Source of the DNA: a virus
Direction: 5' to 3' (one strand)
IMG/VR virus record: IMGVR_UViG_3300043331_000549
Location: 1-42,626 of that record
DNA length: 42,626 nt
A program made the position numbers and the translations under genes. The notes beneath the pieces were generated by a model that had not been told where the DNA came from, searched no databases, and was given only the letters and a program-made list of their open reading frames with translations. How positions within the stretch are numbered: position 1 is the first letter of the stretch; the number at the start of each line of letters is the position of its first letter. Below, one piece after another: positions 1 to 42,626 of this stretch.

Positions 1-97
1 CTCTGCCCCCCGACCGTGAAAACGTCCCGTGATTGCGCTGTCGTCATCCGCTCGCCCTCCAATCGCGTCGTCGTCAAATGTGATCCTGCCGTGTTCC
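1..97. repeat. Terminal direct repeat, left copy
   Basis: These 97 bases are identical to the last 97 bases of the window (42530-42626). The reading frames run cleanly across the join, so the molecule closes to a circle of 42,529 bp. An exact overlap of this size at contig ends is typical of an assembler closing a circular or circularly permuted genome. I read it as a sign of completeness and not as a biological terminal repeat, though a short physical repeat cannot be excluded from sequence alone. Confidence 0.9.
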
Positions 98-348
98 CAC
101 AGATCGTTGTCCAGCAGCAGCCGCAGGCCCGGCTCGGCCCACCGCCAACCCGGTCGACCAAATCCAGACACTGGCTGCGAAAACGCATCGTCTGGGTGGA
201 ACAGCTCCTCGCCCGCTTCCAGCCGTGCGATAAACACGGCGACCTTGTCTGGCCCCGGTCGCACGCTCGTTGGCTCTGGTAAGCTCTGCGGCTGGAACTC
301 ATCGCTGCCGCCGCGCCGAATCGCTTGAATCACCTCGTAAATGTTCAT
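1..348 (-). CDS. Hypothetical early phage protein, 5' part (gene crosses the circle junction)
   Basis: The ATG at 348 is preceded by AAGGA seven bases upstream. The frame runs to base 1 (116 codons) and continues on the circle from 42529 to a TGA at 42488, giving 129 aa. The protein starts MNIYEVIQAIRRGG and is acidic and rich in Pro, Gly and Trp in the middle, with an Arg/Gly-rich tail (FPGPRGGRFRDRG). I recognise no family. Its 3' end overlaps the start of the next gene (42576), so the two are probably translated together ahead of recT. A role in recombination or early takeover is only suggested by position. Confidence 0.6.
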   Translation of the reverse strand, partial: MNIYEVIQAIRRGGSDEFQPQSLPEPTSVRPGPDKVAVFIARLEAGEELFHPDDAFSQPVSGFGRPGWRWAEPGLRLLLDNDLWEHGRITFDDDAIGGRADDDSAITGRFHGRGAE

Positions 349-419
349 TGCCATGTCCTTACCTCCGTGTGTAAAAGTGCGACCTGCCGCCTCCCTGCGG
401 CAGGATCGCTGTCAACCAT
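345..419 (-). CDS. Possible 24-aa leader peptide
   Basis: The ATG at 419 is preceded by a purine-rich GAGAGGAAG about eight bases upstream. The frame ends in a TGA that overlaps the ATG at 348 in an ATGA arrangement, as seen at many real junctions in this genome. The peptide (MVDSDPAAGRRQVALLH...) matches nothing I know. The same bases contain the 383-404 hairpin, so this could equally be untranslated leader. Confidence 0.25.
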   Translation of the reverse strand: MVDSDPAAGRRQVALLHTEVRTWQ

Positions 420-609
420 GACGCAGGCTTCCTCTCCCTCTCCTTTAGAGCCGCTCCGCGGCCCGCTCCGATTTCAATGGGCCTTTTTGCGACGTGCCCA
501 GGTCGTCAACAAATGGAAACGTAACGGCCGCGGTTACGATGCCACTCACGGCTTGGCAGCCCACGCGGCTAAGCCCTAGTAAAAGCCACTTAAGGGACAG
601 GGCGGTCCC
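349..609. other. Intergenic region with two hairpins
   Basis: About 260 bases separate the 610-879 gene from the 348 start. Apart from the weak 24-aa frame (345-419), I see no convincing gene on either strand. An 84-codon plus-strand frame here has no ribosome site or recognisable features. The stretch holds the terminator-like stem at 591-612 and the hairpin at 383-404, so it may separate two transcription units in the early block. Confidence 0.5.
383..404 (-). promoter_or_regulatory. GC-rich leader hairpin
   Basis: A perfect 8-bp stem (CCTGCCGC / GCGGCAGG) encloses a 6-base loop that reads AGGGAG on the minus strand. It lies 35-56 bases upstream of the ATG at 348. A short TTTT follows eight bases after the stem. 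It could be a weak terminator or a leader structure presenting GGGAG; I cannot decide between these. Confidence 0.3.
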
Positions 610-612
610 TTA
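591..612 (-). terminator. Candidate intrinsic terminator overlapping a stop codon
   Basis: A perfect 8-bp stem, TAAGGGAC / GTCCCTTA, has a 6-base loop. It starts in the TAA stop codon of the 610-879 gene. On the minus strand it is followed by AGTGGCTTTTACT, a short T run beginning six bases after the stem. The stem is good but the T tract is short, so it may attenuate transcription and not end it. Confidence 0.4.
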
Positions 613-879
613 GTTTTGCTCTGCGCTCAGTCTGTCCACCGTCTCCTTGACAATCTGATCCGCCACCCAGTCGATGATCACCAGCATCCCCGTCATGTAC
701 TCGCGTTGGGTTGGCTTGCCGAAGCCCTGCCGCTGGCCCGTCGCGATGATTTGCTGGAGTGCATCCATGTCGATGATCCCCAGCTCCGACGGCCGCAACT
801 GCTGCGAATCCGTGTCCTGCTCGATCCGCAGCAGCAGGTAGGCGATCACGAATTGTTCGCGGGTGACGGCATCGGACAT
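610..879 (-). CDS. Hypothetical small phage protein (89 aa)
   Basis: The ATG at 879 overlaps the TAA of the upstream gene (TAATG), consistent with reinitiation. The predicted protein is mostly helical and acidic (MSDAVTREQFVIAYLLLRI...), with no membrane segment and no motif I recognise. It is the last gene before a terminator-like hairpin, so it probably closes a short gene block that starts near 3450. Function unknown. Confidence 0.6.
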   Translation of the reverse strand: MSDAVTREQFVIAYLLLRIEQDTDSQQLRPSELGIIDMDALQQIIATGQRQGFGKPTQREYMTGMLVIIDWVADQIVKETVDRLSAEQN

Positions 880-1151
880 TACGTTGCTTCCCCTGTCTCC
901 TCCGTCTTACTCCGGTTACGGCGGCGGCCCGGTGGAATTTTGATCCACACGGGCGTGTGCGACGGTGACCGTATCGACACGCGGTCCAATACAATCTCGT
1001 CTAAGCACTTCTCGCAGATCACCGTGACGCTCACCACGGCTCCCTCGTATGTGTCACCGACGGTCGGCCCGAGACTGTAGTGGATCGTGCAGTTGCAGCG
1101 GATGCAGTCTCCCGCGATCCACGCTTCGCGTAGTGTTGATTTGGTTTCCAT
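879..1151 (-). CDS. Small zinc-ribbon-like protein (90 aa)
   Basis: Cysteines occur as CIRCNC near residues 16-21 and as CEKC near residues 46-49, a CxxC...CxxC spacing typical of a zinc ribbon. The C-terminus is Arg/Lys-rich (GRRRNRSK), which could bind nucleic acid. It starts at an ATG at 1151 and its TAA overlaps the next ATG. Zinc-ribbon proteins of this size are frequent in this genome's early block. Zinc binding is inferred from cysteine spacing; function unknown. Confidence 0.6.
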   Translation of the reverse strand: METKSTLREAWIAGDCIRCNCTIHYSLGPTVGDTYEGAVVSVTVICEKCLDEIVLDRVSIRSPSHTPVWIKIPPGRRRNRSKTEETGEAT

Positions 1152-1175
1152 TTAGTCCTCCCTTAGCGTGGCAGT

Positions 1176-1340
1176 TCACAGCAACCCCTTAGCGCGAGCA
1201 TCCCGCATCAATGGAATCAACTTACGCGCCGATTCCCAGCCGCGATCATGAATCTCACTCAGTAACATCACGAGATCAAACATCTCTAAACTAATGATGA
1301 AGTCGTACTCGTCCTGAGTCATATCAATATTGTCACTCAT
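1176..1340 (-). CDS. Hypothetical 54-aa protein
   Basis: The ATG at 1340 (MSDNIDMTQDEYDF) is preferred over an upstream in-frame start because the residues before it read as untranslated sequence overlapping the neighbour. The protein looks helical, with an acidic N-terminal half and a basic end. No known family. It lies 24 bases ahead of the zinc-ribbon gene. Confidence 0.5.
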   Translation of the reverse strand: MSDNIDMTQDEYDFIISLEMFDLVMLLSEIHDRGWESARKLIPLMRDARAKGLL

Positions 1341-1360
1341 GCCATTGTTGCCTCTCGGCG

Positions 1361-1924
1361 TTAACAATCCTGCCTTATGACCCACCTGAAACACACGGAT
1401 CGCCCGGGGAACTTCGCGCCATCTACAAGCGCGCCGCATTTCTGCAGTTCCTCGATGCTGTACGATACGAAAGCACTTCTGCGGTCACGATTCCATGTCT
1501 GTGGCCGACTGTCATCCAGCAACCCAGCGCGACGCATCACTTCGACGTCGACAATTACGTACTCTTCGAGATCATCATCCTGATCAATCCAGGCGTAGAA
1601 GATTAGGGAACAATGCCCCTCGCGTAGCTTCTGAAGCTCTGTCTTCGCGCCGCTCGCTCGCGTCGATCGAATTGTCACATCGCGATACCGACCCGCCGAA
1701 GCAACTCGGCGAACGCGCATGCCCATCTTTACCCGTGGCCCGAATTCGGCAGGTAACTCGATAATTGCATCGGTCGCTTCCTGGGTGTCGCTGACCATGT
1801 CACTCAGCGACCTCGTGACGATATGCGTGAAGAGATATGAAGTAATTGCTTCCATTGCGGACTTATCAAATCTCTTTGCCCACTTCCAATCTTCACGCAC
1901 ATCATCCGGGAGTTGATCGTTCAT
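1361..1924 (-). CDS. Hypothetical protein (187 aa), partner of the methyltransferase gene
   Basis: The ATG at 1924 overlaps the TGA of the ParB/MT-A70 gene (ATGA), so the two are very likely coupled. The N-terminal half is helical. The middle has alternating strands with a D-x-T-I-R segment and a T-E-L-Q-K segment, followed by a FYAWIDQDDD stretch. The spacing of these charged residues faintly recalls a PD-(D/E)XK nuclease core, but I cannot show the full motif. If it were a nuclease, the pair with a methyltransferase would be notable; at present this is only a suggestion. Confidence 0.6.
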   Translation of the reverse strand: MNDQLPDDVREDWKWAKRFDKSAMEAITSYLFTHIVTRSLSDMVSDTQEATDAIIELPAEFGPRVKMGMRVRRVASAGRYRDVTIRSTRASGAKTELQKLREGHCSLIFYAWIDQDDDLEEYVIVDVEVMRRAGLLDDSRPQTWNRDRRSAFVSYSIEELQKCGALVDGAKFPGRSVCFRWVIRQDC

Positions 1925-3066
1925 GCGACAGCCTCTTTACCCCATGCTTCAAAACCATCAATAGAACGACGGCTAAACATGTCCAATCGCCTGCCGGATG
2001 TCACCCGTCGCACGATGCCGTAAAACTCTTCTGGCTTCTCGCTGTGCTTGCCGCGAGGTGCGTTGAAACACGTCGGCAAGTCTTTCGTCGACTTGAACGA
2101 CGGCGTGCCTCGCCTTGCGTAGAGTGCAAATTCGCAATTGAATTGCGGCAGCCCGATAGGCTGGAAGCCGCCCGGCTTGTGCCAGACGAACGTGCAGACG
2201 TATTTAAGATGCCACGCATCCAGTAATTCAAAGGCGTCGCGAATGAATCGCTGTGTTGTCCACAACCAAACGTGACAATCGTTTGCGAACGGCGGTTTTA
2301 ATAGAATCAATTCCGCCTGCGTCATCGTCGGGTAATCGAATGCCGCCTGATTCGGCCGCACATCACGCTCGATCTTTTCCATCCGCCACGGCGGATCGAT
2401 CACGATTACGTCATAAATGGCTTGCGTTGCCACAACGGGACGCTTGGCCAATTCTTCGAGTTTCTGATGCTGCTCTTTTCGTTTCAACTCGCGCCACGCC
2501 CGCTCGACCTTGCCCGTCGATTCCATAAGGTCGATCGCTTCGGCGTCGCCCGACTTCGCCACCGCCTTGGCTTTCTCGTAGGTCGGTCCAGACATACCGA
2601 TTGATTCGCCGACTCTCCGTGAGGTTTCATTCTCGTGACGGGAAACTTTACCCAAATTTTGGGGAGAGTTTTTCTTCCGCCCGCGTCCACCAGACTTCTG
2701 TCCTTCCTCTTTCCGCTTGTCCGCCTTGGGCCGTTCCAGCTTTTCCAGCCGCTCGCCGAGTGCCACCGCTTCTAGCGGCGTGAAGTCCTTACGGCAGACG
2801 TTTTCGTCACGCTCGGCCTTGAGCAGCAGCAACGCCTCGTCAAGGTTGTTCACGACGTGCGCCGGGATTGTGTCACCGAGGTTTGCACGCTTCCAAGCTT
2901 CTAGGCGACGACGGCCCGCGACGAGATTCGACTCCGGCGTCACAACGATCGGTTGCAACAAACCAACTTCGCGGATACTCGCCTCAAGCGAGGTTAAATC
3001 ACCGAGGTCTTTGCGGAACCGTTTCCCGACGACTATGTCAGCCACGCGGACAATTGTGATAGCCAC
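1921..3066 (-). CDS. ParB-like domain fused to MT-A70-type adenine methyltransferase
   Basis: 381 aa. I chose the GTG at 3066 because GGAGGA lies five bases upstream; the longer frame to 3210 runs through the structured element at 3131-3202. Residues 1-100 are ParB/Srx-like, with the GLLQPIVV...LVAGRRRLEA signature (about 35-57) and E..N..R.DF.P.E near 88-100. A basic linker with RGRKK follows. The C-terminal part carries DPPW at 224-227, the catalytic motif of MT-A70 methyltransferases, which transfer a methyl group from S-adenosylmethionine to N6 of adenine. The likely role is modification of phage or host DNA at sites chosen with help of the ParB-like domain. Confidence 0.85.
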   Translation of the reverse strand: MAITIVRVADIVVGKRFRKDLGDLTSLEASIREVGLLQPIVVTPESNLVAGRRRLEAWKRANLGDTIPAHVVNNLDEALLLLKAERDENVCRKDFTPLEAVALGERLEKLERPKADKRKEEGQKSGGRGRKKNSPQNLGKVSRHENETSRRVGESIGMSGPTYEKAKAVAKSGDAEAIDLMESTGKVERAWRELKRKEQHQKLEELAKRPVVATQAIYDVIVIDPPWRMEKIERDVRPNQAAFDYPTMTQAELILLKPPFANDCHVWLWTTQRFIRDAFELLDAWHLKYVCTFVWHKPGGFQPIGLPQFNCEFALYARRGTPSFKSTKDLPTCFNAPRGKHSEKPEEFYGIVRRVTSGRRLDMFSRRSIDGFEAWGKEAVA

Positions 3067-3130
3067 AGAGATCCTCCGTGCACTTAGAATCCCTAGGCGG
3101 CTGAAAGACGCCGCCGAAATCAAAGTTAAA

Positions 3131-3202
3131 GGTGGCGGGTGTTGCAAAGAAACGTCGGCCTTGCCGATGTTTGGCCGTCCTTGCGGATAGGCCCACCCGC
3201 CA
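3131..3202 (-). ncRNA. Structured RNA element A (paralogue of element B)
   Basis: The ends form a perfect 8-bp stem (TGGCGGGT 3133-3140 with ACCCGCCA 3195-3202). Read on the minus strand, the interior has a hairpin with GGCC/GGCC pairing, a UCC/GGA stem and a GCAA (GNRA) loop (3173-3193), then AAACAU and a second GC-rich hairpin (CGGC-AAG-GCCG). A second copy at 4181-4252 keeps the outer stem, the GNRA loop and the AAACAU linker, and swaps one inner base pair (G-C for C-G). It lies between the 3265-3450 gene and the methyltransferase start, so it should be in the mRNA leader of the latter. Confidence 0.55.
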
Positions 3203-3264
3203 TGTTTCAAACAAGCTCACGCCGCCGCGCCCAATCGCCTGATTTACGACGGCGTGAGCAACGA

Positions 3265-3450
3265 TCACTCTTCTTTGGGTAGTCCGTAGAGCGAGCCGAT
3301 CAGTTCGCCATAGACCGTGCCGTCGATCCGCTGCTCGGCGAACAAGAGCCGCACCAGCTCGGCCGTGCGGTGAATGTGTTCCCAAGCGTCGTCGCGGTCC
3401 TTCGTCAGCTCGGCGCGCGATGGCACGTCCGGCACATGCGAAACTTGCAT
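3265..3450 (-). CDS. Hypothetical 61-aa early protein
   Basis: The ATG at 3450 has GGAGGTGAG just upstream, a strong ribosome site. The protein is helical and charged (AELTKDRDDAWEHIHRT...), with no known family. It is the first gene after the consensus-like promoter at 3533-3560, a position often taken by phage regulators or early takeover proteins. About 200 bases, including element A, separate it from the methyltransferase gene. Confidence 0.6.
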   Translation of the reverse strand: MQVSHVPDVPSRAELTKDRDDAWEHIHRTAELVRLLFAEQRIDGTVYGELIGSLYGLPKEE

Positions 3451-3508
3451 GACTCACCTCCATCTTTGAACTTGGAGGCCATCAGGCGGCCAAGATTGGC
3501 CAGCAGAC

Positions 3509-3525
3509 AGCCATCGTTAACCAAC
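3509..3525 (-). promoter_or_regulatory. Operator-like 17-nt motif at the early promoter start
   Basis: The minus strand reads GTTGGTTAACGATGGCT just at and after the expected transcription start of the 3533-3560 promoter. The same 17-mer with one difference (A for G) occurs at 4192-4208 on the plus strand. A repeated sequence at a promoter start is a reasonable repressor operator candidate; which protein would bind is unknown. Confidence 0.4.
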
Positions 3526-3532
3526 GAGGCTG

Positions 3533-3560
3533 AATATAACGCATTCGTTAGGGTTGTCAA
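3533..3560 (-). promoter_or_regulatory. Sigma70-type early promoter
   Basis: On the minus strand a perfect TTGACA (3560-3555) is followed by a 16-bp spacer and TATATT (3538-3533, five of six matches to the -10 consensus). Transcription would start near 3526 and enter the 61-aa gene at 3450 and the long minus-strand early block. It is the best promoter match I see in the window. Confidence 0.7.
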
Positions 3561-3595
3561 CGCGCGTTTTCGGCAGAAAATCTCAGCCTGTTTTT

Positions 3596-3907
3596 CTAGG
3601 CAAAGAATGAGCCGAGGCCGAAGATCAGCATGACGAGAATCGTCAAGATAGCCAGCACCGCGGGTGCGAGAATGAAGCCAATCCCGAGCGATATTCCGGT
3701 CGACATGGGCTTTTCGAGTAGAACTCGCTGGACAGTATCCCGCTGGGCAGCCGCTCGCCGCAGATCGTCGATCTCGGCACGTAGCTTGTGGACATCCCTG
3801 GCGAGCCGTGCCAGATCCGCGTCACGTTGCTTAATGGCCGCGGCAGCCATCCGCTTTTCGTCGGCCTTGACGGCAGCCAACAGATCGTCCGGCTTGTGAC
3901 TGGACAT
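3596..3907 (-). CDS. Coiled-coil protein with C-terminal membrane segments (103 aa)
   Basis: I chose the ATG at 3907 (MSSHKPDDLLAAV); no clear ribosome site is visible. Residues 10-65 are a charged helix with coiled-coil character (AAAAIKQRDADLARLARD...). Residues 70-103 are hydrophobic with glycines and one central proline, fitting one long or two short membrane helices, and end GLGSFFA. The architecture resembles small phage membrane proteins, but no family is recognisable. It follows the small helix-turn-helix gene at 3912 by a few bases and was probably transcribed with it. Confidence 0.55.
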   Translation of the reverse strand: MSSHKPDDLLAAVKADEKRMAAAAIKQRDADLARLARDVHKLRAEIDDLRRAAAQRDTVQRVLLEKPMSTGISLGIGFILAPAVLAILTILVMLIFGLGSFFA

Positions 3908-3911
3908 TGGT

Positions 3912-4136
3912 TTATGCCTGATAGCGACGCTGAAAACCCGGGTTTCCCGGTGGGCGATCAAGCTTTTGAAACGCCCTGACGCTTGCCGCAGAAATGGCCC
4001 AGGCACGCGCGTTGAGCTTCACGCCTTCAATCCGGCCAGCCAGCAGAAGTTGCCGAATCCGACCGACGGACAAGCCCAGAACTCGCGCGGCATCTGCCAC
4101 GCTGAGCCATTCTTTTTTCGATAACACGTTTGCCAT
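3912..4136 (-). CDS. Small helix-turn-helix protein, excisionase-like (74 aa)
   Basis: The sequence WLSVADAARVLGLSVGRIRQ near residues 10-29, followed by a short wing (GRIEGVKLNARAW), is the pattern of HTH_17/MerR-type excisionases and small phage regulators. AGGGG sits two bases before the ATG at 4136, very close for a ribosome site. The gene faces away from the integrase across the attP candidate, the classical place for a recombination directionality factor or a lysogeny switch protein. Excisionase versus repressor cannot be told apart from sequence. Confidence 0.65.
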   Translation of the reverse strand: MANVLSKKEWLSVADAARVLGLSVGRIRQLLLAGRIEGVKLNARAWAISAASVRAFQKLDRPPGNPGFQRRYQA

Positions 4137-4142
4137 GCCCCT

Positions 4143-4172
4143 ATTGTAACGGTATCGTAGTCTTTATGCCAG
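4143..4172 (-). promoter_or_regulatory. Possible promoter for the helix-turn-helix gene
   Basis: The minus strand has CTGGCA (4172-4167), an 18-bp spacer and TACAAT (4148-4143). The -10 matches five of six bases and the -35 four of six. The predicted start falls at or near the ATG at 4136, which would make a leaderless mRNA. If this promoter is the true one, structured element B lies upstream of it and is not in this mRNA. Confidence 0.35.
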
Positions 4173-4180
4173 CATTTAAG

Positions 4181-4252
4181 GTGGCGGGTCTGTTGGTTAA
4201 CAATGGCTTTTGCCTATGTTTTGCCCGTCCTTACGGAGAGGGCGACCCGCCA
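4181..4252 (-). ncRNA. Structured RNA element B (paralogue of element A)
   Basis: It shares with element A the 8-bp outer stem (4182-4189 with 4245-4252), the inner hairpin with a GNRA loop (GUAA here, plus-strand 4223-4243) and the AAACAU linker. The inner stem is GCCC/GGGC where A has GGCC/GGCC, a compensatory change that supports a real RNA fold on the minus strand. It lies three bases from the 3' end of the tRNA-like sequence, so a role in site-specific recombination DNA is an alternative. No T run follows, so it is not a simple terminator. Confidence 0.5.
4192..4208 (+). promoter_or_regulatory. Second copy of the 17-nt operator-like motif
   Basis: The plus strand reads GTTGGTTAACAATGGCT, 16 of 17 identical to the minus-strand motif at 3509-3525. 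Here it lies inside element B, between the outer stem and the small hairpin. It could be a second binding site of the same regulator, upstream of the 4136 gene. Confidence 0.35.
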
Positions 4253-4254
4253 AG

Positions 4255-4301
4255 TGGAGCGGAAGGGAGTCGAACCCTCGACCTCAGCATTGCGAACGCT
4301 G
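4255..4301 (-). other. attP candidate: 3' half of a tRNA-Ala-like gene
   Basis: On the minus strand this is a tRNA from the anticodon arm to the discriminator base: 5-bp anticodon stem (4285-4289/4297-4301) with loop TTCGCAA (anticodon CGC, Ala), variable loop AGGTC, T arm with loop TTCGACT (4263-4279), acceptor strand CCGCTCC and discriminator A at 4255. The 5' half does not supply the matching acceptor strand (GGAGCGG), so the tRNA is incomplete. Integrases of this class often use tRNA 3' halves, and the integrase starts about 170 bases away, so this is the likely attP core. No CCA is encoded. Confidence 0.7.
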
Positions 4302-4472
4302 CGCCGCTGGGACCGACGATCTCCCCCATCGCCGTGGGGCATAATCCGCAGCAATCAACCACCGTTTGCGGGGTTGATAGCGAGAGTCAATGACTTATTT
4401 TCGTGGCGGGAATAGGGACCGCATGATGCGTGGCTTGATTAGGAGCAGACCTGTGATTCAACGCCTGCCACC

Positions 4473-5318
4473 ATGCACCTGCACGACTTCCTGCGAGATT
4501 ACGCGAGCCGCCGCGTTCTGTCCGGTAGCTGTCACGATAACTATCGTAAACACCTCCACGATCTAATCGCCTTCCACGGCCGCCCGCTGCGAACGTCCGA
4601 ACTGTCCGCACGCCTCGTGGACGAATGGCTGACTGCCAAGATTCGGTCGGGACTGTCGCCCTATTACGTCCACGGAATGCGTTCAAGTATCTTGACCATC
4701 TGGCGCGATGCGTTCGTGCAGGGGATGGCCGAACGACCGCTGGCAACGCGCATCCGTCGGCCGGATCTGATCATTGACGTCTGGACCCCCGAGGATGTCG
4801 CCGCACTCGTCGCCGCCGCGCGCGATATACGAGGCATCTTCGAGCGGATCGGTATCCCGCGAGCCCCGTACCTGGCCACCGCGATCGCCGCGACTTGGCA
4901 CGCTGGCGTCCGCCGCAACGACCTGCACCGGATTCGCTATGACATGGTCTCCAAGGACGGCGTCGTCGTGCTCGCCCAGCACAAGACTGGCCGCCGGCAC
5001 GTCGCCCGTATCCCGCTGGAATACGTACGGGAAATGTCGGCCTTTTCTCGGGCACCAGGTCCGATCTGGCCACGGCCAGGCGTCAACGAGATCATCCGAC
5101 AAGCATTCCGCAAGCTAGTCGATCGCGTCCGTGCCACTCGACTCGACATGAAGGACGGCTGTTGGCGGGATATTCGCAGGTCGGCAGAGAATTCAGCTGA
5201 GAAACGCCACCCAGGTCAAGGCCACCTGCTGGCAGGTCACGAGCGACGGACCTTCGAACGCTACTACCGCCGCACCGAGGAATCGCCCCCGGTGGCTCCT
5301 GATCCGCTGCCGAAATAA
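4473..5318 (+). CDS. int: Tyrosine recombinase (phage integrase)
   Basis: 281 aa. The N-terminal 90 residues resemble a SAM-like core-binding domain (FLRDYASRRVLSGS...). The catalytic domain shows Arg147 (HAGVRRNDL), Lys171 (HKTGRRH), the degenerate box RDIRRS (Arg235, with the usual His replaced by Arg232), His256 (GHERRT) and the nucleophile among Tyr264/Tyr265 (FERYYRR). It should integrate and excise the phage at the host tRNA matching 4255-4301. No clear ribosome site precedes the ATG at 4473, and no other in-frame start exists. It is divergent from the 4136 gene. Confidence 0.9.
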   Translation: MHLHDFLRDYASRRVLSGSCHDNYRKHLHDLIAFHGRPLRTSELSARLVDEWLTAKIRSGLSPYYVHGMRSSILTIWRDAFVQGMAERPLATRIRRPDLIIDVWTPEDVAALVAAARDIRGIFERIGIPRAPYLATAIAATWHAGVRRNDLHRIRYDMVSKDGVVVLAQHKTGRRHVARIPLEYVREMSAFSRAPGPIWPRPGVNEIIRQAFRKLVDRVRATRLDMKDGCWRDIRRSAENSAEKRHPGQGHLLAGHERRTFERYYRRTEESPPVAPDPLPK

Positions 5319-5322
5319 TTTG

Positions 5323-5372
5323 CGGACTTTGTCCGAAATCTCTATTGCCTTTGCGGACAGTGTCCGTATATT
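5323..5372 (+). promoter_or_regulatory. Promoter with two palindromic operators
   Basis: Two 13-bp palindromes of form CGGAC..TGTCCG lie at 5323-5335 (CGGACTTTGTCCG) and 5354-5366 (CGGACAGTGTCCG), with centres 31 bp apart, close to three helical turns. The second exactly fills the spacer between TTGCCT (5345-5350) and TATATT (5367-5372), a plausible -35/-10 pair. A dimeric repressor could therefore block plus-strand transcription of the 5395 and 5611 genes. The 5395 product or the 3912 product are candidate binders. Confidence 0.6.
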
Positions 5373-5394
5373 GCTGATAGAGGAATGACCGATT

Positions 5395-5607
5395 ATGGAC
5401 ACCACCAAACTCTGGCGCATCTCGGCTGCCGCGCGGAAGTGCGGCACCGCAAAACAAACCCTCAGCTCGGCAATCCAGCGAGGACATTTACCGGCGACCT
5501 GGACCGCTTGCGGTTTGCCGCTGGTCACGCTCAAGGACGTCCGCTACTACTTAGCCCACTTGCCCAAGCGAGGGCCAAACAAATTCAACCAACGCGAAAG
5601 GACGTAA
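5395..5607 (+). CDS. Small helix-turn-helix DNA-binding protein (70 aa)
   Basis: MDTTKLWRISAAARKCGTAK followed by QTLSSAIQRG fits a MerR/HTH_17-like helix-turn-helix with a short wing (LPLVTLKDVRYY), and the tail is basic. AGAGG is about ten bases upstream of the ATG. It sits directly after the twin-operator promoter, so autorepression is likely. It may be the lysogeny regulator or an accessory factor of the integrase. No CI-type repressor with a peptidase domain was seen in the genome, so repression may rest on small proteins like this. Confidence 0.6.
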   Translation: MDTTKLWRISAAARKCGTAKQTLSSAIQRGHLPATWTACGLPLVTLKDVRYYLAHLPKRGPNKFNQRERT

Positions 5608-5610
5608 GCA

Positions 5611-6888
5611 ATGAAAATGCGAGCCCGTCAGCTCCAGCAACTCGAAGCACGCCGCCTTATGGCCGCCGACGCCGATGTGATTCTCGATATGTGGCCCGGC
5701 CCGCTGCATGGCGACCCGACCGAGATCGGCAAGTATGAAACCGACGACGGCACGCTCACGTTCAAGGCCGCCACGCCCGACGGCGAGCAATGGTTCAAGA
5801 CCGACGGCACGCTTGAGGGTACCGTGCCGTTCACGCCACCGGAGCCCGTGTATCCGATCCGTGAGGATTCGTACGAGCCTTACGACAGCCTGCGGATTCT
5901 GCACACGGTGAACTACAGCGACCCCGATGGACGCCACTTAACCTGGCAAAACCTCGATTACTGCGGCGAGGGCGTCACATTTGAAGACTGCGTCGCAAAC
6001 CCTCGCACCATGGACAATATCGGGATTAGCAGCGACACATTCGGCCCGTATCTCTCGGTGTCTGAGACCGTGAATGAGGAATCCCGATACTTTCTCGCCC
6101 GCGGAACGCAGGATCAGTGGCTCGAACTCCCGCCTGGATTCCACGAAATCGTTGTGGTTGATGCCAGCGTTATCGTGACGATCGATAAGGATACCGGCCC
6201 GGACACGCTGACCGACTTGCAGAGCGACTTCCAGTTGGAAGGTGTCGTTGGCTTCAAAGCGTCCGGGCTCTTCGTCGCAACCGAAGCGTACGTTGCCACC
6301 GACAGCGAGATCGGCGTCGTTACGACAGGACCAACCTACACTCCGCTGATCGATCTGACCGCATTTGAATTCCCGACGGAATTCCGTAGCTTCGATCAGT
6401 TCACCAACACTGGACTTGTCGTGACGCTGTGGGATCCCGTCTACGAACTCAGGTCGTATCACGTCCGTCCCAATGGCGACGTGCAACCGATGCCGCTTCC
6501 GCACCCGTCGGATGCCAGCCTGCGCATCGGCCACATCGGTGAGTATGAATTGGTCGACGGCTACGCGACACGCGATAACGTGACGTTCTACGCGGTCGAG
6601 TTGCCGCCAGTAAAGCTCTGGTCCGTCGGCGATCGTGCGATTGCGTTTCAAGACAAGGACAGCATTGACACGGGACGAGAGCTTACCGTGCGGCACCTGA
6701 TGGCCGGCGACGTGAATCTTGACGGCTTCTTTGACTCGTCCGACCTGATTGAACTTATGGCACGCGGCGAGTACGAGGATGGCATCGTTGGCAACTCGCA
6801 CCACCTCACGGGCGATTTTAACGGCGACGGTGAATTCGATACCAGCGACCTGATCACTGCCCTGGCCGAGGGACGATACCGCGCTTAG
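5611..6888 (+). CDS. Exported planctomycete-type protein with C-terminal dockerin repeats
   Basis: 425 aa. It begins MKMRARQLQQLEARRLMAAD, the LE.R.L.A-type N-terminus found on many planctomycete exported proteins. The middle is beta-rich with no catalytic motif I recognise. The end has two calcium-binding dockerin-type repeats (GDVNLDGFFDSSDL and GDFNGDGEFDTSDL, about residues 365-420). It is in the plus-strand lysogeny module behind the operator-controlled promoter, so it may be expressed from the prophage and change the host surface (lysogenic conversion). Its stop overlaps the convergent tailspike stop. Confidence 0.75.
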   Translation: MKMRARQLQQLEARRLMAADADVILDMWPGPLHGDPTEIGKYETDDGTLTFKAATPDGEQWFKTDGTLEGTVPFTPPEPVYPIREDSYEPYDSLRILHTVNYSDPDGRHLTWQNLDYCGEGVTFEDCVANPRTMDNIGISSDTFGPYLSVSETVNEESRYFLARGTQDQWLELPPGFHEIVVVDASVIVTIDKDTGPDTLTDLQSDFQLEGVVGFKASGLFVATEAYVATDSEIGVVTTGPTYTPLIDLTAFEFPTEFRSFDQFTNTGLVVTLWDPVYELRSYHVRPNGDVQPMPLPHPSDASLRIGHIGEYELVDGYATRDNVTFYAVELPPVKLWSVGDRAIAFQDKDSIDTGRELTVRHLMAGDVNLDGFFDSSDLIELMARGEYEDGIVGNSHHLTGDFNGDGEFDTSDLITALAEGRYRA

Positions 6889-8789
6889 AGATTCGCCATC
6901 GCCGTGAATACGCGCACGCCTGGACCGCCAGCCGTGGTGCAGATCCAACCAATCGGCTGACCGACTGATGGATTACTGTTCCATACGATATCACCCACGC
7001 GCCAAGTGCCGTCGGTGGGGATTCCCGTGTAGCGGACCTGCACAAGATTCCCCTCGATTTGACCTGCCCAAAACAGTGGGTCCGTGTGTGACGTCGATGT
7101 ATCGTAGCGTGTTCCTACGTTCTCAAAGATCGATCCTTGATCGACGATCGGACCCGCGGCAATCGTATATGCCGAAAAGCTTTTCACCTCATAGGCTTTC
7201 AGCAGATCCTTAAATTGATTTTTAGCGACCAAGATGCGGTCACGACGCTCGATGACGGCTGCCGGAGAGACTTCCAGATTCCCGTTCGAAAGCCAAATAC
7301 CCGTGCCGCCGTCGGCCGTATTTCCGTTGCCTTGAAAACGATTGCCGACAACCATTCCACGATCGATGTCCAATCGCATCAAGGCTTTATTCGTGCCCGT
7401 CAAGTCTCCCTCGACGATCAACGTATTACCTTCGATCTCGGGACGCTGTGCCTGACGAATTGCATTGCTCCCCGAAAACACCCACATCAGGTGTTCGCGA
7501 TTGAGATACTGTGTCTTTCGCAGGGTGTTGCCGCGAATTTTGTAGTGTCCCTGCTGATTTGAGGAAATCTCAGCCTGCAAACAGCGATACTCAGCGTTCG
7601 TGACCACATTGCCTTCAGCTATGACGGGGACATAACCGCCATACAGATAAATTCCCATGCCGTTGACGACGTTCTCGACGATGTTGTTAGCCACAATGAC
7701 TGCGTCATGCTGCGTCCCGCCACCCGAGACAGCCCACGCTAATACACGAATCCCTTTGCAGCGTCCGGCGGTATCATTCGTGTAACCATAAAGATTCGTA
7801 TCCTTCACGATATTGCCGACGATCGTCGCGGAACCTGGGCCGTGATACTGAATCCCCGCTTGCAGATTGACGTCACCCCCGTTGCTGTTCATGCCAGAGC
7901 GTTCGATAACGTTGCCCGTCACCGCTACATTGACGCCGTTGCCGGCTTCGGCCGAATTTTCCTCGTTGATGTAAATGCCGCTCCAATTCGTGTTCCTCAC
8001 CACGTTGCCGGTGCACGCCACCGACCACTGCGACTCCGGAGCTTCCGCCGAAGAGTCACCATAATTGACGGTGATTCCTTCCTTCCGTTTGAAGTCGACC
8101 TGATTCACCGGCTCCGTACCATCGGTCAGCCGCGAGACCACGATGTTGTTGCTGATCACCGCCTCCGGTGTCCACAAATTCAGACTGATGCCCGTCTTAT
8201 TGTTCGAGTTGCAGATATTTTGCGATAGGATGATCCCGTAAGGCGGACCTTCCGTGGCATCCGTGTTGATCAAGATATCGCCGCTTTCGCCGGTCGTTGG
8301 GAATGGGTTGTCATAGAAGCGATTGCCGATCATCCGCGCGGCCCGCTGCGCGTGCAGATGCACGACGTAGCCGGGAAAATTGGTGAAATGGCACGCCTCG
8401 ATCTCGACGTCCTCGCAGTCAAATGCATAGACCGCATTCTGTTCGTCGGTGCCGCCGGGCGAGTAGGCCGAACCTTTGCCCTCGAACAATAGCCGATTGA
8501 ACCGGATCCGCTTGGCCCCGTTCATGTAAAACGCGCGGCCAATCGTGTTGCTGGCGCTGACCTGAATCTTGCTCTTGCGACCGCAGCCCTCGAGAAACCA
8601 ATCGTTGTTCGCCGACGTCAGCGAGACATTCCCATCGAGCGGGTAGGTGCCTGGCGGAAGAAACAGCGGTTCGCCGGCTGCGATCGCCGCAGTGATCGCC
8701 GTATCGGCATCGGTGCCCGCGACATAACCGAATTCGAAAATCGAGCGAATTGTCCGCTGGGCAACCAGCGTCCTAGGTTTGAGTGCCAT
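6885..8789 (-). CDS. Tailspike-like right-handed beta-helix protein
   Basis: 634 aa. Residues about 15-60 have the pectate-lyase-superfamily entry pattern (FEFGYVAGTDADTAITAAIA, then FLPPGTYPLDGNV). A long array of parallel beta-helix coils follows, with repeated asparagine-rich turns (V.GN.V..T). A short C-terminal domain has aromatic and glycine residues. As the last gene of the tail module it is the best candidate for the receptor-binding or polysaccharide-degrading spike. The beta-helix fold is well supported; the enzyme activity and substrate are not visible. Confidence 0.75.
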   Translation of the reverse strand: MALKPRTLVAQRTIRSIFEFGYVAGTDADTAITAAIAAGEPLFLPPGTYPLDGNVSLTSANNDWFLEGCGRKSKIQVSASNTIGRAFYMNGAKRIRFNRLLFEGKGSAYSPGGTDEQNAVYAFDCEDVEIEACHFTNFPGYVVHLHAQRAARMIGNRFYDNPFPTTGESGDILINTDATEGPPYGIILSQNICNSNNKTGISLNLWTPEAVISNNIVVSRLTDGTEPVNQVDFKRKEGITVNYGDSSAEAPESQWSVACTGNVVRNTNWSGIYINEENSAEAGNGVNVAVTGNVIERSGMNSNGGDVNLQAGIQYHGPGSATIVGNIVKDTNLYGYTNDTAGRCKGIRVLAWAVSGGGTQHDAVIVANNIVENVVNGMGIYLYGGYVPVIAEGNVVTNAEYRCLQAEISSNQQGHYKIRGNTLRKTQYLNREHLMWVFSGSNAIRQAQRPEIEGNTLIVEGDLTGTNKALMRLDIDRGMVVGNRFQGNGNTADGGTGIWLSNGNLEVSPAAVIERRDRILVAKNQFKDLLKAYEVKSFSAYTIAAGPIVDQGSIFENVGTRYDTSTSHTDPLFWAGQIEGNLVQVRYTGIPTDGTWRVGDIVWNSNPSVGQPIGWICTTAGGPGVRVFTAMANL

Positions 8790-8801
8790 CTCGCATCCTT
8801 C

Positions 8802-9608
8802 CTATGATTGCAGACCCCAACCCAGAATCGCTGCCGTGAAATTGCCACCGCTGATTTCCAGGATATAGAGTATTTCCCGCATCCCGATCCAACTATCCGT
8901 AGGCAGCGTGTCGACGTAGGTCCCGACCGACTTGTCCCAGTACACGTACGGCCCCTGCGTGCCGAGGTTATAGGTCGCCCCACCCTCGAGCAACGCGTCA
9001 TCGATCGAAATTTCGCCGTTCATCTGCACACGGATGTTGTTGGCGTCAATCACTTCGGCCAGTACCCACAGCGGCACGTGCGAACTGTTGACATCGTCCA
9101 CGATGGTCGAGCCGTCGAGCGGCTTGCCGATGTCCGCTGCCACTAGGCCGTGAGCCGTCGCCGCGATCGTTACGCCGCCGCCCGAGAGTCCGGACAACTG
9201 CGATTGGATCGCCGCGATATCCGCTTCGAGGGCGTCCAGTTGAGCCTTGATGCCTCCCGACTCTGCAGGCTTGACGCTGCCGTTGCTCGGCCCGGAATCA
9301 AAGACAGCTGTCCCCATGAGGTGCAACTCATGCGCGGCGGCCGACGCACTCCAGCTCACGATAATCGACTCGCCAGGACGCAGGTTGCGAACGCTCTGGC
9401 CCGTGCTTGAGACGGGCAGCAGATTCGTCGTGCTCGTATTGCAGACCCAACGTGACCTGCCCGACGGCACGGTGCACGTGTGGGCATTGTTGCTAGAGTT
9501 GATGAGCGAAACAAACTTTGCGGTCGTCAGCGTGAACGTGCCGCTCGTTGAGGCGATCACGTTGGGATTTTCGAAGATATTGCGTGCGGTTCCGCCGATT
9601 GCCGTCAT
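8802..9608 (-). CDS. Tail fibre/baseplate-associated structural protein (268 aa)
   Basis: The N-terminal half is Ser/Thr/Ala-rich beta structure. A short coiled coil (IKAQLDALEADIAAIQSQL, about residues 120-138) is typical of trimerising virion proteins. It is followed by a beta domain resembling small fibre or decoration domains. It lies just upstream of the tailspike gene and probably forms its attachment or a second fibre. The role is assigned from position and the coiled coil, not by sequence family. Confidence 0.5.
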   Translation of the reverse strand: MTAIGGTARNIFENPNVIASTSGTFTLTTAKFVSLINSSNNAHTCTVPSGRSRWVCNTSTTNLLPVSSTGQSVRNLRPGESIIVSWSASAAAHELHLMGTAVFDSGPSNGSVKPAESGGIKAQLDALEADIAAIQSQLSGLSGGGVTIAATAHGLVAADIGKPLDGSTIVDDVNSSHVPLWVLAEVIDANNIRVQMNGEISIDDALLEGGATYNLGTQGPYVYWDKSVGTYVDTLPTDSWIGMREILYILEISGGNFTAAILGWGLQS

Positions 9609-9619
9609 GACTGTAAGTC

Positions 9620-10273
9620 CTATACAAAAAACACGCGATTCGCGCCACTGCCATCATTAAGCGTCCTGCCCGGCGGCGCAAAGACGATCCCAGTCGCTTC
9701 TTGGCCAAACATGTCAAATACAAGGTGAATCAAGGAGTCCGCATTCCAGCCGGGCAACGCGACGACGGGATTGACGATCGACGCCAAGTTGGGCGTTACG
9801 CGATAATCAGGCATCGACCAGTCCGTCGCCGACTCATCCCAGCTAATGGGACCAAGCAGTGCGGAGCGATCGATTCCACCTTCGCCAGCCAGCGTGACGA
9901 AACCGCCGACGTCGAGCACACGATTCACCGCATAGATGTCATAGAGCTTGGGTTGATGATCCGATGCACCCGGAGTCACCGTGTCGCCTGCATCGGTGGC
10001 GTAACCGTACATCTGCAGCACGACGCTGGAATACACCTGCGATGGAATGCCCCCGAGCGCCGCCGATCGGCCAAAACGCAGGCCGCGAGACTGACGTACC
10101 TGTGGCGTCGATGTGAAGGTTGGCGCGATGACCGTCGAGCCAGGCAACGGATCTTGCTCGCCGGTGCCAGGCGTCCACCACGTCCAGTGATACGGGCTCT
10201 GGGCAATCCCCGTGAAATCGATCTCGAATCCCGGTGGAGCAACTTGTGCACAACAACACCAGAACGTCATCAT
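9620..10273 (-). CDS. Tail-module structural protein (217 aa)
   Basis: The start is the ATG at 10273, whose A is shared with the TGA of the upstream gene (TGATGATG). The N-terminus MMTFWCCCAQVAPPG has three adjacent cysteines, an unusual feature also typical of lipid-modified or metal-binding ends. The rest is beta-rich (PPGFEIDFTGIAQSPYHWTW...). No family recognised. Its position between tape measure and tailspike suggests a tail tip or baseplate part. Confidence 0.5.
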   Translation of the reverse strand: MMTFWCCCAQVAPPGFEIDFTGIAQSPYHWTWWTPGTGEQDPLPGSTVIAPTFTSTPQVRQSRGLRFGRSAALGGIPSQVYSSVVLQMYGYATDAGDTVTPGASDHQPKLYDIYAVNRVLDVGGFVTLAGEGGIDRSALLGPISWDESATDWSMPDYRVTPNLASIVNPVVALPGWNADSLIHLVFDMFGQEATGIVFAPPGRTLNDGSGANRVFFV

Positions 10274-10875
10274 CAGCCTCCCGCCTCTTGGCAATCGGAC
10301 GAGTAGGCTTCCCAGCGGCTCGTGCCACCGACGGCGTCATAGACAAGCTCAGCCCAAACGGTGATACCCGCTTCGATCGAGACGTAGGTCGTCGGCAGGA
10401 ATACGGAGGCATTGCCGGAGGCGAAATGCCCATCGAGCGGCTTGACGCTGCCGATTGTGCCCGTCGCTCCCGCCGCGATCGCCGAGGATGCCACCCCGCG
10501 AATCCGCGTTGCCGACCACGCCGTCTGGGCGTACCAGACTTCATTGACGGGTGTCGAGGCAGTCCAGCGGAACGACGGCCAGACCGCGAGCACGCGTGAG
10601 CCCGACCAGATTTTCTGACGGCCGTTGAATACCTGGACCGTGTCGTATGTCTCTGCCGAAGCCGTCAGCGAGGCCGGCGAGAACGTGCCCTGGGCCAGCT
10701 TGCAGTTGCCGATGGCGTCGTGCTCGATATCGGCACTGGCCACCAGCAGCAAGGGAATCCCCAGCGGCGGCGCGCTGACCGTCTCGCGGCGGCGGATAGG
10801 CGCGATCTCCTGCCGCTCCACCCAGCGGACGGCACTCCCGATCCTGCGTTGCCAGCCCTTGCTAATCCGCGTCAC
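10273..10875 (-). CDS. Tail-module structural protein (200 aa)
   Basis: A basic N-terminus (MTRISKGWQRRIGSAVRW) precedes a beta-rich body that reads like a virion domain with many aromatic residues (VLAVWPSFRWTASTPVNEVW). The stop overlaps the next start. No family recognised. With its neighbours 9620 and 10878 it forms the block that in siphoviruses encodes distal tail and tail-tip proteins. Confidence 0.5.
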   Translation of the reverse strand: MTRISKGWQRRIGSAVRWVERQEIAPIRRRETVSAPPLGIPLLLVASADIEHDAIGNCKLAQGTFSPASLTASAETYDTVQVFNGRQKIWSGSRVLAVWPSFRWTASTPVNEVWYAQTAWSATRIRGVASSAIAAGATGTIGSVKPLDGHFASGNASVFLPTTYVSIEAGITVWAELVYDAVGGTSRWEAYSSDCQEAGG

Positions 10876-10877
10876 GA

Positions 10878-11762
10878 TCAGATTCCGGGGATGAGGTTGT
10901 AATCTTCCAGTTCCAGCGTCTGGAAACTGATAAAATGCGGCGCCGCGGCCTCGGCCAGCAGCGTGCCGTCGGCGGCCAGTTTGACGGGCGTCGTCACCGG
11001 CAGCCGCGTCTTCTTATCGATCGCCTGGATCGGGTCCTGCCCCACCGCCGGCCGATACCGCCAGCCGCGGTTCATGATCACGCGGTCCCAGGTCTTCGGG
11101 TTGTAGGCGAACCGCAGCGTGGCCGTGTAATAGCTCACGTTCGCTTCGTACTGGATATCGGAGGCCTGGATCGGCAGTAGCTTGACCGTGCGGGGAGCAC
11201 CGCCGCGGAAGGTCACTGAATTGGCCGTGCGATGATATTGCAGCCCCAGATCAATGATCTCCTGCAGCGTCGCGTAGACCTTCTCAACCACCAGCACCGG
11301 ATAGAGCACCGGTTCTTCGATCGCCGTGTCGAAGGGATCGCCGAGCGTGTTGACGATCGGTGCGTCGTTGCGGTCCTTCTCGATCGCCTCGGTCGATTCG
11401 ATCCACTCCAGCCGCTCGCGGTTCGGCTTGTCGAGCGGATTGGGCGGCTGATCATTGGGCGTCGTGTTCGCCGGCAGCCGGCCGTAGGTCGCCGTGGCGT
11501 ACCAGCGTAAGCCGCTGTCGTCCCGCATTTGCAGGTCGACGTCAAGGCAATACGCGGACGTATCGAGGAAGCCGTCGTAGTCGTAATAATCGTAGATCGC
11601 TGGTAACTGATCAACCGCCGCCACCTGGCCCTCCGAGTAGACAATCGCTGGCTGCATGATGCTGTCGCAGTTGACGTAGAAATCGACCGTGTATTCGTTC
11701 CGGTAGCTCGTGCCGAACTTGCCTTTAGTCGTCCGCCTGCGTTTGACTTCCGAGACTGCCAT
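10878..11762 (-). CDS. Probable distal tail or tail-tip protein (294 aa)
   Basis: It is the first gene after the tape measure, the usual place of the distal tail protein. The N-terminus is basic (KRRRTTKGKFG), followed by a beta-sandwich-like region rich in Tyr and Asp (AIYDYYDYDGFLD). The sequence does not match the distal tail families I know, so the call rests on synteny and size. The stop is separated by two bases from the next ATG. Confidence 0.5.
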   Translation of the reverse strand: MAVSEVKRRRTTKGKFGTSYRNEYTVDFYVNCDSIMQPAIVYSEGQVAAVDQLPAIYDYYDYDGFLDTSAYCLDVDLQMRDDSGLRWYATATYGRLPANTTPNDQPPNPLDKPNRERLEWIESTEAIEKDRNDAPIVNTLGDPFDTAIEEPVLYPVLVVEKVYATLQEIIDLGLQYHRTANSVTFRGGAPRTVKLLPIQASDIQYEANVSYYTATLRFAYNPKTWDRVIMNRGWRYRPAVGQDPIQAIDKKTRLPVTTPVKLAADGTLLAEAAAPHFISFQTLELEDYNLIPGI

Positions 11763-11764
11763 TG

Positions 11765-13297
11765 TTACCCCGCGAAGACGTCTTCCAGTCCTTGCCGTCC
11801 TTGTGCCACCAGTTCCGCGATGCCACCGGCCATGTCACGCTGCTGCACCAGCTGCTCTTGCAACACGCGGTTTACACGATCACTCTGGCGACTCGCGGCA
11901 TAGGCCGCTGACGTGCCACGCTCCAAGGCTTCGTTGGGTGCAAACGGCGTATCGGATGTCGCGTCCTGCTTGCGGATGCGAGCCATCGCCAAACGGAATT
12001 CCGCAGCCGCGGCATGGTGCCGGCCGGTGAACGCACCGAGCAGGAATTGCCGCTGGTTATCGACCAACGCCTTGCGGCCCTGCATGAGGGAATCCCGCAG
12101 CCGTTCGCCGAGCGTCTTGACCTTGCCGCCTTCTTTGTCCGACTCTTCGCCAATCATCTGCGTGAAGGAGTTGATCCAGCGTTTGCCGGCTTCGCGGCCC
12201 ATATTCACGAGCGTCGGAATCGCTTGGGCTTCCGCTCTGCGAGTATCGGCGATGGCGCCACGCTCTCTGGCTAACTGCACACGAGCAGGATCAAAGCCTG
12301 GCTGCATCGCCATCGTGGACGCGACGCCTCGCACGCCAAAGCTTTTCAGCATGTCGGGTGCTGCTGTGCCAGCAGCGACGCCCATTTTTAAATCACGGCG
12401 AACGATAAAGTCAGTGATCGCTTTTTGTGCTGACGTCTGACCCGTCGCCAATCGCTGAAAGAAACCTGGGCCAGCAGCCGGTCCGCCCTGAGCGACACGT
12501 AGATCGCGCTCGATAATCTTGGCACCCTTGATTGCTTCCTCCAAAGCCTTGATGCCACTGGTCGCCGCCGGCGCGATGTCAATGACGATACGTTCCTTGA
12601 AACCGCCGATCGACTTTCCGAGCCTCGTCATCGCGTCATTAAATTCTTCCACTTGCTTGATGCGGTCCCGGCTGATCGCAATCCCCAACTGCTCAGCCTG
12701 CCGATGGAATTCCTCCAGCCCGGCAGCTCCCTTGCCGAGCATCTGCACCATCGCGACGCCCTCGCTGTCGAATAGCTTAAACGCCAGGCGAACGCGGTCG
12801 GATTGATTCGTCACGCCGCTCATTGCGTCCGCGATGCGTTCGAGCATCCGATCGGGCGTGAGCATTTCCAGCTTTTGTGCTTCCAGGCCGAGTTCTTTCA
12901 GTGCCGGGGCCGCTTCGCCTTTGCCGACGGATGCGACTTCAGAGATGCGTCGCACCATCCGCTGCAGCGCCATGTCGAGCGTCCGCGAGCCGATTCCCTC
13001 CAGTTCAGCCCCCAGCCGCAGCCCGGCCAGCTTCTCACTGGCGATCCCGAGCTTGTCGGACGTCTTCCCCAGTGCATCCAGTTCCTCAGCGGTCGCCCGG
13101 ATATTTGAGACCAACCGGCCGGTGCTAAAAGCCGCAAAGCCGACCGCCATCGTACGGCCTAGCAGACGGATACTGCGGTCGGCCGCCGTCACGCCTGTGG
13201 CGAGCCGGCCCAGTGAGCGCCGCGACTCGTTCATCCCACGGACAAAACCCGTGTGCCGCGAAACGACGTTGACCGCGATGGTGCCGATAACGCTCAA
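11765..13297 (-). CDS. Tail tape measure protein
   Basis: 510 aa. The N-terminal half is helical and Arg/Ala-rich, with the TMP-like start (IAVNVVSRHTGFVRGMNESRR) and heptad-like segments. A glycine/alanine-rich hydrophobic stretch (LLGRTMAVGFAAFSTG) lies near residue 50. The rest is helical, with the usual Lys/Arg/Gln-rich C-terminal part. The protein is short for the family, implying a short flexible tail, since tape measure length sets tail length. It sits directly after the frameshifted chaperone genes, the classical order. Confidence 0.8.
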   Translation of the reverse strand: MSVIGTIAVNVVSRHTGFVRGMNESRRSLGRLATGVTAADRSIRLLGRTMAVGFAAFSTGRLVSNIRATAEELDALGKTSDKLGIASEKLAGLRLGAELEGIGSRTLDMALQRMVRRISEVASVGKGEAAPALKELGLEAQKLEMLTPDRMLERIADAMSGVTNQSDRVRLAFKLFDSEGVAMVQMLGKGAAGLEEFHRQAEQLGIAISRDRIKQVEEFNDAMTRLGKSIGGFKERIVIDIAPAATSGIKALEEAIKGAKIIERDLRVAQGGPAAGPGFFQRLATGQTSAQKAITDFIVRRDLKMGVAAGTAAPDMLKSFGVRGVASTMAMQPGFDPARVQLARERGAIADTRRAEAQAIPTLVNMGREAGKRWINSFTQMIGEESDKEGGKVKTLGERLRDSLMQGRKALVDNQRQFLLGAFTGRHHAAAAEFRLAMARIRKQDATSDTPFAPNEALERGTSAAYAASRQSDRVNRVLQEQLVQQRDMAGGIAELVAQGRQGLEDVFAG

Positions 13298-13298
13298 A

Positions 13299-14023
13299 TC
13301 ACATCATCCTGGATAAATTCGCCAGCACTTCATCATCCGAGAGATAGCGAGACTTCTCCCGCTGCTCCCGTAGCCACTGCGGCAGCGGCATAAAATCCTG
13401 CGGCTCTCGCATGTCCGCTTCCGTCGGGCATTTGCCCGCCCTTGCCATGATCTGCGTCGTGGCCGCATTCTCGATCTGGGCAGCCAGCAGCCCGCCAATC
13501 CGCCATTGCTCCAGCCGCTCCAAGCGATCCGCCGCAAAGCGTTCCTCGAATTCCTGCGGTGTCATCCGATCCAGCAGCTCGTCCACATGCACCCAGCCCA
13601 GCCGATCCGCCAGCCGGATCGCAAACCGCCGTCGCGGATCGGCCGCTAGTTTTTTTCCAGTTCCTCAATCCGCTCCGCTTCGCTGCCGGCTCCCATCTGG
13701 CAATGCTGGTCGATCACGGTGATCAGGCGGTTGGTCACCATCGCGTCGAGCGACTCGATCATGGCTAGATCGCTATCCCCATAGATCCGGTGGCCGTCTT
13801 CGTCGACGAGCGTCAGTTGAATCAGCAGTGCCCGATAGCTGACGTGCTCGCCGTCGCCGTTTTTCTGTTGTTCATCGAGCATCCGCCGTTCGACGGCAGC
13901 CCGTTCCCGCTCGGAAAGCGAACTGATGCGGACTTGGGCGCCCGGCCGCAGCCAGTCGGCGGCATAGATGCCGTAGCGTCGCACGCTGTAAGGTGCCAGG
14001 TCATCAAACTTGATGAGCGCCAT
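13299..14023 (-). CDS. Tail assembly chaperone, long form made by -1 frameshift
   Basis: A -1 shift at A AAA AAC (13655-13649), six bases before the TAG stop (13646), joins the 14023 frame to the frame ending at 13299, giving 241 aa. The joined reading (EKN then LAADPRRRFAIRLADRLG) makes a continuous domain. The second part (MTPQEFEERFAADRLERLEQ) resembles the T domain of lambda GT-type chaperones (DUF4035-like). GT proteins bind the tail tube and tape measure during assembly. A GTG-initiated short form from 13592 is possible but less likely. Confidence 0.75.
13601..13655 (-). promoter_or_regulatory. Programmed -1 ribosomal frameshift signal
   Basis: The slippery heptamer A AAA AAC is in the correct phase (GAA AAA AAC TAG). 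Five bases downstream a perfect 9-bp stem, GCCGATCCG (13643-13635) with CGGATCGGC (13609-13601), closes a 25-base loop. Slippery site, spacer and stem together are the textbook stimulator of -1 frameshifting, here in the gene pair where siphoviruses use it. Confidence 0.85.
13646..14023 (-). CDS. Tail assembly chaperone, short form (gpG-like, 125 aa)
   Basis: The ATG at 14023 overlaps the TAA of the upstream gene. The protein begins MALIKFDDLAPYSVRRYGIY, followed by a helical ISSLSERERAAVERRM region and an acidic helical end (EAERIEELEKN), typical of short tail chaperones. Size and place between tail tube and tape measure agree. Most ribosomes should stop at the TAG at 13646, giving this form in excess over the frameshifted one. 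Confidence 0.75.
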   Translation of the reverse strand: MALIKFDDLAPYSVRRYGIYAADWLRPGAQVRISSLSERERAAVERRMLDEQQKNGDGEHVSYRALLIQLTLVDEDGHRIYGDSDLAMIESLDAMVTNRLITVIDQHCQMGAGSEAERIEELEKN

Positions 14024-14313
14024 TATTTCTTCGCTTTCTCGATTGCAGGTGCCGTTCGCACCTCGGAACTCGATTCGCCGCCGTGGTGCTTCTGCACCGC
14101 CTGCTTGATCTCGTTGACGAGCGACTCGGACAATCCCGGTTCCAGCAGACAGATCGCCGAGCCCGGCTCACGGCCGACAATCCCGACCCGCTTGGCGACC
14201 GGGCCGCGGCCGGTCACGTAGATCGCGTCGACGCCGGCATCGACGTCGTCGATCAGTTCACCGGCGAGACCACGCCGGCTCTTACCACGAATCGCTTCAA
14301 TCGAAATTCCCAT
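14023..14313 (-). CDS. Hypothetical tail-module protein (96 aa)
   Basis: The ATG at 14313 is chosen over 14316 because GGAGG lies five bases before it. The sequence starts MGISIEAIRGKSRRG and contains a beta-rich stretch with several Gly (AIYVTGRGPVAKRVGIVGREPG). The Lys-rich end overlaps the chaperone start. No family recognised; it may be a small accessory of the tail tube or chaperone genes. Confidence 0.5.
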   Translation of the reverse strand: MGISIEAIRGKSRRGLAGELIDDVDAGVDAIYVTGRGPVAKRVGIVGREPGSAICLLEPGLSESLVNEIKQAVQKHHGGESSSEVRTAPAIEKAKK

Positions 14314-14519
14314 CATTCCCTCCGAAAGTCTCGTGCTTCTTCCTCGGCAATCGTGCAGCGGAGTGCACTTTCCCGATCGACCGGACCGTAATAGGCGAGC
14401 GGATGAACATTGTGGCGCCAGCGTCCGCACGAATACTGCCAGCCGCGTTCGGTCAGAAAGGCGACTTCCACTTCCAGTAACATCCTCCGTGCCGCCCGCA
14501 GATCCTTAATCGTCGCCAT
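14313..14519 (-). CDS. Small hypothetical protein (68 aa), 'ERGW' type
   Basis: It begins MATIKDLRAARRMLLEVEVA and contains FLTERGWQYSC, then GRWRHNVHP. The segment helix-ERGW-x-W/aromatic resembles two small early proteins at 36592-36831 (LLDQGWEQSYF) and 37470-37649 (IEERGWRFGML). All three have an N-terminal helix and a single Gly-Trp turn, so they may be one small-protein family used in several places. Function unknown. Confidence 0.5.
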   Translation of the reverse strand: MATIKDLRAARRMLLEVEVAFLTERGWQYSCGRWRHNVHPLAYYGPVDRESALRCTIAEEEARDFRRE

Positions 14520-14522
14520 GCC

Positions 14523-14951
14523 TTAACTGCCCGGTGCAATCACCGGTTTCGTCGTCTTGCCGTCAGGCTGAATCGAGAACGTGGCCATCTTCAGCACATT
14601 GGCCTCCGACACCCCGCCGTCATCCTCGTTGATGAACCCGGAAAACGTGAGCGTCGCCCCGTTCGTCTGACCCGTCTGGGCCGGGAACGTGATCGTGATC
14701 GTGGCCGTCTTGCCGTTGGGGATCTCGACATCCGGATTGGCGAAAATTTCACACGGGATTGGTCCCATGTCCATCAAATCGCCCGCCACCTTTTCCATGT
14801 ACACCGTGCTTGAAAGCGCCGTATCGTCCAGCACTGGCCGGCTGCGATTGAGCCCGCCGATCTGCCGGTAACGGCCCACGAACGAAAGTGATTGATAGGG
14901 AGCCGCAAAATTGAAGACGATCTGCGTTCCCGTGCCTTGAATACTGCTCAT
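14523..14951 (-). CDS. Major tail tube protein
   Basis: 142 aa. It starts MSSIQGTGTQIVFNFAAPYQ, continues with an acidic beta-rich body that includes PNGKTATITITFPAQTG and GATLTFSGFINEDDGG, and ends with a short basic tail. Length, predominance of beta strands, and position before the chaperone pair and tape measure fit the lambda gpV/phi-like tail tube fold. It should polymerise into the tail tube around the tape measure. Confidence 0.65.
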   Translation of the reverse strand: MSSIQGTGTQIVFNFAAPYQSLSFVGRYRQIGGLNRSRPVLDDTALSSTVYMEKVAGDLMDMGPIPCEIFANPDVEIPNGKTATITITFPAQTGQTNGATLTFSGFINEDDGGVSEANVLKMATFSIQPDGKTTKPVIAPGS

Positions 14952-14962
14952 AAATCACACCC

Positions 14963-15283
14963 CTAAAAACTCAACTCCGCACTAGAAACCGAACCCGCCG
15001 AGTCCGTGATCGTCAATTCGATAAGTCCCGTCAGCGGCAGACTGCTGACCGTCGCTTCGATGTACACCCCTTCCAGATCCACGCCCACCACAGGCGTATC
15101 CGGCGGACCATTGAACTGTTTGACGATCGCCCCGCCGCTGGTGCGAATCGTCCAGGCCACGTCGGTCAGCGTGCGACCCTCCGGGATCGTCGAGGCCCGT
15201 GCCGAAATGACACGTTTGGTCCCTGCCAGCGCAGGTGCCGACGATCCGCCTCCGATCCAAAAGGCCAGCAGCGACGTTGCCAT
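14963..15283 (-). CDS. Virion-associated Ig-like protein candidate (106 aa)
   Basis: It is beta-rich and low in charge (ISARASTIPEGRTLTDVAWT, VVGVDLEGVYIEATVSSLP). The pattern of alternating strands with a conserved central Trp resembles small immunoglobulin-like domains on phage tails and capsids, but no family can be named. It lies between the repeat-rich structural gene and the tail tube gene, so it is probably a virion part. Confidence 0.5.
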   Translation of the reverse strand: MATSLLAFWIGGGSSAPALAGTKRVISARASTIPEGRTLTDVAWTIRTSGGAIVKQFNGPPDTPVVGVDLEGVYIEATVSSLPLTGLIELTITDSAGSVSSAELSF

Positions 15284-15292
15284 CGAACTCCC

Positions 15293-16729
15293 TTAGCTTG
15301 GATCGTTGCTGATCACCGGTTCGGCATTCGCGTCCGTCGTCACGACACCCGTCCAAGCCGTCGTCAAATCGTCTTCTTTGGTCACTGTCAGATTGGTTCC
15401 CGAAAGTGCCCACTTGTTCCTCAGGAACCGCAAGGCGTTGAGCACGCTGCGCGCGGCCTCGCCCGTGATCCCTGTCCAGTCTTTTTTGAGCAAGGCGTCG
15501 GCGTTCTCATCGGCCGTCGGCACCGCATCAACCGATATCTGCGTGGCCGTCGCGTCGAGGATCAGATCCAGACGGCCACCATTGGCCCAGTCCGCTTGCA
15601 GTTCCGCCGTATCGAGCAGAATCGCATCCACGTTGCCGTCAACCACATCCAGCGAGGCTTGGGAAGCACGTGCATCGAGGATCAGATCCAACCGCCCGCC
15701 ATCGACCCAATCCGTCTGTAGCTCATTCGTATCCACGAGAATCGCGTCGACGTTCGTATCGACCGTGTCGACCGATGCCTGGGAGGCACGGCTGCTAACC
15801 GTGGCATTGAGATTCGTGCCAAGAATGAAACCGGCCTGCCCGGCCGAGTAAGCACCTGGCAATGCGGTGATCCAGGGGTCGCCCGCACCGCCCGCTGCTG
15901 AAAGTGCTTCACCCGTGCTCCCTGAGACGGTATGGCCGGCGAGAATTTCATCCCAGACTGCATCGGCAATGTCAGCGGACGTCGGGACCGTGGCCGTGAT
16001 CCAGGCGGCGTCGCCGCGATCACGAATGGCTTCCAGCGAATCGGTGGCACCGCTGAACGTTGCTCCCTTGATCTCAGTGAACGCCGCGACCATTTCCGCG
16101 TTGGTCGGTGGATCATAGGCGGCCAGTCCGTCAGCCACTTCGCTCTGCACCTCGGCATCCCAGGCGGCGTTCCAGGGGATTGCCGTGAGACCTGCACCGG
16201 CGGCGCCAATTTCAGCGGTATCGAGCAGGATGGCATCAACGTTGGCATCAATCACATCGATGGAAACCTGTGACGCGCGTGCGTCGAGAATCAGATCCAG
16301 CCGTCCGCCGTTCGTCCAATCGGACTGCAGTTCGTCCGTGTCAATCAGGATCGCTTGGACTACTGTATCAACGCTGGTGAGTGCGGAGGCCGAGGCCCGC
16401 GTGCTAATCGCCGCGTCGAGGTTCGTCAGCCCTAGATCCGCCGTGTCGTGACGGTCGATCGACTCGGTGTAAATCTGCACCGTCGCTGGAACAGCGCCCG
16501 TGCCGATGAACGTAAAGGCGACATGATTGTAATTTGTCTCTGCCTGCGCGGGCGCATAAGTATGAAACCCGTTGCCCTCGTGCGTACAAGCGCCAGAGCC
16601 GACGGAGCCGACGGCTTGCGTTCCCGCGTCGCCCGTAACGTAGACCGTCACCGCACCCGTAAACGCGGATCCGTCCGTCGCGGACACCATCTGTACGCCC
16701 ACGACTTGACCTGCAACATTCTTTCTCAT
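15293..16729 (-). CDS. Repeat-rich virion protein (478 aa)
   Basis: The ATG at 16729 overlaps the upstream TGA (ATGA). The N-terminal ~110 residues form a beta domain (MRKNVAGQVVGVQMVSATDG) of the type that attaches fibres. The rest carries several imperfect repeats of about 30 residues built on VDAILLDT-ELQ.DW-NGGRLDLILDARASQ, seen most clearly at about residues 185-225, 325-360 and 365-400. Such repeats suggest an elongated trimeric fibre or a decoration protein. The short LD.A.STRAS motif is shared with the 27494-29767 protein. Confidence 0.55.
   Translation of the reverse strand: MRKNVAGQVVGVQMVSATDGSAFTGAVTVYVTGDAGTQAVGSVGSGACTHEGNGFHTYAPAQAETNYNHVAFTFIGTGAVPATVQIYTESIDRHDTADLGLTNLDAAISTRASASALTSVDTVVQAILIDTDELQSDWTNGGRLDLILDARASQVSIDVIDANVDAILLDTAEIGAAGAGLTAIPWNAAWDAEVQSEVADGLAAYDPPTNAEMVAAFTEIKGATFSGATDSLEAIRDRGDAAWITATVPTSADIADAVWDEILAGHTVSGSTGEALSAAGGAGDPWITALPGAYSAGQAGFILGTNLNATVSSRASQASVDTVDTNVDAILVDTNELQTDWVDGGRLDLILDARASQASLDVVDGNVDAILLDTAELQADWANGGRLDLILDATATQISVDAVPTADENADALLKKDWTGITGEAARSVLNALRFLRNKWALSGTNLTVTKEDDLTTAWTGVVTTDANAEPVISNDPS
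15541..16335 (-). repeat. Coding repeats of about 55 bp in the virion protein gene
   Basis: Three related blocks near 15555-15610, 15675-15725 and 16278-16335 encode the RLDLILDARASQ-type repeat. They share the core GAGGATCAGATCCA or GAGAATCAGATCCA (plus strand). They are imperfect at DNA level, so they look like old protein-level duplications and not recent ones. Such blocks can recombine and change fibre length. Confidence 0.5.
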
Positions 16730-17583
16730 GCGGATGTGATCCCCGTGATTAGGCTGTTTGCATGTGAGGCCCATCCCGCCTTGAATCCGCCCACAGCCGG
16801 AATTTTGCCAAGCACACGATCGGCGCGGTTCAGTAGGCCGGGATAGCCCTGCCGGGAAAGGTCGTAATAGGCATGGACTTGTTGATCGGAGAGAGCACGA
16901 TTCCAAATACGAATATCATCCAGTTTGCCCGGGTGCCAATTGGCATAACTCGTTGGCGAGTTAAGGTGTTGCGCTCCAATCAAGAACGGATAGCCGGCGG
17001 TGTAGATATTGCCCGAACCTAGAACAAGCGATTTGCTGGCTTCGAATTTGCCATCCAAAAACACGCGCACTGTGCCTGCGTTAAACACAAAGGCCCCGAA
17101 GTGCCACTTGCCGTCATGGAGACCCGTCGTCACTGTGCCGACATTGTCTGTTGATGTCCCACGCGCGAATAGTCGCAGCGTAAATGACGTTGACGAGGAG
17201 AGACCAAACGTCCACGAACGATTCGTACCAGCATTGATCCATGAGTGCGTTAGTATCGACGAACTTGTCGAGTTTATTCCATAGAACCACATCGCGACGC
17301 TGAATTTGCTTGTTACGGAATATTCAATCGAAGAGGACGACGCAGCACTGACGATGTCATCGGTACCATCAAAGTCTAAGGCGCCACTGCCGCCCGGACG
17401 GCTCGTGCCGAGCCAGTCTGTTTTGGGATCCATGTTCGTCAGTGTGCCGACGCGATTCCGCACGAGGTCATACCACTTCGCACCGCCTGTCCGCCCCTGC
17501 ACGCCGGCAAGAAACCACGCAGCCAGCCCGTGATTAAGCGAATGCTGCCAGTTGACCGGACATGTAGAATCAACGATCAGCAC
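16726..17583 (-). CDS. LamG/concanavalin-type lectin-domain virion protein
   Basis: 285 aa. GALDFDGTDDIVSAASSSSI at about residues 65-85, FSVAMWFYGINS, the GLHDGKWHFGAFVFNAGTVR segment and the KLDDIRIWNRALSDQQV signature are typical of LamG-like jelly-roll domains (Laminin_G_3). These bind or dock to carbohydrate. In a phage it is probably a capsid- or tail-displayed adhesion domain. The last 40 residues (GYPGLLNRADR...) are a C-terminal extension. Neighbouring genes are structural. Confidence 0.75.
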   Translation of the reverse strand: MLIVDSTCPVNWQHSLNHGLAAWFLAGVQGRTGGAKWYDLVRNRVGTLTNMDPKTDWLGTSRPGGSGALDFDGTDDIVSAASSSSIEYSVTSKFSVAMWFYGINSTSSSILTHSWINAGTNRSWTFGLSSSTSFTLRLFARGTSTDNVGTVTTGLHDGKWHFGAFVFNAGTVRVFLDGKFEASKSLVLGSGNIYTAGYPFLIGAQHLNSPTSYANWHPGKLDDIRIWNRALSDQQVHAYYDLSRQGYPGLLNRADRVLGKIPAVGGFKAGWASHANSLITGITSA

Positions 17584-18122
17584 TACTGCACCTCGTCAAT
17601 AATTGGCACGAGTGCGACGAACATTTCCACTGCGTCGGAAAAGAACGCCTGGCCGCTCGTGTTGTACGCGATTACTTGGCCATACCTATGCGGTGGCGTG
17701 AAATAGCCGATCGTTTGATACTGCACGACAGTCGTTGCATCCGCAGTCGCCACGAGCGAACCCAAAAAGATCGCTTGCTTGACCCACTCTGCCTCTTCAG
17801 CCGCCTTATAGGCCGCATCTGAACCGCTCGCCCCGGCATCGTTGCCCGTGCCTGCCGTCGCCGAAAATGATGGAGACCAATAGAACTCAACGAGGTTGCC
17901 AGCCGTCGGTGCCACGTTGAACTCGATCCCGACTCGCACGGCATAGAGCCGCGCCCGCGTAGCACCGAGATCCGCCTTGGCAGATTGACGCGCAGCACCG
18001 TTGGCAACCGACGTTAGATCCAGCTGGTGCGTGCGAGTGAAACCAGACGCCGTCGACGAATAGTCGGTCGAGTCCGCAAAGACCGTCGGCGTGCCTTCCT
18101 CGTGTAAGATTTGGTTAGCCAT
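17583..18122 (-). CDS. Probable virion surface protein (179 aa)
   Basis: Beta-rich, low-charge protein with a MANQILHEEGTPTVFADSTD start and a LDLTSVANGAARQSAKADLG stretch. The central FYWSPSFSATAGTGNDAG region and the C-terminal strands fit a jelly-roll or decoration-type fold. Its ATG is at 18122 and its stop shares a base with the lectin gene start. Assigned as structural by position only. Confidence 0.5.
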   Translation of the reverse strand: MANQILHEEGTPTVFADSTDYSSTASGFTRTHQLDLTSVANGAARQSAKADLGATRARLYAVRVGIEFNVAPTAGNLVEFYWSPSFSATAGTGNDAGASGSDAAYKAAEEAEWVKQAIFLGSLVATADATTVVQYQTIGYFTPPHRYGQVIAYNTSGQAFFSDAVEMFVALVPIIDEVQ

Positions 18123-18125
18123 GGC

Positions 18126-18431
18126 TTAGCTGGTAATCCCTCCCGTGATCAGTGCGTCGGCCGCTGCGTCGACATTCGCCTGGATCGCCGCGTCGGTCGC
18201 ATTGGTGATCGCTGAGACCGTCGCAGCACTGTTGGCCGCCAGGACGTATTCGTAAATCTTGTTGGCCTGTGCCACCGGGCTTGTGAGTGTACTGCTCGCC
18301 CAGGCCACTTGATCCGCCGTCGGCGGCGTCAAGGCCAACAACGCTTGGGCCTTCTTGACGCACGCGACCGCAACCTTGTTGCGAAGCGCATCATTGCTGC
18401 GAAGGTCGAATAGTTCCTGATAAGTTGCCAT
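18126..18431 (-). CDS. Small alpha-helical virion or assembly protein (101 aa)
   Basis: It begins MATYQELFDLRSNDALRNKV and is almost wholly helical, alanine-rich and neutral (KKAQALLALTPPTADQVAWA, then an AANSAATVSAITNATDAAIQ helix). It lacks membrane segments. The location just after the tail terminator suggests a small structural or scaffolding accessory. No family known to me. Confidence 0.5.
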   Translation of the reverse strand: MATYQELFDLRSNDALRNKVAVACVKKAQALLALTPPTADQVAWASSTLTSPVAQANKIYEYVLAANSAATVSAITNATDAAIQANVDAAADALITGGITS

Positions 18432-18443
18432 CGCTTATCCCTC

Positions 18444-19007
18444 TCAATTCCTCAGCCAGGTCTCAATCCGTGCCGTCAACACGCCGGCCGGATAAACCGC
18501 CGTCGCCTCGTAGTGCATGACTTCCAGATCGAGCGACCAGCGGTACGGCCAATCGTCCGATCCATCGCCCGGCACATTTACCAACATCCCTTGCCGCCGC
18601 ACGGCACAGCCCGTGATGAACTCCGTGCCCCACAAACCGCGGTAGCCATTGGTGGCCATCCGGACAAGTTTCCCTGCCAGATACGCCCGCCAGTCCGCAT
18701 CCGGTCCCCTACACCACACATCCACCTGCAACATGCTTGTGAGCATGTCGTTTTCGCCCAGCAGCGGCAGCGTCTCGTCGGCACTAATCTGCCGAATCGT
18801 GATCGCCGTATGCGCTGAATCCGAGCGGATCGGCCGCCGTGCCGCGTAGACGTGCGAGCCCACGCGGTCGCGGATATTTCGCCGCACGTCGTTTCGATCT
18901 CGCAGTTGCATCCCATCGAGCACCTGAACTGCTGCAAACGGCGACGCTGCGTGTCCCGCCACATCAGTCGACGCCGTCAAGTATGTCTTGAGTGCGCGCG
19001 CTAGCAC
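18444..19007 (-). CDS. Probable tail terminator/completion protein (187 aa)
   Basis: It starts MLARALKTYLTASTDVAGHA, has a helix then a beta sheet with QVDVWCRGPDADWRAYLAG in the middle, and ends with LDLEVMHYEATAVYPAG. This is the pattern of DUF3168-like or gpU-like tail terminators, which cap the tail tube and join it to the head. It follows the gp10-like gene with a 44-base overlap, the usual order. The identification is by topology and synteny. Confidence 0.6.
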   Translation of the reverse strand: MLARALKTYLTASTDVAGHAASPFAAVQVLDGMQLRDRNDVRRNIRDRVGSHVYAARRPIRSDSAHTAITIRQISADETLPLLGENDMLTSMLQVDVWCRGPDADWRAYLAGKLVRMATNGYRGLWGTEFITGCAVRRQGMLVNVPGDGSDDWPYRWSLDLEVMHYEATAVYPAGVLTARIETWLRN

Positions 19008-19566
19008 GTCCGATTGACCTCAGCCACTTGGCCACTTCCACGATGTACGCCCGATATTTCGCCGCTGTGTCCGCGTAGATCGCCGGCCGCAGATAATCAA
19101 ACACGTGCTCGGCAATCAACCCGCGATACTTACCGCCTTTGCTCCACCTCGGCCCCGTGCCGAATTCCAAAAACCCGCCGTAAAACTGTTCACCCTGAAA
19201 CAGTGATTCCCCGGTTAGCACCGTATGACCCACGTCGAATCGCTTTCCGTCGCGTCGGCTGCGTTTCATCGCCCGCACCCGCAGCGATTGCTCCAGCGCA
19301 CCCGTCTTCACCGGTGCCAAGGCAATGGCGGTTTCCAGGGCCACCTTGGCGGCCGCTCGCGTCCCCTTGCGTGCCCCCTTGGCCTGCAAGCCGCGTGGCA
19401 TGTCCGCCAGTGCTGCATCAATCTCCTCAATCCCCGTTGCATAAACGCCGCCGAACGACTTCTGACCACCACGCCTCGCGCGCGAGCGTGCGCGCGAGAG
19501 TTCCGCGATCTCAGCCCGCGAAGCCCCGCGGGCGAAAGCCGCTCGGAGATCCGCTTCGTCGCTCAC
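18964..19566 (-). CDS. HK97 gp10-like tail/neck protein (200 aa)
   Basis: The core IDAALADMPRGLQAKGARKG, followed by TAIALAPVKTGALEQSLRV and YGGFLEFGTGPRW, is the signature of the HK97-gp10-like family of tail-completion proteins. The N-terminal 45 residues are an Arg-rich extension (SRARSRARRGGQKS) not usual in the family. The DNA there is a run of CG repeats with an 8-bp inverted repeat at 19475-19498. It overlaps both neighbours. Confidence 0.8.
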   Translation of the reverse strand: MSDEADLRAAFARGASRAEIAELSRARSRARRGGQKSFGGVYATGIEEIDAALADMPRGLQAKGARKGTRAAAKVALETAIALAPVKTGALEQSLRVRAMKRSRRDGKRFDVGHTVLTGESLFQGEQFYGGFLEFGTGPRWSKGGKYRGLIAEHVFDYLRPAIYADTAAKYRAYIVEVAKWLRSIGRASARTQDILDGVD

Positions 19567-19898
19567 GCGAGCACCTTTCCAATCTCATCACAGGCCAACA
19601 CGAGGAATTCACCCTTCTCATCGGGATTGTGGACGCCGCGAATTGCAAACAGCCGGCCCTCAAAACGAATCCGCATCCCCGCATCCGTCGGCCGCTGAGG
19701 ATCGTGCCGAATCCGGATCGCGTGACTCGTTGCCGGTTCCATGCCCTGATTGACCGCTCGTTCCGTGGCGGATTGCGGCCGGATCTCCGCGAAGCAATCG
19801 CGGTATGGCACCCAATCCTCGGTTCCTTCGCCGAAATCGGCGATCAGGCCCTCATTACGCTCGATCCGAATCGGTTTATTGAGTCGTCCGGAGGTCAT
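19563..19898 (-). CDS. Head-tail adaptor (head closure) protein
   Basis: 111 aa. The pattern LNKPIRIERNEGLIADFGEG, WVPYRDCFAEIRPQS, RIRFEGRLFAIRGVHNPDEK matches the phage head-tail joining family (SPP1 gp16-like), which plugs the connector after packaging. The size is typical. It overlaps the connector gene by four bases, suggesting coupled translation. Confidence 0.8.
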   Translation of the reverse strand: MTSGRLNKPIRIERNEGLIADFGEGTEDWVPYRDCFAEIRPQSATERAVNQGMEPATSHAIRIRHDPQRPTDAGMRIRFEGRLFAIRGVHNPDEKGEFLVLACDEIGKVLA

Positions 19899-20494
19899 AC
19901 CCGGGCTCCCGCTACATTGCCCGTCCAGAGCGACGCCAAGAGAGCCTGCAACCCCTGCTCGATCTCGCGAACAGCCCGCTCGCTGGCCGCCTCGCGGTTG
20001 GCGTACCAGTGACCGACGACCAGCAACACCGCCTGCTTGATCCGGGCCGGCAAAACAGTCGACGTCGCCCCGAAGCCCGCGGTGAAGGTGATCTGCACCG
20101 CATCCGGCCGCGTCTCCAGGTCAGGCCACTCGACGTCCTTGGCCAGCACGATCGACCCGTCGATTACGTCGTCGGTCACCACGTGGTAGTCGGTCGTCGG
20201 CATCGTCGTGAGGATCGTGGCGTCTTCGGCGTAGTATTCAATCGATGCCACGCTCACCAGCGGCGGACGTGGCAGGTCAAGCGTCCCGCAGGGCGGCCAG
20301 CAGTCGCGAATCAATTTGAACTGCTGGTGAATGAACGACCGCGAGGTGATCGTTTCCAGGTAGTCACGTGCCGCGTCGATCAAGCCCATAATCGCCGTAT
20401 CGTCAGCGCCGAAATCAACCCGCAAGTGGGCCTTGGCGTCCCCGATTTCCACCGGCAACGGCCGCGTTCCAGCGATCGCTTGCAGCACTTCCAT
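19895..20494 (-). CDS. gp6-like head-tail connector protein
   Basis: 199 aa. The N-terminus PLPVEIGDAKAHLRVDFGAD, followed by IMGLIDAARDYLETITSRSF, is the HK97 gp6/SPP1 gp15-type helical signature. The C-terminal half carries the long insert of some members and an ILPARIKQAVLLVVGHWY-like helix. It forms a ring under the portal. It begins three bases after the stop of the small 20498 gene. Confidence 0.8.
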   Translation of the reverse strand: MEVLQAIAGTRPLPVEIGDAKAHLRVDFGADDTAIMGLIDAARDYLETITSRSFIHQQFKLIRDCWPPCGTLDLPRPPLVSVASIEYYAEDATILTTMPTTDYHVVTDDVIDGSIVLAKDVEWPDLETRPDAVQITFTAGFGATSTVLPARIKQAVLLVVGHWYANREAASERAVREIEQGLQALLASLWTGNVAGARV

Positions 20495-20497
20495 GGG

Positions 20498-20719
20498 TTA
20501 TTTATCGACCCGCTTCTCTTTGCCCGTGGCTTCCGTCACGGCCTGTTCCGAGACGAGTTCGACTTTGCCTTCGTCGATCAAGGCCGCCGCATGATCGCTC
20601 AGCATCGTCGTGATCATGCCTTTTTTGAGTGTGTGGGTAACGCAGTCGCAATCCTGCAAGGCCCGCACGGTGCACGGGTGACTCTGCCGCGTATCCAGGC
20701 GTGGTTTTTCTTTCGTCAT
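20498..20719 (-). CDS. Small hypothetical head-module protein (73 aa)
   Basis: The ATG at 20719 has GGAGGACTG upstream, better than the earlier start at 20737. The sequence is short and charged (MTKEKPRLDTRQSHPCTVRA ... ALIDEGKVELVSEQAVTEAT) and resembles small proteins found between the capsid and connector genes of siphophages, but no name can be given. It ends in Lys-rich GKEKRVDK. Confidence 0.5.
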   Translation of the reverse strand: MTKEKPRLDTRQSHPCTVRALQDCDCVTHTLKKGMITTMLSDHAAALIDEGKVELVSEQAVTEATGKEKRVDK

Positions 20720-20808
20720 CACAGTCCTCCGAATCAAATGCGTGTAAAACGCCGCCGCGGCCGCAGCGGAAACTGAAGATATGCGGCCACGGCGACGATA
20801 AACGTCTC

Positions 20809-22191
20809 TTACGCTCCCAGTAGCAGGTGCTTGACCGGGTGCGTGCCGGCATCCCGCAGCCGGCCGTCATTGCGCGTCCACGCCAGGAAGGCGATCACCG
20901 CCCGCTCGGCATAACGCTCATCCAGTCGGACCAGCGTGAATTCCAGGACCTCACGGATGTAATACTTCGACAACTGGCCGAACACGATCGCCTTGGCGCC
21001 CGCACCCGTCGGCATACTCTGATTGATGACCACCGGATGCCCGAGGATCATGTCGGGATTGCCCGCGACCATCGATGGCAGCCAGAGTGGCCGCAGATCG
21101 CCGTCCACGAGTTTGGCCAGGATCGACACGATCGCGTCGCTCATCATCCACTGGGCACCGATGCGATAGGCCGGATCCACCGAATGCTTGAGGTTCACCA
21201 AGTCGGCATACGCAACCGCCGTGGCCGCAGACGTCGTGACGCCCGAGGCAAACGAATCGAGCGTGATTCCACGCGGTTGGGTTGTGCCCGTACCCGTCGT
21301 GAAATGGTCATTGTGAATGCGCCCGATCCGCTCCCCGGCGGCGTCCCCCACGAGAGCGGCCATGTTGGTGGCCGAATCCTGCATCAGCTCCAGCGAGACG
21401 AGGATCATCTTGGAGGAATACTTGAACGCCCCGAGCGTGATCTGCCCGAAGGCGATCGCTTGCTCATTGGCAGCCGCGTCTTCAAGAATGATCTCGCCTT
21501 TGATCGTGGTGTCGTTGGAGGAGGGCATCGGCAAATTAGCACCCGTGCGAGTGCTAATAATCGTCGACACCTGACGCATCCCGCCGAAGGCGAGCAGAGC
21601 CCGCTCCAGCGGCAGCATCATCTCATCCGGCACTGTGTCACCGCCGAGGTTGGCCGTGCCCACGACATTCGTGGCCCGCAATTCACGGCGACAACGCGCC
21701 TGGTAGAGCACCTCTTCGATCGTCCGCGGACACCCGAATTCCTCGCCTGAGGGCGAGCAACCGCGATTGATCCGCATCGTGCATTCCAACTCGTTCAGCG
21801 AAAGTCCCATACGCTGGGCGTACTGGATCTCCACCTCGGCACAGCGGCGGCCGCCACGCATCCAGGCTGCCAGCCCCCGCGAACGCTGGGAACTGGTGAG
21901 TGGCTGCGAGGGATCCGGACCGTCGAACGACTTACGGGATTCGTCCTTGAGTTCCCGCAACCCCTGCTCACGGTACTCATCCAGTCCTGAACGGACCTGG
22001 AATTGTTGTTCCAGTTCCTCGGCCTGCCCAATCCGTTCCTTGAGGTCAAAACATTCCTGTTTGCCCTGATCGAATTCCGACCGCTCCTCGGCTGTCAAAC
22101 CTCGATCTTCATCCGCTGCCTTTTGGTAAATCTCATGCAGCCGCTTCGCCTTCGCGTGGTAGCGCTGCTCTAAATCCAACTTGGTCGCCAT
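20809..22191 (-). CDS. HK97-like major capsid protein
   Basis: 460 aa from the ATG at 22191; the longer frame to 22287 runs through the leader hairpin. Residues 1-110 are a coiled-coil delta/scaffold domain (KAKRLHEIYQKAADEDRGLT, EELEQQFQVRSGLDEYREQG). The rest shows the HK97 fold: LPMPSSNDTTIKGEIILEDA for the E-loop region, LGAFKYSSKMILVSLELMQD for the spine helix and TGTTQPRGI and WMMSDAIVSIL in the A-domain. The protease gene upstream should cut off the delta domain during head maturation. Confidence 0.9.
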   Translation of the reverse strand: MATKLDLEQRYHAKAKRLHEIYQKAADEDRGLTAEERSEFDQGKQECFDLKERIGQAEELEQQFQVRSGLDEYREQGLRELKDESRKSFDGPDPSQPLTSSQRSRGLAAWMRGGRRCAEVEIQYAQRMGLSLNELECTMRINRGCSPSGEEFGCPRTIEEVLYQARCRRELRATNVVGTANLGGDTVPDEMMLPLERALLAFGGMRQVSTIISTRTGANLPMPSSNDTTIKGEIILEDAAANEQAIAFGQITLGAFKYSSKMILVSLELMQDSATNMAALVGDAAGERIGRIHNDHFTTGTGTTQPRGITLDSFASGVTTSAATAVAYADLVNLKHSVDPAYRIGAQWMMSDAIVSILAKLVDGDLRPLWLPSMVAGNPDMILGHPVVINQSMPTGAGAKAIVFGQLSKYYIREVLEFTLVRLDERYAERAVIAFLAWTRNDGRLRDAGTHPVKHLLLGA

Positions 22192-22214
22192 TGAATAGGC
22201 CCCCGTGTCTGATG

Positions 22215-22262
22215 CCGGAGGCTTCGAACGAATGGCGCAAAATGAAAGCCCAAAGCCTCCGG
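22215..22262 (-). promoter_or_regulatory. Capsid mRNA leader hairpin
   Basis: A perfect 10-bp stem (CCGGAGGCTT 22215-22224 with AAGCCTCCGG 22253-22262) encloses 28 bases. Its base lies 23 bases before the capsid ATG. GGGGG follows as a possible ribosome site. The lack of a T run argues against a terminator. It may stabilise the highly needed capsid mRNA or set a processing end. Confidence 0.5.
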
Positions 22263-22386
22263 ACGATTGCGTGGAAACAAACGTCACGACAGCCTTGAGC
22301 CAATCTCAGCAGCTCAGAGAAACTGTTTGCCGGCAAGCGCCTCGCGAATCTCAGCCGCGCCAGTCACTTGCCCGATGTCGCAATAT

Positions 22387-22422
22387 CTATGAAATCAATC
22401 CCCGCCGCACAAGCCAAACGGA
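22387..22422. repeat. 36-nt dispersed repeat, capsid copy
   Basis: 33 of 36 bases match 34098-34133. It lies between the prohead protease and capsid genes. The other copy ends just upstream of the first late gene (34085). The conserved core (plus strand) is TCCCCGCCGCACAAG. Both copies sit in intergenic leader positions, so a regulatory or protein-binding role is plausible. Confidence 0.6.
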
Positions 22423-22431
22423 AGAAATTTT

Positions 22432-23055
22432 TCACTCCAAGATTCCCAGTTCCAGTAAATGAAGATATAAGGCCCGCCGCTCTCGCGCCGCGATCTGCGA
22501 ACGATAGCCGTTCCATGACGCCCTGGCTTCCTCCACCGGCCCCACGGCCCGGACGCCTGTCGTGGTGGCTGTGTAGGCCGGAAATGTTACCGGCCCCACG
22601 TCGAATAGCTGAATCTCCTCCAGCTCCCGCACGTCCAGCTTGCGTTCCTCGTCCCGCGACCAACTTTCCTTGAGCACCCGGAACTGGAACGACGATCCAT
22701 CGACATCGCCGCGACGGATCATCGCCCGCACGTCTGCATAAACGGTCGCCTCGCTCGGAATGGTGGCGTAATACAGCCCATCCTCGCGTGACTGCAGCGT
22801 GAGCGTGCCCGCCTTGGTGCGGCCGAGCACCTGATTGGAATCGTGATTGAACAGTGCCCGCACGTCGTCTTCCATAATCGCCCGGTCGAACGCACCCGGC
22901 TTGATCCGTTCCACAGCCCCATTCCAGAGTTCGTATTCAGTGCGGGTTGACCCGTCGTAATAAACGCTGGCCATACCCACGATCCGCTGGGCGTCCTCGC
23001 CGTCACGGGTCTCCAAGGCCACCCCGCCTGGCACGTTAATGGTGCGTACTTCCAT
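22432..23055 (-). CDS. Prohead protease (HK97 family)
   Basis: 207 aa. MASVYYDGSTRTEYELWNGA, FNHDSNQVLGRTKAGTLTL with the catalytic His in FNHD, and VRAMIRRGDVDGSSFQFRVL with the catalytic Ser in DGSSFQF are the hallmarks of this serine protease family, which cleaves the capsid delta domain and then itself. The C-terminal 40 residues are a basic helix. It overlaps the portal gene by 20 bases. Confidence 0.85.
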   Translation of the reverse strand: MEVRTINVPGGVALETRDGEDAQRIVGMASVYYDGSTRTEYELWNGAVERIKPGAFDRAIMEDDVRALFNHDSNQVLGRTKAGTLTLQSREDGLYYATIPSEATVYADVRAMIRRGDVDGSSFQFRVLKESWSRDEERKLDVRELEEIQLFDVGPVTFPAYTATTTGVRAVGPVEEARASWNGYRSQIAARERRALYLHLLELGILE

Positions 23056-24781
23056 TTCGCTCTCCTCTCATAATCCAATTGGATGATAGATCGCGGCACT
23101 GTGACTCCAGCAGCCCGCGTGCCTCGGTCACGCTGGCGATCAGATCCTCAGCCGGCACTTCCGCCGCAGCGAGGAACACATCGCGCGCACGGGTGAACAA
23201 TTCGCCGGAAAGCAGCGCCAACACCTCCGATTCGGTTTGGCCGTTGGAAGCCGCCAGCAGTCCCGCCGCAGGTGCCAATTCACTGCGGATCACGGCCCCG
23301 TGCCGCTCCTCAAGATCGTTGATCCAGGCGAGGAACTCCCACGGCTTAGCGGCCGCTGTCTGGGCTGAGCCGCCGAGCCGCTTCGACATCCGTTCTAGGG
23401 ACTTGAACAGCACCTCGCGGCAGGCCAGCACCAGCCGCATCGAACGTCCATCGTCGGGTGGCTCAGCGGGCATGTCATCTTCGTCCATCACCGGCGTTTG
23501 ATCCGCCTCGTCGGGCGCTGACTCGTCTTCGACGCCCGGATCTGGCCCTGCGGCCATGTTGAGCGGCGTCAGCACCTCATCCAGCCCGTCGAGCGGATTC
23601 AGATTCTCGGCAGCCCGTACCTCATTGCGCGTCTTCCAGCCGGCCTGCACGGCGATTGAATGGGCCTCGTAGCGTTCCTTCGTGTTGGCCCGGATCAACT
23701 GATCGATATCAAACGCCGTGTAATGCGTCGGTCGCTCGAGCTTGGAGAATAGCTTGAGGCTTTCCCAGCACAGCCGATTCGTCCAGCGGCCCAGCGTTTC
23801 GTTGTAGTAGGCCGAATTTTCTTGCTCCGTCGTGTTCCAGCCGGTCCGTTTCTCGCTGCCGAGCTTGTGGGAGGGGATAGAGAAGAATCGCGCCACGTCC
23901 TCCGGCCCCAATTTCATCAGGTCGACTAACATGGCATCTTTGGGGTTGATGCCGATTGAATGCCAGGCGACGCCTTCCTCAAACAGCGCCGTTTTATGGC
24001 GACTTCCCGCCCCGCCGACGTAATCTCGCAGTTGATTAATCCAGCGGTCCTTGGCCGGCTCGGAAATCTTGCCCGGATGCGAGAAAAAGCCCTGCGGGAC
24101 GGCTGAATTCTTGAAAAAATCGTCCCCATAGACTTCTGCCGCCAACTGGCGACCGATCGTGTTACGTGCGTAGGCCACGAGCGAAAGGCCCCCGAAGGCC
24201 GAGAGCGTCAAGCCCTGCAGGTGGAACATATCCCAAGTCTGCAGCCATTGCACGGGCGGACGGTCGCCATCCTCGGTCTTATTCCACGTAACCTTGTATC
24301 TGACTTTGCTGTCCTCATACTTCGGCTCTACTTTGGCCGAGTGAATCCATTCCAGCTTGACAGGTACGCGATCTGTACCGCGGCGGTGAATCACCGCGTA
24401 ACCGTTGCCGTGCAATAGGGCGTGGCCGATGATCCGGGTCAGAAACAGATTGATCGAAACGCCGTTGTCCTCATCCGGATAACGCAGCAAGATCGCCGCT
24501 GGATGATCGGTGGCGATCGGTTCGCGGACCTTCTCACGTCGCTCGAAGCCTTCCCAGGGCAGCCGGGCGATTTCGCCCGTGATCTGATCCACGGCGGACC
24601 ACACTGGCGAATAACTAAGTGCTTCGCTCGCTCCCACCGTGATGCCGGCGTTCGTGTGCCAGCGCCCGAAAAGGGAATCAAGAATGTTGCGGCCGGTCAG
24701 CGGCACGTTGGGGTCTTCGAGGTTGTGCGACCTGCGATGACGATTGGCTGTGAGCGTTTTCCTAACGATCGTCGTCAACAT
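23036..24781 (-). CDS. Portal protein (HK97 family)
   Basis: 581 aa. Residues 50-420 match HK97-type portals: LSYSPVWSAVDQITGEIARL, LLHGNGYAVIHRRG, WNTTEQENSAYYNETLGRW and ANTKERYEAHSIAVQAGWKT plus NEVRAAENLNPLDG. A C-terminal extension of about 140 residues, acidic then helical, goes beyond the usual length and may reach into the capsid. The portal forms the 12-mer DNA channel at one vertex. It overlaps the small 24762 gene. Confidence 0.9.
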   Translation of the reverse strand: MLTTIVRKTLTANRHRRSHNLEDPNVPLTGRNILDSLFGRWHTNAGITVGASEALSYSPVWSAVDQITGEIARLPWEGFERREKVREPIATDHPAAILLRYPDEDNGVSINLFLTRIIGHALLHGNGYAVIHRRGTDRVPVKLEWIHSAKVEPKYEDSKVRYKVTWNKTEDGDRPPVQWLQTWDMFHLQGLTLSAFGGLSLVAYARNTIGRQLAAEVYGDDFFKNSAVPQGFFSHPGKISEPAKDRWINQLRDYVGGAGSRHKTALFEEGVAWHSIGINPKDAMLVDLMKLGPEDVARFFSIPSHKLGSEKRTGWNTTEQENSAYYNETLGRWTNRLCWESLKLFSKLERPTHYTAFDIDQLIRANTKERYEAHSIAVQAGWKTRNEVRAAENLNPLDGLDEVLTPLNMAAGPDPGVEDESAPDEADQTPVMDEDDMPAEPPDDGRSMRLVLACREVLFKSLERMSKRLGGSAQTAAAKPWEFLAWINDLEERHGAVIRSELAPAAGLLAASNGQTESEVLALLSGELFTRARDVFLAAAEVPAEDLIASVTEARGLLESQCRDLSSNWIMRGERNGSTHH

Positions 24782-24932
24782 CCACGCACCTCTTGACCGC
24801 CAGCAGGAAAGACAATCCCATCATCACAATTCCCCCGGCGATCGACGCAGCGGCAGGCGAGAAATAAGCACCGGCACAGAAGGCCGACAAGCCCGCGAGA
24901 AATAAGCCGTTGATACTCAACTCGGAGTTCAT
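24762..24932 (-). CDS. Tiny two-helix membrane protein (56 aa) between terminase and portal
   Basis: The ATG at 24932 overlaps the TGA of the large terminase (ATGA) and the frame ends 20 bases inside the portal gene, so it fills the gap exactly. The sequence (MNSELSINGLFLAGLSAFCA, then AAASIAGGIVMMGLSFLLAV) has two hydrophobic segments of about 18 residues split by a short turn, then KRCVDVDDDR. Small membrane proteins in this spot occur in other siphophages. Function unknown; a holin-type role cannot be claimed. Confidence 0.6.
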   Translation of the reverse strand: MNSELSINGLFLAGLSAFCAGAYFSPAAASIAGGIVMMGLSFLLAVKRCVDVDDDR

Positions 24933-26623
24933 ATCAAAATCGGTCCCCGATCTTCGTAAACGCTCCGCTCTGGCTGGCAGGTTCGCATCGCGAAATGAGC
25001 CATGATCGCCGCCTGCACGCCGTCAATCTTGCGGTGCCGCTGTTTGTCGTCCTTGATCGGCTTGATCAAGCCAGCCTGCTCCTTGGCCATCACGTGCCCG
25101 ACCTGCCATCGCATCACCTGATTGCCGTCCTGACGCACACGGCGACCGAGCACGGCCTTCGCGAACTCAACCGTCGGCTCAGAGTAAGCCGGAAACGTCT
25201 GATTGAACTTGGCGACTTCTAGGTCAGTCGCTTCATTGAGCTTTTGAGCAAAGCCTTCGGCGTAGTGAGCGTCATAGCAGCACAGCTCCGGCTTGATCAC
25301 CTCGATCGCATCGAGCAGCCAGGGCAGCAGATCACCGTCCGCGATCGCCACGCCGTCGACTAGTTGCAGGTGCCCCGCCTCAGCCCAGTTCAGAAACGAC
25401 GCCAGGTGATTATTGCTTTCGGCATAATCCCGCGTCATCCAGAACCGCGGCAGCACCCACGCGATCCCCTCATCATCCGGGTCCGGGACGCAAAACACCG
25501 CCGCCGACATGTCCTCGTTTTTGGACAGGTCGAGCCCGAGCCCGCCGCCGCGGCCCGCGAGATCGGCGACGCTGAACGTGCGCTGGCATTCACACCACGC
25601 CTGCTCGCTGAGCATGGGATTGGCCGTTTTCTGCCAAATATTGAGCCGGTACATGCGAAAGGCCGCCAAGCCGGAAGCGCCCTCGCGTTTGCTTGATTCG
25701 TAGTCGGAGAGAAACTCCCGCTCACTGATCGTATGACCCCAAGCCGGATTCGCCATGCGGCCATACCTGACGGGATTGCGGTCCAAATCGCGGTCGGTCA
25801 CATCCTGCGGTGCCGAGTGAATCAGCACAAATAACCGCTCGTCTTCGCAGCGACCGTCGAGCACATCGCGTGCATACTCGAATCGCGTCTTCCCGTAGCT
25901 GTCTGGATCGTTCCCAGCGGTTGAAACTTCGATCTGGAACGGTTCCATGCGAGAGATACCCGCCCGGCTGACACGTTCCATTAATCGCCGGTCAACGACA
26001 TGCACCTCGTCCACGAGCACGTTGCCGTTAATTCCCTCTTTGGCTTTCTGCGTGCGGTCGTCGCCACTGGATTCCGGCCGCAGCATCGAGCGTGTGGGCT
26101 CATGCGTGATCTGGAGCGTCGACTTGTTAATCGAGCATTCCGCCATCAATTCGGGTGACTGCTTGAGCATCTCCAGTGCGTGCTTACCGGCAATCTCGCG
26201 CGACTGCTGGCCATCCTTCGCGAAGAAAAACGTCTTGCCGCCCTGTTCGCCATCGCCGCACGTCAGATAGAGACCGAGGGCCGCCAGAGTCGGACTTTTC
26301 TTGTTCTTTTTCGGAATGAAAATAACCGCCTGATTGAAGCGACGAATCCAGGTCGGCCGGCCCTTCCGCTGCGACCATTCCTGATCGAGCCGAATCCAGG
26401 AAAACATCCGCATCACGGCTTCCCGTTGCCAATCGCGGCACTCGAACGGTTCGCCGGCGAATTCACCCTCGTACAGCCGCAGGTACGTCCGCATCCAGTC
26501 GATCACGAACTCGCCCCGCTCGCCGTCGAAGCGACAGCCATTGAGCGCAGCCAGTTCATCGCCTGGACAACGAATCCAGTCGCGTGTCACCGAGTCGACG
26601 TGCCGTGTCTTGCTCTTAATCAT
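24929..26623 (-). CDS. terL: Terminase large subunit
   Basis: 564 aa. The ATPase domain has a degenerate Walker A (PKKNKKSPT, about 104-112) and Walker B NVLVDEVHVV with Asp205/Glu206. The nuclease domain shows GLDLSKNEDMSA and later DAHYAEGF acidic motifs. It belongs to the HK97/P27-linked terminase group, packages DNA into the prohead and cuts it. It follows the small terminase and precedes the portal, as usual. Confidence 0.9.
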   Translation of the reverse strand: MIKSKTRHVDSVTRDWIRCPGDELAALNGCRFDGERGEFVIDWMRTYLRLYEGEFAGEPFECRDWQREAVMRMFSWIRLDQEWSQRKGRPTWIRRFNQAVIFIPKKNKKSPTLAALGLYLTCGDGEQGGKTFFFAKDGQQSREIAGKHALEMLKQSPELMAECSINKSTLQITHEPTRSMLRPESSGDDRTQKAKEGINGNVLVDEVHVVDRRLMERVSRAGISRMEPFQIEVSTAGNDPDSYGKTRFEYARDVLDGRCEDERLFVLIHSAPQDVTDRDLDRNPVRYGRMANPAWGHTISEREFLSDYESSKREGASGLAAFRMYRLNIWQKTANPMLSEQAWCECQRTFSVADLAGRGGGLGLDLSKNEDMSAAVFCVPDPDDEGIAWVLPRFWMTRDYAESNNHLASFLNWAEAGHLQLVDGVAIADGDLLPWLLDAIEVIKPELCCYDAHYAEGFAQKLNEATDLEVAKFNQTFPAYSEPTVEFAKAVLGRRVRQDGNQVMRWQVGHVMAKEQAGLIKPIKDDKQRHRKIDGVQAAIMAHFAMRTCQPERSVYEDRGPILI

Positions 26624-26711
26624 TCGCCTTCATGTAGAGCCAAGCAGCAAACAACGCCGCCAATGACCCCACAAACACTCCGAGACTGACCCACCACCAT
26701 GCATCAACCAC
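26616..26711 (-). CDS. Possible 31-aa single-span membrane peptide
   Basis: A GTG at 26711 has GAGG seven bases upstream. The frame encodes MVDAWWWVSLGVFVGSLAAL followed by FAAWLYMKAND, an almost wholly hydrophobic helix, and overlaps the small terminase stop and the large terminase start by eight bases each. The hydrophobic composition and exact fit in the gap support it, but the short length keeps confidence low. Confidence 0.4.
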   Translation of the reverse strand: MVDAWWWVSLGVFVGSLAALFAAWLYMKAND

Positions 26712-27165
26712 GTTGCCGCCTCATGACACCTGCTGGTTTTTCCGCCTTGATCACGTGCATCGCCGAACGTGCGGCCGGCGTGAAACCGAGTTGCGAGAGC
26801 ATCCGTTCGCACTCCACGAGTGTGTCTTTCCAGATCCGCCAGAGCGGATTGACCGCTGGCCCCATTTCCCGCTCGATCACGTAGGCTTCGCCGAGTAGCT
26901 TGTCGACTCGATTCCAGCGTCCCCATGCCCGCACGTACGCTTCCAGGATCGGCAGATTCGCCGGCGTCTGCAGGTGCATCGCTTCCAACTGGGCACACAT
27001 GAACTTCCACCGCGTCTGTTCCGGACCGGTGAGACCAGCCGGCATTTTCGGCCGGCCTTCCGGAGCCTGTGGTTCCAACTCATTGCGCCGCTGCGGATCT
27101 TTCTTGAAATCGCCGTGCAGGATCTTCAGTGCCGTCGGCTTGCGTGGTCTCCCTTGTGGCATCAT
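26704..27165 (-). CDS. terS: Terminase small subunit (P27 family)
   Basis: 153 aa. The start MMPQGRPRKPTALKILHGDF and the middle LTGPEQTRWKFMCAQLEAMH with VRAWGRWNRVDKLLGEAYVI match P27-type small terminases, which recognise the packaging site. WRIWKDTLVECERMLSQLGF and AARSAM near the end are also typical. It lies between HNH nuclease and large terminase, a conserved trio in P27-type phages. Confidence 0.85.
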   Translation of the reverse strand: MMPQGRPRKPTALKILHGDFKKDPQRRNELEPQAPEGRPKMPAGLTGPEQTRWKFMCAQLEAMHLQTPANLPILEAYVRAWGRWNRVDKLLGEAYVIEREMGPAVNPLWRIWKDTLVECERMLSQLGFTPAARSAMHVIKAEKPAGVMRRQRG

Positions 27166-27494
27166 TCACCTCTCCGCGTTTTCTCGCCGTGGCATGCCTT
27201 GCACAGCGTTTCCAGATTCGCCGCGTCCCAGAACCGTTCTGCCGCCCTGGCAGCCGGCACCACGTGATCAATCTCACTGCCGAGTTTCGTCCGTCCGTGC
27301 CGTTCGCACTCTTGGCACAATCCACAATCCCTCGCCAGCACAATCGCCCGCAGCCGCTTCCACCTTGCCGTGCGATATAACCGCCGCTGGGCCTCGTTGC
27401 GCCGCACTTCCGGCTGACTGCGGCACTTCTCGCACTTAGGCCGCTCGCTGATCCGCCCGCAACCAGCCGTCGAGCAGACATACTTGCGAGCCAC
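27162..27494 (-). CDS. HNH endonuclease next to terminase
   Basis: 110 aa. Cysteine pairs (CGRI..., CEKC; CGLCQEC; CKAC) and the core IDHVVPAARAAERFWDAANL with NLETLCKACHGEKT are an HNH fold with zinc-binding cysteines. HNH proteins next to P27 small terminase stimulate packaging cleavage in HK97-like phages. It overlaps both neighbours and is part of the packaging unit. Confidence 0.85.
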   Translation of the reverse strand: MARKYVCSTAGCGRISERPKCEKCRSQPEVRRNEAQRRLYRTARWKRLRAIVLARDCGLCQECERHGRTKLGSEIDHVVPAARAAERFWDAANLETLCKACHGEKTRRGE

Positions 27495-29767
27495 TACACC
27501 ACCTCAATCGTCACCTTGCCCGCAATCGTTTCGCCGTCCGTGGTAGCCACCTTCACCGCCAGCTGGCGCAGGCCGACCAGCGCCCCGCTGACGGTGAAGT
27601 GTGCCGCCGTGCGACGACCGGATGGGACCAAGTTCGTCGTCGTCAAGGCACTCCCGGTAAGGACGGTGATGTCGGTCACGAGCGTAATCGACGCTTCTGG
27701 ATTAAGCATGGCGCTGAAGTCCACGGCGAGCGTGACGGTCTCAAGAACTGAGATCGTCACGAGGTTCGTTGCCACATTTCCCTCGCCCGTGGACCGCAGC
27801 CGCCATGTACGTGCATCCGACACCTCGATCGCTGCGACGGGTGTCGGCGTGATCGAAGCGATCTGAGCGAGGATCTGATCCTGCTTGGCAAGCGTCGCAT
27901 CGCTCGTGCCCGCGTAAGTGCCGGCACCATGCGAGGCCGTGATCGTCGCGTCGACCTGCGAGGCAATTTCACCAGCCGTTGGAATATCCGCGACCGCCAC
28001 CGGCGTCGCCGGGATCAGATCCGTTTGAGCCTTGATCGCCAGCGACGTGGCCTCTGTCGCGATCCCCTGGCCGGCTGCCAAGGTGACTTGATCGGTGAGA
28101 TGGTCGAATGTTGAGCGGCTCGTGATGGCTGCATCCAAAAAGTCGAGCCGCGGATCGGTCGAGGTGACGAAGCCGACGGCGGTGTCCCAGTTGAGATCCC
28201 CATGGGCCTGCAAGGCCGTCAGGTCGCTTTGCAGCGCCACTGCACCCGTCGGTGCAAACGTCGAGCGTGTCGAGACGGGCACGTCGAGATTGTCCAGCCG
28301 GCCATCTGTCGAGAGCACAAACCCCGTCGCCGTGCTCCAGGTCAGGTCGCCATGGGCCTGCAGTGCCGCCACGCCTGCCGAAGTCGCCAAGGCCGAAACG
28401 TCCGCCATGAACGTCGTACGATCGCCGGTCACATTATCAAGGTTCAAGTCGCCATCGGCGGCATCGGTGCCGAGCAGGTAGGGCCGCGATGGCAACTTGT
28501 CGAAGATAGACGTCAGGTTCGTACGGTCGGTCGTCGTGAATCCGCCGCCGGCGATCAGAGCGGAGACGGACATCGTGACGACATCGAGCGTCGGAATACC
28601 GCCCTCGGCCCAATTCGCCTGGACGTTGATCAGTTCTTCGAGGTGCGAGGAGCTAACCGTGTAAAACACCTCGTACTTACCGGTGGAAGGATGCGAGACG
28701 GCCCCGAGGTTCGCGGACCGGTCCACGCCACCGGCGTTCTTGGCAGTGAACACCGGCGTTGCATCCGCGTCGTTCAAGTTGCCGTCGCCGTCAAACAGGA
28801 TTAGCGTGATCAGCACTTGCGAGGAACCTGACGTTGGGATCTGGACTTCAGCCGGCGCCACGAACTTGCTGCGTGTCGTATTCGTAATCGCGGCAACCTG
28901 GGCCTGCGTGGCCACGGGACCGGCGGAGAGGTTGTCGAGGTAGCCGGCACGCGTCGCGGTCAGCCGCACCTCGACCGCCTCGGCCGCAATTTCCGCCTGC
29001 TGAGCCGCGGTTGCCGCCGTGCTGATACCGGCGTTGTTGGGTGCCACCCAGCTCGCCGCGAGGAAGGCATTGTCGGTGCCACGCATGTTCGACGCCGGCA
29101 CAGGATTATTGAACAGCTCCGTCCGCACATCCGCCGCCGCATGACTGGACCGCGTCGACACAGCCACATCGAGGCGATTGATTTTCGTGGTTGTGTCAGC
29201 GGGCAATTTGGTATCGACGGATTGTGCGGCAACCTTTGCCGCGGTCGCCTCCGTCTCAGCATCCGCCGCATTCGTGGCTGCGAGCGTCGCTTGAGCGAGT
29301 GTATCTGCAATTCCCGTGTTATCCGGCGCCACGTACGAGGCCGCCAGCAACGCGTCATCAGTGCCGCGCATATTCGACGCGGGAACGGGATTGCTGTTGA
29401 GTTCGGCGCGCACGCTGGCGGGTAGCACCGCGAGATCCTCGGTCCCAGTCGGATCGATCTCATCACCGACATATAGCCGCTGCTCGCTGATTGCTACAAC
29501 GAATCCGCTGGCGGTACTGTCGTGAATCCGGATCAGGATCTTGCCCGTGTAGGTGCCAAGGACACCCGTTCCGCCGCTGAACGTCGGCGAATTAATGCCG
29601 CTGCCTTCGGCCATCGGGATCTGGCGATTCGCTTCTGCCACGCCCGGTGCCCAGGAAAGCGCGATATTGTCCCAATAATCGCCCAGTGTGCCCGTCGTGT
29701 TGACCTGTTGCAGAGTCGCGTAATAACTGCCGCCAGGATCGCCCGTGAATTTGACCGACAGTCCCAT
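27494..29767 (-). CDS. Large repeat-containing virion protein (757 aa)
   Basis: The N-terminal 100 residues are a beta domain (MGLSVKFTGDPGGSYYATLQ). The rest alternates long Ala-rich helices (ATNAADAETEATAAKVAAQS) with a pair of 35-residue repeats starting LQAHGDLTWSTATGFVLSTD and LQAHGDLNWDTAVGFVTSTD, and several LD.A.STRS motifs shared with the 15293 protein. The C-terminal part is a beta-rich domain. It is likely a fibre or head-surface protein; it lies before the terminase, away from the tail genes. Confidence 0.55.
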   Translation of the reverse strand: MGLSVKFTGDPGGSYYATLQQVNTTGTLGDYWDNIALSWAPGVAEANRQIPMAEGSGINSPTFSGGTGVLGTYTGKILIRIHDSTASGFVVAISEQRLYVGDEIDPTGTEDLAVLPASVRAELNSNPVPASNMRGTDDALLAASYVAPDNTGIADTLAQATLAATNAADAETEATAAKVAAQSVDTKLPADTTTKINRLDVAVSTRSSHAAADVRTELFNNPVPASNMRGTDNAFLAASWVAPNNAGISTAATAAQQAEIAAEAVEVRLTATRAGYLDNLSAGPVATQAQVAAITNTTRSKFVAPAEVQIPTSGSSQVLITLILFDGDGNLNDADATPVFTAKNAGGVDRSANLGAVSHPSTGKYEVFYTVSSSHLEELINVQANWAEGGIPTLDVVTMSVSALIAGGGFTTTDRTNLTSIFDKLPSRPYLLGTDAADGDLNLDNVTGDRTTFMADVSALATSAGVAALQAHGDLTWSTATGFVLSTDGRLDNLDVPVSTRSTFAPTGAVALQSDLTALQAHGDLNWDTAVGFVTSTDPRLDFLDAAITSRSTFDHLTDQVTLAAGQGIATEATSLAIKAQTDLIPATPVAVADIPTAGEIASQVDATITASHGAGTYAGTSDATLAKQDQILAQIASITPTPVAAIEVSDARTWRLRSTGEGNVATNLVTISVLETVTLAVDFSAMLNPEASITLVTDITVLTGSALTTTNLVPSGRRTAAHFTVSGALVGLRQLAVKVATTDGETIAGKVTIEVV

Positions 29768-30148
29768 CTAATCGCTCCCGCTTGATGGCCTCGTACCGCC
29801 TTGAGACTGTGTCTTTTCCTGAGCACGTTCAAAGGCTTCTGCGACTTCGCCTGAATTCAGATCACCGACGCGAATCAACTCGATCATCGTCTGCTGATCG
29901 ATCTCGCGATCCTTCTTGTACTCGGTAAGGATTTGCAGCGACGCGCCACTGAATTCCTTCGCTGCTTCCTTCAGTTGACGACTATTTTTTTCGTATCCCT
30001 CGTTGATCGTGATAAGAAACTTGGGCACGTCATCAAAGATTTGTTTGAGCGCCGCCGAATTCATCCCGATCAGAATGATCAATAGCATCCAGGCAACGCC
30101 CTGTGTCTTGGCAACCTCTGCCCAGCTTGAAGTCGTCCCAATGTTCAT
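29768..30148 (-). CDS. Membrane-anchored coiled-coil protein (126 aa), holin/spanin-like
   Basis: A single membrane segment (VAWMLLIILIGMNSAAL, about residues 18-34) near the N-terminus precedes a long charged helix (YEKNSRQLKEAAKEFSGASL, then EYKKDREIDQQTMIELIRVG). This architecture is shared by some phage holins, spanins and other envelope proteins. It sits in a cluster of membrane or exported proteins with the peptidase gene, so a lysis role is worth testing; sequence alone does not prove it. Confidence 0.5.
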   Translation of the reverse strand: MNIGTTSSWAEVAKTQGVAWMLLIILIGMNSAALKQIFDDVPKFLITINEGYEKNSRQLKEAAKEFSGASLQILTEYKKDREIDQQTMIELIRVGDLNSGEVAEAFERAQEKTQSQGGTRPSSGSD

Positions 30149-30182
30149 CCAAACTCCCTTCCACGTTCATCGCTCCTTAAAC

Positions 30183-30344
30183 TCACCGCGGGATCACACC
30201 AAGCAAAATCAAGATCAGCAGGACCACCACGACAATCAAGATGCCGCCTGCCGGCCCGTAACCCCATTGATTGGCATGGGGCCAGGCCGGCAAGTAGGCA
30301 ATCAACAGTAGAATCAACAGGATCAACAGTAGCGTCGATACCAT
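30183..30344 (-). CDS. DUF3309-type small membrane protein (53 aa)
   Basis: An ATG at 30344 with AGAGG seven bases upstream opens a frame MVSTLLLILLILLLIAYLPA, then WPHANQWGYGPAGGILIVVV and a second hydrophobic helix to IPR. The central W-P-H-x-x-x-W-G-Y-G-P-x-G-G is the diagnostic core of DUF3309, a family of two-helix bacterial membrane proteins. A phage copy is unusual. It lies between a coiled-coil membrane protein and a secreted protein. Confidence 0.75.
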   Translation of the reverse strand: MVSTLLLILLILLLIAYLPAWPHANQWGYGPAGGILIVVVVLLILILLGVIPR

Positions 30345-30371
30345 CGCTGCACCTCTTTCCGCGTCGCCACG

Positions 30372-30752
30372 CTAATGACATCCACGTCCAAAGAGACGAC
30401 CGCGAAACAAGCGCCGCGAACCGAAACGCTGCATGATTCGCACGCGCTGCACGCCCACAGTTGCGCCTGCACAGCCGTAAGCCGCACCAGCACAGTTGGT
30501 GGCGCGGTAGACGACGGGCGGTGGCGCCGCAGGCTGGCACGTCGTGCAGGCCTGCGGGTGATCGGCCGCTGGCAGCGGCAATGGATCAAGTGGCGCCGGT
30601 GGATCGACCGGCAGGTCCGGTTGATGCTCAATCAGCACCGCAGCCGTCGAACCCGGCATGAGTTGCGTGAAGCTTGTGAAGTCAACTCGCTCGCCAGCGG
30701 TTAACGCCGCGCCACACGCCAGTACGATCGACGTGAAAATGAGTCCTCGCAT
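30372..30752 (-). CDS. Secreted cysteine-containing protein (126 aa)
   Basis: The ATG at 30752 has GGGGAG upstream and gives a signal peptide (MRGLIFTSIVLACGAALTAG). The mature part is Pro-rich (LPVDPPAPLDPLPLPAADHP), then has several cysteines (ACTTC, NCAGAAYGC) and an Arg/Phe-rich tail (RRLFRGRLFGRGCH). Small exported proteins with such tails are common in planctomycetes, but I know no function. It follows the peptidase gene. Confidence 0.55.
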   Translation of the reverse strand: MRGLIFTSIVLACGAALTAGERVDFTSFTQLMPGSTAAVLIEHQPDLPVDPPAPLDPLPLPAADHPQACTTCQPAAPPPVVYRATNCAGAAYGCAGATVGVQRVRIMQRFGSRRLFRGRLFGRGCH

Positions 30753-30767
30753 GATGTCTCCCCTCAT

Positions 30768-32759
30768 TCAGACTACGAAAATCGGCTTCTGCGGTAGGAA
30801 CGTTTTGCCGCCGGTCATCGCAAACGAATCACGCCAACCCTTGAGCATCCGCAGCAGCACCTCGAATTCGATCAGGAACACGCCCTGCGGCAGCTTCAAC
30901 GTGCGGCCGCTTTGCAGTTCCACCTCGTGTGACCCAGTCGGAGACTCGCCCCAGCTCTGCTGAATCGGGATCGCCAGTTCAAACGATCCGCCACGCTTGG
31001 CCATGCAGATTCCGCGGGCCAACATGCAGTGCGCCCAATTTCCAGACGGATCGCAGAAACCATACTTGTCACGCGTCTGCTTAAAGCCCTGATTGCTGCA
31101 CACCGGCAGCGGATAGCCGTTATAGAGTGCCGCTTTCGCTTCGTCGTCCGTCACCACGAGCGACGTCGTGTCGACGATCCGCTCGCGGGCGATTGGCTCC
31201 AAATCATTCGGCACACCGGAGCGACCATACGTGCGTGCCAGCTGGCCTGAATATTTGCGAAAGTCGTACTCGCCATAGACGCGACGCTTGAGCACGCCCC
31301 AGTCAGTGACCGCACGTGCCGCCCAGGCACCCGTCGAACCGTCGCCGCCGATGCGGCCTTTGCCAACCTCGACACGCGAGAAGCCATAGAGTGGCTCAGT
31401 GGCAACCTGCTCCCGCAGGTCGGGCGTGTCGTAGCCGGCACGTGCAGCCGCCATGAAGACCAAGTCTTGCACACCGCGAGCCCAGGCCTGTGAGACGCAG
31501 TTATGGCCCACCGTGCCGTTCGCGATAAAGCTATGATACGGAGAAGCTACCCCGATATCGTAAACCTCGTGCGGTCCTTCTTCGGCTGTAATCGAGTCGA
31601 TGCGACGGGCATAATATCCATGCCACCATTGCCCATATCGCTTTTCTGGCGACTCAACAAACTGGCAGCGGAAGAGAGGTTTCGCATTATCGTACGTCCC
31701 CACACCTCGCGGATGCTTGCCTACCGAAGGTGAATAGCCCATCGCGATCAATGACGCTTCCGCGCCATGGATCACCGACATGCTAGTGGATGTGAGGCAC
31801 CTCGACTTTCCAGCTCGATGCCCGTCTCCTGCCATCAATCCGTCGAGAAACTCCCGCTTTCCGATTGCCCATGTCGGGAATTGTTTCACACCATCGTCGT
31901 CATAGAATGTCTCGCGAAGCCATGCCACTAAAGTGCGTGAGTGTACTCGTACGCGAACGGCTTTTCGCGTCTTGTATTGACCAGTACGAGGGCTCCAGCC
32001 GCAAGCTCGTAAGCCATTAACGAGACGTTCCAGGTGGGGCGACTCTTGAGGCAATGTCCATTCGACACTGCCTCCAGAGGCATGGCCGTTTGCTAAAAAC
32101 AAGCCTAACCAAAACCGCTCTTGTGCATTCAATTCTTCCGCGTCGGGCTCGATTTTGGGATGCAAAAGATAATCACCGGATTCCAGCTCACCTGCACGAA
32201 TCCACGTCGGCACCGTTTCCGATACCAGCTTCCGCAATTGCTTCACTGCCGGAGCTTCACCGAATTGCTTGGCTTCTGACTCTAGACGCGATGGAATTGC
32301 ACGTCGCCCGCCACGCACTGCTGGCCTAATCACTAGCAGTTGGTGATCCGCGGTGACACGAGTCGGCAACGCACCCAGGCATTTGATCCGCAGCAGCGGG
32401 CGATTCACGAGCTTTTTGACTTTCGAGATGACTCGCGTCATCGCCCCAGTGCCATCGAAGATTTCGTCGCACAACTCAACGTCGCGAATCGCCTTCGTGC
32501 GACGTCCGAGAATCTGTGCATCGCCCGCATAGCAGTCGCCCACCGTTTGACGATGTGCCGGCAGCGTGTCACCAAACAGCGGAATCTCGCCCTGTTCCCA
32601 AAAGAAAATATCCCGGTGTTCCGTCGCCAACAGCTCACGACTGGCAGCCGTCGCGAAGATCGGTCGCGGCATCCCCTCAATCGCTTCCGCTACGAACTCC
32701 GGTCGGTCCTTCCAGCCGAAGCGAGCGTTCAGCGGCGTCACCTTGGCAGCCGTGCCCAT
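30768..32759 (-). CDS. Papain-like (C1) cysteine peptidase interrupted by an intein at the catalytic Cys
   Basis: 663 aa unspliced. The host protein is residues 1-75 plus 421-663 (318 aa after splicing). It has papain-type motifs: RQTVGD-C-VSQAWA around the nucleophile, GNWAHCMLARG with candidate His577, and IPIQQSWGES (papain NSWG; Asn replaced by Gln601). The intein (76-420) begins CYAGDAQIL and ends VGHN, so Cys421, its +1 residue, is the predicted nucleophile. Before splicing the oxyanion Gln71 and Cys421 are 350 residues apart. The ATG overlaps the preceding TAA. It may act in virion maturation, entry or lysis; sequence does not say. Confidence 0.8.
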   Translation of the reverse strand: MGTAAKVTPLNARFGWKDRPEFVAEAIEGMPRPIFATAASRELLATEHRDIFFWEQGEIPLFGDTLPAHRQTVGDCYAGDAQILGRRTKAIRDVELCDEIFDGTGAMTRVISKVKKLVNRPLLRIKCLGALPTRVTADHQLLVIRPAVRGGRRAIPSRLESEAKQFGEAPAVKQLRKLVSETVPTWIRAGELESGDYLLHPKIEPDAEELNAQERFWLGLFLANGHASGGSVEWTLPQESPHLERLVNGLRACGWSPRTGQYKTRKAVRVRVHSRTLVAWLRETFYDDDGVKQFPTWAIGKREFLDGLMAGDGHRAGKSRCLTSTSMSVIHGAEASLIAMGYSPSVGKHPRGVGTYDNAKPLFRCQFVESPEKRYGQWWHGYYARRIDSITAEEGPHEVYDIGVASPYHSFIANGTVGHNCVSQAWARGVQDLVFMAAARAGYDTPDLREQVATEPLYGFSRVEVGKGRIGGDGSTGAWAARAVTDWGVLKRRVYGEYDFRKYSGQLARTYGRSGVPNDLEPIARERIVDTTSLVVTDDEAKAALYNGYPLPVCSNQGFKQTRDKYGFCDPSGNWAHCMLARGICMAKRGGSFELAIPIQQSWGESPTGSHEVELQSGRTLKLPQGVFLIEFEVLLRMLKGWRDSFAMTGGKTFLPQKPIFVV
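31500..32534 (-). mobile_element. Intein with LAGLIDADG (DOD-type) homing endonuclease
   Basis: Residues 76-420 of the 30768-32759 product (345 aa). Splicing motifs are Cys1 (CYAGDAQIL, block A), T-A-D-H at 136-139 (block B), VYDIGVASPYHSFIAN (block F) and VGHN|C (block G). The endonuclease domain has LAGLIDADG-type motifs LGLFLANGH (218-226) and LDGLMAGDGH (305-314). The first lacks the usual acidic residue (Asn224), the second keeps Asp312. The target is the conserved active-site codon stretch, a typical intein choice. Confidence 0.85.
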
Positions 32760-33484
32760 TACTGACTCCTGCTGGCTGCGAGGCGAAGTGCCGCACCGAC
32801 CTCGTTGAGCGCCCCGACGAACACGTCACGCGAGGTACGGCCTGACTCGTAGAGCTTCGTGAGACCGACGCGAACCACGTCACGCCAGGGCTGCCAGAGG
32901 GCCACGTCGTTGCCCAGTGCCGCGCTCGAGTTGCGGTTGACCTGCGTGATTGCCGCCGAGATATCCGCAGCCTCTCCGTCCGGTCCGACGGTTGCCGCCA
33001 GCCAACTCGCCGCGGCCTCGTAAATCGCACCGAGTTCGGCGGATTGCTCTGGCCGATTGAGCTTCCAGGCAGCCTGAAAGGCCGGTAAGCCAACGCCGTA
33101 CTCGTTCGGGACGTCGTCGTCATCCGGTCCCGGACCAGGCGGCGGATCAGGATTGTCCGGATCATCCGGCCCCGGTCCGGGATTCGGAGGACCGATCGTG
33201 ACCGTTGCCTGACCCTGCGAGTCGGAATCGACTGCGAACCAGAACACGAAATACCGGCCGGGAGGGCCAATGAACACAAATCGCCCATCGGCCAGCTTCT
33301 CACGCTGCACCGCCTGCGGCTTGTTGTCCTGCGAGGGAAGCACAAAGACGCGTTCGCCCTCGGCCGGCAGAACGTACACGAACTGGTGAGCCGGCACCGA
33401 GAGACCAGGCTGGATCTCCGCTCCGTCCGTCACCGCAGCGGAGACCAGCCAAGCCAACAGCAACAACAGCCCACGTTGCAGCAT
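32759..33484 (-). CDS. Secreted two-domain protein with acidic Pro/Gly linker (241 aa)
   Basis: The start MLQRGLLLLLAWLVSAAVTD is a signal peptide. A beta domain (FVYVLPAEGERVFVLPSQDN) with GRYFVFWFAVDSD follows. A linker of P, G, D and N (GPPNPGPGPDDPDNPDPPPG) leads to a helical C-terminal domain (AFQAAWKLNRPEQSAELGAI). It is translationally coupled to the intein peptidase gene and could be its partner or substrate. Family unknown. Confidence 0.6.
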   Translation of the reverse strand: MLQRGLLLLLAWLVSAAVTDGAEIQPGLSVPAHQFVYVLPAEGERVFVLPSQDNKPQAVQREKLADGRFVFIGPPGRYFVFWFAVDSDSQGQATVTIGPPNPGPGPDDPDNPDPPPGPGPDDDDVPNEYGVGLPAFQAAWKLNRPEQSAELGAIYEAAASWLAATVGPDGEAADISAAITQVNRNSSAALGNDVALWQPWRDVVRVGLTKLYESGRTSRDVFVGALNEVGAALRLAASRSQ

Positions 33485-33496
33485 CGTTACCCCGCC

Positions 33497-33874
33497 TTAC
33501 GCTTCGTCGCGGTCGAGCAAGTCGATCAGGTCGGGCAGACGGCGGATGATTTCCTGCAGCATCGCCATCAGAAACGCGTTCAACAGTGGCCCTTGGGCGA
33601 CCTGTTCCGGCTGGTAGCCGCAGGCCGTGGCCAGTTCCAGCGACGCCGCCTCGAAGTCCGGCGAGGAACTTGCCACGTGCTGGTCGGGATCATGCCCGAG
33701 CAGGCTGGCGGCCTTGAGAGAGAGACAGCCGAGCACGCAGAAGCCGAGTGCGGCCGTCTCCTGGCGTTGATTTCGCCACTCGCCAGAGCGGATCAACTCA
33801 GCCAAAGTCCGCATGTCGGCAGCCGTTGCCTGGAGATCCAGGGCGTCGAGCAGTTCGTCAAGTATTGTTTGCAT
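33497..33874 (-). CDS. Hypothetical helical protein (125 aa)
   Basis: The ATG at 33874 follows GGAGGAGAG. The body is all helical (MQTILDELLDALDLQATAAD, then WRNQRQETAALGFCVLGCLS) with a hydrophobic patch near the middle. It overlaps the preceding small helix-turn-helix gene by 17 bases and is the second gene of the late block. No family recognised. Confidence 0.55.
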   Translation of the reverse strand: MQTILDELLDALDLQATAADMRTLAELIRSGEWRNQRQETAALGFCVLGCLSLKAASLLGHDPDQHVASSSPDFEAASLELATACGYQPEQVAQGPLLNAFLMAMLQEIIRRLPDLIDLLDRDEA

Positions 33875-34085
33875 CGCTCTCCTCCGAGTCGAGTAAATCG
33901 AGCACACGATCCATCGGGAGATCACGCAGCACGAGTTCACTCGCCACCCTCAGGAAGCGATAGACTTTCGTTTCGCCGCAGCCCATCAGTTTCGCGATCG
34001 TGGCCGCTGAGCGAGGCCCTGCGACCGGATCGGGATAGATCCACAGCGTCAAAATCCTTTTACGCTGTCGCCGCGTGAAGTCCAT
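33858..34085 (-). CDS. Helix-turn-helix protein at the head of the late block (75 aa)
   Basis: RSAATIAKLMGCGETKVYRF near residues 25-44 is a clear helix-turn-helix resembling Trp-repressor/sigma-like regions. The N-terminus is basic (MDFTRRQRKRILTLW) and the end acidic (LLDSEESDANNT). AGGAAA lies upstream of the ATG at 34085. Its place before all morphogenesis genes suggests a late-gene regulator or a small terminase-like DNA binder. I favour regulator. Confidence 0.6.
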   Translation of the reverse strand: MDFTRRQRKRILTLWIYPDPVAGPRSAATIAKLMGCGETKVYRFLRVASELVLRDLPMDRVLDLLDSEESDANNT

Positions 34086-34097
34086 TCCAAGCGTTTC

Positions 34098-34133
34098 CTA
34101 TGAAATCGCTCCCCGCCGCACAAGGCAAACGGA
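34098..34133. repeat. 36-nt dispersed repeat, late-leader copy
   Basis: It matches 22387-22422 at 33 of 36 bases. On the minus strand it ends 12 bases before the ATG at 34085. Downstream bases can fold as AGCG-A-UUUC / GAAA-CGCU, which would place AGGAAA, the ribosome site, in a stem. The other copy lacks this extra fold. Confidence 0.55.
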
Positions 34134-34210
34134 GGATTTTTAGAAATTTTTTCGCGTGCCAATTCACCCTGGATTTGCGGAAAAATCTGTCGGGCTGGGC
34201 CACGGTTTGC

Positions 34211-34243
34211 GGGGGACGCGATTCGCTCAAACTTGATCCCCCC
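34211..34243 (-). other. G5/C5 inverted repeat, packaging-site or leader candidate
   Basis: On the minus strand GGGGGGATCAAGTTTGAGCG (34243-34224) is followed by AATCGCGT and CCCCC (34215-34211). G-rich boxes with GATCAAGTTT-like sequence and a matching C run sit upstream of terminase units in some P27-type phages, to my recollection, and could be the cleavage signal. The distance to terS (7 kb) argues against it being the site read by terS, and a leader hairpin is equally possible. Confidence 0.25.
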
Positions 34244-34254
34244 TACCCCTTGCG

Positions 34255-34458
34255 CTACCACGTCGCCATCGGGTTGTTGGGCGGGTTGTCGTTTCTGTGC
34301 TTCTGGATGACGTCAAACACCTCTTGACGATAGATTGGCATGTCGAGCGGTGCATCAATTCCCAATCGCACTTTGTCACCGACGATCTGAATCACCGTCA
34401 CACGGATGTTGTCACCGATCATCAGTGACTCGTTATTGTGTCTGCTAATCACTAACAT
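34255..34458 (-). CDS. csrA: CsrA-type RNA-binding translational regulator
   Basis: 67 aa. It begins MLVISRHNNESLMIGDNIRV and carries the family core with Arg6 and Arg44, the two RNA-contacting residues of CsrA, at the usual positions (YRQEV). GGAGGA lies upstream of the ATG at 34458. CsrA dimers bind GGA in hairpin loops and block or stabilise mRNAs. A phage copy may redirect host mRNAs, or control its own transcripts such as elements A and B, which display GGA. Last gene of the early block. Confidence 0.9.
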   Translation of the reverse strand: MLVISRHNNESLMIGDNIRVTVIQIVGDKVRLGIDAPLDMPIYRQEVFDVIQKHRNDNPPNNPMATW

Positions 34459-34480
34459 CGTTTCCTCCGAATAACAATCT

Positions 34481-34651
34481 TCACTTCACAACACGACTCG
34501 GCACATGCCCCTCTTGCAACCATCCCACAGCCACGACCGTCGACGTCGCAGCGTCAAGCAATTCACCTGACGACAGTGCACGACCGATCGCCATCGTTGA
34601 TCGCACCGCCTCATAGTCCGCATCGCATTCCGTCACCGTATCGTTATCCAT
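34481..34651 (-). CDS. Hypothetical 56-aa protein
   Basis: The ATG at 34651 (MDNDTVTECDADYEAVRSTM) overlaps the stop of the upstream membrane protein gene by eight bases. The N-terminus is acidic and the C-terminus (STVVAVGWLQEGHVPSRVV) is mixed. Short but well placed, with no recognisable motif. Confidence 0.45.
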   Translation of the reverse strand: MDNDTVTECDADYEAVRSTMAIGRALSSGELLDAATSTVVAVGWLQEGHVPSRVVK

Positions 34652-34868
34652 GCCACCAGTACCCCATTGCGAAACCAACCAGCCAACTTGCAAACAGCAC
34701 CAACACCACGAAACCGCAACCGAGATAAAGCAACTCATGGCCACCTGTTGGTGCACGCACCGATGGCTCACCGAGTCCGCCCCACACTTCAGGCTTAACA
34801 TCCAGTGACAGGTATTCGGCTTGCCTTGCTGCTGATCGCCGCTCGGATTGGGTTATGCGATTATGCAT
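34644..34868 (-). CDS. Small membrane protein with one C-terminal helix (74 aa)
   Basis: The ATG at 34868 starts MHNRITQSERRSAARQAEYL. The last 30 residues (LLYLGCGFVVLVLFASWLVG, then FAMGYWWHG) form one strongly hydrophobic helix with aromatic end. The N-terminal half is soluble and charged. No family known. It lies between the zinc-finger replication gene and csrA. Confidence 0.55.
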   Translation of the reverse strand: MHNRITQSERRSAARQAEYLSLDVKPEVWGGLGEPSVRAPTGGHELLYLGCGFVVLVLFASWLVGFAMGYWWHG

Positions 34869-34877
34869 CCCTGATCC

Positions 34878-35567
34878 TCAATCACTCAACTCTGCAAGCG
34901 ATGCATTGAACGGATTCTCTTCCGCTTCGCCGGGCGCGAACCCTAGCGTGCGTCCGCTTCGCCACTTCTGCTCGCTACGTGTTCGTCCAGCATCACACGC
35001 AGGACAGGCACCGCAGAACACACGCCCTTGCGATTGGTAATTCTGCCAGCCGGTGTCACGGCACTTATGGCACTTGTAACGCGGTCCCGTAGTCGGGTCA
35101 TCCTCGCTCGTGTCGTGCTCGTTGAGATACGCTTGCGTCCAATCGCTGACCTGTTCATCACTTGGTATCGCACCGTCGTTGGCCAGCTTGTGTTCTTGGA
35201 TCTGTCCACGGACGTATCGGAACGCTGGCCCCATGACCGCGTCTTCACGCACAGCACGCATGGCACCGAAGTGACCGCGGTTCGTCGCGCTGCGTGACTG
35301 CTCACGCTGCTCGCGTTCAAAACGCTGCTTGCCAAGTTCCCGGATGAACACGCTTGGCAACCGGTCGCGTTCAAACTTACCGAGTCCTTCACCTGACTCC
35401 CACAGTTTGCGATTGACGGCTAGTGCGTCACGTAGCTCGTGCGGTTCGAAAATTCCGTCGAACCACTCGTCACGTGTTTCCTGACTCAACGTTTCGACGT
35501 AGGTCGCTGTTTCAGGCAAACGCTTTCGGAGATCGTCAAACCAGTGCTGCCATTCGTCGCGAGTCAT
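34878..35567 (-). CDS. Zinc-finger protein of the replication module (229 aa)
   Basis: The first 140 residues are helical and charged (MTRDEWQHWFDDLRKRLPET). Residues about 170-200 hold YKCHKCRDTGWQNYQSQGRV followed by FCGACPACDAGR, four to five cysteines in a DnaJ-like zinc finger. It directly follows the replication initiator with overlapping ends, so a helicase-loader or partner role is a reasonable guess. No ATPase motifs are present. Confidence 0.6.
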   Translation of the reverse strand: MTRDEWQHWFDDLRKRLPETATYVETLSQETRDEWFDGIFEPHELRDALAVNRKLWESGEGLGKFERDRLPSVFIRELGKQRFEREQREQSRSATNRGHFGAMRAVREDAVMGPAFRYVRGQIQEHKLANDGAIPSDEQVSDWTQAYLNEHDTSEDDPTTGPRYKCHKCRDTGWQNYQSQGRVFCGACPACDAGRTRSEQKWRSGRTLGFAPGEAEENPFNASLAELSD

Positions 35568-36331
35568 ATGCGAAAGTCCTTTGCGATTGAAACGCCGTTG
35601 CGTTGGTATTTGCCGGAGTTGTTCGCACGGTTCAGCCAGCCGGTCAGGAACTTCGGCATCCCCTTGGCCGTCTTGCGGTGGCCAACGTCGGACTCCAACC
35701 AGAGAGCCGCCTTGCGTAACTCGGCTTCAACGTCCATCACCGGGAAGGTGTCGTGATAACGCTGGAGCGTCGCAGCCGGCAACGTCCAGTGCTTACCACC
35801 AGCGATGACAAACTCGAACCCAGACGCCTCAGACGACGCCGCTGAGGTGAAGCTTTGCTTCAGCTCGGTGGAAACGTCTGCGCTAGCAGACGTTTGTTCT
35901 TTGGTACTGGTACTCTTACTGGTACTGGTACTGGTATAATCAGGGGCGAGTGCTCGCGAGTCCTCGCGAGTGCTCGTCGAGACAATAGCGTTGCTCGGGT
36001 CGTATTCAGGACACCGCGGCTTGCTCTTGTGGTCGATTTTCTGATGATGCCAACCCGTTATATGCCAATACCTTAAGTCGCTTTCGCGAACTCCATACTC
36101 AACGATCAAACCGACGTCGATTAGTTCCTTGATCAGCGCATCCATATCTGCCTTGCTGACGTTGTCATAGGGGAAGCACTCAGCCCCCAGCTGCCGAGGC
36201 TTGGCAACATGGTTCCCGTTGTCGTCGAAGTGCAACCAACTGAGGATGAATAGTAGGCGAGCCCTCGGCGAGCACTCGGCGAATTGTTCCGAGTCGCAAA
36301 TCTCCGGCTTGATCGTCCTAATCCTGGCCAT
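35564..36331 (-). CDS. Phage replication initiator / replisome organiser
   Basis: 255 aa from the ATG at 36331. The N-terminal domain MARIRTIKPEICDSEQFAEC, with ARLLFILSWLHFDDNGNHVA and AECFPYDNVSKADMDALIKE, is the winged-helix start of phage replication proteins that bind the origin. The middle is a Ser/Thr linker (TSTSTSKSTSTKEQTSASAD) coded by tandem repeats. The C-terminal part carries the second helical domain (FLTGWLNRANNSGKYQRNG). It plays the part of lambda O or DnaD-like proteins. No helicase or polymerase is present, so host proteins must do the elongation. Confidence 0.75.
   Translation of the reverse strand: MARIRTIKPEICDSEQFAECSPRARLLFILSWLHFDDNGNHVAKPRQLGAECFPYDNVSKADMDALIKELIDVGLIVEYGVRESDLRYWHITGWHHQKIDHKSKPRCPEYDPSNAIVSTSTREDSRALAPDYTSTSTSKSTSTKEQTSASADVSTELKQSFTSAASSEASGFEFVIAGGKHWTLPAATLQRYHDTFPVMDVEAELRKAALWLESDVGHRKTAKGMPKFLTGWLNRANNSGKYQRNGVSIAKDFRI
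35903..36283. other. Candidate replication origin inside the initiator gene
   Basis: Six tandem hexamers of GGTACT type fill 35903-35938. Eight bases later three direct 10-bp repeats, GCGAGTGCTC, GCGAGTCCTC and GCGAGTGCTC, lie at 35946-35975, followed by GTCGAG. About 300 bases away (36256-36283) GGCGAGCCCTC, GGCGAGCACTC and a partial copy repeat the same core in the opposite orientation. The first cluster falls in the low-complexity linker of the initiator, as the lambda origin falls in gene O. Confidence 0.55.
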
Positions 36332-36386
36332 CGCACTCGTTCCGCTCCACGTTGCGAATCTTGGTCCAACAGACACCGCAGCTCAT
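36318..36386 (-). CDS. Possible 22-aa Cys-containing leader peptide of the initiator
   Basis: The ATG at 36386 has a near-perfect TGAGGAGGTG ribosome site, stronger than that of the initiator itself. It encodes MSCGVCWTKIRNVERNECDG plus QD and ends 13 bases beyond the initiator ATG, so it can couple its translation. The CxxC is notable. Peptide function is unknown; the purpose may be translational control. Confidence 0.4.
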   Translation of the reverse strand: MSCGVCWTKIRNVERNECDGQD

Positions 36387-36389
36387 GCG

Positions 36390-36602
36390 TCACCTCCTCA
36401 CAAACCCGTTACCACCGCACTCCGGGCATGTCAGCAAGTGATTCCTGAGCGACGGACAATCCTCGCCCCATAATTCCGGGTGTTCGATGTACTCGACGAA
36501 GCCTTCGCCGCCGCATGTTTCGCAACAGTCGTCGCCGAAGTCGTTGCAATCGTCGCCGTACCACCCCTCGTCGTCGAAGTAGCCTCGCCTCTCATCGCTC
36601 AT
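36390..36602 (-). CDS. Small DnaJ-type zinc-finger protein (70 aa)
   Basis: From the ATG at 36602: MSDERRGYFDDEGWYGDDCN, then CCETCGGEGFVEYIEH and CPECGGNGFVRR. Two C-x-x-C-G-G-x-G-F motifs are typical of DnaJ-like zinc fingers. It is acidic in the first half. Its stop codon is 4 bases from the strong ribosome site of the next small frame. Function unknown. Confidence 0.6.
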   Translation of the reverse strand: MSDERRGYFDDEGWYGDDCNDFGDDCCETCGGEGFVEYIEHPELWGEDCPSLRNHLLTCPECGGNGFVRR

Positions 36603-36831
36603 GCGGGGGCTCCTTGTTGGCAGCAAGAGCTGTCGTGAGGGCGTGCCAAATATTTCCGTGCTCGCCGTCTTGGGTCCACGACGTCAGGTCTGGAACAACG
36701 AAATAGCTTTGCTCCCATCCTTGGTCGAGTAAGTATTCCGCAGCAACTCGTTTGAGGCGGTCAAATGACTGGTCGCTCGGGTAGTTAGCGTGCTCCGCTT
36801 TCGCCGCGAGCACGTCAGCTTTCGTAGTCAT
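36592..36831 (-). CDS. Small hypothetical protein (79 aa), 'ERGW' type
   Basis: From ATG 36831: MTTKADVLAAKAEHANYPSD, then RLKRVAAEYLLDQGWEQSYF and GEHGNIWHALTTALAANKEP. The pattern (helix, GW turn, aromatic, then D-G-x-H-G-x-x-I-W-x-A-L) is the same as in the 59-aa protein at 37470-37649, so the two are paralogues. No known domain. Confidence 0.55.
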   Translation of the reverse strand: MTTKADVLAAKAEHANYPSDQSFDRLKRVAAEYLLDQGWEQSYFVVPDLTSWTQDGEHGNIWHALTTALAANKEPPHER

Positions 36832-37027
36832 GCGGGGGCTCCTGAATCCTACGTAGTAGTTCCTCAATCTTCTGACGCCTGAGTTCTATGGCAGCAAGCA
36901 GCTCGTCAGATGTGACAACACCCTTTTCTTTTAGCAATTCAGCGAGTCCGATTACATCTATCGCCTGCGTTTCCAGAAACTCAACACGCCTCTCCAGAAA
37001 ATCAACACGCCTCTCCAAGTCGCTCAT
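36815..37027 (-). CDS. Small coiled-coil protein (70 aa)
   Basis: The ATG at 37027 (MSDLERRVDFLERRVEFLET) gives clear heptads of Leu/Val, then ELLKEKGVVTSDELLAAIEL and a basic end with LRRIQEPPHDYES. A dimeric helical rod is likely. It overlaps the next gene by 17 bases. Function unknown. Confidence 0.55.
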   Translation of the reverse strand: MSDLERRVDFLERRVEFLETQAIDVIGLAELLKEKGVVTSDELLAAIELRRQKIEELLRRIQEPPHDYES

Positions 37028-37473
37028 CCCTCTCTCCTCCACCCCAACGCCGCGAGCAGTTGGCGTAATTGTCCGCGTGTGCGGATGTGGGGAAGAACTG
37101 AATTCGCATAATACGCCCCATGTTCACCTGTTACTTCTAAAATCAATTCTCCCGATATTACGGTCAGCTCAACATCCTGGGTAATAGCAAAAGTCGTAAC
37201 TTCGAACTCACGTCGCATCCACTCCCGCGTGATCGGCTCGGCGTCGTCGGTGTTGGGTTTACAGGTCGCCAATATCTGCATCCTCTCCTCTTCTGTGGCT
37301 ACTCGCGGATCGTGCGTCGGCTCCAGGTCGCCCTCACTCCTGGCGATAACCTTCATGCGAACATCACGACCACAGTCGCCAGCACAGATGCCGCAATATT
37401 CGATGCGCGGTTCATCCGTCCATCCCTCGTCGCCACACTCCGGGCACTCCAAGAATCGCCATGTCTTGTTCAT
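37024..37473 (-). CDS. Zinc-ribbon hypothetical protein (149 aa)
   Basis: The N-terminal CPECGDEGWTDEP and YCGICAGDCGRD form a four-cysteine ribbon in residues 10-35. The rest is mixed, with a beta stretch (FEVTTFAITQDVELTVISGE) and a helical C-terminus ending RTRGQLRQLLAALGWRREG. Start is ATG 37473, overlapping the previous TGA in an ATGA. Family unknown. Confidence 0.55.
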   Translation of the reverse strand: MNKTWRFLECPECGDEGWTDEPRIEYCGICAGDCGRDVRMKVIARSEGDLEPTHDPRVATEEERMQILATCKPNTDDAEPITREWMRREFEVTTFAITQDVELTVISGELILEVTGEHGAYYANSVLPHIRTRGQLRQLLAALGWRREG

Positions 37474-37649
37474 CCCTTCTCCTCCTCACTCGCCGTGCCG
37501 TTGTTAAGTTCCAGCTCTAATGCTTGCCAGATATCTAAGCCATGTTTGCCTAAGGTGTCGTTGTACCATCCGTGCAACATTCCGAAACGCCACCCACGCT
37601 CCTCGATATATGACCGAACGATTCTGATCACATCCTCTCTAGTGGTCAT
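37470..37649 (-). CDS. Small 'ERGW' protein (59 aa), paralogue of the 36592 gene
   Basis: The frame MTTREDVIRIVRSYIEERGW, then FGMLHGWYNDTLGKHGLDIW and QALELELNNGTASEEEKG fits between an ATGA at 37470-37473 and an ATGA at 37646-37649. Alignment with the 79-aa protein keeps ERGW/DQGW, G-K-H-G/G-E-H-G and I-W-x-A-L. It appears to be a tandem duplication with three genes in between. Confidence 0.6.
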   Translation of the reverse strand: MTTREDVIRIVRSYIEERGWRFGMLHGWYNDTLGKHGLDIWQALELELNNGTASEEEKG

Positions 37650-38119
37650 TGCTCCTCCTCGCTCGTCGTCAGTGCCAGCTCAAACAGCTCCAACAATCCG
37701 CCAAGCCCACAAACAATGTGATCGCACATCTTGGCCATCAGTTCCGGCTCGATAATGCCTAGTCCTAAGAGCATGATCGTCGTTTTGCCTTGGCCGCACG
37801 CCCACCCAAGCTCAAGGTGTGCAGATCGGCCGCATGGCTGGACCAACACGAACGTATCGGCCCACCGCATCGCTTCGAAGTCTGAGCGAAAACCAGCTAC
37901 TGCAATCGGGTGTTGAAGCGCTTGTATATACCGCTCGCCATCCCAAGATTGCCATCCTTCATCTATCTCTGACCAGTGGAAGCCATTGTCTCCGGCTCGC
38001 GGATTGCGAAAATCGTAAACCTCATGCCCCATACATCGCAGCGCCGTAACGACGGCTGGCTGAGCGAGATTCCGCCACGACGACGCCACGTAAATTTTTC
38101 TCATGCCTTTTAAGCTCAT
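37646..38119 (-). CDS. Nucleoside 2-deoxyribosyltransferase-like protein (157 aa)
   Basis: It begins MSLKGMRKIYVASSWRNLAQ. The motifs YVASSWRN near the start, ADTFVLVQPCGRSAHLELGW in the middle (with the Glu nucleophile position) and GKTTIMLL are typical of the nucleoside 2-deoxyribosyltransferase/DUF4406-like fold. Members swap bases on nucleosides or act in nucleotide-based signalling. Here it may alter the nucleotide pool or counter host nucleotide-based defence; that is speculation. ATGA ends couple it to both neighbours. Confidence 0.65.
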   Translation of the reverse strand: MSLKGMRKIYVASSWRNLAQPAVVTALRCMGHEVYDFRNPRAGDNGFHWSEIDEGWQSWDGERYIQALQHPIAVAGFRSDFEAMRWADTFVLVQPCGRSAHLELGWACGQGKTTIMLLGLGIIEPELMAKMCDHIVCGLGGLLELFELALTTSEEEQ

Positions 38120-38499
38120 CCCTCTCCCTCCTCGCTCGTCGGCGGCGGTGGCAGCTCAACGGGTGCGTAGTGTGTGACCTGCGGCGCGCTAGCATTTACG
38201 AGGCTGTGCCACTGGCCATGCTGCCGAAATCCGATCGACCAATCCATGTCAACCACGTTATGCCGAGGATCGAACACCATGTACGCAATGAGAACGGTAA
38301 CGCCATCCTCCGGCAGCCGCTCGCTGACCGGAATCCACGTGATGACCGATTGCAGCGAGGAGGGGGCACAGCCGGCACAAAGAGCTTCGACGTAACGCAC
38401 TGCGGTCATCGCGGCGTCGTCGCCTGCGGCTCGCTCTCGCAGCCAACGAACAAACGCCCGCAACGCCGCTCGTAGCTGCTCGCACTGCGGACAGGTCAC
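38116..38499 (-). CDS. DUF551-domain protein (127 aa)
   Basis: WIPVSERLPEDGVTVLIAYM and a C-terminal VTHYAPVELPPPP with HYAP-type end are the hallmark of DUF551, a small family common in phages and prophages. The N-terminus (MTCPQCEQLRAALRAFVRWL) adds a CxxC and a basic helix. It overlaps both neighbours. Function unknown. Confidence 0.75.
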   Translation of the reverse strand: MTCPQCEQLRAALRAFVRWLRERAAGDDAAMTAVRYVEALCAGCAPSSLQSVITWIPVSERLPEDGVTVLIAYMVFDPRHNVVDMDWSIGFRQHGQWHSLVNASAPQVTHYAPVELPPPPTSEEGEG

Positions 38500-40865
38500 G
38501 GCTGAAACTCCGGGTGAGCAGCAAAGAACGCCGCCCTTGCTGAATCGAATACCGTGCGATCGCGCGTGATCGTCACACCTGGCGGTGGCTCGTGCGGATA
38601 CTCGCCCTCGCCAAGCCAGACCAGCGTCACGTTCTCATACGTACCACGCGCGAACGCCATCGCCCGATTGCTCGAGCTACTATGCCGCGGCACCAGAAAC
38701 ACGGTGTTGCGGATCTCTACCTGGCCTGAGGCTTCGGGATCGTCGTTGTCCATTTTGAACAGCCGGCCGGTTCCCAGTCCGTCGGGATACGGATATCCGC
38801 CGCTGTGATTCTGATCCTCGTAATCTGAATGCCCTTGATACGGCTGCAGGATCAGCTCAATGACGCAGTTCTCGACCGTGAAGATAGCGTTCGGGTTGTC
38901 GTCGCCGCGCGCACTGTAGAACGTATGCCCCGTCAGATAGCTACTGCGGACCGCGCCAGAATGCACTTCGTCGTTCTCGATCATGTCGTCGACGACGCCG
39001 GACAAATAGGAATCCCGTACCGAGAAATAGACGTTGTCGCCACGGGGGTTGATCCCGTCGAACACGTTGTCCGCACGGAAGTTCTGAATCTCGAATTCGC
39101 CCCCTGCCTCGACGCGAATCGCGTCACCATCGGAGAGCGCTTTCCAGACGTGCCACGGCGCCTGATCGTGCGTTTCGTGCTCGACGCGGCCACCGCGAAT
39201 CACAAACCCTTTCGCACTGCCTTGGATCGAAACCGGAAACCGCTCATCACTATCGGATTCGTACTCGTCTTCGAGGTCCTCGCACTCCTCTTGGTCAGGC
39301 CATTCAAGCGGTGGCAGCTCATCACGGTGGAATAGCGTGTCTTCCATGCCGAGAAACAGCTTGCCGCTCAGATCAATTGTCTCGCCGTCATCCGGCGTCG
39401 GTGCGAACTTCTCATGAATCACCGTCAGCTCGTCGTCCGGTGGCGGTGGGATCTCCTCATCGGGCGGCGGCAATTCCTCGTCCGGGGGTGGCGGATCGTC
39501 GTCCGGTGGCGGCGGCGGATCATCCGGTGGCGGTGTCGGTGGCGTATAAGTTTCGCCTCGCGCTGCCTTGAGGAACGACAAGAGGATCGCACGGCTGACA
39601 CCTGGCTTGCCGCCGTTCCAGCCCGTTGTGCTGCACAGCGCGCGGGCGTCGGCCAGCAGTTGCCTGTGCTCCTGCGTGGCCGCTAGCGTCAGTTGATTGT
39701 TCTTTTGCGTGATCGTGCCAATTGGCTGCGTACCACCGCTGATCTTGATGCCACCGGCCCAGGTATACGCTTTCGTATCCTCCAGCGTGAAATTGCCCGT
39801 CGGCGACGACTTGTGGTCCACCCAGACAACGGCATCATTGGTTAGCGAAGTCTCATTGAGGATCGCGATATTGTTCAGGAACATGCCGTTCTTCAGACAC
39901 GTCGCCCACATAAAGATGCCACGCATGTTGCCGTTGCTGGTGTTGATGTCCGCCGAGCCGAGGGCCACGTTGCCAACGACGGTCGCCGGCACGAGGCCAT
40001 ACTTGCTAAAGTAGCCATCGCCACCGTAGGCCGGCTGCAAGCCGTTCGGGCAATCAATCAGCAGATTGTCCCGCAGGATGCCGCCGCACTTCACATGCAG
40101 CCCGTGGCTGCTTGGGTTGCTGCTGACGTTCTGGTGCACGACGACGTTCGTGGACGGCTGATTGATATACAAGTTGTGGTTGTGGAGGCTGCCGCCGCCT
40201 TCAGCCAGTGGCAGCGACCGCGATGCGCCCGGCTTCCAGCCGTTGTGCTCAAACCAGCAATGCTGGACCAACACCCCGGCGACGTTCCAGATGTAGGCCC
40301 CCTGGATCCGCTGGCCGGCGCCCCAATGGTCCCTCACAGTGCAGAACCGCATCTGCAGATTGGCCGCTGGTATCCCGGCCACACCTCCACTCAGCCGCTC
40401 GCCCTGGAAGTCCAACCATGTTTCGCAGCCCTCGAACAGGATGTCCCGATAGCGATCACCGCGGAACATCACCTCTCCCACGATCTTGCAGCCGACGAAC
40501 GCCACGCCCCTGCAGCCGGCCGCGTCGTCATGCATGGCGATGGCGAGATTCCCGTTGCCCGAAGTGCGGATTCGCAACGGATCGTCCGCCGGCCGGTTGA
40601 TCCCGTCGAGGCCACGCCGCGGAATCAGTAGCCCGCCGGCCGTAACCACGATCTCGTTGATCGTGCCCGCCTTGCCGGACGACAACGCTGCGACCAGTTC
40701 AGCGTTTGTGCTGACCGAGCGGCTGACCGCTGGCGTGAACAACGTGTAGCCTTGCGCGTCGACGCCCAGGCCGATGATGGGGAAATTGGGAAATGCCGGC
40801 GTCTGGCCGGCGACAGGTGCTAGGAGTAAAGCTAGGGTGAGCAGCCACGCGAGTGTCGGTTTCAT
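38496..40865 (-). CDS. Large secreted protein with two beta-helix domains
   Basis: 789 aa. Signal peptide MKPTLAWLLTLALLLAPVAG. Residues 55-420 are a right-handed beta-helix (repeated turns such as FEGCETWLDFQG, VVVHQNVSSNPSSHG, VVGNVALGSADINTS) of pectate-lyase type. A Pro/Asp/Glu linker of about 45 residues (437-480; PPPDDPPPPPDDDPPPPDEE) leads to a second beta-helix (VRDSYLSGVVDDMIENDEVH...). The signal peptide means export by the infected cell, unlike the tailspike. A polysaccharide-acting enzyme is plausible; the catalytic residues are not identifiable. Confidence 0.7.
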   Translation of the reverse strand: MKPTLAWLLTLALLLAPVAGQTPAFPNFPIIGLGVDAQGYTLFTPAVSRSVSTNAELVAALSSGKAGTINEIVVTAGGLLIPRRGLDGINRPADDPLRIRTSGNGNLAIAMHDDAAGCRGVAFVGCKIVGEVMFRGDRYRDILFEGCETWLDFQGERLSGGVAGIPAANLQMRFCTVRDHWGAGQRIQGAYIWNVAGVLVQHCWFEHNGWKPGASRSLPLAEGGGSLHNHNLYINQPSTNVVVHQNVSSNPSSHGLHVKCGGILRDNLLIDCPNGLQPAYGGDGYFSKYGLVPATVVGNVALGSADINTSNGNMRGIFMWATCLKNGMFLNNIAILNETSLTNDAVVWVDHKSSPTGNFTLEDTKAYTWAGGIKISGGTQPIGTITQKNNQLTLAATQEHRQLLADARALCSTTGWNGGKPGVSRAILLSFLKAARGETYTPPTPPPDDPPPPPDDDPPPPDEELPPPDEEIPPPPDDELTVIHEKFAPTPDDGETIDLSGKLFLGMEDTLFHRDELPPLEWPDQEECEDLEDEYESDSDERFPVSIQGSAKGFVIRGGRVEHETHDQAPWHVWKALSDGDAIRVEAGGEFEIQNFRADNVFDGINPRGDNVYFSVRDSYLSGVVDDMIENDEVHSGAVRSSYLTGHTFYSARGDDNPNAIFTVENCVIELILQPYQGHSDYEDQNHSGGYPYPDGLGTGRLFKMDNDDPEASGQVEIRNTVFLVPRHSSSSNRAMAFARGTYENVTLVWLGEGEYPHEPPPGVTITRDRTVFDSARAAFFAAHPEFQP

Positions 40866-40871
40866 ATCGTT

Positions 40872-41228
40872 TTACCTTTCCTTGCGATATGGTGAGACCG
40901 TGACCAGTGCACAACCACCGCGCACCGGATCGCAGCGCTCAATCGTGAGCCGAGAAATTTGATAGTCGTCCTGATAGACGCCGCCATGTTGGAGCGCGTC
41001 TAACAGTGCCTTGAGCACGTTATCGACATCGCGCCGAATGCGGTCTGGTGGGTGCAGTTGCACGTCGATCGCCACCAGTCCCGCCAACGGCTCGACTTGT
41101 TGCGACAGGCAGAGATAGCCGACACTTCGCCGGAACGACTTGCCCGCCGCAGAAATGAAGTATTGATTCCCTCGACGGCGCCAATACATATTCACCGTCG
41201 GCGGGTATGGCAGTTCAAGTTTCAACAT
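40872..41228 (-). CDS. rusA: RusA-like Holliday junction resolvase
   Basis: 118 aa. PYPPTVNMYWRRRGNQYFIS, DRIRRDVDNVLKALLDALQH with the R-D-x-D-N core, and VYQDDYQISRLTIER with the second acidic pair are the RusA signature (catalytic Asp residues). It resolves branched DNA, which fits the RecT gene 84 bases upstream. Length is normal. Confidence 0.85.
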   Translation of the reverse strand: MLKLELPYPPTVNMYWRRRGNQYFISAAGKSFRRSVGYLCLSQQVEPLAGLVAIDVQLHPPDRIRRDVDNVLKALLDALQHGGVYQDDYQISRLTIERCDPVRGGCALVTVSPYRKER

Positions 41229-41243
41229 CCGTGCCCAGCGTCC

Positions 41244-41315
41244 TTACTTGCGGAACTTTGCCAGCAGCTCTTGCAGCCGCTTGTAAAGCCAGTCCGTTAA
41301 TCCTTTCCAGTTCAT
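41244..41315 (-). CDS. Possible 23-aa amphipathic peptide between recT and rusA
   Basis: The ATG at 41315 overlaps the recT TGA (ATGA) and follows GAGGTAACGAA. It encodes MNWKGLTDWLYKRLQELLAK plus FRK. The residues would form an amphipathic basic helix. Context and ribosome site support translation; a protein function is unproven. Confidence 0.45.
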   Translation of the reverse strand: MNWKGLTDWLYKRLQELLAKFRK

Positions 41316-42328
41316 TTCGTTACCTCACTGCGAGCGTCGCGGATCTCCGCTCGTCGACGCTCTGCCATGTCTTTTGCATAGGCCCGATCGTCATCTGTTT
41401 GTGATTGTTCGACCGCCGCTTCCTCGAGCGCCGAGACCTCGCCGAGATTGACACAGTGTGCCAAGTGCTCGACGTAGCCCGCATCCGCGGCGCCGCCATA
41501 AACGAACACCGCCACATCGACATCGGTCGGTAGTTCGCTTGGCTCTGGCCGTTCCTGCGGTTCATCGGCCACCAGTGAGTCCAATTCACCTAAGGCTTGC
41601 TCGACGGTACGTGAGGACATGACCGTGCCTGTAACCGGATCATCCGCACGTGCCGCCACGAGGCGATCGGTGTCACTCATCGGCAGCCGTCCCCGGTTGA
41701 TCAGATCCCGTACGAGCGTCTTGATCGCCATGGCGTCCCAGGACGTCCGCCAGGGCGAGTCCTTCCCCTTCCAGCCGGGTGAATACTGTTCCTTGTGGGC
41801 GTCGACTTTCGAGGCCGTCCAAACGCTGCGCACGAGCCGTCCGCCGGTCAGTCGAAAAATCACATAAACGTGCGTCGCAGGACGCAAAGGACGGTCCTGA
41901 TCATCGGCCGGAACGTGTTCGATCCGTGGATCGTCGCCCAACTGATAACGGAAGGCGTCACCCTCGCGCACGACTTCCCCGTCCCAGCTCTCCAGTTGCC
42001 CTGTGCGGCGGACGAACTTGACGAGTCCCTTGTAGCCAGGGATCAAGGTTGCGTCGCGCCCGTAGGGAACGATGTACGCTTCCGAGCGGTGAGAGCCCAA
42101 TTCGAGTTCGTAGATCAATGCCTCGCGAATCGCGTGCATCAGCGACGACACCGAGCACCGCAGCAGCTTGTCACCGTCCTTGGCGAGCACGAGCATCATC
42201 TGTTGGTGAAACCGTTCGAACGACTGGCTGTGGTGCAGAAAGCGTGAGATTTGCGGTTCCTTCTCCCGCAGCTTCGCCGAGATCGTTTCGAGCGTACTTT
42301 TCTGAACGGCCGTTAATGCGTGTCCCAT
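41312..42328 (-). CDS. recT: RecT-type single-strand annealing protein
   Basis: 338 aa from ATG 42328, with GGAGGAG upstream. The RecT/Bet domain is clear: ISRFLHHSQSFERFHQQMML, LEMGSHRSEA-like ALIYELELGSHRSEAYIVPY with LIPGYKGLVKFVRRTG, and DSPWRTSWDAMAIKTLVRDL. The C-terminal 100 residues are acidic, low-complexity and end in a basic helix. It anneals single strands in phage recombination. A RecE-type exonuclease was not recognised nearby. Confidence 0.85.
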   Translation of the reverse strand: MGHALTAVQKSTLETISAKLREKEPQISRFLHHSQSFERFHQQMMLVLAKDGDKLLRCSVSSLMHAIREALIYELELGSHRSEAYIVPYGRDATLIPGYKGLVKFVRRTGQLESWDGEVVREGDAFRYQLGDDPRIEHVPADDQDRPLRPATHVYVIFRLTGGRLVRSVWTASKVDAHKEQYSPGWKGKDSPWRTSWDAMAIKTLVRDLINRGRLPMSDTDRLVAARADDPVTGTVMSSRTVEQALGELDSLVADEPQERPEPSELPTDVDVAVFVYGGAADAGYVEHLAHCVNLGEVSALEEAAVEQSQTDDDRAYAKDMAERRRAEIRDARSEVTK

Positions 42329-42576
42329 GAATTCTCCTCCGATAGAAATTGATCTAACTCGCGGCAGAACCGGTCTGCGAAACCGGCGAGCGAATGCCGC
42401 CATGCGGTCACGCAGTGCATCTCGATATTCGTGATCGCCCGTCCATCGACGGCCATGTCACGCACGTCATGCTCACGCAGCAGCCGCTCACCCGCGGTCA
42501 CGAAATCGTCCGCCTCGCGGCCCTGGAAACTCTGCCCCCCGACCGTGAAAACGTCCCGTGATTGCGCTGTCGTCAT
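42313..42576 (-). CDS. Hypothetical protein upstream of recT (87 aa)
   Basis: The ATG at 42576 has GGAGGG seven bases upstream and is preferred over a TTG at 42606. The protein begins MTTAQSRDVFTVGGQSFQGR and has ADDFVTAGERLLREHDVRDM, then CVTAWRHSLAGFADRFCREL. It overlaps recT by 16 bases, so coupling is likely. No family recognised. Its first 47 bases are duplicated at the window start. Confidence 0.5.
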   Translation of the reverse strand: MTTAQSRDVFTVGGQSFQGREADDFVTAGERLLREHDVRDMAVDGRAITNIEMHCVTAWRHSLAGFADRFCRELDQFLSEENSWDTH

Positions 42577-42626
42577 CCGCTCGCCCTCCAATCGCGTCGT
42601 CGTCAAATGTGATCCTGCCGTGTTCC
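42488..42626 (-). CDS. 3' part of the gene that crosses the circle junction
   Basis: The reading frame that starts at 348 continues here after closing the circle; in this end the frame reads ...GRFHGRGAE then FPGPRGGRFRDRG and stops with TGA at 42488. It overlaps the ATG at 42576 in another frame. See the 1-348 entry for the whole protein. Confidence 0.6.
   Translation of the reverse strand, partial: EHGRITFDDDAIGGRADDDSAITGRFHGRGAEFPGPRGGRFRDRG
42530..42626. repeat. Terminal direct repeat, right copy
   Basis: This is the right copy of the 97-base exact repeat; the left copy is 1-97. It closes the circle. Confidence 0.9.

Follow-up and report, generated by a model that had tools for sequence, protein, structure and literature searches.

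Inteins described in mycobacteriophages occupy the active sites of the terminase (TerL), of RecB-like and TOPRIM proteins and of thymidylate synthase (PMC5050341). For inteins in general, the insertion site is described as an invariant codon, from which only an exact deletion is harmless (PMC5050341; PMC7765530). Conditional splicing has been documented for mycobacterial DnaB (PMC6195587, PMC7360933).

Here, we describe an intein in a predicted papain-like protease of a tailed phage. The analyzed DNA, referred to as the window, is recorded as viral and spans 42.6 kb (42,626 nucleotides); since it carries genes for terminase, portal, head maturation protease, major head protein, head-tail adaptor and tape measure, it derives from a tailed phage. 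The locus resembles the mycobacteriophage systems in that sporadic homing inteins are found at invariant active-site motifs (PMC5050341). However, the host protein is a C1-type peptidase, a single Cys is both the intein +1 nucleophile and the predicted nucleophile of the enzyme, and a relative carries an intein at the catalytic His. Our searches of the open literature retrieved no description of a papain-like protease that carries an intein. The inserted element shares its domain plan (HINT + LAGLIDADG) and its splicing blocks with PI-SceI/VMA-type inteins, to which the precursor model also has its best fold matches, but it differs in host gene, in insertion site and in the first LAGLIDADG acid, which is Asn. 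With peptidase family C1 (papain; nearest solved structures xylellain, 3ois, and cathepsins), the protease shares the fold, a Cys opening the central helix, the His, the SWG motif and a Gln ahead of the Cys. In contrast to that family, the window protein carries Gln instead of Asn and falls below the Pfam threshold, and no inhibitory propeptide was identified in it.

Layout of the precursor gene

The features of the precursor gene and of its neighbors are summarized in Table 1. Removal of the intein would leave a protein of 318 amino acids, as computed from the open reading frame. The GC content is 55% in the intein and 61% in the C-extein. The first-pass annotation had placed the intein between GD and CVS, and coordinates, splicing blocks and gapless intein-free homologues agree with this placement. 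Counting of residues also confirmed that Gln71 and Cys421 are 350 residues apart in the precursor. Three details are added to that annotation, namely the minus strand, Gln256 at the position of the papain Asn and the spacing of five residues between Gln71 and the Cys after splicing.

Table 1. Features of the protease locus (window positions) and carriers of inteins at the Cys codon. Labels joined by a slash denote the same carrier.
Feature	Position	Strand	Basis
Predicted secreted protein (signal-peptide-like N-terminus, Pro-rich linker), upstream of protease	32759..33484	minus	Relatives' profile
Intein-containing C1-like peptidase precursor gene	30768..32759	minus	ORF, ATG start, 663 aa
N-extein, residues 1-75, C-terminal end HRQTVGD	32535..32759	minus	Comparison with intein-free relatives
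Gln71 codon, predicted oxyanion-hole glutamine	32547..32549	minus	Gln 127/128 in family
Predicted class 1 intein, residues 76-420 (CYAGDAQIL...GTVGHN), 345 aa	31500..32534	minus	Splicing blocks, TIGR01443
Intein Cys1 codon (block A)	32532..32534	minus	Intein comparison
Intein block B TADH, residues 136-139	32343..32354	minus	Intein comparison
First LAGLIDADG motif FWLGLFLANGH, catalytic acid = Asn	32082..32114	minus	Intein comparison
Second LAGLIDADG motif FLDGLMAGDGH, acid retained	31818..31850	minus	Intein comparison
Intein C-terminal His419-Asn420 (block G)	31500..31505	minus	TIGR01443 + intein comparison
Cys421 codon (Cys76 in the spliced protein), predicted nucleophile of the protease and +1 residue of the intein	31497..31499	minus	Cys 128/128; aligned to xylellain/papain Cys
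C-extein, residues 421-663 (CVSQAWA...) and stop	30768..31499	minus	Comparison with intein-free relatives
Catalytic His232 codon (spliced numbering; precursor 577), motif GNWAHCM	31029..31031	minus	His 128/128
Gln256 codon at papain Asn position (QQSWG)	30957..30959	minus	126 of 128 aligned sequences read NSWG
Small predicted secreted Cys-containing protein, downstream of protease	30372..30767	minus	ORF list, N-terminus
Small protein with a single hydrophobic segment, resembling holins only by its size	29768..30148	minus	ORF list
Clade II carriers at Cys codon: window, L127/L123/L195/L196, L163/L194, L192, L193, L198, L197 (fragment)			
Clade I carriers at Cys codon: L124/L121/L126, L125, L128 (fragment), L122			

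Fold and predicted nucleophile of the protease

Direct Pfam, PHROG and PDB sequence searches with the window extein returned nothing, so that its assignment as papain-like enzyme needed the relatives. Pfam Peptidase_C1 (PF00112) matched 23 of 57 relatives (best value 2.7e-9), and the viral family has no PHROG match. When a profile of the family was compared with the PDB, xylellain (3ois) was retrieved at 3.9e-6 together with papain-family chains, and the family Cys fell on the Cys of these proteins. In the profile alignment, the motif GTVGDC pairs with GRIGSC. For structural modeling with AlphaFold, we used the intein-free relative L130, to which the window protein is about 40% identical, together with 57 family sequences. 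The resulting model (pLDDT 89.9, pTM 0.89) shows Cys74 as first residue of the central helix (74-93), like Cys25 in papain, and its Foldseek matches are headed by xylellain, followed by cathepsins (E 1.3e-9 to about 1e-6). Because this model and the fold and profile matches put the family Cys there, Cys421 of the precursor is predicted by homology to L130 to occupy the position of papain Cys25. The window protein itself is predicted to adopt the papain fold, by homology to relatives only, and the +1 residue of the intein is predicted to act as nucleophile in a C1-type peptidase. Two earlier proposals are supported: the papain-like fold is borne out by the L130 model and the PDB matches to xylellain and cathepsins, and the nucleophile position by the invariance of the Cys (see below) and its alignment to xylellain and papain.

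Conservation of the insertion site in relatives

Scanning IMG/VR with the spliced sequence yielded 25 relatives; an alignment retrieved the best 80 of 171 relatives and a more diverse alignment the best 80 of at least 560. Most relatives are intein-free, and such homologues (31-42% identity) align without any gap across the GD/CVS junction. In an alignment of 128 distinct sequences, Cys76 and His232 (motif GxWxHxM) are present in all 128, and so is SWG. The oxyanion Gln was found in 127 of them and the papain-type Asn in 126, this position being Gln in the window protein (Gln256) and in L132. Gln71 lies five rather than six residues N-terminal of the Cys in the window protein and in the largest subfamily; the canonical NQGxxGSC spacing is present in other family members. 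The intein-free homologues therefore confirm the insertion point and keep the Cys, and among the orthologues we found none that lacks it; the lack of a Cys at this site had been named in the first-pass annotation as speaking against its proposal.

These data also bear on the question of whether the spliced protein, although papain-like in fold, might serve in structure or binding and lack peptidase activity, in which case the coincidence of the two nucleophiles would have no catalytic meaning. The window protein carries Gln256 instead of Asn and is devoid of the Trp at 261, and several relatives encode Cys-less paralogues of the same fold, which indicates that the papain fold can be retained without catalysis. 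However, Cys, His and Gln persist in nearly all of the 128 orthologues, even where identity drops to about 30%, and a dead fold would have no need of them. Thus, we consider a non-peptidase function unlikely, and weak or altered peptidase activity of the window protein is possible in view of Gln256 and the missing Trp.

The Cys-less paralogues are located near the protease gene (L129, 621-2441, minus strand; L047, 6021-7793; L048, 3503-5059; L051, 6163-7743). They retain the His and NSWG motifs, but Gly takes the place of the nucleophile and long Cys-rich insertions are present, and from their sequences they look like catalytically dead copies. A 607-aa open reading frame in the L089 contig was considered as third intein case but was rejected, since it proved to be a paralogue that is devoid of the Cys and has different insertions.

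Protein searches of annotated phages (INPHARED), for which the window protein and three of its relatives served as queries, gave no homologue. Contigs of prokaryote genomes yielded two protease loci only (L106, L107), both in a Lokiarchaeota metagenome-assembled genome, which may be explained by contamination during binning or by a virus infecting that host. Each of these viral protease copies stands behind a ribonucleotide-reductase-like gene. The terminase relatives of the window phage (L108-L113) carry no protease copy within these fragment records.

Properties of the intein

The intein signatures are complete and comprise Cys1, block B (TADH), block F (EVYDIGV...H), the C-terminal HN and the +1 Cys. 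NCBIfam TIGR01443 (intein C-terminal splicing region) scored 22.9 bits against a cut-off of 15.6 and its match ends at residue 421. Pfam Intein_splicing (PF14890, 24.5-27.7 bits) and LAGLIDADG_3 were both under their gathering scores. For the unspliced precursor, AlphaFold gave a low-confidence model (pLDDT 63, below 50 in the N-extein), too poor for active-site geometry; the best fold matches of this model were the PI-SceI and TliVMA inteins (E 2.7e-14), and its endonuclease domain also matched I-DmoI. On the basis of the sequence features and of the exact empty site, we classify the element as class 1 intein, for which splicing is predicted.

The pair of LAGLIDADG acids is incomplete in the window intein, which reads ANG in the first motif and has an intact GDG in the second. 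The first acid is Asn in the window intein and in L192, and Asp or Glu in the other inteins having an endonuclease domain. Because this catalytic acid is replaced, the window endonuclease is probably crippled. The intein has diverged (35-38% identity to the nearest intein), and a single-sequence scan gave no close relatives.

Asp before an intein can favor N-terminal cleavage over splicing. Thus, the Asp at position -1, the divergence of the intein and its crippled endonuclease would fit a splicing-dead or cleavage-only element in a gene on its way out, from which no active protease is made. This scenario appears highly improbable, however, because every splicing block and both junction residues are intact, the frame of 663 codons is open and undamaged, and Asp at -1 is common to all Cys-site carriers with an N-extein in their record.

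Recurrence of inteins at the catalytic residues

Carriers were found by the HN-CVSH junction pattern and by later scans, and about ten further distinct relatives have an intein at the same Cys codon. The intein tree separates the window, L192, L163, L127, L193 and L198 from L124, L125 and L122 with a support of 99-100%. L122 carries a mini-intein of 170 residues without endonuclease. Another intein is found in L089/L129 immediately C-terminal of the catalytic His (GSWAH/CMAW). Together with the two clades at the Cys codon, this probably brings the number of intein lineages at the catalytic Cys and His to three.

On a tree of 45 proteases, eight changes of intein carriage were counted for eight carriers. 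The carriers are scattered among intein-free sisters, and L127 and L122 are neighbors on the protease tree with inteins from different clades. When we scanned for clade II inteins, seven of eight loci were the same protease with the same codon, and the eighth was a weak C-terminal match in a ribonucleotide reductase. Since carriers are scattered, two clades share the codon and seven of eight clade II loci map to it, the data fit a hot spot at which homing into one allele would be accompanied by repeated gain and loss. The Cys codon has probably been colonized independently at least twice, an estimate made with the root of the intein tree not fixed. This recurrence is the main addition to the earlier description, and it makes the phenomenon more general than the single window gene.

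As a separate observation, a 73.9-kb viral contig (L199) encodes a ribonucleotide reductase with apparently at least two inteins.

Gene neighborhood

In the sequence TAATG, the protease start codon overlaps the stop codon of the gene lying upstream, which encodes a predicted secreted protein. This gene is a conserved partner, since a profile of the upstream genes of five relatives matched it (E 6.8e-11), and relatives of this protein precede the protease in L163, L130, L135, L144 and L149. An N-terminal membrane-like segment is present in 26 of 170 protease relatives and was not found in the window protein. In the downstream region, 93 loci encode a small membrane protein, one representative of which weakly matches transglycosylase-associated proteins. 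From these neighbors, our best guess is a role of the protease at the cell envelope. A role in capsid maturation was also considered and is thought unlikely, because a separate head maturation protease is annotated in this phage (22432-23055).

Thioredoxin-domain proteins are encoded directly downstream of the protease in L130 (5214-5657) and L127 (6102-7043), where the window has the gene for the small Cys-containing protein. They are probably exported and possibly act as redox partner for the protease thiol. The window also encodes, a few genes upstream of the protease, a phage CsrA global regulator (34255-34458, minus strand; Pfam CsrA, 1.4e-22). Elsewhere it carries a gene in which a ParB N-terminal domain is joined to an MT-A70 methyltransferase (1921-3210, minus strand) and a tRNA-Ala gene with the anticodon CGC (4254-4327, minus strand).

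Discussion

Taken together, we consider it highly probable that the window gene encodes a papain-fold precursor in which a class 1 intein sits right before the catalytic Cys, so that the enzyme depends on splicing, and that this codon is a recurrent homing site. According to this model, the catalytic Cys doubles as +1 splicing nucleophile. Excision would join GD to CVS, giving the same reading as in the intein-free relatives, and would free the thiol as the enzyme's own nucleophile; for this step, we infer a splicing-competent intein and an active spliced protein. In papain-type enzymes, the oxyanion hole is formed by the backbone NH of the nucleophile and the Gln side chain. Before splicing, the HINT domain would sit on the active-site end of the central helix with Asn420 preceding the nucleophile, the Cys would be tied up in the splicing chemistry and Gln71 would reside in the other extein, across the insert. 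For these reasons, the unspliced precursor is likely to be inactive, which corresponds to a zymogen effect; judged from sequence alone, a docked precursor with a free thiol may also occur.

Whether this effect serves a purpose is a different question. The first-pass annotation had suggested that splicing could set the timing of entry, maturation or lysis, and conditional splicing (e.g., dependent on redox state, export or infection stage) would then time the protease. Several observations are consistent with such a program: inteins persist with a crippled (window, L192) or lost (L122) endonuclease, they are found at both catalytic residues (Cys and His), thioredoxin-domain proteins adjoin the protease in L130 and L127, and mycobacterial DnaB provides a precedent for conditional splicing (PMC6195587, PMC7360933). 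However, most relatives are intein-free with carriers scattered on the tree, no sensor domain was identified, and the requirement that a deletion be exact accounts for the persistence of the inteins. Thus, we regard programmed timing as very unlikely. There is a similarly slim chance that, in a subset of viruses, inteins with decayed endonucleases are kept because delayed or redox-dependent splicing silences an envelope-active papain-like protease until late infection.

The suggested timing function was not borne out by the phylogeny, which indicates repeated homing with most relatives intein-free, nor by the presence of a separate head maturation protease. The other option raised at that time, a by-product of intein survival, is better supported by the repeated homing into one codon. 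The arrangement would have arisen because this codon can neither change nor be deleted imprecisely without killing the enzyme, and a codon that is undeletable except precisely would make a recurrent homing site. From the sequences compared here, repeated invasion of such a codon looks more like the strategy of a parasite than like a purpose-built switch, and splicing is probably constitutive.

The protease described here is an unusually clean case, since one Cys serves both splicing and (predicted) peptidase catalysis, and it belongs to a viral peptidase family that previously had neither a PHROG nor an annotated-phage match. Members of this family lend themselves to asking why inteins are found at active sites (undeletable codons or regulation), and they provide a model from nature for proteases that are activated by splicing.
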